Source: a virus
Length of the DNA: 34,353 bases
Virus record (IMG/VR): IMGVR_UViG_3300020436_000037
Coordinates: 1-34,353 of that record
Strand: one strand, 5' to 3'
The notes beneath the pieces were generated by a model, which had not been told where the DNA came from, searched no databases, and worked only from the letters and a program-made list of their open reading frames with translations. A program made the position numbers and the translations under genes. Each line of letters opens with the position of its first letter. The stretch's first letter is position 1. Positions 1 to 34,353 of this stretch are shown here, one piece after another.

Positions 1-402
1 TTTGGTTATGCCTCTTTGTTTTAAATACATTATAGACCTCTTATAATCAGGTGTGTTCTGTACTTGATATAATGGTCTAAACTCTTTAGGAAGTGATATT
101 TTTTCTTGAACCTTTTTATCGGAGTACTCTCTCCTCATAGGAATCATATCACCCAATAGTTCAAATAATTCTTTAAATTGTTCTCTAGTAGCTTTTAATT
201 TCTTAAATAGTTGTTTTAAATTATGACCACCAGTATTACATATCCAACAATGCCACCTAAAGGTATTGAAGTTTATTTGTAGTTTCTTTTTATGATGATT
301 ACAGAAAGGGCAATGATATGCATGCTCATTGTTTCTGAGCTGAGTACTTCTGTTCAGTAACCGTTCTACAAGTCTAAGTATTTGATTATGCTGTTTTGTC
401 AC
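1..402 (-). CDS. DNA primase, N-terminal part (runs off the window)
   Basis: This is the first 134 codons of a primase; the gene continues beyond position 1. Reading from a GTG at 402, residues about 30-55 form a zinc-binding module with CPFC and CWIC pairs (C31, C34, C52, C55) separated by a basic/aromatic stretch, followed by GGHNLKQLFKKL. This is the layout of the CHC2-type zinc domain at the N-terminus of DnaG and T4 gp61-like primases, which make RNA primers at the replication fork. The catalytic Toprim domain would lie outside the window. There is no in-frame ATG before the zinc domain, and a TAA lies four codons upstream of the GTG, so only GTG or an adjacent ATT can be the start. No ribosome binding site is visible, and the promoter -10 box ends 6 nt upstream, which suggests a leaderless mRNA. 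It could instead be a primase-helicase, since only the zinc domain is seen. Confidence 0.85.
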   Translation of the reverse strand, partial: MTKQHNQILRLVERLLNRSTQLRNNEHAYHCPFCNHHKKKLQINFNTFRWHCWICNTGGHNLKQLFKKLKATREQFKELFELLGDMIPMRREYSDKKVQEKISLPKEFRPLYQVQNTPDYKRSIMYLKQRGITK

Positions 403-408
403 AATATA

Positions 409-438
409 AATTTACAAAGCAATTACTATATAAGTCAA
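409..438 (-). promoter_or_regulatory. Sigma70-like promoter P1 for the primase gene
   Basis: On the minus strand an A-tract and GCTC lead into a TTGACT -35 box (433-438), an 18-bp spacer and a TAAATT -10 box (409-414). The upstream half matches four other promoters in this window exactly; the spacer half is degenerate here (ATTGCTTTG where the others have AAAAGCTC). The -35 overlaps the stop codon of the resolvase gene. Confidence 0.75.
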
Positions 439-944
439 GAGCTTTTTTCAAATAATGCCATAACCAAGCCGTCATAAGCATCAATATTTCTTTTATCCCA
501 ATTTCCTCGTGTAGTTTCTTTACACCATTGTTTAGTATCATACATCTCTTCTATTTTCATTTTAACATAATCTTTAGCTTTAATTCCTTTAACTCTAGCT
601 TTTCCAAATACTTGTTTTCTTGCAGTATTTGGATTTATATTATAAACTTTGAAATCAAAATTTTCTAACATAAAACAAAGTATAGCATTAAATTTAGCTA
701 ATTTAATAATAACTTGTTGAGAAGTAAATCCACCTGCAAATCCAGACAAATTATCCTCAACATTGATATTTTCTACCTCATCAATATACGAGCTATTATT
801 TAAAAAGTCAAGAACTTTTTGCACTTTATCTCTCGGTGTTTTTTCTTTTTTGATGTCGATGAATCCCATATCGAGAATCTTCTTATCTTCTGTAAATGCA
901 TATCCGACACAAGATGTCGATACATCTAATCCTAATATAACCAT
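435..944 (-). CDS. RuvC-like Holliday junction resolvase
   Basis: This 169-residue protein has the RNase H-fold resolvase layout. A first strand GLDVST carries the catalytic Asp7, the second acidic site is Glu63 in NVEDN, and a C-terminal pair sits in NIDAYDG (Asp155, Asp158). RuvC-type enzymes cut four-way DNA junctions, which in T4-like phages resolves recombination intermediates and branched replicating DNA before packaging; T4 itself uses the unrelated gp49. The length is close to bacterial RuvC (about 170 residues). The gene is the last before the primase, and its stop codon lies inside the primase promoter. It starts 8 nt after the preceding structural gene, with an AGGAG-type site overlapping that gene's end (TTAGGAGAT). 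The family call is firm; the exact substrate is inferred. Confidence 0.85.
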   Translation of the reverse strand: MVILGLDVSTSCVGYAFTEDKKILDMGFIDIKKEKTPRDKVQKVLDFLNNSSYIDEVENINVEDNLSGFAGGFTSQQVIIKLAKFNAILCFMLENFDFKVYNINPNTARKQVFGKARVKGIKAKDYVKMKIEEMYDTKQWCKETTRGNWDKRNIDAYDGLVMALFEKSS

Positions 945-952
945 TTAATCTC

Positions 953-2596
953 CTAAAAATCTAATCTTACTACAAATGTTATTGGTGTTTCAGTAGATGT
1001 TTTAATTGGTCTAGCTAATTTACCAATAGCTAGTAAAGCATAATTTTGGTCATAGAGACCAACTGTTGTTATATATGGTGAAAATAATGAGTGACTAGCA
1101 ACACCAATTAATTCATCATTATTTAAACTTTCTGCAATTATACTTCTATTTATTGTTTTATTAAACTCATCTACTTCTGCAGTACATCTATATTCGTGTT
1201 CGTTAATTTTTACTGTAGCATCCCACTCAAGTTCAAATCCATCTGAACCAGTTCCTAATGCTAAATTTTTATGTTCTCCCATAGTCTTAACAACAATCTC
1301 ACCCTGATTATACCATACATCACCAACAAATGATTCTTTAGCTCCTCTTGGAAAATCTTTTAATGCGTAAATCTGTTCTTCAGATAAATTAGTATCATAG
1401 TATCTAACCTCGTCATAACTTCCAGAGAATAAATTGGTAGCCGTTTGACTCATATGAATATCAGTTTCTCTTTCAGAGTTAGCACCCAATACCACCATTC
1501 GTTTTCTTTCTTGTGGATTATTATTACCATCCCAAGCATTAACACCACCAGTAGTTGAATTTACATTTTCAAACCATTGTGTTCCGTTCCAAAGATAGAA
1601 ACTTTGTTTCTGTTCAGTATAATCAATTGAAAATGCAGCGAAGTGCCAACTTCCTGAAATTAATGCATTAGTATGAGAATTAGATGCACCATTTCCTCTA
1701 GTGACTATTATGTCACATTCACCATTACTATCGTATGCTCCATTTTCTCTTAATCCAAAATACTCTGATAAATCTCTTGATATAATTCTAGCTTCAGATG
1801 ATGCATTATTATGACCATCTGGTTTAAACCAAAAAGTCCAAGTCTGTTTATTCTGATTTATTAAATCTTTATGTTCAGCTAATCTAACACCACTCATACC
1901 ACCTTCACCACCTATCGAGTTAGAAGTCTTTATAGCGAATCCATCAAATATAGAAGCTGTATCATAGTATGTTGTCCAAGTAGAACCAGTATGATGTGCG
2001 TGATTACCATAACCTGAATAATCAATATAAGGTTCAGACGCATTATCAAATTTCCAATAACCCTTTAAACTTGAACTTGGTGGCCAATATGAAGATGATG
2101 TACTACTATCCCAAGATGCTGATTTGGTAGAACTGTATAAGTTACCTAACTTATCATCTAAATAAACTTCACCATTTAATGAACCACTACTAGTTGTAAT
2201 CTTAACTGTTCCGGGCTTAATACCTTCACCAAATTTTTGTTGTGGGATACATATGTGAGTTATAGAAGCACTTTGATGTGTTGGGAATGGAACATCTTCT
2301 GCATTAGTAACATAGTTTTTTTCTAAAACTTCTCTAGTATTATTAGTAATTGTTTGTGCAGGGTCATATTCAAATTTATAATGTAACTTATTAACTAGAT
2401 GATAAATAGTTCTCTTATATATACCATTTGTATTTTTTTCTTCTGCAGTATAGAAGTGGTCATCATAATTAATACCTTCAGTAACAGATACTCCACTTGA
2501 ACTATCAATATTATCTACTGTAGGCGTATACTTCTTGTGTGCTTTGAAAGGCGTTATTGTTATTTCGCTTGGTTGTAGTCGCTTAAATATTGACAT
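953..2596 (-). CDS. Virion protein with LamG-type lectin domain (probable tail or baseplate appendage)
   Basis: This 547-residue protein has a central concanavalin A/LamG-like jelly roll at roughly residues 185-420. It opens with GYWKFDNAS and closes with SGSYDEVRYYDTNLSEEQI, which are characteristic of LamG_3-type folds that bind sugars or surfaces. The last about 45 residues (YITTVGLYDQ, LLAIGKLARPI, VVRLDF) are closely similar to the C-terminus of the product of 2626-3813, so both proteins probably share an assembly or docking module. It lies at the end of the baseplate/tail operon, 29 nt after its neighbour. A role as a host-contacting appendage is inferred from the lectin fold and position; no enzymatic motif is visible. 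Confidence 0.65.
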   Translation of the reverse strand: MSIFKRLQPSEITITPFKAHKKYTPTVDNIDSSSGVSVTEGINYDDHFYTAEEKNTNGIYKRTIYHLVNKLHYKFEYDPAQTITNNTREVLEKNYVTNAEDVPFPTHQSASITHICIPQQKFGEGIKPGTVKITTSSGSLNGEVYLDDKLGNLYSSTKSASWDSSTSSSYWPPSSSLKGYWKFDNASEPYIDYSGYGNHAHHTGSTWTTYYDTASIFDGFAIKTSNSIGGEGGMSGVRLAEHKDLINQNKQTWTFWFKPDGHNNASSEARIISRDLSEYFGLRENGAYDSNGECDIIVTRGNGASNSHTNALISGSWHFAAFSIDYTEQKQSFYLWNGTQWFENVNSTTGGVNAWDGNNNPQERKRMVVLGANSERETDIHMSQTATNLFSGSYDEVRYYDTNLSEEQIYALKDFPRGAKESFVGDVWYNQGEIVVKTMGEHKNLALGTGSDGFELEWDATVKINEHEYRCTAEVDEFNKTINRSIIAESLNNDELIGVASHSLFSPYITTVGLYDQNYALLAIGKLARPIKTSTETPITFVVRLDF

Positions 2597-2625
2597 CTAT
2601 TTGTCCCCATTTATGAGCACCCAAC

Positions 2626-3813
2626 TTAGAAATCAAGTTTAACTTTTATCACTGCTTCTCTAGAGAATGATTTCAATAATGGTTTAGATAATTTAGCTAC
2701 AGCTAAAAGCTCTTTAGCATCATTATAAAGACCAACTGTTGTTATATATGCTTTTGGGTCTGTTTTAAATTCATCGTTTACAGGTATACCAGTTATTTGA
2801 TTTGCCCAAGTTGGATTGTTTGAAAAGTTATATTCACTACTATGTACTCTACAAAAATAATGTGTAGATGTCACATCTTCTTCAGAACGAGCTTTGAAGT
2901 GAGCGAAGGTTTCAGCAGCCGCAGAAGCACTTAATGCGGTAAAGAAAAATCCGTGATTAGCAGAAGTAGTATCAGAAGTGGTTATGTCCCAACCAACTGA
3001 AGCACTTATTTGTCCACTAAATACAATCATACCAACATCTGGATAAACAAATCCATATTTTTGAGTACCTACTTGACCACCATCAATTGTACCACTAACG
3101 ATGTTAAATACTCTAGCACCAGAACCAGTACCAGCAGATGTTGATTGTCCACTATCGTCTATAAACTGAAGAACATTTTGAGAACCACTTAATTTTAATT
3201 CCCAATTTCCAGGGTCAAGTCTCTCTTTATATAGAGGTCTAGAAATATTTATTGCATAAAAATCATCTTCGTAATTTGATGTACCAACAATTGGAGAGAA
3301 TGAAAATCTTGTATCCCCAGGATTTAATACTGTGTTAACATGCTGAGAATAAATAGCTTTATATGGTCTATTATCTGTTATTCCACCCGAACCACTACCA
3401 GCATAGTGACCATATGCTATAGAAAATTGTACAGCAGAATTTTCAGTACCAGGAGCTAAATTATAAATATCCCAGTAATAAGTTCCTTGTGTCGAACCAG
3501 TTTGTGTGGAAGATGTAAAGAATGAACTCAATGAAGATGTACTGTTAGTCCATAGTGGAGTAGTAACTTTCTGCATCACATTTTCTACTAAATCATCTGA
3601 CATATTAAATTTACTAAAGGCTTTAGATACTGTTGCATCTATTGTGGCTTGGGTCGAAAGTAATGTTTCTAATTTAGGTCTAATATTAGTTTGTAAAAAA
3701 CCACCTATTCCACCAGCAGCTATATTACCACCTAGTTGTTTACCTTCCATTTGGTCATCTGCTAAAGCTTGTCCGATTTGCTCTATCAATTGTTCTACAC
3801 TTACATTTGCCAT
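2626..3813 (-). CDS. Structural protein sharing the C-terminal module of its neighbour
   Basis: This 395-residue protein begins with a helical region (about residues 1-95: MANVSVEQLIEQIGQALADD and following) that includes a Gly-rich GGNIAAGGIGG. A Ser/Thr/Gly-rich beta region of the kind common in phage fibre and baseplate proteins follows. Its C-terminus (YITTVGLYND, LLAVAKLSKPL, VIKVKLDF) repeats that of the downstream gene product. T4-like marine phages carry proteins with this ending among their structural genes, but the function is unknown to me. It follows the 3834-4523 gene by 20 nt, with a GGAGAATA ribosome binding site. Confidence 0.6.
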   Translation of the reverse strand: MANVSVEQLIEQIGQALADDQMEGKQLGGNIAAGGIGGFLQTNIRPKLETLLSTQATIDATVSKAFSKFNMSDDLVENVMQKVTTPLWTNSTSSLSSFFTSSTQTGSTQGTYYWDIYNLAPGTENSAVQFSIAYGHYAGSGSGGITDNRPYKAIYSQHVNTVLNPGDTRFSFSPIVGTSNYEDDFYAINISRPLYKERLDPGNWELKLSGSQNVLQFIDDSGQSTSAGTGSGARVFNIVSGTIDGGQVGTQKYGFVYPDVGMIVFSGQISASVGWDITTSDTTSANHGFFFTALSASAAAETFAHFKARSEEDVTSTHYFCRVHSSEYNFSNNPTWANQITGIPVNDEFKTDPKAYITTVGLYNDAKELLAVAKLSKPLLKSFSREAVIKVKLDF

Positions 3814-3833
3814 TTTTATATTCTCCTATTTAA

Positions 3834-4523
3834 TTATCCAGCGGCGTTGGTATTCTCAGTTTGTGGAACAACTTTAATGTCCAATGTTTTCTGAGCACCA
3901 GTCTCATTACCGATAATTGTAATTTTTGTAAATTTGTTCGTTGTTGAAATAAGATTTTTTGGAGTTAACTTCATAACTTTACCAACCTCACTAATTGTAT
4001 ATTGTTGGGTAATGTCTCCTAAGAAAGATGGAACAGTACCGACTAAATTAGCATCAACACCTTCTGTAACATTAAGACTTGCGAATTGACCATTATGTAG
4101 AATAAATGTATATCCTAATGTTTGGTCTGCACCAGCTATGTTAGCAGTTACTGGAGATAAAGTAACTTCTGTATTTTGTGTTACTGTCAAGGTAATCATA
4201 CCAGTTGTACCCAAATCTAAACCAACATCAATAAGTGGAACTTTTGGAGTTCCCTTTGGTAGTGTTAAAAGTTTAGACTTCATAATTTGAGTCTCATCCG
4301 AAACAGCTTCTAGTAATGGTGTATTTTCTATAATTGAACCATAATAAGCTGAACCATTGGGGTGCGTCGGGTCCCATAATGAATAATCAATTTCGTCATC
4401 ACCTAACGCAAATTGAGTAATGTGAAATCCATTCACACTTTTTCCACCTGACGCTAATCTTTCTCTACCTTTTTTTGTAAGTATAGCATCTACTGTTATC
4501 GTAGTATTGTCAAGATATGCCAT
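3834..4523 (-). CDS. Conserved T4-like marine phage structural protein
   Basis: This 229-residue protein has an N-terminal region with a pattern I recognise from T4-like cyanophage structural proteins: a short AYLDN start, TKKGRERLA, an ITQFALGDDEIDYSLWDPTHPNGS segment, then ENTPLLEA. The second half (about residues 105-220) is rich in beta-strand Thr/Val, with ITLTVTQNTEVTLSP and KITIIGNETG, and resembles an Ig-like or fibre domain. It is the first gene after a 117-nt gap that holds the conserved AT-rich promoter motif at 4593-4606, so it probably opens a late unit of four genes ending with the resolvase. The start is supported by TAGGAGATAAAAT before the ATG. Confidence 0.6.
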   Translation of the reverse strand: MAYLDNTTITVDAILTKKGRERLASGGKSVNGFHITQFALGDDEIDYSLWDPTHPNGSAYYGSIIENTPLLEAVSDETQIMKSKLLTLPKGTPKVPLIDVGLDLGTTGMITLTVTQNTEVTLSPVTANIAGADQTLGYTFILHNGQFASLNVTEGVDANLVGTVPSFLGDITQQYTISEVGKVMKLTPKNLISTTNKFTKITIIGNETGAQKTLDIKVVPQTENTNAAG

Positions 4524-4592
4524 ATTTTATCTCCTATATAATTTTTTTATTCGAAATATCTATAACTCGTTTAATATAAACAATAATTTTGT

Positions 4593-4606
4593 TCATATAT
4601 AAATAT
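4593..4606 (-). promoter_or_regulatory. Candidate late promoter motif (copy A)
   Basis: On the minus strand this reads ATATTTATATATGA. The same 14 bases occur exactly at 18867-18880 and 25587-25600, each in an intergenic region upstream of a minus-strand gene. It lies 70 nt upstream of the 4523 start. The opposite strand of the motif contains the T4 late octamer TATAAATA, so strand polarity is uncertain. Confidence 0.55.
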
Positions 4607-4640
4607 AGTCGAATTGAATTTTTATTCATTTATTTATCAA

Positions 4641-7600
4641 TTATTGTACTTGTAATGTATTTGGTGAAGTATTTGAGACTACCAATACAGTTGGTGATGT
4701 TTCGTGTACTTCAAATGCGTCTTTTCCATCATAAGTAGTTGTTATCGTATTCTTAATTCCTGTATATTTTTGTGCTTTATATGCATAATTATTTGGTGGT
4801 ACTGCTTCTGATGGTAGAAATCCTAAACTTGCCATATCAGAATCTATTGAACCAGTTATACTCCTATCATTATCCCAATACCCATATGGTATTTGATTTT
4901 TAGCTACAACTTGACCGTCAGTTAAAACACACTCATATTGAGAAGAACTATGTACTAAATACTTGTAATTTAAAACTTGTTTATGAATAAATGGATGATA
5001 TGCTTCTTTTTCTGGATTACCGTGCCATAACTCTGGATTAGAAACATATCCAGCTCCCCCATCTCCTACAATATAAGAAGAAGACTCGTGAGAACCTTGA
5101 AACTTTTTAATATCAGCTAAATAAGTAGTTGAGACACCATTTTGTAAACCATCTTCAACATTTCCAGAGGAAGTAAGGTTATAAAGTAAATTAGCATTTA
5201 ATTCTGTTTCTTTAGAAGCTGAAGTTTGTACAATTATATTATCTAAAACAAGATTGAAATCATCAACTGTTGGAGCTGTTAAACTAGAGGTAGTTGATAA
5301 ATTAACTTCTAACTTATTACCTAAAGTTACCGTATCATTAAATACTTGACCACCAACAACATTATATAAATCGGCTTCAGCAGCAATACTATCTGTATTT
5401 AAATCTACAGAACCACTATTATACTGAAATGAACCTTCAGTAGAAGCAGTTAAGTTTGGCCCTCTATCATAATAATCTATAGCAATATTTTCACCAGGTA
5501 CATCTCTACCTTTAGTATTTCTAAAATGAGTTTCCTCCTTAACAAGTTTTTTCCAACCGGAAAATTTAGACCTTTCTAATAAATGCGGTTCAATTAACAA
5601 TCCAACACTTTCGTGAGCTCTATATGGTATTAGACTTTTTATATGGTCAAACAGAGTAGAATCATACATTTGAATTAATCTAATATAATCAAAAAAATTA
5701 TTTAAATTATCATATCTTTGAAAATATAATTTTCTAAGTGTTTCTAATTGAGTATATTTATCCTTATAAATATCTGCAGGGTCTCCTAGTAAATCATCTA
5801 ACTCTAGACCAGAAAAATCTGCTATTATATCTTCATTTATAGGTTTTACTGGAGAAAAATAAACATCTAATTTTGGTGAATCAACAGGTGAATAATCATT
5901 AGCTCTTTTTTCAGCTCTTACTTTTGTACTAAGATTTCCATCAAGAGTTGCACTCTCAATTCGAATTTTATTAGATGTCAATCTATTAGCACCAATGTTT
6001 GGTATTTCAAAATTATTCTCTATATCAAAACCTTTAAGAGATTTATTTGTTGTTCCAAAATTAATTAAAGATGCAGTTTCTTGATATGTTTGTATACTAG
6101 CTATATTAGAACTAGAAAGTACATTTGGTGTAGATACACCAGGTGTTTCAAATTCATATTCAGAATTAAATGGAAATCTAACTTCCAAGTTATCATAGAA
6201 AGAACTTGTTGTTCCACCAGCAAAAGAATAAGGAGCTTTTGTATGAATGTTTATTGTTTTTTCTAGTAAAGGTTTATTCCATAATCTAACCTCAGATATA
6301 CTACCACTAAAGAAATGAGGCATATCAGAACCAGAGTCACCAATGTACAAATTATCTGATGATGTGAAACTACTCTTATATGAAGCTTGTGATGCAGAAA
6401 ATGACATAGATGTATGTGATGAGAAAGAAACCCTATCACCTACTGCTTGCTTAACATATAATTCATATGTTTGGTCAATATCAGATGCATCTGAAGCCGA
6501 AGTTCTCTGAAGAGTTACTTGCCAAAACTTTTTATTAAAAATTGGAAGTACTTCACTAAACATTGTTTTATATCCTTCTGAACCTGAGATGTTAAATGTT
6601 AAATATCCCCAATCAGTCATTGAAGAAGATACTGTATTATATTGGTCTCTACCAGGTATACCACTTGGAAAACTAGGTAACATTGATGTACCAGTTCCTT
6701 GACCTATATCGTGATACAAACTACCACTCAATGTGTTAGCTCTTATATCCCAATTTACACTTGCAGTAGCTCCTCCACCTAATGTGGCCAATCTAACACT
6801 ACCACTACTACCATCGCCGATTGTACCAATTCTCATTATAGATGGTGTAAAAGTAGTATTTAAATCCTCATCAAACGCAAATCTAAACTGAAGTGCATCA
6901 GGTCTTCTACTTGTTTTTGATGTAGCTTTCCAATTTAAATCTACATACTGATTACTAGCAGTATAATGAAGTGCATGTGCAAAAGATTCTTTTGTATAAA
7001 TTTGTTTTCCTACCTCTGTTGGGCCTCCATACTCTTGAATCTGTAGTATTGTTTGTGGAATACCATAACAAGATATTAAAGCTTTAACTGAACGAGCAGT
7101 TCCTTTTGTTTTTAACATATAAGGTAAATTGTTTAATAACCTTCTCCATATTTCTTTTGTATAATCATTAGCACTTAATTGTGTATTTTGAGAACCTTCT
7201 ATGTCATATGTAATTGTGTAATTACTTGAACTAAATTCACCACTATATGCAGGTGATATTGAAGCTGATGTATGATATACATTAGTTATAGTAGCTTCAA
7301 AGTTTGAGCCTGATGGATTCTCATTATCTGATATAAACAAAGTTCCATCTTCTAAATCATTTGAAAAAGCTCCATCTTGTAAAGTTATTTTACTAGCACT
7401 TATAGTTATAGTTCCTTCATTATATTGATTTTCTCCAAGTGCATATTTCCACAATTTAACTAAATCATTTCCACTATTTAATTTTAATCCGTGAGATTTA
7501 GCTATAAAATATGTTAAATCTTTATGTAATCCTTCATAATTTTTTGTACCCTCGACATTTGGGTCAAAATTATATATAGAGTCAATATTGTGTGCTCTAT

Positions 7601-9416
7601 TTGATATATCAGTCATATGTTTAGCATATGTCCAAACTGTATCAAAATGTTGTCCCATCATATTTAAAAATAAAAGATATTCAGAATTTTCATCTCCTGT
7701 TTTCATATGAATAGGAACATTAGATTGTAAAGAATCTTCATTATAATTATCGTGATTTAATGCATTAGAACTTTGATTAGAATACCAAGTTGTAAATTCT
7801 GACGATGTAACTGAATATAATATATATGGTTTTGTTGAATTTTGTTTTGGTGCTGTAGCATCTTGATAATCAACAGTACCAGTAGCTCCTAATCCACTTT
7901 CAGATATAAATGAACCACTTTCATAGTATAAGAATTTTTCATATGAGTCTAAACCACTTATCAATTCTCTTTTTAATTTTTTATAATGATTAACAGTTAG
8001 AGTTGAACCGGAAACTAATGTAAAAGCATCAGATTTAGAATCATATGATTCTATCAATCCTAATTTATATTTAAAATTAGCTAATCTTTCATTAGCAGAA
8101 CCAAATTTAACAAAATTTCTATAATCTGTAAAATCTATGTTTAATGATTGTGCTAAATGACTACCAGATATATAAAAATCTATTAGGTTTTGCTGAGTAG
8201 TTGGTTTAGAACCCAACACCTCTTCCCAAGTTTCAAACTGGTCCATTTGTTTAGGTTTAAAATCTATATCAATTTTTTTATTATGTGGTGCTAAAACATT
8301 TAATTGTCTTTGATTTTGTGGAACTCCTACTAAATTTATCTTATCAATAACTGGTGGACTATAAAATTTAGTTAAAGAAAGTTGAGTTCTTTCTGTAACT
8401 TCTTCTGGTAGAGGTTCTAAAAACTTTACTACGATTCCGTGTGGAGCTTCTGGATAAGTTACATCATCTTTTACCCAATTAGTAATTAAAGAAAATTGAT
8501 TATCACCAAAGTTCGCATAAATATCTAATGTTTCTGGGTCAAGAATATCAAATTGTTGATAATTTCTCAAAACTCTTTGAGCTAATTTTAACCAAGCTTC
8601 TTCATTAGTTCCACCTTGTGTATTTAATGATTGTAATTTATCTTGAGGAAATCCAGACTCTTTTAATTTTTCAACTGATAATTTTGTTTCTAATTTATTT
8701 GTATTGTTTATAAATTCACCACCAATATAACTACCAGGTGAACCTTGACCTGCATTATATCCAAGAATGTAATCAACCATTATCATAGCTTCAGAAGGTG
8801 TTATAAATTCTTTTATAGGTTGACCATCTGAACTAGTTTCTGGACTATCAAATCCTACATTCAGTCCTTGAACAATATCAAGAACATTAACATCACCATC
8901 TTGATTAACATCAAACATTTCAAATCCAACAGAAGCACCTATGTTTACTTTATTAGCAAAATGAGTAAATTCTAAATTGGTTTTAAAATCATTATAAAAA
9001 TTTCTAGTTTTTACAGGAAATATTAAAGCTTCTGTTCTAGATGGTGATATGGTATGTATATAGCAATTATTATGAGTTAACTGCTGATATACATTATAGG
9101 TATATTTATACCTACCTAATGAAAATCCCAACTCATTTAATTCCTTATCAGGATTTAATTGTAAAATAGAAGCACCATCTGAACCAGATTTGGGAGCTAA
9201 TTGATATTGAACACCTTCAAATTTAGAACCTAGTGGATTATCTTCTATTGAATATGCATGAAATTCTATTTTATCATCAGAACCACCGAAAGTATTATAT
9301 GGAAATTCAACACCAACCTCAATTAGTGCAGAAGTCTTTTTATCTATATAATTACCAGTAGCCTTTCCTGGTGTTTCTTTTATATCATCATAATTTTTAT
9401 AGTCTTTTATTGGCAT
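4641..9416 (-). CDS. Very large tail/baseplate structural protein with a dockerin-like motif and a LamG-like domain
   Basis: At 1591 residues this is the largest protein in the window. Near the N-terminus (residues about 169-184) it has DVNQDGDVNVLDIV, the calcium-loop pattern of a dockerin/EF-hand repeat, followed at about 205-220 by a second helix ending in DYILGY. Between roughly residues 800 and 1060 lies a LamG-like jelly roll ending in FFSGSISEVRLWNKPL. A region near 1190-1290 (LRKLYFQRYDNLNNFFDYIRL and a segment with SLIPYRAHESVGLLIEPHLLERS) is helical. The rest is Ser/Thr/Asn-rich beta structure. Its place directly downstream of baseplate wedge genes suggests a baseplate-attached or short-fibre protein, but no T4 counterpart can be assigned from sequence alone. 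It follows the 941-residue gene by 14 nt, so the two are co-transcribed. Confidence 0.6.
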   Translation of the reverse strand: MPIKDYKNYDDIKETPGKATGNYIDKKTSALIEVGVEFPYNTFGGSDDKIEFHAYSIEDNPLGSKFEGVQYQLAPKSGSDGASILQLNPDKELNELGFSLGRYKYTYNVYQQLTHNNCYIHTISPSRTEALIFPVKTRNFYNDFKTNLEFTHFANKVNIGASVGFEMFDVNQDGDVNVLDIVQGLNVGFDSPETSSDGQPIKEFITPSEAMIMVDYILGYNAGQGSPGSYIGGEFINNTNKLETKLSVEKLKESGFPQDKLQSLNTQGGTNEEAWLKLAQRVLRNYQQFDILDPETLDIYANFGDNQFSLITNWVKDDVTYPEAPHGIVVKFLEPLPEEVTERTQLSLTKFYSPPVIDKINLVGVPQNQRQLNVLAPHNKKIDIDFKPKQMDQFETWEEVLGSKPTTQQNLIDFYISGSHLAQSLNIDFTDYRNFVKFGSANERLANFKYKLGLIESYDSKSDAFTLVSGSTLTVNHYKKLKRELISGLDSYEKFLYYESGSFISESGLGATGTVDYQDATAPKQNSTKPYILYSVTSSEFTTWYSNQSSNALNHDNYNEDSLQSNVPIHMKTGDENSEYLLFLNMMGQHFDTVWTYAKHMTDISNRAHNIDSIYNFDPNVEGTKNYEGLHKDLTYFIAKSHGLKLNSGNDLVKLWKYALGENQYNEGTITISASKITLQDGAFSNDLEDGTLFISDNENPSGSNFEATITNVYHTSASISPAYSGEFSSSNYTITYDIEGSQNTQLSANDYTKEIWRRLLNNLPYMLKTKGTARSVKALISCYGIPQTILQIQEYGGPTEVGKQIYTKESFAHALHYTASNQYVDLNWKATSKTSRRPDALQFRFAFDEDLNTTFTPSIMRIGTIGDGSSGSVRLATLGGGATASVNWDIRANTLSGSLYHDIGQGTGTSMLPSFPSGIPGRDQYNTVSSSMTDWGYLTFNISGSEGYKTMFSEVLPIFNKKFWQVTLQRTSASDASDIDQTYELYVKQAVGDRVSFSSHTSMSFSASQASYKSSFTSSDNLYIGDSGSDMPHFFSGSISEVRLWNKPLLEKTINIHTKAPYSFAGGTTSSFYDNLEVRFPFNSEYEFETPGVSTPNVLSSSNIASIQTYQETASLINFGTTNKSLKGFDIENNFEIPNIGANRLTSNKIRIESATLDGNLSTKVRAEKRANDYSPVDSPKLDVYFSPVKPINEDIIADFSGLELDDLLGDPADIYKDKYTQLETLRKLYFQRYDNLNNFFDYIRLIQMYDSTLFDHIKSLIPYRAHESVGLLIEPHLLERSKFSGWKKLVKEETHFRNTKGRDVPGENIAIDYYDRGPNLTASTEGSFQYNSGSVDLNTDSIAAEADLYNVVGGQVFNDTVTLGNKLEVNLSTTSSLTAPTVDDFNLVLDNIIVQTSASKETELNANLLYNLTSSGNVEDGLQNGVSTTYLADIKKFQGSHESSSYIVGDGGAGYVSNPELWHGNPEKEAYHPFIHKQVLNYKYLVHSSSQYECVLTDGQVVAKNQIPYGYWDNDRSITGSIDSDMASLGFLPSEAVPPNNYAYKAQKYTGIKNTITTTYDGKDAFEVHETSPTVLVVSNTSPNTLQVQ

Positions 9417-9430
9417 CTATTTTCCTCTTT

Positions 9431-12256
9431 TTAATATTCATCCTCTGGTAGTGGGCCTACAATACGACATTCACAAAAATCTATAATGTTACCCTCACCT
9501 CTTTGTCCTAAGTGCATATAAAAACCAAAATAAACCTTTGTACCACCTTGTGGCCCAGGTATTGGTGTAAATTCTATCTCATAAGCTTTCCAATCTTTGT
9601 TTGCTGGTAATTCAAATGTATCTGATGTAAACCACTCATATCCCTCTGTACCAGGATATGGATTACTACTTCCCCTCCAACCATTTCTTCTATCACCAAC
9701 CCAAGCACCAAATTTTACATTTGATACTGGAGAATCAGATTCGTAGCCATTATAACTTATAGATTTATCATTTCCTCTTTTAGCCGCACAAAATTTAAAT
9801 TTATATTTCTTATACGGAATAACAAATAATCCGTGAAGGTCATCCATCTTATCTAAATTAGTATCTTGAGTTCCACCATCTGATAATCCTATACCTCCAA
9901 GAAAACAATGAGCAAATTTATTAGGTGGAGGTGTTGATTCATTAGCTTTAACAAATATAAATTCAGAGTTAGCTGGAAATGTAAATCTTAAACCACCATT
10001 ATTATTAAATTTTTGTATTGGTTTATAGTCGTTGTTAGAAAAATACCAGTATGGATTACCACCGTTGACATCACATAGTTCTACACTATGTTTTTGAAAA
10101 TTAGATGTATTTGATTCAACTAATAAATCATTACCCTCATCATCCTTCATTATATTACCAGTCATAGCAGCATTATTTGTTTGATTTGTTGCATACATAG
10201 TACCATCTTCTCTAACGATGTGGCTTATCCAAAGGTCTCTGTCTGCACCCGTTCTATCATTATACCTTCCTCTTCTATACCAAGGCCCTCTTCTCATTTT
10301 ATTATTTATAAATACTACACTTAAATCTATATTTTTATTCTCAATACCAACATCTGCTAAAGCAATATCAAAGTAATAAATTTTCCAATCATATGAATCT
10401 ACTGTTTTAGTTTGAGTCTTACCAGTATTATGGTCTTTTAATCTAACTTTTGGCCAACCTTTATAATTATTAGCCTTCATTCTAAATCCAATTCGTTGGG
10501 TTTCGTTTGGCCAACCCTCTGGTGAAAGTTCTGCATCTGCAGGAAAATAATGTAATCTAATTTTACCTTGAGGGTTACCGGGATAACCCGATACATTTGC
10601 CGGAGCACCAGAATGGTCTTTCCATTCTCCTAACAGTAGTGGTGCACCACCTTGTACATCATCATAACCTGCATTTAAATGCCAAAACTTAGCTCTCTTA
10701 TCACTTCTCCAAGCATTATTACCATCTCTATCTACACCTTTTGTAAATCTACTGTTATATTGCATATTATTTCCAGTATCTTCTAAATCATATAAAGCTA
10801 AATATTGTTCGGACATCATCTCTATAGATGATTTTAATTGAGCTATTTCTATTGCTTGACTAGAACTAACTGAGTTAGCTGCTTCAGCTTCGTCTATAAG
10901 TATTTCATTCTCTTCTTCAATTCTTTGTTTCAAAGCTTCTACAGAGTCTACTTGTAGTTGCTCTTTTGTCTGACATTCTATTAAATCTATTTTAGTTGCT
11001 TTTATATTACCTATCTGAAAATCATCTGTTGTAAATTCAACAGGTTGTGATGGAAACTCACTAAGAAAAAAATCAGTAGGAAGTTTTATTTGAATTTGAC
11101 CATTGAAAGGTAACCTACTTTTGAACTTACCAGGATAAGTAACAGCATCGTTAGGAAATTTATTTAAAAGAGCATCACCATCTTTGTCATATAAAAGTAT
11201 TTCAGAACCCTCCACTTTTCCATCTGGAACTGAAAAAGGTTCTCCAGTTGGTGTAAACTTTCTATATAGTGGCTTTGTATCTTCTGACTCTGAATCTGAA
11301 ATAAAGAATATATTTTCTTCATAACTTGCATATATGTCATCTTCATCATATGGTGTAGCTGGTATAAGGATATTATCACCAGTAGTAGGGTCTTGTTGAG
11401 ACGAAGTTACCTCGGGTATCTGAAGTGTACTCTCATCAAATATATCAGGATTATCTGCATAAGCGTGATAAGTAATTGGTTTATTTTTTATCAAACCTAT
11501 TATTAAATTTCTATCACCAGTATCATCACTCTTATCATCATCAAATATTATAGATATTTTTTGTTCAGTTTCATCTTGCTCAATAGGTATCATAAAATTA
11601 TAAAACCTAAAATCTGTGTGATTTATATCACCCTCAAATACATCTGTTCTATTTACTTCTATTTTTACATGCGGGCCTTTTGGAACACCATCACCATCAT
11701 TTGATAAAGTACCTCTCATCTGAATACCAAAGTGAGCAATATCAAAGTACTGTAATACTATTTCATCTGTGTTACCTCTGACTAATATTTCACTAGACTC
11801 TAATAAAGATTCTCTTATTAATAAATCTAAATCAGGGTCACTCATAAATTCTTTTAATTCAGAAAATTCTGCCTTTAATAATTCTATTCTTTCAGGTATA
11901 GTCAATTCCGGTGATACTATTTCTGGTGGAGCTAATTCAGAAATTGTAGTATCAATAATATCCTTAACATCTTCATATTTTTTTCTAGATAATTTTAAAT
12001 TATAAGCTTTTGTTGAATTATATGGAGCTATAATATAACCATCTTCATCTCTAGCTTCTGGGTCTATAAGAACTAATTCTTGACTAGATTCTAAACCTAA
12101 CTCTGGAGTAGAAAATGTATAGTATTTATCCTCTTCAATATTGTAATGAAAAGAACCAATGTATTCTTCAGAACTACCAAGAGATTGTTTAGACTTTACT
12201 ACAAACTCTCCGCCACTAGTATATAAATTTGGTACTATTTTTTGTATTTGAGCCAT
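9431..12256 (-). CDS. Large baseplate-associated structural protein
   Basis: This 941-residue protein is of unknown family. The first about 120 residues resemble a small beta domain followed by acidic helices. A heptad-rich helix near residues 430-500 (VEALKQRIEEENEILIDEAEAAN, then IAQLKSSIEMMSEQYLALYDLE) is a likely trimeric coiled coil. The C-terminal half is Trp/Tyr/Asn-rich and looks like carbohydrate-binding-type beta sandwiches (EIEFTPIPGPQGGTKVYFGFY near the end). Size and position between the gp6/381-residue pair and the 1591-residue protein fit a wedge or fibre-adaptor role like that of T4 gp7 or gp10, but I see no direct similarity to either. It starts 2 nt after the upstream gene, suggesting translational coupling. 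Confidence 0.55.
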   Translation of the reverse strand: MAQIQKIVPNLYTSGGEFVVKSKQSLGSSEEYIGSFHYNIEEDKYYTFSTPELGLESSQELVLIDPEARDEDGYIIAPYNSTKAYNLKLSRKKYEDVKDIIDTTISELAPPEIVSPELTIPERIELLKAEFSELKEFMSDPDLDLLIRESLLESSEILVRGNTDEIVLQYFDIAHFGIQMRGTLSNDGDGVPKGPHVKIEVNRTDVFEGDINHTDFRFYNFMIPIEQDETEQKISIIFDDDKSDDTGDRNLIIGLIKNKPITYHAYADNPDIFDESTLQIPEVTSSQQDPTTGDNILIPATPYDEDDIYASYEENIFFISDSESEDTKPLYRKFTPTGEPFSVPDGKVEGSEILLYDKDGDALLNKFPNDAVTYPGKFKSRLPFNGQIQIKLPTDFFLSEFPSQPVEFTTDDFQIGNIKATKIDLIECQTKEQLQVDSVEALKQRIEEENEILIDEAEAANSVSSSQAIEIAQLKSSIEMMSEQYLALYDLEDTGNNMQYNSRFTKGVDRDGNNAWRSDKRAKFWHLNAGYDDVQGGAPLLLGEWKDHSGAPANVSGYPGNPQGKIRLHYFPADAELSPEGWPNETQRIGFRMKANNYKGWPKVRLKDHNTGKTQTKTVDSYDWKIYYFDIALADVGIENKNIDLSVVFINNKMRRGPWYRRGRYNDRTGADRDLWISHIVREDGTMYATNQTNNAAMTGNIMKDDEGNDLLVESNTSNFQKHSVELCDVNGGNPYWYFSNNDYKPIQKFNNNGGLRFTFPANSEFIFVKANESTPPPNKFAHCFLGGIGLSDGGTQDTNLDKMDDLHGLFVIPYKKYKFKFCAAKRGNDKSISYNGYESDSPVSNVKFGAWVGDRRNGWRGSSNPYPGTEGYEWFTSDTFELPANKDWKAYEIEFTPIPGPQGGTKVYFGFYMHLGQRGEGNIIDFCECRIVGPLPEDEY

Positions 12257-12258
12257 AT

Positions 12259-13404
12259 TTATCTCACTACTTTAAATTGAAATTTATTATCATCAAAAAT
12301 TTGAGTAGATGAACCACTTACTACTTTGAATAAAAATTTATAATATCTCTCTGGTTGTAATGTACTTAATCTAAAATTAAAAAAATTACCCGTTGAATCA
12401 CAACTTACTTTTGTATAATCATCAAAATCAATAAGAACTTCATCAGTTGATGCATCTCTAACAGAATAATAAGTAGAACCACTAGGTAAATACTGTGTGG
12501 TTAGATAATCTGATTGAGTTGAGTAGGTTTTAGCTACAATTCTATTTCTACCATAGACTCTAAATTTTTCTATAGATGTGTTCTTATATTCTGGTTTTAA
12601 TCCTCTCATATATAGGACTATATCATTATCAACATTCAATGCAGATAAACTACCAGTTGACCAAACCGAATCATCCCATTTAGTTTCTAATCTTGGAATA
12701 TATATTGTGTGAGTATCTCTTGAAAAAAATTGTAAATTACCATAAGGTGTATTATTATTTTCTTGGGTATCACTTCTTTTAATTATAAATCCTTGATTTT
12801 GAAAAGAATTTCCGTGTATAGCAACTATTGAAGGTGTTATATCAATATCCAAATCAGTAGCTTCAAATTCATATGTTTTTGTGTGAGTATAAAAACTTGT
12901 AGCTCCACTCTTTCCTTTATAATAACTACCACCGAAGTCTCCAGAACCTGTTGCAGTATAATCAGTATCAGTATTGAATGAACTAGTAGCCCATTGACTT
13001 CCACTTCCATCTAAATATCCATCTCTATATTTCCAATTACAACCATCTTGTGTTATTGGAAAATCTGATAATTTACCAGTACCCATTTCCCAACTTTCAG
13101 ATATTGGATGAACTTCTAATGTATATGACAGGGGAATATCAATAGCTTTAGTATTATATAAAAGTAGAGAATGAGTTGCGTTTGCAGAAACAGTCCCAGC
13201 AGTAATCTCTGATGATAGTGCTGTCATATCAAAGTATACAAGAGCCCTTGAATTGTAGAAAGAACCATCAATACTATATTTCTGTATTTCTAGAATAGAA
13301 TCTAAACCTGTATTTTGATGTTGTTGTTGTGATGTAGCTACTCCTAAAGCCTTTGCTCTTTCATAAATAGTAGCATCTTTATCAATATAAGTAAATATAT
13401 GCAT
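12259..13404 (-). CDS. Baseplate-region structural protein with a DNRLRE-like pattern
   Basis: This 381-residue protein begins IFTYIDKDATIYERA and contains NTGLDSILEIQKY, a beta strand with ALVYFDM, and HPISESWEMGTGKLSD. That order (atypical strands, a stretch with E-W-G-G near a loop) resembles DNRLRE-type surface-adhesion domains and proteins found next to gp6 in T4-like cyanophages. The second half, around residues 205-381, ends with YKFLFKVVSG and FQFKVVR, suggestive of an Ig-like C-terminal domain. Its start codon overlaps the stop codon of the gp6 gene by one base, so it is probably made in fixed ratio with gp6. The structural role is firm by context; the exact function is unknown. Confidence 0.6.
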   Translation of the reverse strand: MHIFTYIDKDATIYERAKALGVATSQQQHQNTGLDSILEIQKYSIDGSFYNSRALVYFDMTALSSEITAGTVSANATHSLLLYNTKAIDIPLSYTLEVHPISESWEMGTGKLSDFPITQDGCNWKYRDGYLDGSGSQWATSSFNTDTDYTATGSGDFGGSYYKGKSGATSFYTHTKTYEFEATDLDIDITPSIVAIHGNSFQNQGFIIKRSDTQENNNTPYGNLQFFSRDTHTIYIPRLETKWDDSVWSTGSLSALNVDNDIVLYMRGLKPEYKNTSIEKFRVYGRNRIVAKTYSTQSDYLTTQYLPSGSTYYSVRDASTDEVLIDFDDYTKVSCDSTGNFFNFRLSTLQPERYYKFLFKVVSGSSTQIFDDNKFQFKVVR

Positions 13405-15347
13405 TATCTAGCTCTCCCTTTTATATCTTTATGTGGATACTTAATCTCAAATATCATTGGGTCAAGTGAAGGGTAAATAATACCAGTGGGTTTACCATCT
13501 TCAGTTAATGGTTCTGCTTCTTGTAAATCATAAACATTATTTGAATATCCATCTTTTGTTATATTTTTAATTTCTAAAGAAGTAACATTTTGAACACCCT
13601 CTATTAAAGACAACTTATAACTTAAATCTGGTTTTATTACTGGTTGATTTATTTGCCATTTATCTGTATCAAAAAAATGTTTTATTTCTTCCATACATTT
13701 TAAAACTACTTCTCTTTTGTTATATCCTTGTAATGTAATTACTTCAAAATCAATACCAATATTAACAATATATCCATCTAATATATTTATAGCATCAGTT
13801 AACATTCTATATTGAGATAAATATACTCTTAAATTTTGTTTTACGGCTTCTGATAAGTTTATTAGTTTTTTATCTTTATCATATCCAAGACAATAAAAAT
13901 TTAATGAAAATGGATTTGAAATTTTATCAGGTGGTGGCATTAAAACATTACCTTGTGAATCAACGACCTCATCTTTTTTATTTAATTGTTCATCTGGTGC
14001 TATATAAACTTTAGCTAAGTTACCATACTTAGCAGGTAATGAATAACACCTAACTATATAATCTTCTTTTGTTACTGCTCTATTTTGAGAAGGGAAACTA
14101 GCTAAAGCATTAAATTTTAACTCATCTACTGACTCAGCTCCTTTACCTCCAGTAGCAGGTATTGTATTACTTACAGCTACAGAATTTACTGCATTATTAA
14201 ATAGTGTTATATTTGATACACTAGACTGGTCATTTAGTGTATCAAAGGAAATTATTTCAGTAATATCTCCTTGAGGGACATTAGACTCTATACCTCCACC
14301 CTTAGCATATTGTACTGTTAATGTAGTATTATGTGGAACTTGTCCATATGACTTTGTATATAAAAAATTAGCCGGGTCAAATCCTTTATCTAATCTATTA
14401 ACTCCAGTTCCCAACGGAGAACCAACATTTTCAGGATTAGGTGTTATAACTTCATCTGGTGAATCAGAAACTCCGGCACCAAATTGTATTTTAAGTAAAT
14501 TATCAGAAGTTAATTCTGATATAAATCTTCTAGAAGTTTTTTTAACTCTTAACAAATAGGGCGTATCTAAAGAATATTGAGCTAAAGCTGGGTCATTTTT
14601 CATATCGTTAGCTACATCAACAAAAACAGTATCTTGAGCTAAATAAGGGACTTCATACCACTTATTACCATCACTATCTGTAACTGATACTATCTCACTA
14701 ATATCGTTTACTTCTAAAGTTCTTGAGTCATATTTTTTTGGGTTACCAAAAGTAAATGTTTTTGTTTCTAAAGTACCAGCTACGGCTTCTACCTCTTTTT
14801 TTAATAAGTACAAGGATGGTGTAGTATCATTATATTCATATACTGTTATTTCTGTTGGGTCTAATGAGCTCGAAAATTTAAAATCAACAACATCTAATGT
14901 TCTAAAATTTGTAGAGTTAGATTTAGCTCTACAAACAGCTCCAGCATCTATTTGTAATGCATAATCCATATCTGGAAAATATGTCACACCACCATCTGTT
15001 GTTTTAGATGGTACAGTTTGATAAATATCTATCTTAACAGTTGATGGAGTTGTAGCAGTTGGCTTATATCCTAATGTTTTTACCAAATCAATTACATTTT
15101 CTCTTTCTTCTGCATAAGGAAGTAAAGATTCTTTAAATTGTTTATCTATATAAAAAGACAAAACATCCCCAACATAAGAAGCCATTTCTATAAACATCAT
15201 ACCAGGTGATGTTTCATTAAAATCATTATATGTAGTTGGATAATAGGTTTTTGAAAAATCTATCAGAGACTTTTTAAATGTTGAAAAATCTCTATTTAAA
15301 TATCTAACTTCTTTTTTACTATTTATCTTATTATAATGTTCTGGCAT
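13404..15347 (-). CDS. Baseplate wedge protein, gp6/baseplate J-like
   Basis: This 647-residue protein matches the T4 gp6/baseplate J family. The N-terminus has YLNRDFSTFKKSLIDF and SPGMMFIEMASYVGDVLSFYIDKQFKESLLPYA, the signature of marine T4-like gp6. A central part has GVSDSPDEVITPNP and VAVSNTIPATGGKGAESVDELKF, typical of the J-family core, followed by RAVTKEDYIVRC. gp6 forms the dimeric ring that joins the six wedges around the hub and transmits the sheath-contraction signal. It follows gp25 by 10 nt, as is usual for this module. Confidence 0.88.
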   Translation of the reverse strand: MPEHYNKINSKKEVRYLNRDFSTFKKSLIDFSKTYYPTTYNDFNETSPGMMFIEMASYVGDVLSFYIDKQFKESLLPYAEERENVIDLVKTLGYKPTATTPSTVKIDIYQTVPSKTTDGGVTYFPDMDYALQIDAGAVCRAKSNSTNFRTLDVVDFKFSSSLDPTEITVYEYNDTTPSLYLLKKEVEAVAGTLETKTFTFGNPKKYDSRTLEVNDISEIVSVTDSDGNKWYEVPYLAQDTVFVDVANDMKNDPALAQYSLDTPYLLRVKKTSRRFISELTSDNLLKIQFGAGVSDSPDEVITPNPENVGSPLGTGVNRLDKGFDPANFLYTKSYGQVPHNTTLTVQYAKGGGIESNVPQGDITEIISFDTLNDQSSVSNITLFNNAVNSVAVSNTIPATGGKGAESVDELKFNALASFPSQNRAVTKEDYIVRCYSLPAKYGNLAKVYIAPDEQLNKKDEVVDSQGNVLMPPPDKISNPFSLNFYCLGYDKDKKLINLSEAVKQNLRVYLSQYRMLTDAINILDGYIVNIGIDFEVITLQGYNKREVVLKCMEEIKHFFDTDKWQINQPVIKPDLSYKLSLIEGVQNVTSLEIKNITKDGYSNNVYDLQEAEPLTEDGKPTGIIYPSLDPMIFEIKYPHKDIKGRAR

Positions 15348-15357
15348 CTATACTCTC

Positions 15358-15858
15358 CTATATCTCTGGTCCTGTTACTTGTAATGAAATTGATTCTAAT
15401 AAAGTAGGGTCATTCTGTAAACTGAAGATTAGTTTTATTTGGAATGAATTTCTATGAGTTTCAACTCCATCATTTCTTTCACCTGGCCTATTACCCTCTA
15501 AACTCAATACTTGTAAATCTTCCAATTTAACAAATGGTAGCCAAATTTTAAAAGCTTCTAAAACAGACTCTTCTATTTTACTAGAAAGAGTACCATCATC
15601 TTGTTCAAATAATAATGAATATATTTCTGTACCAAATGTTGGTAACATTAATCTTTCACCTTTCATAGTAAGAAGTAAATTTTTAATATTGTGTTTTAAT
15701 TGCTTTATAGTTGTAAATTCTTGGTCAAAATATCCATTCATACCCTTTGTTATAGGTAAAGAAATACCAATAGCAATATCATTCTCACTATCAAGAACTT
15801 GAGAACCACCTCTCTTTATAGTATCATCTAAAATTATATCTATCGGTTTTTCTGGCAT
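15358..15858 (-). CDS. Baseplate wedge protein gp25-like
   Basis: This 166-residue protein has the gp25-like fold pattern: a central IKQLKHNIKNLLLTMKGERLMLPTFGTEIYSLLFEQ (about residues 50-85), the family hallmark Gly-Glu-Arg followed by Pro-x-Phe-Gly, and a C-terminal segment LIFSLQ. gp25 starts sheath polymerisation and sits at the wedge core; it is conserved from phages to type VI secretion (TssE). The order here (gp25 then gp6) is the classical one. The start has an AGGAG site that overlaps the stop of the preceding duplicated gene (TAGGAGAATATAA before ATG). Confidence 0.88.
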   Translation of the reverse strand: MPEKPIDIILDDTIKRGGSQVLDSENDIAIGISLPITKGMNGYFDQEFTTIKQLKHNIKNLLLTMKGERLMLPTFGTEIYSLLFEQDDGTLSSKIEESVLEAFKIWLPFVKLEDLQVLSLEGNRPGERNDGVETHRNSFQIKLIFSLQNDPTLLESISLQVTGPEI

Positions 15859-15868
15859 TTATATTCTC

Positions 15869-16195
15869 CTAATACACTTTGGCACAATCTATACCTGTAG
15901 CTGGATTTAATTTAGCTGGAGCCGATGTCATTCCAGTTCCAGGTCCAGTTGTTGAACCACCACCTGGTGCTACTACAGGTTGACCAGGATTTGTTACACA
16001 TTGAGTACCAGGTAGCATCTGTAGTCCTTTGACATCAACAGAAGCACTCTTAACAAATTTATCAATAGCATCGGCCATACCTTTAGCTATTTTTTTGTTT
16101 TTTCTTTTTATTTTAGCAGCTTCATTTAAATCAGTAGGTAAATCCATATTCAATACTGACTCTAATTCTTTAGCTAAACTAGATTTATTAAGCAT
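15869..16195 (-). CDS. Small structural-operon protein, second copy of a tandem pair
   Basis: This 108-residue protein is a tandem paralogue of the product of 16207-16548. Both begin MLNKSSLAKELESVLN, share DLPTDLNE and FVKSAS, then a MLPGT and a PGQPVV motif, a Gly/Ala/Thr-rich linker, and a C-terminal SAPAK followed by a CxKVY ending. The N-terminal half is helical, with a basic patch (IKRKNKKIAKG). The function is unknown; position between the spike gene and gp25 suggests a small baseplate component. Even the end of the gene is repeated: both copies finish GTGTATTAGGAG, with the stop codon overlapping the ribosome binding site for the next gene. Confidence 0.6.
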   Translation of the reverse strand: MLNKSSLAKELESVLNMDLPTDLNEAAKIKRKNKKIAKGMADAIDKFVKSASVDVKGLQMLPGTQCVTNPGQPVVAPGGGSTTGPGTGMTSAPAKLNPATGIDCAKVY

Positions 16196-16206
16196 ATTGT
16201 TTACTC

Positions 16207-16548
16207 CTAATACACCTTACCACATTTAATACCACTAGGTGGCATCATTTTAGCAGGTGCAGATGTTTTAGCTTGTCCAGGTCCTGATGTAGCTCCTGCT
16301 CCTCCGGCTATAGGTGGAGCGTTTACTACGGGTTGACCTGGTAATGTCATTATATTAGTGCCCGGCAACATTTGTATTTTTTTTATATCAATTGAAGCAC
16401 TTTTTACAAATTTATCTAAAGCATTAGCCATCCCTTTTGCTTTTTTCTTATTAGTACTCTTTACTTTTTTTACCTCATTTAAATCAGTAGGTAAATCCTG
16501 ATTTAGTACTGATTCTAATTCTTTAGCTAATGATGACTTGTTTAACAT
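16207..16548 (-). CDS. Small structural-operon protein, first copy of a tandem pair
   Basis: This 113-residue protein is the upstream member of the pair described for 15869-16195. The N-terminal about 30 residues are almost identical between copies, while the Gly/Pro/Ala-rich middle (about residues 72-95) has diverged in sequence and length. It has no signal peptide or membrane segment. It follows the 175-residue gene by 3 nt. No known function was recognised. Confidence 0.6.
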   Translation of the reverse strand: MLNKSSLAKELESVLNQDLPTDLNEVKKVKSTNKKKAKGMANALDKFVKSASIDIKKIQMLPGTNIMTLPGQPVVNAPPIAGGAGATSGPGQAKTSAPAKMMPPSGIKCGKVY

Positions 16549-16551
16549 ATT

Positions 16552-17079
16552 TTATCCCTTTAAAGGTGCTCCTTGTTTCTTCTTATCTATAGCCTTCATT
16601 AAGTCTCCATAATTACGAGTCATAGCTTTTGATACAGAATCTGGAACATTAGCAACAGGAGTTCCTTCAGGAGTTTTCATACCCTGTGTCTGTGGTACTT
16701 CTCCCCCATACCCCATCATTTCTGCCATTCTACTCTTATCAAATGTTCCTTTACCCATTGTTGGCCATTCTTCTTGACCTTGTGGTTGTGGTGGTATAGT
16801 ACCATCTTGAGGAATCCCACCTTGTGTCTCATTCAGTATATCATTCAATACTGAATTTTTAGTAAAGGTTTGTTTCTCTTGTTGAGGTACTATTTCATCA
16901 ACCATCTTTTTTATAGATGTTTCAGAAACTACTTTTTTCTTAGGTTTTTTAATTACTTTCTTTTTAGGTGTCTTAGTCTCACCCAATAAAGAAACAAAGT
17001 TAACAAACTCTGTCCTTACAGCTTTTTCAACTTCTTCTCTAATTATCTTCCTAAGTGTTTTTGTTAAATCATTTTTCAT
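16552..17079 (-). CDS. Lysine-rich protein of the baseplate operon, unknown function
   Basis: This 175-residue protein starts with an amphipathic helix (LTKTLRKIIREEVEKAVRTEF). A highly basic stretch at about residues 37-52 (TPKKKVIKKPKKKVV) and a Gln/Gly/Pro-rich middle follow, and the C-terminal helix ends NYGDLMKAIDKKKQGAPLKG. The low-complexity middle suggests a flexible linker or scaffold. It lies between the spike gene and the duplicated pair. Its GGAGGTTATCAT site before the ATG is strong and defines the start. I cannot assign a T4 equivalent. Confidence 0.5.
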   Translation of the reverse strand: MKNDLTKTLRKIIREEVEKAVRTEFVNFVSLLGETKTPKKKVIKKPKKKVVSETSIKKMVDEIVPQQEKQTFTKNSVLNDILNETQGGIPQDGTIPPQPQGQEEWPTMGKGTFDKSRMAEMMGYGGEVPQTQGMKTPEGTPVANVPDSVSKAMTRNYGDLMKAIDKKKQGAPLKG

Positions 17080-17092
17080 ATGATAACCTCCA

Positions 17093-18430
17093 TTACATTG
17101 TAAAATTCTGTTTACTTAAAATCTTTTTCAGTTTATTTTTTATACCCATAAACTTTGGTAAATTAGCCGGGTTCAAACTAGCTGGCCCTGCACCATTTAT
17201 ATATTGAGCTTTAGTTATAGTATCAATCAACTCTTCTATTAAACCTTTTAATGTTTCACCTAAAACTAAATGTTCAAGTTTTCCTTCAATTAGTTTTGGT
17301 TTTGCTTCATCTTTGACACCAAGAAATATTTTTGGTGAATTGATAATAGTATTCTTTTTATTTCGTATAACAGTTTGTCCCTCAGTATTAAAAACATGCC
17401 CTTTCATTGAGTCTGAAAGAAACCATTGGGAAGTACAGAAATAAGTACAACCTAATGATGTGAATACCATTTCATTATTCCTACTATTAAATATCAGCCT
17501 ATCTGAATTTAATATGATTTGTTTTCCATCCCAAAAACTTGGTACTGTTAATGTCGTACCCTTTACTGGTGATTTCCAACTCTTACTATGAACTTTATTA
17601 CTTGTATCCTTAGCAGTAGAAGTTATTAATCCAATTTTTTCATTCGTGGTCATATACAAACTAGTACCATCATCATTTATATTTTCGGACAATGGGTTAC
17701 CAAATCCCATTTTTGATAAAAATCCAGTTGGGTCATCTGATGATAATCTCTGACCTACCCTGAAGAACATATTTGGTGAATTATATTGTTCTTTTTTTGT
17801 ACCAGCGGCTGACATTCTTATTGATTGACCAAACCTACCATCAATGACTAAATCACCAGTACCAACTTTAGTTGGAAGTATAGTCATATTAGGAACAAAT
17901 GTTTTATATACTTTAGATACAATATCTGCCATTCCCTTACTACTCCCACCACCAGAAGCAGAATTAGATTTATAGTCGTTAGAATTTCCTTTACCATTAC
18001 CTGCTGCTAATTTATTTAATGAGACACCAGGAAATATATTATTGTTTACAGAAGCTCTTTTGTTAAGAGTTGGCATATAATACCTTCTACCAAAATACTC
18101 TGCCATAATAACAACTTCACCAACAACTGGATAACACCTAAAGTTGGAAGACATTGGATATGCCCATCTTAAATCCCCAGTACTAGTATTTACTTCACTA
18201 TTAATATACCTAGCCTTTATTTTACCTAAGTCATCAAATCTTACATATCCAGGGTCACCAGGATTTAATACAACTTGTACTACTTCAGCCTCTTCTAACT
18301 CATAAAAATCTTGGTCTGGTACAGCAGTTCCAGCACCCGCATACGCAGGCCCTACCAATTTTTGAAAATTACTAGCCATTCTTTGAAAGCTTGAAAAGCC
18401 TTTTGTATTTTTATCTATCTTATATGCCAT
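17093..18430 (-). CDS. Baseplate hub/central spike protein, gp5-like OB-fold
   Basis: This 445-residue protein has an N-terminal OB-fold region (about residues 40-130) containing VVLNPGDPGYVRFDDLGKIKARYI and a SSNFRCYPVVGEVVIMAEYFGRRYYM segment. This pattern is typical of the gp5/VgrG-type OB domain at the tip of contractile tails. A Gly/Ser-rich linker follows. The C-terminal part has short repeated strands (QIILNSDRLIFNSRNNEMVFTS) and then HLVLGETLKGLIEELIDTI, an ending common in phage spike proteins. The T4 gp5 lysozyme domain is not evident, so wall penetration would need another enzyme. Context with gp25 and gp6 supports the call. Confidence 0.75.
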   Translation of the reverse strand: MAYKIDKNTKGFSSFQRMASNFQKLVGPAYAGAGTAVPDQDFYELEEAEVVQVVLNPGDPGYVRFDDLGKIKARYINSEVNTSTGDLRWAYPMSSNFRCYPVVGEVVIMAEYFGRRYYMPTLNKRASVNNNIFPGVSLNKLAAGNGKGNSNDYKSNSASGGGSSKGMADIVSKVYKTFVPNMTILPTKVGTGDLVIDGRFGQSIRMSAAGTKKEQYNSPNMFFRVGQRLSSDDPTGFLSKMGFGNPLSENINDDGTSLYMTTNEKIGLITSTAKDTSNKVHSKSWKSPVKGTTLTVPSFWDGKQIILNSDRLIFNSRNNEMVFTSLGCTYFCTSQWFLSDSMKGHVFNTEGQTVIRNKKNTIINSPKIFLGVKDEAKPKLIEGKLEHLVLGETLKGLIEELIDTITKAQYINGAGPASLNPANLPKFMGIKNKLKKILSKQNFTM

Positions 18431-18433
18431 AAT

Positions 18434-18844
18434 TTAATTTTCCAAAAAGTTATTATCATCTAGTTCACTTCTTTTATTTTTTATTTCTTCAGATTTTTTA
18501 TGAATATCTTGAACCTCTTCATTTAAAGCATCAAGTAGTTGTGATTTTTCTTTATCTGTTAAAATACCTTCATCGGCCGATTCAGATTTAGCTGTTAGTA
18601 TTTTAGTGACCACATTTGCAATCTTCACTAATTGGTCATCATTTTTAACAGCTACATCTAAATAATCTTTTATAATTGGTGATATAACAGCTACATCACT
18701 AACATTTTTTATCATCTTTGACAACTCATCACACAATAAATCAATCTGACTCTTAGTGTGTAGTTGATTATTGTAAATATCATTTAAAAGAGATGATAAA
18801 GTTTTACCTTTAAATATTTCTGTATCTTTATCTTTCATACCCAT
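18434..18844 (-). CDS. Coiled-coil protein opening the baseplate operon
   Basis: This 136-residue, almost wholly helical protein has an acidic C-terminus (a long helix with heptads from about residue 95, ending DDNNFLEN). It is the first gene after the gp55 terminator and the conserved AT-rich motif at 18867-18880, so it is likely expressed late with the baseplate genes. AAGGAG followed by a 6-nt gap supports the ATG at 18844 rather than the internal one two codons later. No family was recognised; a chaperone or assembly role is possible but unproven. Confidence 0.5.
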   Translation of the reverse strand: MGMKDKDTEIFKGKTLSSLLNDIYNNQLHTKSQIDLLCDELSKMIKNVSDVAVISPIIKDYLDVAVKNDDQLVKIANVVTKILTAKSESADEGILTDKEKSQLLDALNEEVQDIHKKSEEIKNKRSELDDNNFLEN

Positions 18845-18866
18845 AATTAGCTCCTTATAGACCTTC

Positions 18867-18880
18867 TCATATATAAATAT
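18867..18880 (-). promoter_or_regulatory. Candidate late promoter motif (copy B) for the baseplate operon
   Basis: An exact copy of ATATTTATATATGA on the minus strand sits directly between the gp55 terminator and the first baseplate gene, 22 nt before its start. This position, after a terminator and before about 18 kb of structural genes, is the best argument that the motif is a real late promoter. Confidence 0.65.
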
Positions 18881-18890
18881 GTAATAAACG

Positions 18891-18916
18891 AAAAAAGGGT
18901 AACAACTTGTTACCCT
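18891..18916 (-). terminator. Rho-independent terminator after the gp55 unit
   Basis: The minus strand reads AGGGTAACA, a 3-nt loop, TGTTACCCT, then TTTTT: a perfect 9-bp stem with a U-tract. The opposite strand also has a T-rich tail, so it may work in both directions. It lies 28 nt beyond the gp55 stop codon. Confidence 0.85.
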
Positions 18917-18944
18917 CTTTTGTAAATATATATAAAATTAATTT

Positions 18945-19691
18945 TTATATTTGAAAACTACCACTTCCATTTTTATATGACAATGTTCCAGTAGAATTAT
19001 ACTCTCTATGTAAGGTTTTATAGTGTTTTTTAATAACATTTATAACTCTAGTTATGTGTTGAGTATTTGAACCAGTCATTTCTCTAATTAAAACATATAA
19101 AGCTTTTTTATTAAAGTTTTCAATCATCTGTCGTGTTTTCATCAAATACAATACAGAGTCTGCAACTGCAATATCTTTTTTTCTTCTAAAGATTGTAGTT
19201 AGATTAGACTCAAGATAACCTATCAATTCATCAAAAAATTCTACAGTATTTTCACTCATACCCTCTTGTTCTGACAATGATGACATATGATTATTATAAT
19301 CCATACTATCAGTACTCTTATGTAGTTTATACATTTTATAATTTCTATTGTTGTTTAATATTAACCAATTTTTAGCTACAACAGAAAAATAAGAAAACGC
19401 TCTTCCCTTATCAGCTTCATACTTCTCAATATTCATAACAAGAAATCCAACAACATCGTGTTTAACTTGTTCCGATGGGACATCAAAGTAATAAAACTTA
19501 TATGTATGAATTATATTTTCTGCTAATTTATCAAAAGCATATTGTATCTCTTCTCTATATATTTTATTTCTCATTGATTGAGATTTTTCATTTTGGTATC
19601 TAATTATAGCTTCTTGTACAGGAGTTCCAAAGTAAATTTTACTCTTTTTCTTTCTTGGTTTTTTCTCCATTATTGGTTTGTCTTCTGACAT
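18945..19691 (-). CDS. Late-transcription sigma factor, gp55-like
   Basis: This 248-residue protein matches T4-like gp55, the minimal phage sigma factor that replaces host sigma on RNA polymerase and recognises late -10 boxes. Diagnostic segments are YFGTPVQEAIIRY near the N-terminus, then HDVVGFLVMNIEKYEADKGRAFSYFSVVAKNWLILNNNRNYK (about residues 78-120), the region 2-like part. The C-terminal half contains a helix-turn-helix-like stretch (LIREMTGSNTQHITRVINVIKKHYK). It is the last gene of a unit starting at promoter P2, with a strong terminator behind it; the next gene is the first of the baseplate operon. The start is supported by GGGAGAAATAGA. Confidence 0.88.
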   Translation of the reverse strand: MSEDKPIMEKKPRKKKSKIYFGTPVQEAIIRYQNEKSQSMRNKIYREEIQYAFDKLAENIIHTYKFYYFDVPSEQVKHDVVGFLVMNIEKYEADKGRAFSYFSVVAKNWLILNNNRNYKMYKLHKSTDSMDYNNHMSSLSEQEGMSENTVEFFDELIGYLESNLTTIFRRKKDIAVADSVLYLMKTRQMIENFNKKALYVLIREMTGSNTQHITRVINVIKKHYKTLHREYNSTGTLSYKNGSGSFQI

Positions 19692-19692
19692 T

Positions 19693-19965
19693 CTATTTCT
19701 CCCAGTATTCTGTTATTTGTCCCATTAATACTTTTAATGTTGTAAAAAATGTACCCACTTCATCATCAGATTCAAATGTACCTTTTGAATCTATATCTTT
19801 TAATTTTTTATCGACATCTTCAACGGTATCTGTAAAACTGTCAATCCACATCTGATATTCTTCTATTTGGTCTTCATAGGTAGTAACTTTAGAATTTAAA
19901 TTCCAAATCACATATATACAACCAAATACAATCAGACTTAAAATTATTATTAAAATTATTTCCAT
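19693..19965 (-). CDS. Small membrane-anchored coiled-coil protein conserved in T4-like marine phages
   Basis: This 90-residue protein has one N-terminal membrane helix (residues about 3-24, IILIIILSLIVFGCIYVIWNL), then a cytoplasmic helical domain with YEDQIEEY and a conserved GTFESDDEVGTFF segment. This arrangement, next to gp55, is a recurrent feature of cyanophage-type T4-like genomes; the function is not known to me. It overlaps the preceding gene by one base in a TAATG junction and ends 1 nt before gp55, indicating coupled translation. Confidence 0.65.
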   Translation of the reverse strand: MEIILIIILSLIVFGCIYVIWNLNSKVTTYEDQIEEYQMWIDSFTDTVEDVDKKLKDIDSKGTFESDDEVGTFFTTLKVLMGQITEYWEK

Positions 19966-20228
19966 TACTGTATACTCGATAAGTCTTTTCTAGCACCACA
20001 TTTTAAACAATAGTAAAATGGAACTGGTACTACTCCAACTTTACCATTAGGTGAAACTAATGCAGAAACTTTTCTTAATTCAACAGCTTCATCAAAAGCT
20101 TCTCCATCACAAACTACCTCGATACCCTTTTCTAAGTCTACTTGTTTTGCTCCACAAACAATTACTTTAGTATCTTTCATAATATCTATATTCATCTGTG
20201 GTGGTTGTTGTTGTCCATCTATTTTCAT
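19965..20228 (-). CDS. Small conserved zinc-ribbon-like protein
   Basis: This 87-residue protein has a CGAKQVDLEKGIEVV segment, the central ELRKVSALVSPNGK, and a C-terminal VPFYYCLKCGARKDL. The CLKCG pair may form half of a zinc site with C25 and C40. The same gene order (HD hydrolase, this type, membrane coiled-coil, gp55) is typical of T4-like marine phages. The function is unknown. Confidence 0.6.
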   Translation of the reverse strand: MKIDGQQQPPQMNIDIMKDTKVIVCGAKQVDLEKGIEVVCDGEAFDEAVELRKVSALVSPNGKVGVVPVPFYYCLKCGARKDLSSIQ

Positions 20229-20231
20229 ATC

Positions 20232-20966
20232 CTATCCCCCGAATAAATCATTAAATACCTTACTTTGACTATTTGTTAATTCTTCTTTTCTTTTAGCTTT
20301 AGTAACATAGTCTTCACTTGAATGATTATACTTCCACTCCTCATATTCTAATTTAGATGCCATCATATCACCCTGATGTAGAATAGTTGGTAGATTTGTT
20401 TTCAATTGAAAGTCATCCATATAAGTCATAAGATAACCTTTATTAGCTTCTTCATACAAACCATCAGTAAGTTTAATTGCTAAAAATTCTTGTTCTGTCA
20501 TTGGAACTTGGAAATGATTTAAAAGAAAGAATGACCTATCAGTAACATTCATATAATGAATATTTCCGTTATGATTATAAATCTTACCTTGATTCTTTCT
20601 ATGCCATTCTGAATCATTTGGTACATAGTAGTCTCCTTCAAGTGAACCTACCTTACCTAAGTCGTGATGCATTGCACTAAATACTAATTCCTCATCTGTC
20701 CAATTAATATGAGCTCCCATATCTTTCCATAGTTGTCCAACTTTTTGTGAACACTTAATAACATGCAGTATGTGTTCTATATAACCACCTGGAAAAGCGT
20801 TGTGGTATTGTTCTTTACCACTTGCTGGTGCAAACATAATTCTATCTTTAAAGTGTTCATACATCTTTAGAAGATTATCTCTTTTATCTCCATCAAATGT
20901 ATTATTAACAAGTTGTATCAACTTGTCATAATTTTGTTGTAACTGTTCTGCTGTTAATTCTTTCAT
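20232..20966 (-). CDS. HD-domain metal-dependent phosphohydrolase
   Basis: This 244-residue protein has HD-domain motifs: GGYIEHILHVIK (His65, His68) and MHHDLGKVG (His101-Asp102), followed by a downstream Asp (about residue 195, HQGDMMASK) that can complete the metal site. Such enzymes cleave phosphoester bonds of nucleotides; the substrate is not predictable from sequence. It is the first gene behind promoter P2, with a leader of about 26 nt, and is followed in tight order by two small conserved genes and gp55, so it may belong to early or middle expression. Confidence 0.8.
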   Translation of the reverse strand: MKELTAEQLQQNYDKLIQLVNNTFDGDKRDNLLKMYEHFKDRIMFAPASGKEQYHNAFPGGYIEHILHVIKCSQKVGQLWKDMGAHINWTDEELVFSAMHHDLGKVGSLEGDYYVPNDSEWHRKNQGKIYNHNGNIHYMNVTDRSFFLLNHFQVPMTEQEFLAIKLTDGLYEEANKGYLMTYMDDFQLKTNLPTILHQGDMMASKLEYEEWKYNHSSEDYVTKAKRKEELTNSQSKVFNDLFGG

Positions 20967-20998
20967 TTATGTAAAAACCTCAAATTTTATATTGTTAT

Positions 20999-21028
20999 AA
21001 TATACAAGCTTTTAACTATACGAGTCAA
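20999..21028 (-). promoter_or_regulatory. Sigma70-like promoter P2 for the HD-gp55 unit
   Basis: The minus strand carries an A-tract, GCTC, TTGACT (21023-21028), an 18-bp spacer containing AAAAGCTTG, and TATATT (20999-21004). It belongs to the five-member promoter family with a GCT word repeated at 23-bp offset. It lies directly behind the terminator at 21039-21077. Confidence 0.85.
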
Positions 21029-21038
21029 GAGCTTTTTT

Positions 21039-21077
21039 AAAAAAAGACCAAAGGCCCACATTAAGTGAGCCTTCGGT
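21039..21077 (-). terminator. Strong rho-independent terminator closing the tmRNA-porin unit
   Basis: On the minus strand a 13-bp stem (ACCGAAGGCTCAC pairing with GTGGGCCTTTGGT, including two G-U pairs) encloses a 5-nt loop TTAAT and is followed by C and seven T. It lies 25 nt after the stop of the 57-residue gene and immediately before promoter P2. Confidence 0.92.
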
Positions 21078-21101
21078 TTAAGATTGGTGAGTTAGTTTGA
21101 A

Positions 21102-21275
21102 TTACTTCTTACCAACTGCATCTCTAACACCATACAGACCAAGAGCTGCTAGAACACCGAAAATAGATTCTGGAATTACAATTCCAAATTCACCAGCGAT
21201 ACTAACACCACATACTACTATTGATGTCCATATTGTTTTAGATTTCCACCATTGTTTATCTTGTATTACACTCAT
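21102..21275 (-). CDS. Small membrane protein, holin-like candidate
   Basis: This 57-residue protein starts MSVIQDKQWWKSKTIW, followed by a hydrophobic segment with TSIVVCGVSIAG and a second one with IPESIFGVLAALGLYGV, and ends RDAVGKK. The W-W-K-S-K-T-x-W entry followed by two short hydrophobic spans resembles small phage membrane proteins sometimes labelled holin or holin-associated. Charged termini on both ends fit a hairpin in the inner membrane. The start has an AGGAGACTAAA site. No lysin lies next to it in this window, so the holin call is only a suggestion. Confidence 0.65.
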   Translation of the reverse strand: MSVIQDKQWWKSKTIWTSIVVCGVSIAGEFGIVIPESIFGVLAALGLYGVRDAVGKK

Positions 21276-21294
21276 TTTAGTCTCCTAAGTTAAT

Positions 21295-21522
21295 TTACTT
21301 ATTATCCCATAAACCAATTAATACAATCAAGGTCAAAAGACCCGTCAAACCCCCAGAGAGGAAGCTGTTTACAAGGCCGTTGATATTCCCAATGATGTCT
21401 AACCCAAGTACACTACCGAATACTATCTGTGATAAAATACCAACAGATACTAATCCACCTAGTACACCTGCGAAACCACCAAGAAAATCTGACATTGTTC
21501 CAAAGATTGACTTAACATTCAT
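21295..21522 (-). CDS. Small Gly-rich hydrophobic membrane protein
   Basis: This 75-residue protein has at least two hydrophobic segments (roughly residues 12-37 and 50-71) that are rich in Gly, Leu and Val, and ends LIGLWDNK. The pattern fits a small inner-membrane oligomer; holin, pinholin or superinfection-immunity roles are possible. It is followed 19 nt later by the 57-residue membrane gene, and both are downstream of the beta-barrel gene, so three envelope proteins in a row share one transcript. The start is preceded by AGGAGAATAACT. Confidence 0.6.
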   Translation of the reverse strand: MNVKSIFGTMSDFLGGFAGVLGGLVSVGILSQIVFGSVLGLDIIGNINGLVNSFLSGGLTGLLTLIVLIGLWDNK

Positions 21523-21553
21523 AGTTATTCTCCTATCGTTTTTTTATAATGAA

Positions 21554-22378
21554 TTAAAACTTATAGCTTGCTCTGATTACAAAATCTGAACCTTCTTCAC
21601 CTGAAAGCTCTGAAGTTAAGAAAAAGTTATCAGTACAACTATATTTAACGCCGTATATCAATTCGTTATCGGTAGAGTCATCACCATCAGAACTATACCC
21701 AATCAGAATTGATGCACCTTTGAAGATTTCAGGTGATACAACAGAGCGTAACCAAAACGCACCATTACCTTCATCTGACAAATCATACTCGAAAGAATTT
21801 TCAATTGGAAAACCAAGTACACTTACTTCTCCTGAAACATCTACAAGTAGAGCATCATTACTATTAACAGAGACACCTACAGTCTGGTCAAAGATTGAAT
21901 AAGACAGTCTTCCTGCCCAAAATTCATCATTACCATAGAGTGCTCCAACACCTATTCCTAGCTTATTAACTGAAAGACCTACACCTTCGTGAACAGAATG
22001 CTCTCTTGGTAGAGAAACAAAACTATTGTTTGATGGTCTGTGTAGACCCCAAGCTAAACCATAAGGTTCTGCTTGTTGACCAAAAGTTAATGATACATAA
22101 TCAGTTACATTCCACTTATACCAAGCTTCTTCAACTGATACCCCATCAACTTCAGTTAATACTGTACTCAATTGCCATCCGTCACCGCTTAAAGATAATC
22201 CTGTGTAAGGACTTGAGAAACTCAATACATCTTCACCTTCTAGGTTTTCACCATATGTGAAATCAGTACTAAATTCCCCTGATACTTTAATTGATGGCTC
22301 ACTTACTGTCTCTTCAGCGAAAACAATTCCACTTACAGCAAGTACTACGCATAACAATATCGTTTTTAGTGTATTCAT
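21554..22378 (-). CDS. Outer-membrane beta-barrel (porin-like) protein with signal peptide
   Basis: This 274-residue protein begins with a typical signal peptide (MNTLKTILLCVVLAVSGIVFA, likely cut after residue 21). Alternating-residue strands typical of a barrel follow: IKVSGEFSTDFTYG, LSLSGDGWQLSTVLTEV, YVSLTFGQQAEPYGLAWG, GAFWLRSVVSPEIF. It ends FVIRASYKF, the C-terminal aromatic (Phe) signal for BAM-dependent outer-membrane insertion. The first about 100 residues resemble small porins, including a conserved GQQAEPYGLAWG-type loop. Predicted location is the host outer membrane. It follows the trypsin-like protease gene after a 202-nt gap that may carry its own promoter and a hairpin. The role (receptor masking, nutrient uptake or envelope change) is unknown. 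Barrel and export call firm; porin function inferred. Confidence 0.75.
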   Translation of the reverse strand: MNTLKTILLCVVLAVSGIVFAEETVSEPSIKVSGEFSTDFTYGENLEGEDVLSFSSPYTGLSLSGDGWQLSTVLTEVDGVSVEEAWYKWNVTDYVSLTFGQQAEPYGLAWGLHRPSNNSFVSLPREHSVHEGVGLSVNKLGIGVGALYGNDEFWAGRLSYSIFDQTVGVSVNSNDALLVDVSGEVSVLGFPIENSFEYDLSDEGNGAFWLRSVVSPEIFKGASILIGYSSDGDDSTDNELIYGVKYSCTDNFFLTSELSGEEGSDFVIRASYKF

Positions 22379-22580
22379 ACTACTATCTCCTATGTTGTTC
22401 TTAGTTACATTACACTTTATAACAAAGATACGCCAAATTTTTCATATAATAGACTTTTGATTATTATTCATAACGGAAATTAACCCTTTTAAGGGCGAGG
22501 TAGGAAACCCCTTGAAATATGTAAGTTTATTTTCATATCGTATATAAGTATAACCTAAAAGTTTAAAATACAACTTTTTT
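22379..22580 (-). promoter_or_regulatory. Leader region of the porin gene with a late-type motif and competing hairpins
   Basis: This 202-nt gap has no gene. On the minus strand it holds a variant of the AT-rich motif at 22538-22551 (ATACTTATATACGA). Further downstream an AAGGG (22507-22511) and a CCCTT (22491-22495) can pair, while the same CCCTT can instead pair with a second AAGGG (22484-22488). The AGGAGATAGTAGT site directly precedes the porin ATG. A nine-codon reading frame at 22468-22442 has no evidence of function. Confidence 0.4.
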
Positions 22581-23426
22581 TTATTTTTCTTCCTCACTAT
22601 CATCTTTTTGTTTTTTAGGGTCTTGTGTCTCTCCCCTAAGTTTAGAACAATCTTCGATAGTGTAATTATTATCATAGATGAAGTTATAATGATTTTCATC
22701 TAATAGATTATAAATTCTTTCAATTGGAATAAAGTATCCCATATGAGTTATAGCATCAGAACTAAATCCACTCGGAGATACTGATATTCTTGATGGAACA
22801 CCAATCCAATCATACTGTTTTCTTTTACTTGAATATCTATAACAAGCTCCACCACTATTACCATAGATAGTTTGAGCTGATGACATCCAATATTTATAAT
22901 GGTCTATCTCATCATCCATATAAGTAATAATACCTTCAGATGCGATAGGTGGGTGACCAAGAGAAGCTCCAACTGCAAAAACTGGGTCAAATATATGTAC
23001 ATCACTTATATCATCCATTGGAAATAAGTTTGCTACATAATCACAAGTATTCTCTGTATCTCTAACTCTTAATAATGCCCAATCTTGACCACCTTCTACT
23101 TCAGAATAGGCTACAATATCAGCTTCAACGGCAAAAGAACCAATACAATTTGAATAATTATTGTATCTAAAATATTCAACAGAAACCGTGTCTAATATCT
23201 CAGTATCTACTTTTCTTTTCAATACAGGATTCCACTTCTTAACTACTTTAATATTATCAGAAACAACATGCTGATTAGTAATAACATAAGTATAAACTTG
23301 ACCATCTACTGGATTCTTTTTTGAGTATACTACTGTACCACTACCACCCGATTTTTGAGTCCTAACCCTAACTGTCGGATAAAACATCTCTATATGTTTC
23401 TGTTTTATTTCTTTCGATGCTGACAT
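22581..23426 (-). CDS. Trypsin-like serine protease, cytoplasmic
   Basis: This 281-residue protein has the full chymotrypsin-fold triad: His53 in YVITNQHVVS, Asp115 in GGQDWALLRV, and Ser191 in TIYGNSGGACY. A GGSGTVVY strand precedes the His, and an ASLGHPPIASEGIIT strand lies before the Ser, as in HtrA/trypsin-like peptidases. There is no signal peptide, so it should act in the infected cell. T4-like phages normally use a different (gp21-type) prohead protease, so this enzyme is an addition. It lies 36 nt downstream of the tmRNA and upstream of the porin gene. The C-terminal tail is highly charged (KKQKDDSEEEK). Its target is unknown. Confidence 0.85.
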   Translation of the reverse strand: MSASKEIKQKHIEMFYPTVRVRTQKSGGSGTVVYSKKNPVDGQVYTYVITNQHVVSDNIKVVKKWNPVLKRKVDTEILDTVSVEYFRYNNYSNCIGSFAVEADIVAYSEVEGGQDWALLRVRDTENTCDYVANLFPMDDISDVHIFDPVFAVGASLGHPPIASEGIITYMDDEIDHYKYWMSSAQTIYGNSGGACYRYSSKRKQYDWIGVPSRISVSPSGFSSDAITHMGYFIPIERIYNLLDENHYNFIYDNNYTIEDCSKLRGETQDPKKQKDDSEEEK

Positions 23427-23462
23427 AACTATTCTCCTAATTAAGTTGTTGTTTGTTGTTTG

Positions 23463-23809
23463 TGGAGTCGGCGGGACTCGAACCCGCGTCTTACCAGTTT
23501 CCTACATAAAGTCGTCTACAAGTTTGGATAGTTTTTCTTTAAAACTCTATCAAAAATCAAATGATGTTTTCGAGTCTTTCATTACGACTAAATGGATTAA
23601 TTACTACTCCCAACCCATTTACAGAAGGAGGTTCTTCCGATATGACACCACTTATTCCCCTATCGGAATCATCAAGGAGTGATGGGTGACTACTTACGCA
23701 GCCGCCATATATTGATATTCGTTTCCGATTATCGTTTTTTGATTCGTAAGTGAATCATACTACTTGCACTCTATGTCAAAAATCTAGCAATCGATTCCAA
23801 GTCGACCCC
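23463..23809 (-). ncRNA. ssrA: tmRNA (one-piece), encoded by the phage
   Basis: This RNA of 347 nt has both tRNA-like ends. The 5' end GGGGTCG pairs with CGACTCC at the 3' end, with a G3-U70 wobble pair and discriminator A, the determinants for alanylation. The 5' part continues ACTTGGAATCGA, matching the tmRNA D-loop signature. The 3' part has GCGGG, TTCGAGT, CCCGC, a perfect T arm. Between them an mRNA-like stretch encodes a short tag, and hairpins occupy the region between tag and 3' end. CCA is not encoded. tmRNA with SmpB releases ribosomes stalled on broken mRNA and tags the product for proteolysis. It begins 3 nt after the stop of a 52-residue gene, so it must be cut out of a longer transcript from promoter P3. 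No smpB was seen here, so host SmpB would be needed. Confidence 0.95.
23694..23726 (-). other. tmRNA tag reading frame
   Basis: The open frame GGA AAC GAA TAT CAA TAT ATG GCG GCT GCG TAA encodes GNEYQYMAAA. A Gly first codon and the Asn/Glu/Tyr content resemble tags of the Bacteroidota type. The end is AAA rather than the usual LAA, though the small hydrophobic C-terminus needed by ClpX-type proteases is kept. The resume codon is inferred from the frame and not proven. Confidence 0.8.
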
Positions 23810-23812
23810 ATA

Positions 23813-23971
23813 TTAAAAATCTAAATTATCAAATTTTTCATCTTGATAACTTTCGTCATTATCTTCTTCGGTTTGTAAAATTTCAATACACTCTAAAACA
23901 AGTTTCCAATCTTCTTCCATATAAGCTTGTTTTAATAAATCTACAACCGTTGTAATTTCATCATTACTCAT
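23813..23971 (-). CDS. Small acidic protein, unknown
   Basis: This 52-residue protein begins MSNDEITTVVDLLKQAYMEEDW, continues KLVLECIEILQTEEDNDE and ends DEKFDNLDF. It is predicted to be two helices with a strongly acidic tail. A GGAGATGTATT site precedes the ATG. It lies directly upstream of the tmRNA (3 nt between stop and 5' end), so its message must be separated from the tmRNA by processing. No family was recognised; the acidity would fit an inhibitor or DNA mimic but nothing shows this. Confidence 0.65.
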   Translation of the reverse strand: MSNDEITTVVDLLKQAYMEEDWKLVLECIEILQTEEDNDESYQDEKFDNLDF

Positions 23972-23980
23972 AATACATCT

Positions 23981-23994
23981 CCATATATACTTAT
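23981..23994 (-). promoter_or_regulatory. Possible variant of the late motif upstream of the tmRNA segment
   Basis: The minus strand reads ATAAGTATATATGG, 11 of 14 bases like the exact copies, placed 9 nt before the 52-residue gene. If active it would drive the tmRNA and protease late. The match is weak. Confidence 0.3.
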
Positions 23995-24037
23995 ATATTT
24001 AAATAATATATATCGAGTAACTTAAAAAAATAACAAA

Positions 24038-24397
24038 TTATGCTTCACCAGTTTGTGGTGAATCCTTTAGTAACTTTTTAAGTTCTTTTAATTGTTTATC
24101 TTCATCTGATATATTTTCTACTTGTTCTAATATATCTTCAAACAATCCTTTAACTTTATTATCTCGTTCTTTAATAACTTCATCCACTATTAAAGGTATT
24201 TCATCTTTACCAGCTATTCTAGCTTCTTCTAAAATTTCAGTTATAACATCTCCTTGTGTGAGACAATAATCTAAATCCTTCATCATTTTAAATATAGCAT
24301 GCTTTACCATTCTCATATCTGATGTTATTACTTTTAAATTTTCAATGATAAGCTTATTTGTTAAATCTTTTTTCGATGTAGGTTTTTTGTCACTCAT
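24038..24397 (-). CDS. Helical protein of unknown function
   Basis: This 119-residue protein starts MSDKKPTSKKDL and is mainly charged helix with heptad character (VIKERDNKVKGLFEDILEQVENISDEDKQLKELKKLL). I prefer the ATG at 24397 over one four codons upstream because GGAGAAAATT lies immediately before it. It lies between the LWNW-type membrane protein and the acidic 52-residue gene. No domain was recognised. Confidence 0.55.
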   Translation of the reverse strand: MSDKKPTSKKDLTNKLIIENLKVITSDMRMVKHAIFKMMKDLDYCLTQGDVITEILEEARIAGKDEIPLIVDEVIKERDNKVKGLFEDILEQVENISDEDKQLKELKKLLKDSPQTGEA

Positions 24398-24418
24398 AAT
24401 TTTCTCCATATTATCGTC

Positions 24419-24432
24419 TCTATTAATAAATA
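24419..24432 (-). promoter_or_regulatory. Possible late-type motif (variant H)
   Basis: The minus strand reads TATTTATTAATAGA, close to the variant at 30666-30679 (TATTTATTTATAGA). It lies 21 nt before the preferred start of the 119-residue gene. Confidence 0.35.
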
Positions 24433-24436
24433 GTCC

Positions 24437-24718
24437 TTAATCAAACAAAAGTGATTTCTTACTACTTTTTTTGTGACCTACACTACTATTTCGATTATTT
24501 TGTATCATACTACTTGTATTACCAAATAATATATTAGATAGTGCACCAATTCCAACAGCTTGTAATATATTAATAGTTGGTAATCCAAACAAATATGGCA
24601 TCAACCAGTTCCATAATAACATCAAAGGTATTGAAAGTATACATATAGTTAACAATACTAACATAAAACCAGCACACATCCAAGTAAACATTGTAAATCC
24701 ATCTATTTTATTATTCAT
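24437..24718 (-). CDS. Small membrane protein with an LWNWLMPYLFGLPTI core
   Basis: This 93-residue protein has a first membrane helix (about residues 8-34) and a conserved LLWNWLMPYLFGLPTINILQAVGIGALSNILFG region forming a second membrane element. A basic cytoplasmic tail with a run of Lys and Ser follows. The same core occurs in small inner-membrane proteins of several bacteria and phages, function unknown. It is the first gene behind promoter P3, with a short leader. The start has a GGAGATTTT site. Confidence 0.6.
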   Translation of the reverse strand: MNNKIDGFTMFTWMCAGFMLVLLTICILSIPLMLLWNWLMPYLFGLPTINILQAVGIGALSNILFGNTSSMIQNNRNSSVGHKKSSKKSLLFD

Positions 24719-24743
24719 AAAATCTCCAAAATAATTTAATTAT

Positions 24744-24773
24744 AATATAAGAGCTTTTGCTTATACGAGTCAA
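24744..24773 (-). promoter_or_regulatory. Sigma70-like promoter P3 for the tmRNA-porin unit
   Basis: A minus-strand A-rich stretch and GCTC precede TTGACT (24768-24773); an 18-bp spacer with AAAAGCTCT leads to TATATT (24744-24749). The GCTC word is repeated at 23-bp offset. Confidence 0.85.
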
Positions 24774-24791
24774 GAGCTATTTTAATGAAAT

Positions 24792-24817
24792 ATGGTGGAG
24801 CAAGGCCACCCCACCAT
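24792..24817 (-). terminator. Probable terminator hairpin after the hsp20 unit
   Basis: A 7-bp stem ATGGTGG/CCACCAT encloses a GC-rich 12-nt loop. The minus-strand continuation ATTTCATT is only moderately T-rich; the plus-strand side (TTTTCTTTG) is better. It lies between the 60-residue gene and promoter P3. Confidence 0.45.
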
Positions 24818-24866
24818 TTTCTTTGTAACCGTTTTTACGCATCGTTATCTTATCGGGAGAAAGATA

Positions 24867-25049
24867 TTATATTTCTTCATATTCAACATCTATAATTTCA
24901 TCTAGTATAAAGAACACATTTTGATTACTCTTTATTACTAAATCACAACCATAATTTTCTTTTAACTTGGAAGGATTTTCTATACGATGTGCTTCTATTT
25001 TAGCACATACCTTCCATAATTTGCCTTGAAAATTAAGTCGCTCGAACAT
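24867..25049 (-). CDS. Small protein coupled to hsp20, unknown
   Basis: This 60-residue protein starts MFERLNFQGKLWKVCAKIEAHRIEN and ends FFILDEIIDVEYEEI. Its ATG overlaps the hsp20 stop codon (TAATG), so it is translated by coupling. The beta-rich C-terminus (LVIKSNQNVFFILDEIIDVEY) suggests a small beta domain. No family was recognised. It is followed by the probable terminator at 24792-24817. Confidence 0.6.
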   Translation of the reverse strand: MFERLNFQGKLWKVCAKIEAHRIENPSKLKENYGCDLVIKSNQNVFFILDEIIDVEYEEI

Positions 25050-25510
25050 TAAGATATTTTAATGAATTTTTTCTTAGGTTGTTCAGGTTCTTTCTTAGGA
25101 ACAGATATTGATAACATACCATCTTTAAATTTAGCTGATACATTATCTCCATCCAAATGGTCTCCTAAGTTGAAAGACCTTTTAAATGATGATTGTTTCA
25201 ATTCTCTTGTTATACATTTACCACCATCTGTATCAAATCCGTGTTTATCACCTGATATGGTTAGCACTTGTTCTTCCACATCAATGGTCACATTTTTTTT
25301 ATCCAATCCAGGAATTTCTGCTACGATACCTATTTTGTCATCATATTCATAGACATTCACTTTTGGATAAGCACCTTGATTAAAAGATACACCGACTTCC
25401 TCTTGAAAAGTTGGAAATTGTTGAGCCATTAATTGGTCAAATATTTTATCAAACGGGGTTAAAAATTCATCTCGGTTGAGATGTTGTGGTTTTACTACTA
25501 TTCTTTTCAT
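25049..25510 (-). CDS. Small heat-shock protein (Hsp20/alpha-crystallin family)
   Basis: This 153-residue protein has the alpha-crystallin domain at about residues 48-145: PKVNVYEYDDKIGIVAEIPGLDKKNVTIDVEEQVLTISG, then FKRSFNLGDHLDGDNVSAKFKDGMLSISVPK, including the conserved GMLSIxVPK. The usual C-terminal I-x-I tail is only weakly present (FIKIS). Hsp20 proteins hold unfolding proteins as an oligomer, and T4-like cyanophages commonly carry one. It is preceded by a 120-nt gap holding an exact copy of the late-type motif, so it may be expressed separately from the upstream enzyme genes. The start site AGGAGAAGAACT is clear. Confidence 0.92.
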   Translation of the reverse strand: MKRIVVKPQHLNRDEFLTPFDKIFDQLMAQQFPTFQEEVGVSFNQGAYPKVNVYEYDDKIGIVAEIPGLDKKNVTIDVEEQVLTISGDKHGFDTDGGKCITRELKQSSFKRSFNLGDHLDGDNVSAKFKDGMLSISVPKKEPEQPKKKFIKIS

Positions 25511-25586
25511 AGTTCTTCTCCTATTGTTTAATTAACTATTTAGTCTAACTAATCAAATCACCCTCTTTTGAGCTGTGATTCGTATT

Positions 25587-25600
25587 TCATATATAAATAT
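25587..25600 (-). promoter_or_regulatory. Candidate late promoter motif (copy C) upstream of hsp20
   Basis: An exact copy of ATATTTATATATGA on the minus strand, 77 nt before the hsp20 start. Between motif and gene the leader can form a hairpin (AATCAC/GTGATT with inner CTC/GAG). Confidence 0.55.
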
Positions 25601-25630
25601 ATGTTATATTGTAAAAAATACAATTTTTTT

Positions 25631-26674
25631 TTATTTCAATAAATGTGGTTTAGCCTCTGTCAATCCGTTTGATGTTACTCTCACAAATTCACATTTTAAC
25701 TGATATTCTAATATGTTCTTAGCACCTACATAACTCATAGATGATTTAAGTCCATCCATAATATCAGTTATAATTCTTTTGACTTTTCCTTTATAGGTAA
25801 CCGTTGTAGAATATCCTTCCACATTTTTAGATTCACCTCTATCAGTTTTTGATTCCAGTGAAGCACTTCCTCTATACTTTTTTTGTAAGACTTCATTTGG
25901 CCATATTCCTTGTTTTGTTATTAATCCTGGTGACTCTTTAGTTCCACTTAAAAGTGAACCTAACATTATTGTGTCTGCTCCTGCACCCAATCCCTTACAT
26001 ACATCAGAAGGGCTCCTAACCCCACCATCAGCCATACAAGGAACATCGTAACTGTCTGCAACAGCAACGCAATCCCAAATGGAACTAACCATAGGTAGTC
26101 CAACACCAGTTTGAATCCTAGTACTACAAAGTGACCCACCACCAATACCAATCCTAAGGCCATCTGCACCCCATTCACAAAGGTCTCTCGTAGCTTCTTC
26201 TGTTGCAATGTTTCCAACCAAGAGGTCAAAAGTTCCTTTAACTTCATCCTTGATTCTCCTTACAGCTTGTTCTACTAATTTATGATGTCCGTGTGCGACA
26301 TCTATTAGAATTATTTGAGCTCCATTATCAACATATAATTGAGCGTTTTCTAAGTAATCACCTGTAACTCCAATTGATGCACCAATAGTCCCATCTGGTC
26401 TTTTATTTCTAAACCATTGTATTGTATTAGCTATTTCAAAAGGTTTTTTAAATCTATGTAAGAATCCCATACCACCTAACCTATCCATTTCCATACACAT
26501 ATTATAATCTGTTACGGTATCCATCGGCGAAGATACTAATGGTATATCTAACCATACATTTTTAGTTACTTGAGTTATTGTATTACAATTTTTTCTATGT
26601 TCTATATCGGAGAACTGAGGCTTTATCTGAACATCATCATATGTTAGATTTAGAGTACTTCTTGAATTGTCCAT
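25631..26674 (-). CDS. GMP reductase / IMP dehydrogenase family enzyme without CBS domains
   Basis: This 347-residue TIM-barrel protein has IPLVSSPMDTVT near the N-terminus and the active-site loop GIGGGSLCSTRIQTGVG with the nucleophile Cys183. GGVRSPSDVCKGLGAGADTIMLGSLLSG forms the phosphate-binding segment. The length equals E. coli GMP reductase (347 residues), and the C-terminal YKGKVKRIITDIMDGLKSSMSYVGA followed by EFVRVT resembles GMP reductases. The Arg-Tyr dyad of IMPDH (SSDRYFQ-type flap) is not seen, so GMP-to-IMP reduction is the more likely reaction. Its ATG lies within the end of the deformylase gene, 25 bases overlapping, with GGAGG in front. IMPDH activity cannot be excluded. 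Confidence 0.85.
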   Translation of the reverse strand: MDNSRSTLNLTYDDVQIKPQFSDIEHRKNCNTITQVTKNVWLDIPLVSSPMDTVTDYNMCMEMDRLGGMGFLHRFKKPFEIANTIQWFRNKRPDGTIGASIGVTGDYLENAQLYVDNGAQIILIDVAHGHHKLVEQAVRRIKDEVKGTFDLLVGNIATEEATRDLCEWGADGLRIGIGGGSLCSTRIQTGVGLPMVSSIWDCVAVADSYDVPCMADGGVRSPSDVCKGLGAGADTIMLGSLLSGTKESPGLITKQGIWPNEVLQKKYRGSASLESKTDRGESKNVEGYSTTVTYKGKVKRIITDIMDGLKSSMSYVGAKNILEYQLKCEFVRVTSNGLTEAKPHLLK

Positions 26675-27270
26675 CCATCCTCCAACATATTTTGTGCTTT
26701 TTTAAATTTTAAAGTCTTATTATTAGAACCATTAGATATTATAACTTTTTGGTTTCTACCAATCTTAACTGGTGCGTTAACTCCGTTTTTTATTGGTTCT
26801 TTAACATATTTTCTATCTAAAATAGTCTTACCATCTAAGTGGTCAATTTCGTGTTGAACACAAATACATTCCAATAATCCATCCATATCATTTTCGTCTT
26901 CAGGTTCAAATATCATTTTATTTTCATAATTATCACATTTTATAACTATTCTATCATATCTTTTAGTCTTAATTGGTTTTTTTGTTTTTACTGATAGACA
27001 ACCTTCTTGAAATATTATTTCATTACCAACTTCTACTATTTCTGGATTAACTAAATATATTGGTTGTGTTACATTAACAACAGCAACTCTTTTATTTATT
27101 CCAAGTTGATTTGCAGCTAAACCAATACCATCTGTATGTTTTGTTAAGTATTGAAATAATGTAGTAGCTATAATTTCCCCTTCTTTAACAGTTTCTACCT
27201 TTTCAGTAGGTACTGATAGAAGTTTTATATCTTTTACTATTTTATTATTTCTATCTATAGTCTCTAACAT
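26650..27270 (-). CDS. def: Peptide deformylase
   Basis: This 206-residue enzyme has all three deformylase motifs: GIGLAANQ (residues 48-55), EGCLS (89-93, metal ligand Cys91) and QHEIDH (139-144, ligands His140 and His144, catalytic Glu141). It removes the formyl group from the initiator Met of new proteins. Marine phages are known to carry deformylases, usually shorter (about 130-150 residues); this one has an about 45-residue C-terminal extension ending VLEDGWTIQEVL-like. The start ATG overlaps the stop of the zinc-ribbon gene in a TAATG junction. It shares the P4 unit with GMP reductase and hsp20 and lies less than 500 nt from IF-3. Confidence 0.93.
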   Translation of the reverse strand: MLETIDRNNKIVKDIKLLSVPTEKVETVKEGEIIATTLFQYLTKHTDGIGLAANQLGINKRVAVVNVTQPIYLVNPEIVEVGNEIIFQEGCLSVKTKKPIKTKRYDRIVIKCDNYENKMIFEPEDENDMDGLLECICVQHEIDHLDGKTILDRKYVKEPIKNGVNAPVKIGRNQKVIISNGSNNKTLKFKKAQNMLEDGWTIQEVL

Positions 27271-27686
27271 TATTTCTTACTCCTTTTTGCTTTTAATCTT
27301 TTCTTATATTCCTTAGCCCTTTTAAACATTTTTTCATCTTTAGATAACTTTTTTCTTTTCTTTGGTGGTTTCACTTTAGTAGGTTTAAGAGTTCCCTTTA
27401 ACTTAGGTTGTTCTTTACCTTTATGAAACACATTACCATCTTTGTCAACAAACTCATTCATCCATTGCCATCCAGGAGGTCTACCAGTTTTTTTATGTCT
27501 TTTAGCAAAGAATGTTTCCATTGGTTGTAAAGCTAAAGTTCTTTTTATAACACAATGTGAACAAGTTACAGCTACGACATCTGAATCAACCTTTACATAT
27601 TCAGATTGACAATGTCTACACTGCATATATCTTTCACCATTTTCGGTAAAAGTTATCCATTCTTGTTTTTGTTTTTTCTTAGCCAT
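27270..27686 (-). CDS. Zinc-ribbon protein with a basic tail, unknown
   Basis: This 138-residue protein has two cysteine pairs (CRHCQSEYVKV and CSHC at about residues 23-46) forming a likely zinc ribbon. A TGRPPGWQWMNEFVDKDGNVFHKG segment follows, with a GRPP AT-hook-like core, and the Lys-rich C-terminus of about 45 residues ends RLKAKRSKK. The composition suggests binding to nucleic acid or ribosomes. It is the first gene behind promoter P4 and is translationally coupled to the deformylase. No specific function was recognised. Confidence 0.6.
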   Translation of the reverse strand: MAKKKQKQEWITFTENGERYMQCRHCQSEYVKVDSDVVAVTCSHCVIKRTLALQPMETFFAKRHKKTGRPPGWQWMNEFVDKDGNVFHKGKEQPKLKGTLKPTKVKPPKKRKKLSKDEKMFKRAKEYKKRLKAKRSKK

Positions 27687-27712
27687 AATATTCTTTATTT
27701 ATTTATATTCTA

Positions 27713-27742
27713 AATATAAGAGCTTTTAATAATATAAGTCAA
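27713..27742 (-). promoter_or_regulatory. Sigma70-like promoter P4 for the deformylase-hsp20 unit
   Basis: A minus-strand A-tract and GCTC precede TTGACT (27737-27742); the 18-bp spacer contains AAAAGCTCT and is followed by TATATT (27713-27718). The promoter begins 9 nt after the IF-3 stop codon and gives a leader of about 20 nt. Confidence 0.85.
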
Positions 27743-27751
27743 GAGCTTTTT

Positions 27752-28252
27752 TTAATTGGGTATATAAAAAGCATTTAAAAACCTACCATCTAACTTTGCT
27801 TTGTTTGATAAATGACCCACCTCTGAAACTATTTCTGTAATGGTGTCCATTATAGATTGTGCTACATCTATATCATTATGTCGTCTTGGATGTGTTGATA
27901 TACTAACTTTTACCTTATTACCTTTATTTAAAAAGTCCATACACTTCTTAACCTTAGTAGTAAGGTCGTTATCAGCTATAACAGTCTTCATTCTAATTTC
28001 TTTTAAATGAACTTTATTTTTAGCTTTATTTTTTCTCTCTTGTTTACGCATGTCAAATTGGTATTTACCATAATCCATTATCTTACAAACAGGAGGATTA
28101 GACTTATCTGATACTTCTACTAAATCATAACCTTGATTTTGTGCTTTTGATATTGCTATATTGGTTGGCATTTTTCCTAATTGAGTTCCATCTATTCCTA
28201 TAACCATTACCTTACTAGATTTAATATCTGAGTTAACTTTTTTTATATTCAT
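27752..28252 (-). CDS. infC: Translation initiation factor IF-3
   Basis: This full-length, two-domain IF-3 of 166 residues (E. coli 180) has the N-domain ending in the signature SNPPVCKIMDYGKYQFDMRKQ (residues 51-71), the Lys-rich linker, then KEIRMK and the C-domain with VKVSISTHPRRHNDIDVAQSIM. IF-3 binds the 30S subunit, keeps subunits apart and rejects wrong start codons and initiator tRNAs. Phage copies are rare, reported mainly from large phages. It is the last gene of its unit, placed 16 nt after a membrane gene that appears to start at ATT, a codon IF-3 acts on. The neighbours rpmI and rplT of the bacterial operon are absent, so this is a separate phage gene. Confidence 0.95.
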   Translation of the reverse strand: MNIKKVNSDIKSSKVMVIGIDGTQLGKMPTNIAISKAQNQGYDLVEVSDKSNPPVCKIMDYGKYQFDMRKQERKNKAKNKVHLKEIRMKTVIADNDLTTKVKKCMDFLNKGNKVKVSISTHPRRHNDIDVAQSIMDTITEIVSEVGHLSNKAKLDGRFLNAFYIPN

Positions 28253-28268
28253 TGTATATTTATTATTC

Positions 28269-29261
28269 CTATTTTTGTCCTACTGCATGTTCAGAAGGTT
28301 TTTGGTCATCTGGCCCACCATCTAATGATGGGTTTCTTTTTTCAGTACCCATATCCATTCCTTCTTTAACTATCTTTTTTTCTGTTTCTTTTTGCCAAGC
28401 TTCTAATGGATTATTAGAAACTTCTTCCTCATAATGTTCACCGGTATTACCATTCTGACCTATAACATCCATTCTCTCATTTTGTTCACTTTCTTGTAAT
28501 TGTGTATAAACTTTTGGTGTAGGTGGTGTTGGTTTAAATACATCATAGTCTTTTTCACTATCATCGTCTTCTTCCCTTAATAAAGCTATGTTAAAACCAA
28601 TAACCATAATAACTGCTAGTGGGTCAAATACCAATATAAGAATAAACATAATCCACTTAACTGCAGTATCGATGTCAGTATCAAAAGCTTCTGAGATGTA
28701 AAGTAGAGGCCCTACATCAATTCCTGTATCGACCATATCTATTTCTATTTTACCAATTTTCTGTTTTAGTTCAGCTATCAATACTGACTTTTCTTGTATT
28801 AAAGGATTATACTCTTCACGAAGTTTTCTTTTAGCAGTGATATAGTTATCAGGTAATGCATTAACAGAAGCGTCTAACTCCTCTTTTAAAAAAACTTTAT
28901 CCTCTTCTAATGTTGTAAGTTGGTCTTTATAAACATTCAACTTAGTTATCATACCATCAAACTCTTGAGTAGCTCCCATATATGAGTTGGATAGAAATCC
29001 AAATATACCCATACTCGTTATACCAATCAGAACTATTGTAGCTATAGTCATATAAGTTTTTTGTAACCAATTAACTACAGACCAATATCTGTACAGAAAT
29101 GAAGCTGTAACTAACTTACCAACTTCAAGAGATGTAGCCATCAAACATACTGCTAAAAAACTTCCACTAAATAACATTCCAATACCTGTTACTGAGAAGA
29201 ATGCAGCCATTGTAGAAATAAAGAGTCCTGATAGACCTATTATGATTGTAAATAATTTAAT
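28269..29261 (-). CDS. Multi-spanning membrane protein with coiled-coil loop, probable ATT start
   Basis: This about 330-residue protein has four predicted membrane helices: near residues 2-26, 29-50, 70-92 and, after a long loop, 206-235. The loop (about 95-195) contains a coiled coil (LNVYKDQLTTLEEDKVFLKEELD and SVLIAELKQKIGKIEIDM). The C-terminal about 90 residues are hydrophilic and low-complexity. There is no ATG before residue about 18. AGGAGG followed by a 6-nt spacer leads to an in-frame ATT at 29261; the only other option, TTG at 29279, has no ribosome binding site and would put the AGGAGG inside the gene. Similar membrane proteins occur in marine T4-like phages; the function is unknown. 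It overlaps no gene but starts 1 nt after the 57-residue gene. Confidence 0.7.
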   Translation of the reverse strand: MKLFTIIIGLSGLFISTMAAFFSVTGIGMLFSGSFLAVCLMATSLEVGKLVTASFLYRYWSVVNWLQKTYMTIATIVLIGITSMGIFGFLSNSYMGATQEFDGMITKLNVYKDQLTTLEEDKVFLKEELDASVNALPDNYITAKRKLREEYNPLIQEKSVLIAELKQKIGKIEIDMVDTGIDVGPLLYISEAFDTDIDTAVKWIMFILILVFDPLAVIMVIGFNIALLREEDDDSEKDYDVFKPTPPTPKVYTQLQESEQNERMDVIGQNGNTGEHYEEEVSNNPLEAWQKETEKKIVKEGMDMGTEKRNPSLDGGPDDQKPSEHAVGQK

Positions 29262-29262
29262 T

Positions 29263-29436
29263 TTATTCCTCCTGCTCAATACTATCTTGCAAGTATTCTA
29301 CCCATCTAATAATGTTTTTTAGTTCAGCATCCATTTTATCTACTGGTATTCTATTGTATTGATTACCAACGATTAGTCTTTCTGCTGTATCATTTATATT
29401 TTCTATAAATTGTAAACATCTTTCTTTAGTTTTCAT
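29263..29436 (-). CDS. Small helical protein, unknown
   Basis: This 57-residue protein starts MKTKERCLQFIENINDTAERL, has a middle segment NQYNRIPVDKMDAELKNII and ends YLQDSIEQEE; it is predicted to be all helix. Its last codons contain the AGGAGG that appears to serve the downstream membrane gene, giving tight coupling (GAG CAG GAG GAA TAA). No recognised family. The start has only a weak upstream site (CTGGAGTTAAT). Confidence 0.6.
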   Translation of the reverse strand: MKTKERCLQFIENINDTAERLIVGNQYNRIPVDKMDAELKNIIRWVEYLQDSIEQEE

Positions 29437-29486
29437 ATTAACTCCAGTTTATTAATTATAAATATAAATATAATAATAATATAATA

Positions 29487-30056
29487 TTATATTCTTCCAG
29501 CTTTTTTTAGTTTATCTATGATAAGATTCATAGTTTCTCCCTTGTTCTCAGAATTATGCCATACCAGGGCATTACTATTCCTATACACATTAATATCATT
29601 TTTTAATGCGTTAACTTTTGATGTCATCAATCTAATGTGTGATTCGTCAATCTCTGGAAGTTTAATTTCTAACTCGTCAGCTAAATCAAATAAACTTACC
29701 AAATCATTTTCGTGATAACTATGTACTGCTTGTTTATACTTCTTTACAAGACTTTTTTTTAATTGATTATTTGGTAATTGTTCTAACTTATCAGGGTGTG
29801 TTCTTGTAACTATTCTTCTATAAACTTTTTTTACACTATTAATTTCATCATTATCATTTGTTATTTTTTGTTTGGACTTTTTTTTATTCTCTTGTTTGAC
29901 TCGTTCATTAGCCTTTTCAAACTCCGGAACTAGCTTTTTAAATTCATTTTCGAAATCAGGTAATACTTTTCGAAGTAGATGTACTAATTCCTCTTTTTCT
30001 GCTGTGAGATATTTTATTTCGTATTTTAATTTCTTGTATTTTAGTTGTATTGACAT
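29487..30056 (-). CDS. J-domain (DnaJ-like) protein
   Basis: This 189-residue protein has a J-domain core at about residues 72-125: VKKVYRRIVTRTHPDKLEQL with the HPD motif (His87-Pro88-Asp89) that stimulates Hsp70 ATPase, then a helix with LVKKYKQAVHSYHEND. The N-terminal part is a long charged coiled coil (LKYEIKYLTAEKEELVHLLRKV). Zinc-finger and C-terminal substrate domains of full DnaJ are absent, so it probably recruits host DnaK to a phage target. Together with Hsp20 it forms a chaperone set. It may be read from a late-type motif at 30065-30078 immediately before its start. Confidence 0.85.
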   Translation of the reverse strand: MSIQLKYKKLKYEIKYLTAEKEELVHLLRKVLPDFENEFKKLVPEFEKANERVKQENKKKSKQKITNDNDEINSVKKVYRRIVTRTHPDKLEQLPNNQLKKSLVKKYKQAVHSYHENDLVSLFDLADELEIKLPEIDESHIRLMTSKVNALKNDINVYRNSNALVWHNSENKGETMNLIIDKLKKAGRI

Positions 30057-30064
30057 AACTCATT

Positions 30065-30078
30065 CTATATATAAGTAT
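30065..30078 (-). promoter_or_regulatory. Possible late-type motif (variant D) before the J-protein
   Basis: The minus strand reads ATACTTATATATAG, 12 of 14 like the exact copies. It is only 8 nt from the start codon, so a transcript starting here would have almost no leader. Confidence 0.35.
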
Positions 30079-30102
30079 ATACAACTTAAATAAAACAACC
30101 AG

Positions 30103-30648
30103 CTATTTTTTAGCTCTTTTTATACCTATCTCTTTACACATCTCATCAAGTGATTGTCCAGTATCTTTTCTTCTATCTCGTTCAGAACAATAAATTTTAT
30201 ATTTCTCATATTCAGATATATTTGTCATTTTTTGAAGTATAGACTCTATATGAGTTAAATTCATAGATTCAGAAAAATAAGGTTTGACATCAGTTACCTC
30301 TATTATTTCAGGTTCTTTATTTTTCTTTTTATTTTCATCATTTAATATATCTCTTGCAAACTTTCTACGCTTATCATTCTCTTCTTCGTTTTTAGGGTCA
30401 TTTAAACCTCTTTGAAGCATTCTTAAATATCGTTCAAGTTTTTTCATTCGTATTTCTTCATCTTTAGATAGAGGTTGAGATTCCCCAACATACTTAGCAT
30501 TTTCTAATTCACCTAATAGATAAGCATAGAATTGTATACTACCCTTATCTTGTATGTTGCATGCTTCGACATATGCATCAGATATGAGTTCCATAAGAGC
30601 ATTCATAGTATCTTCGTCTATTGAAAAATGTTTCATCTTATTCCCCAT
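30103..30648 (-). CDS. Helical protein of unknown function
   Basis: This 181-residue protein has an N-terminal helix with ALMELISDAYVEACNIQDKGSIQFYAYLLGELE, a highly charged middle (residues about 80-115: LRMLQRGLNDPKNEEENDKRRKFARDILND) and a C-terminal YKIYCSERDRRKDTGQSLDEMCKEIGIKRAKK. The final helix-turn-helix-like pattern (SLDEMCKEIGIKRAKK) could bind nucleic acid, but this is weak. It is the first gene after the terminator at 30685-30708 and the motif at 30666-30679. The start could also be four codons downstream. Confidence 0.5.
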   Translation of the reverse strand: MGNKMKHFSIDEDTMNALMELISDAYVEACNIQDKGSIQFYAYLLGELENAKYVGESQPLSKDEEIRMKKLERYLRMLQRGLNDPKNEEENDKRRKFARDILNDENKKKNKEPEIIEVTDVKPYFSESMNLTHIESILQKMTNISEYEKYKIYCSERDRRKDTGQSLDEMCKEIGIKRAKK

Positions 30649-30665
30649 TGTTATTTAATCTTTCC

Positions 30666-30679
30666 TCTATAAATAAATA
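30666..30679 (-). promoter_or_regulatory. Candidate late-type promoter motif (variant G)
   Basis: The minus strand reads TATTTATTTATAGA, directly behind the terminator at 30685-30708 and 17 nt before the start at 30648. The terminator-then-motif arrangement repeats that at 18867-18916. Confidence 0.5.
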
Positions 30680-30684
30680 GTATC

Positions 30685-30708
30685 AAAAATCCTGAAACTA
30701 CTTCAGAA
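30685..30708 (-). terminator. Rho-independent terminator overlapping the end of the Smr gene
   Basis: On the minus strand TTCTGAA and TTCAGGA form a 7-bp stem (one G-U) with loop GTAGT, followed by TTTTT. The 5' arm contains the last codons of the Smr gene and its TAG. Confidence 0.8.
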
Positions 30709-30898
30709 TTTTAAATTGTGCATATCCCCAAGTTTCAAATTCAATATCGTGAATCATTAATGTGTTTATAACTATTTGTCTCATTCTATCTGAATTACCC
30801 GTAATAATAGTTAAGGGTGGTTCATTTAATAGAACGAAATTTTCTACTAATCTCTCCACATCGATGTGTCGCACGCCGTGGAGGTCTAATTTTTTCAT
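30698..30898 (-). CDS. Mini Smr-domain protein
   Basis: This 66-residue protein is essentially a bare Smr domain: LDLHGVRHIDVERLVENFV carries the DLH (DxH) motif near residue 6, then TIITGNSDRMRQIVINTL, and the final strand WGYAQFKIL. Smr domains (SmrB, MutS2) cut mRNA or sense collided ribosomes, feeding stalled ribosomes to rescue systems. The usual HGKGxG is replaced by TGNSDRM, so the second motif is altered and nuclease activity is uncertain. A TAAGG precedes the ATG by 6 nt. It lies at the end of the unit that contains the tRNA and phosphomannomutase-like genes. Moderately sure of the domain; the link to rescue is inference. Confidence 0.6.
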   Translation of the reverse strand: MKKLDLHGVRHIDVERLVENFVLLNEPPLTIITGNSDRMRQIVINTLMIHDIEFETWGYAQFKILK

Positions 30899-30928
30899 AG
30901 GAAGCCTTAAAGGAAGCCGAAAACGACG

Positions 30929-31159
30929 CTATGAACGAATTTCTTCGCCGTACATCGTGTACATTTTTTGTGGCTTAGGCTCTTCCTTACCATCGTCTGT
31001 ATAGCATTCACCTCTAGAGCAATCAATGATGAATATTCGTTCTCCGGCTCTTTGGAATACATGCTCTATTGCCTCTGTAAGGGATTCCATTGTTTCACCA
31101 TCCTTGACATCTCTCCATCTGTCTCCGGGTGGCATTCTTGTTAATACTAATTCTTTCAT
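30929..31159 (-). CDS. Small protein, unknown
   Basis: This 76-residue protein starts MKELVLTRMPPGDRWRDVKDGETMESLTEAIEHVFQRAGERIF and then IIDCSRGECYTDDG. It is more basic and GC-richer than its neighbours. Its ribosome binding site GGAGAAGTAGA overlaps the stop of the phosphomannomutase-like gene. No family was recognised; beta-strand IFIID followed by C-S-R-G-E-C might suggest a small alpha/beta fold. Confidence 0.55.
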   Translation of the reverse strand: MKELVLTRMPPGDRWRDVKDGETMESLTEAIEHVFQRAGERIFIIDCSRGECYTDDGKEEPKPQKMYTMYGEEIRS

Positions 31160-31160
31160 T

Positions 31161-31922
31161 CTACTTCTCCGCTTCTATTGTCTGTAATATTTCCATAGTT
31201 TGGTCTGGACCTTCTGTCTGAAATACTCTACAGTTATGAGTATCATTCATTCTTTTAGCTAGTGGATAATCATTACCACCCTCTTCGGTCTTATCACCTA
31301 TAAATATATATTTAGCAGGTTCTCCAAAAGGAATAGCATATTTCTCTTCCAAATTATCCAATACTTGAGCTTTATTCCAACCTCTAGGAGCTATATCAAT
31401 ACTAATCTGACCACCACAAACTGCTTCTAATTGTGGCCACATCTTATTAATTGTAAAACATATTCTCTTACGCTCTTCTGATGTCTTGTCCCATTTATAA
31501 TAATCTAATCTATTTTCATAACTACAATCTCTACCGACTATACTGAAGTTTAACATACTACCACGATTCTCTATATGAGTTCCATATCGACCCTTATACG
31601 AACTATCTTTTAATTGCTGGTGTAGGTAGTCGATAAGTGCTTTATGTGGTTGAAAATCCCTACTATAGACCTTATTATACGATAGTGTATTTTGGTCTAA
31701 CTCCCATAACTGATTACCACCACAACAGAATAATCCTTCTGCCTTATCAAGAGTTGGTAGAGGTACTTGTTCTTTCATCTTATCTAAATCGCTTCCAGTT
31801 ACTAAGTAGAATTTATTCCTACTACTCCATTCTGAAAAGAATTTAGAAAAATCTTGTGTCATTTTTTGCCGTGAAGGCGTTAATGTACCATCACAATCAA
31901 ATATATATATTTTATTTGACAT
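31161..31922 (-). CDS. Phosphomannomutase-like HAD enzyme (eukaryotic PMM type)
   Basis: This 253-residue protein starts IYIFDCDGTLTPSR, the HAD motif with Asp9 and Asp11 and the TLTPxR of alpha-phosphomannomutases. It also has LNFSIVGRDCSYENR, a SIDIAPRGWNKAQVL segment (matching the PMM sugar-binding DxxPxGWDK) and FIGDKTEEGGNDYPL (matching FFGDKTxPGGNDxE). The length is close to human PMM1/PMM2 (262 and 246). These enzymes interconvert mannose-6- and mannose-1-phosphate, feeding GDP-mannose and glycan synthesis. A mutase or phosphatase of a related sugar is also possible. Its start overlaps the preceding gene by 11 nt, with a GGAGAAAATATA site. Confidence 0.78.
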   Translation of the reverse strand: MSNKIYIFDCDGTLTPSRQKMTQDFSKFFSEWSSRNKFYLVTGSDLDKMKEQVPLPTLDKAEGLFCCGGNQLWELDQNTLSYNKVYSRDFQPHKALIDYLHQQLKDSSYKGRYGTHIENRGSMLNFSIVGRDCSYENRLDYYKWDKTSEERKRICFTINKMWPQLEAVCGGQISIDIAPRGWNKAQVLDNLEEKYAIPFGEPAKYIFIGDKTEEGGNDYPLAKRMNDTHNCRVFQTEGPDQTMEILQTIEAEK

Positions 31923-32199
31923 TATATTTTCTCCATAAGTTGTTACATTGCTTTAATTCTAATTCAGTTGGAACACCACCATCCATTACAATACTATCTG
32001 TTAATGTATTAACAAAATCCCAATCTTCTTCATTTGTAGGCCCTATAACAATTATAAGTTTTTTAAGCTTACTAATAACTTGATTTCTTGCTTTTCTACT
32101 TGGGTCTAATACATCTACTAATTTATTACTCATATTGTATTCCTTCATTTGTTGTTCAGTATGACGCTTTATCCATCTTGAATCACTTTTTGTTATCAT
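31912..32199 (-). CDS. Small protein with C-terminal NNLWRKYN motif
   Basis: This 95-residue protein has KSDSRWIKRHTEQQM at the N-terminus, a basic middle (PSRKARNQVISKLKKLI) and an ending KQCNNLWRKYNVK. The last dozen residues resemble the ends of the genes at 32941-33177 (NDMWRQYG) and 33164-33532 (NDLWGKYN). The ATG overlaps the previous gene's stop in TAATG. Function unknown. Confidence 0.6.
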   Translation of the reverse strand: MITKSDSRWIKRHTEQQMKEYNMSNKLVDVLDPSRKARNQVISKLKKLIIVIGPTNEEDWDFVNTLTDSIVMDGGVPTELELKQCNNLWRKYNVK

Positions 32200-32447
32200 T
32201 ATAGTTTTTCTCTATTTTCATAATCACCAACTCTTCTACGATATACAGTTTCTCCACCATCTGGTGATTCATAGATATAAGTTGCTTTATTGCTCTCATT
32301 TAGAAAATAATTTCTTATTTTCTTACCAAGTTTCATATTATTAGGTTCATCGTGAACCATAGTTTTTATTGTTTTTAAAATATCTTTTAATTCACTTTCT
32401 TGTGCATAAGAATCTGCTAGTAAATCTTTATAATCTGATTTTTCCAC
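32199..32447 (-). CDS. Small protein with YESPDGGETVYRR motif
   Basis: This 82-residue protein has a helical N-terminal half and a C-terminal IYESPDGGETVYRRRVGDYENREKL. The SPDGGxTVYRR ending is a pattern I have seen in small T4-like cyanophage proteins; the function is unknown. It most likely starts at GTG (32447), since AGGAGGTTAAT lies just in front and no ATG in this frame exists there. It ends in a TAATG junction with the next gene. Confidence 0.6.
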   Translation of the reverse strand: MEKSDYKDLLADSYAQESELKDILKTIKTMVHDEPNNMKLGKKIRNYFLNESNKATYIYESPDGGETVYRRRVGDYENREKL

Positions 32448-32448
32448 A

Positions 32449-32622
32449 TTAACCTCCTGTTAGTTTAGTTATAATATATAATTGTAATAATACGGTAGTT
32501 ACAGCTAGTAGTGTTCTTATAAATTCCATTATATGATTATACTTATCTAACCATATTTCTATTTTATTTCTTTTTGTTGGATATGGTGTTGATACTTCCC
32601 AACCTTTTTTCTTGGTATACAT
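32449..32622 (-). CDS. Small single-span membrane protein
   Basis: This 57-residue protein has a basic N-terminus (MYTKKKGWEVSTPYPTKRNK), an amphipathic helix, then a membrane span near residues 33-52 (FIRTLLAVTTVLLQLYIITKL). It is short and not otherwise recognisable. An ACGAGGAATAATACTA stretch precedes the ATG. Its end contains AGGAGG serving the GTG start of the next gene. Confidence 0.6.
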   Translation of the reverse strand: MYTKKKGWEVSTPYPTKRNKIEIWLDKYNHIMEFIRTLLAVTTVLLQLYIITKLTGG

Positions 32623-32654
32623 TAGTATTATTCCTCGTTAATTATTTTTAAATT

Positions 32655-32709
32655 TGGTCGTATCCGGTAGCACAAGCCTCAGCGGTTTTATCCGAGTCTT
32701 CAACGACCA
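32655..32709 (-). ncRNA. Candidate small structured RNA next to the tRNA
   Basis: This 55-nt segment is about half G+C in a genome near 30%, and its ends are a perfect 7-bp stem TGGTCGT/ACGACCA. Inner bases can form a further hairpin (CTCGG/CTGAG). It begins 3 nt after the tRNA-Ala 3' end. A 20-codon frame (32648-32710) coincides with it but has no ribosome binding site. In T4 two stable non-tRNA RNAs lie in the tRNA cluster, which makes a third type of RNA here plausible. Confidence 0.4.
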
Positions 32710-32712
32710 TTG

Positions 32713-32785
32713 TGGAGATGACAGGATTCGAACCTGCGACCCCTACAGTGCAAGTGTAGTGCTCTCCCAACTGAGCTACATCCCC
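32713..32785 (-). tRNA. tRNA-Ala (anticodon UGC)
   Basis: The 73-nt minus-strand sequence folds as a normal tRNA: acceptor GGGGATG/CATCTCC with a G3-U70 pair (the alanine identity element), discriminator A, D arm GCTC/GAGC, anticodon stem CTACA/TGTAG with loop CTTGCAC (anticodon TGC at 32750-32752), and T arm GCAGG TTCGAAT CCTGT. CCA is not encoded. It lies 10 nt behind a small membrane gene. Confidence 0.95.
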
Positions 32786-32795
32786 AATATTATAA

Positions 32796-32954
32796 TTAGT
32801 ATCTCTCTTCATATAATTTAAGAATTATTCCAACTATGGAAGCTACAACTATTGTAACAATAGTAGGTATTATGAACCCATACATCCATACATTGAACCA
32901 ATAGTATGCATTAGCTAATAATAATAATATCATTCCCCAATTAAGCTTTACCAT
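32796..32954 (-). CDS. Small double-span membrane protein
   Basis: This 52-residue protein (MVKLNWGMILLLLANAYYWFNVWMYG and then IIPTIVTIVVASIVGIILKLYEERY) has two hydrophobic helices. The start at 32954 is chosen over an upstream ATG because GGAGGCAAT lies directly in front. Its start overlaps the end of the 32941-33177 gene by 14 nt. Function unknown. Confidence 0.6.
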   Translation of the reverse strand: MVKLNWGMILLLLANAYYWFNVWMYGFIIPTIVTIVVASIVGIILKLYEERY

Positions 32955-33177
32955 ATTGCCTCCACATATCATTAGCAGTTTCCATTTCACCTGCGGTTAA
33001 TAGTCTATCTTCTGATTCATAATATTCTATTCTATCTTGAACCCATCTATAATCTGGTTCATCGATATTCATCTTCTCACCATAATACATTTCAATAGCT
33101 GTACCTAGTTTTTTTAGCTTACCGAATATTATATCCCATACACTTTTATCGAATTTCGGTTTATTAGTTGGTTTCAT
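32941..33177 (-). CDS. Small protein with C-terminal NDMWRQYG motif
   Basis: This 78-residue protein is basic at the N-terminus (MKPTNKPKFDKSVWDIIFGKLKKL) and has a DEPDYRWVQDRIEYYES middle and an EMETANDMWRQYGKA end. The last residues match those of two neighbours (see 31912-32199 and 33164-33532). The AAGGAGACAT site fixes the ATG. It starts inside the end of the previous gene (14-nt overlap). Function unknown. Confidence 0.6.
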   Translation of the reverse strand: MKPTNKPKFDKSVWDIIFGKLKKLGTAIEMYYGEKMNIDEPDYRWVQDRIEYYESEDRLLTAGEMETANDMWRQYGKA

Positions 33178-33532
33178 ATGTCTCCTTTAGTTTATTATAT
33201 TTACCCCATAAGTCATTCCAAAATTTAAAATCACCAACTCTAAACTTGGGGTTAGTTTTAGAGCCTGGTTTAATTGTTAGCATCATATCATTTACTTGGT
33301 CGAAATCATCTCTCATATGCTTAAGTAGTAGACCCATAGCGTTTGGTAGACCATTACTATCAGTAAGTTTGTTTGGAAACTTTCTCTTATGTAGAATAAT
33401 AACTTTATATATCTCTTTACTCAATATATCTAATTTATTTCTAATCATCTGGTATGTATCTTTTTTATCTATCATATCTATTATCTCACTTACATCATAC
33501 GATGTTGGTAATATGGAACTCTGGTCAACCAC
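33164..33532 (-). CDS. Small protein with C-terminal NDLWGKYN motif, GTG start
   Basis: This 122-residue helical protein has a TYQMIRNKLDILSKEIYKVI segment and ends FRVGDFKFWNDLWGKYNKLKETYETN. It starts at GTG because a stop (TAG) lies two codons upstream and no ATG is near. The shared W-x-x-Y ending links it to two neighbouring genes. Function unknown. Confidence 0.55.
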   Translation of the reverse strand: MVDQSSILPTSYDVSEIIDMIDKKDTYQMIRNKLDILSKEIYKVIILHKRKFPNKLTDSNGLPNAMGLLLKHMRDDFDQVNDMMLTIKPGSKTNPKFRVGDFKFWNDLWGKYNKLKETYETN

Positions 33533-33561
33533 TCGCTACCCAATGGGATTGTTTACCCAAC

Positions 33562-33711
33562 CTAAGCCTTGTCCGTTGTAAGTTCCATATCACTAGTATA
33601 ACCATTCATTTTATTAATATTATCATTAACACAACTAGAACAGGTAATCTTAACTGCATCTTCACTACATTCTGTTTCTGTACCACATACTTTACAATCT
33701 AATGTATCCAT
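33562..33711 (-). CDS. Small zinc-ribbon-like protein
   Basis: This 49-residue protein has two cysteine pairs, CKVCGTETECS and CSSC (about residues 6-28), a typical short zinc ribbon, and an acidic tail. The start at 33711 (TAATG with the previous stop, GGAGTAGC in front) is preferred over an ATG 12 codons upstream. Function unknown. Confidence 0.6.
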   Translation of the reverse strand: MDTLDCKVCGTETECSEDAVKITCSSCVNDNINKMNGYTSDMELTTDKA

Positions 33712-34043
33712 TAAGCTACTCCAATTGAATCTAAATTCATATAACAATTATTCACATTTTCCCAATGTGACCAAGTATTAGTTCTCCACTCTGTATAACC
33801 ATAGTGAATTTGACTTGGATTATCTACATCATAACCAATGTGTTCATCTAAGAAACCAATCAACACTATAAGGTCTTCAGAACTTAAATTCTCAATCCAC
33901 TCATTAGATGTTTCGAATACATTAACACCCATCATTTCATCAGCTTCTGATGAAGTTTCAGGTTCTTCATTACAATTAATTGGAAATACCAAACCCTCAG
34001 AAGTAATGGTAGAACCAACACTATTTAAATCAATATAACTCAT
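33711..34043 (-). CDS. Acidic protein of unknown function, first in its unit
   Basis: This 110-residue protein starts MSYIDLNSVGSTITSEGLVFPINCNEEPETSSEADEM and then carries SNEWIENLSSEDLIVLIGFLDEHIGYDVDNP. It is rich in Asp and Glu. It is the first gene behind promoter P5, which has a leader of about 20 nt and a clear AGGAGAAAATAA site. No family was recognised. Confidence 0.55.
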   Translation of the reverse strand: MSYIDLNSVGSTITSEGLVFPINCNEEPETSSEADEMMGVNVFETSNEWIENLSSEDLIVLIGFLDEHIGYDVDNPSQIHYGYTEWRTNTWSHWENVNNCYMNLDSIGVA

Positions 34044-34069
34044 TTATTTTCTCCTTTTAATTATACTAT

Positions 34070-34099
34070 AATATACGAGCTTTTATAAGTACTTGTCAA
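34070..34099 (-). promoter_or_regulatory. Sigma70-like promoter P5
   Basis: A minus-strand A-tract and GCTC precede a consensus TTGACA (34094-34099), an 18-bp spacer with AAAAGCTCG and TATATT (34070-34075). It lies directly behind the apt stop codon; an AGCTTTTT/AAAAAGCT inverted repeat at its upstream edge could serve as a weak terminator. Confidence 0.85.
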
Positions 34100-34116
34100 G
34101 AGCTTTTTTTAAAAAG

Positions 34117-34353
34117 CTAATATTTTACAACGCTCTCATATGGAATATCTAGTATTGGATTAAACTTAGTAATCTCTACTAAGAATAGTGCACCTGTTGG
34201 GTCATAACCACCTTTATTAAGAACTTTTATTGCACCACCTATTGTTCCACCTGTTGCAATAACATCATCTACAATAAGAACTTTACCACTACCGTTCTGA
34301 ACTTCCATTTGTGCTTCACCATATTCTAGTTTATGCTTAACAATAGATGTTTC
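34117..34353 (-). CDS. apt: Adenine phosphoribosyltransferase, C-terminal part (runs off the window)
   Basis: The last about 78 residues are seen: ETSIVKHKLEYGEAQMEVQ followed by the PRPP-binding motif VLIVDDVIATGGT and ending ILDIPYESVVKY. The order KLEYG, then about 10 residues, then VLIVDDxxATGGT matches bacterial Apt, which joins adenine to PRPP to make AMP. The reading frame is open to the edge of the window. Together with the GMP reductase-like enzyme it points to purine salvage and interconversion. Xanthine or hypoxanthine transferase activity is less likely but cannot be ruled out from the fragment. Confidence 0.85.
   Translation of the reverse strand, partial: ETSIVKHKLEYGEAQMEVQNGSGKVLIVDDVIATGGTIGGAIKVLNKGGYDPTGALFLVEITKFNPILDIPYESVVKY

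Follow-up and report, generated by a model that had tools for sequence, protein, structure and literature searches.

Within 9.3 kb of the window, i.e., the whole stretch of 34,353 bases (31% G+C) taken from an IMG/VR virus sequence, lie genes for a tmRNA, a peptide deformylase, an initiation factor IF-3, a tRNA-Ala and an Smr domain (Table 1). An earlier note on this DNA had named these five components, and all of them proved real, as judged by Rfam and ARAGORN for the two RNAs, by Pfam for deformylase and IF-3, and by the fold for Smr. A gene for Hsp20, an IMP dehydrogenase (IMPDH)-like gene, a PMM-like phosphatase and many small ORFs are interspersed among the five. The window also carries T4-like tail and baseplate genes, and almost every gene is on the minus strand. 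Named relatives of its baseplate wedge protein are all distant: Microcystis phage Mel-JY01 at 48%, Flavobacterium immuto phages at 43% and the huge phage LR756508 at 42%. The window phage is a member of a large uncultured T4-like group, to which the Far-T4-like phages, linked to marine Bacteroidetes (PMC7198788), may be close; the text of the Far-T4 genome paper (PMC4360716) makes no mention of tmRNA, deformylase or initiation factor. From the type of tag, the absence of an encoded CCA and the Flavobacterium phage relative, we lean towards a host among the Bacteroidota.

Table 1. Features of the translation-related region of the window.
Feature	Position	Strand	Evidence or remark
tmRNA gene (ssrA), one-piece, CCA not encoded, G3-U70	23463..23809	-	Rfam, ARAGORN, stem covariation
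Tag reading frame, GNEYQYMAAA + stop	23694..23726	-	ARAGORN; same tag in G001 and G018
Early-promoter-like repeat	24743..24777	-	Heads the tmRNA-containing unit; near-identical in G001
Hsp20, within the def unit	25049..25510	-	PF00011; conserved neighbour in relatives (synteny)
IMP dehydrogenase/GMP reductase-like gene, overlaps def	25631..26674	-	PF00478, 1.1e-95
def, peptide deformylase, motifs GIGLAANQ, EGCLS, QHEIDH	26650..27270	-	PF01327, 1.4e-26; PDB homologues
Small Cys-rich (zinc-finger-like) ORF (Zn-ORF), directly upstream of def	27270..27686	-	Synteny
Early-promoter-like repeat	27712..27746	-	Heads the unit of Zn-ORF, def, IMPDH-like gene and Hsp20; near-identical in G001
infC, two-domain IF-3	27752..28252	-	PF05198/PF00707; PDB homologues; alignment
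Minimal Smr domain, 66 aa (LDLHG, TGNS)	30698..30898	-	Family alignment, AlphaFold model, Foldseek
tRNA-Ala (TGC; UGC anticodon), G3-U70, CCA not encoded	32712..32785	-	ARAGORN and Rfam, 71 bits
Early-promoter-like repeat, GCTCTTGAC..TATATT	34070..34103	-	Heads the unit with tRNA-Ala, Smr and infC

The IF-3 is full length, with its N- and C-terminal domains matching PF05198 (E=1.6e-25, 89.5 bits) and PF00707 (E=6e-20, 71.4 bits), both over the curated cut-offs; in the alignment it differs from E. coli IF-3 at several basic residues of the C domain. The deformylase is likewise full length, and its sequence keeps the three metal/active-site motifs GxGxAAxQ, EGCLS and HExDH intact. A gap of 65 nt separates infC from the Zn-ORF, which synteny shows to be consistently beside def in relatives. 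This ORF overlaps def, which in turn shares 25 nt with the IMPDH-like gene. Of 388 alanine codons, 364 are GCA or GCT. The Smr ORF fell below the Pfam cut-off for PF01713 (E=0.11; 13.2 bits vs 25.7), and its relatives score about 16–19 bits (E about 1e-4) with the same profile. LDLHG and TGNS are common to the ORF and its relatives in the family alignment, and the AlphaFold model (pLDDT 94.5) has the element order E-H-E-H-E-E, i.e., the beta-alpha-beta-alpha-beta-beta arrangement with LDLHG and TGxx loops of the Smr fold; the best six PDB matches of the model in Foldseek were all Smr domains. From the motifs of the relatives, the quality of the model and these six matches, the 66-aa ORF is accepted as a genuine but minimal Smr domain, i.e., the bare domain with the additional ribosome-binding domain absent.

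Rfam placed the tmRNA (RF00023) at 23809-23460 on the minus strand with 108.8 bits (E=7.5e-42). In its tRNA-like domain G3-U70, a tmRNA D-loop and the T arm are all present, and the 10-aa tag frame closes with small hydrophobic residues and a stop. G3-U70 is invariant in the tmRNAs of eight relatives, in some of which acceptor-stem pairs 4, 5 and 6 have changed on both sides yet still pair; three T-stem pairs have likewise changed on both sides with pairing retained. The tag is identical in the window and in two related records (G001 and G018), the codon differences between them being synonymous only. This covariation of the stems, together with a tag kept through synonymous changes, argues that the tmRNA is maintained and is no remnant. 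SmpB was not found in 38 of the 39 tmRNA-bearing records searched, nor was any found in the window, so that host SmpB would be required. A nucleotide search with the tmRNA against named phages gave no match; tmRNA has been reported in 402 of 18,146 phage genomes (PMC9004378), and the tmRNA database contains 79 sequences from phages and few message-less forms (PMC11915505). The earlier note had stressed that both RNAs carry G3-U70 and are thus alanine-dependent. This is true of both and trivial, because G3-U70 is the normal, universal alanine identity element, and it was dropped as special evidence.

Copies of a promoter-like repeat, GCTCTTGAC-N-AAAAGCT-TATATT, were located at 34103, 27746, 24777 and 21032 of the minus strand, with a weaker one on the same strand at 442; the plus strand of the window has none. 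Near-identical copies of three of the repeats are retained in G001. The five parts are thereby divided among three putative early-promoter units, and the shared motif makes joint early expression of the three units plausible. The description of the parts as lying in linked units on one strand thus holds to a degree: infC, the Zn-ORF, def and the IMPDH-like gene are close or overlapping, but tRNA-Ala with Smr, and the tmRNA, belong to other units. All five parts are indeed on the minus strand, but nearly the entire window is, so this placement is uninformative and was dropped as evidence of linkage.

The proximity of deformylase to tmRNA persists in many related phages. A tmRNA lies on the same strand no more than 5 kb downstream in 27 of the 66 related deformylase loci with at least 5 kb of downstream sequence, a lower bound, since the pattern used missed tmRNAs found by Rfam (e.g., in G025 and G033); within 5 kb upstream there was none at any of the 44 loci with that much upstream sequence. 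Among 40 records selected through gp6, a tail gene unrelated to the two, deformylase was present in 7, tmRNA in 11 and both in 6. Thus, tmRNA accompanied deformylase in 6/7 records, compared to 5/33 records without deformylase (Fisher p=0.0007, which is too optimistic because the records are related and mostly fragments). The two genes are about 2.7 kb apart in the huge phage LR756508, and neither the order nor the strand of the pair changes over large divergence.

The remaining parts behave differently from this pair. In a profile search of 50 related records, infC was found in two besides the window, absences that are weak evidence because nearly all these records are fragments; scans of viral contigs for IF-3 and the HD protein reached few relatives. 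One record (G014) has the neighbours of infC with infC itself absent, and taken with its rarity this makes infC look like a gain specific to the clade of the window. The one informative IF-3 relative, G017, keeps the order infC, Zn-ORF, def ... tmRNA, protease at 53–65% protein identity. Missing from it are the IMPDH-like gene, Smr (absent at the homologous site) and tRNA-Ala, in place of which a tRNA-Met adjoins the tmRNA. Relatives of Smr occur in G021, G022, G029 and G039 and in nine other contigs, two of which have a tmRNA; its distribution is patchy, among relatives both with and without tmRNA. Gene content of the region also differs between relatives. Outside this group, among ten jumbo phages with IF-3, LR756511 (595 kb) alone brings the factor together with deformylase and tmRNA, all three on a single strand in a span of 15.6 kb. 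In LR756504 a tmRNA accompanies IF-3, and in Phosso a deformylase does, but in each case far away from it; the other seven have no deformylase and no above-cut-off tmRNA. The co-occurrence expected of a ‘takeover set’ is therefore borne out for def and ssrA, which are non-randomly associated in fixed order and strand, but not for the rare infC, the patchy Smr or the exchanged tRNA. Co-inheritance of all five parts was not found in the relatives, where def-ssrA alone holds.

The tmRNAs of relatives encode 20 distinct tags of 34–42 aa with the motif G[DE]xSLxGLxIDWHLA, with synonymous variation in the codons for L, I, H, L and A; these tags are under selection at the protein level. Their start was read by us as the GGC about 12 nt past pseudoknot 1, by analogy with the short class, and ARAGORN set some of the starts later. 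None of the def-linked tags found ends in LAA. A genome scan found tags such as GNDYNYAYAA in Bacteroidota and Desulfovibrio, and the notion that non-LAA endings are phage-specific was dropped. Other relatives carry mini-tmRNAs, tRNA-like domains with no message, and a relaxed pattern for these matched seven contigs, among them one (L319) that Rfam did not confirm. In this they are like the tmRNA of mycobacteriophage DS6A, which is a tRNA-like domain only (PMC4131195, PMC11915505); the message-less form is known from that phage, and inhibition of tmRNA has been described for a similar molecule (PMC4131195). The tmRNA of the window, unlike that of DS6A, is complete, and the mini forms lie in other records. 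Our search of the open-access literature found no earlier report of the def-ssrA linkage, of long conserved tags or of these further mini-tmRNAs. New here are thus that linkage, the 34–42 aa tags with their protein-level selection and the further message-less forms, while phage-borne IF-3, deformylase and tmRNA were already known.

Huge phages carry IF-3, peptide deformylase, tmRNA and tRNAs, seen as an interception of translation (Al-Shayeb et al., 2020, PMC7162821), and such sets, like that of the window, can be taken to support host translation or to redirect it. The window differs from them in its T4-like lineage, known mostly from fragments, in which def and ssrA are stable neighbours; no SmpB was found in it, and those of its proteins that were examined include neither a ribosomal protein nor an elongation factor. 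The marine T4-like methylophage Melnitz also has its tmRNA behind an early promoter (putative in the window), and the same role has been proposed there, the upkeep of hijacked machinery (PMC9004378); that tmRNA, however, is two-piece, permuted and under a glutamine riboswitch, whereas the window has a one-piece tmRNA with linkage to deformylase. The deformylases encoded by cyanophages (Frank et al., 2013, cited in PMC7162821) and by vibriophages share the Pep_deformylase domain with intact motifs; the window protein is longer (206 aa), and its best named-phage matches have 31–41% identity. The IF-3 of jumbo phages (Asteriusvirus, Mimasvirus, Atu_ph07) is two-domain as in the window but usually sits beside ClpS- or ClpX-like genes rather than beside Zn-ORF and def.

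The explanation that we favour, and consider reasonably likely, is that this T4-like phage carries separate early genes in support of translation, the stable core being def and tmRNA, with IF-3, tRNA-Ala and Smr added within the clade. Once charged by the AlaRS of the host, the tmRNA would act with host SmpB to free ribosomes stalled on broken mRNAs and would also tag their products; the deformylase would keep N-terminal processing from limiting the output of phage protein; IF-3 may aid subunit recycling and initiation; and tRNA-Ala may supply the GCA/GCT-rich code. The intact genes, the selection on RNA and tag, the order of def and ssrA and the promoter-like units support this directly. The activities during infection we infer, and the benefit to the phage is assumed, because the host already has copies of all these functions. 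That the five genes instead evolved as a single system for takeover, jointly covering initiation, elongation, collision sensing and rescue, would suit their position inside 9.3 kb, the clustering of three of them in 15.6 kb of the 595 kb of LR756511, and the recruitment of E. coli SmrB to ribosome collisions, where it cleaves mRNA (PMC10897456) upstream of rescue. The co-inheritance pattern makes such a system quite unlikely: infC occurs in 2/50 relatives, Smr is patchy and absent from G017, the tRNA species changes between the window and G017, and seven of the ten IF-3 jumbo phages have neither deformylase nor above-cut-off tmRNA; the three separate promoter-like units also speak against it. 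The interpretation of the earlier note is thus partly supported: the results do not establish ‘takeover’ as against ‘support’, one fixed five-part system is not supported, and the stable core is def-ssrA only.

A different division of labour is conceivable for the tmRNA, which might be mainly a phage-specific tagging device, its tag redirecting or protecting proteins rather than copying the degradation tagging of the host. The 20 long tags with a motif conserved at the protein level make re-tagging a live rival, and the lack of LAA endings among the def-linked tags found fits it. In databases the commonest tag length is 10 aa (PMC11915505). Since the window's own tag is an ordinary one of 10 aa, and the similar tags of Bacteroidota and Desulfovibrio mean that a non-LAA ending is not confined to phages, we judge this account of the tmRNA unlikely. 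The broader proposal that the def-linked tmRNA is a dedicated phage tagging system, sending rescued polypeptides to a fate chosen by the phage and not to ordinary host degradation, is doubtful; it cites the tags kept at the protein level, the many relatives with 34–42 aa and the fixed IDWHLA motif. Least probable to us is simple hitch-hiking, in which an early cargo region collected auxiliary genes with no functional linkage. The interleaved Hsp20, IMPDH-like, PMM-like phosphatase and small genes and the variable content of the region would agree with it, but the order and strand of def and tmRNA persist over large divergence and the pair recurs in LR756508.

Ribosome rescue and N-terminal deformylation thus remain paired across a wide range of uncultured T4-like phages, and the reason for phages to have a tmRNA, a question long open, can thereby be put to a direct test. 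The long tags and message-less tmRNAs of the relatives suggest that phage trans-translation has evolved in more than one direction: support, re-tagging and inhibition.

The tmRNAs of related viruses include a long-tag form, found at 20 loci, in which RNAs of 403-439 nt encode tags of 34-42 aa. These tags open with a conserved G[DE]xSLxGLxIDWHLA and finish in a ..QPSYAYAA-type sequence. Because their codons vary synonymously between loci, this comparison of sequences shows that the tag peptide itself is under selection. Two genes recur as neighbours of the def-tmRNA region, def being the gene of the peptide deformylase: one encodes a trypsin-like protease, with 71-99% identity in relatives, and the other a membrane protein that is weakly porin-like.

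In the window, the repeated early-promoter-like element lies on the minus strand only; near-identical copies are kept in the related virus G001, and other relatives have a looser TTGAC...TATATT version.

Features located in the window and in compared viral contigs (L numbers, loci in those contigs)
Feature	Position	Source and remarks
Long-tag tmRNAs	L045, L052, L081, L119, L121, L124, L129, L130, L131, L140, L142, L149, L151, L153, L155, L156, L162, L163, L168, L185	relatives
Mini-tmRNA	L184:12301-12421	relative G021
Mini-tmRNA	L211:1501-1612	huge phage LR756508
Mini-tmRNA	L313:750-886	huge phage LR756511
Mini-tmRNA	L318:11319-11437	
Mini-tmRNA	L320:4715-4853 = L323:4091-4229	
Mini-tmRNA	L321:5986-6096	
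Mini-tmRNA	L322:3424-3546	
IF-3, deformylase and tmRNA cluster	L314:2963-18632	LR756511 (595 kb)
Early-promoter-like element, GCTCTTGAC...TATATT	34103, 27746, 24777, 21032, 442	window, minus strand
Trypsin-like protease gene	22581-23426	window, directly behind tmRNA
Membrane protein gene, weakly porin-like	21554-22378	window
Tandem small ORFs (MLNKSSLAKELESVLN...), clearly paralogous	15869-16195, 16207-16548	window, baseplate region
tRNA-SeC-like gene, anticodon TCA, 95 nt	L183:8633-8727	related phage G026; ARAGORN

In LR756511, the genes for IF-3, deformylase and tmRNA share one strand and span ~15.6 kb, apparently a separate grouping of the functions seen in the window. In the jumbo phages inspected (L296, L297, L299-L303), IF-3 has a recurring neighbourhood different from that in the window, with a ClpS-like or ClpX-like gene beside it. 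Vibrio phage 2.275.O has S21 next to IF-3 as well.

Relatives and huge phages also carry mini-tmRNAs of 111-139 nt, which exceed the Rfam tmRNA cut-off even though ~300 model positions are absent. They comprise a G3-U70 tRNA-like domain and a P2-type helix, with no recognisable tag frame. That of G021 is located behind def, where tmRNA usually sits, and adjoins tRNA-Ala, and two huge phages have a full tmRNA plus a mini-tmRNA. The mini-tmRNAs resemble the tmRNA of mycobacteriophage DS6A, which is reduced to the tRNA-like domain and lacks a message; by analogy, they may possibly serve as inhibitors of tmRNA/SmpB.
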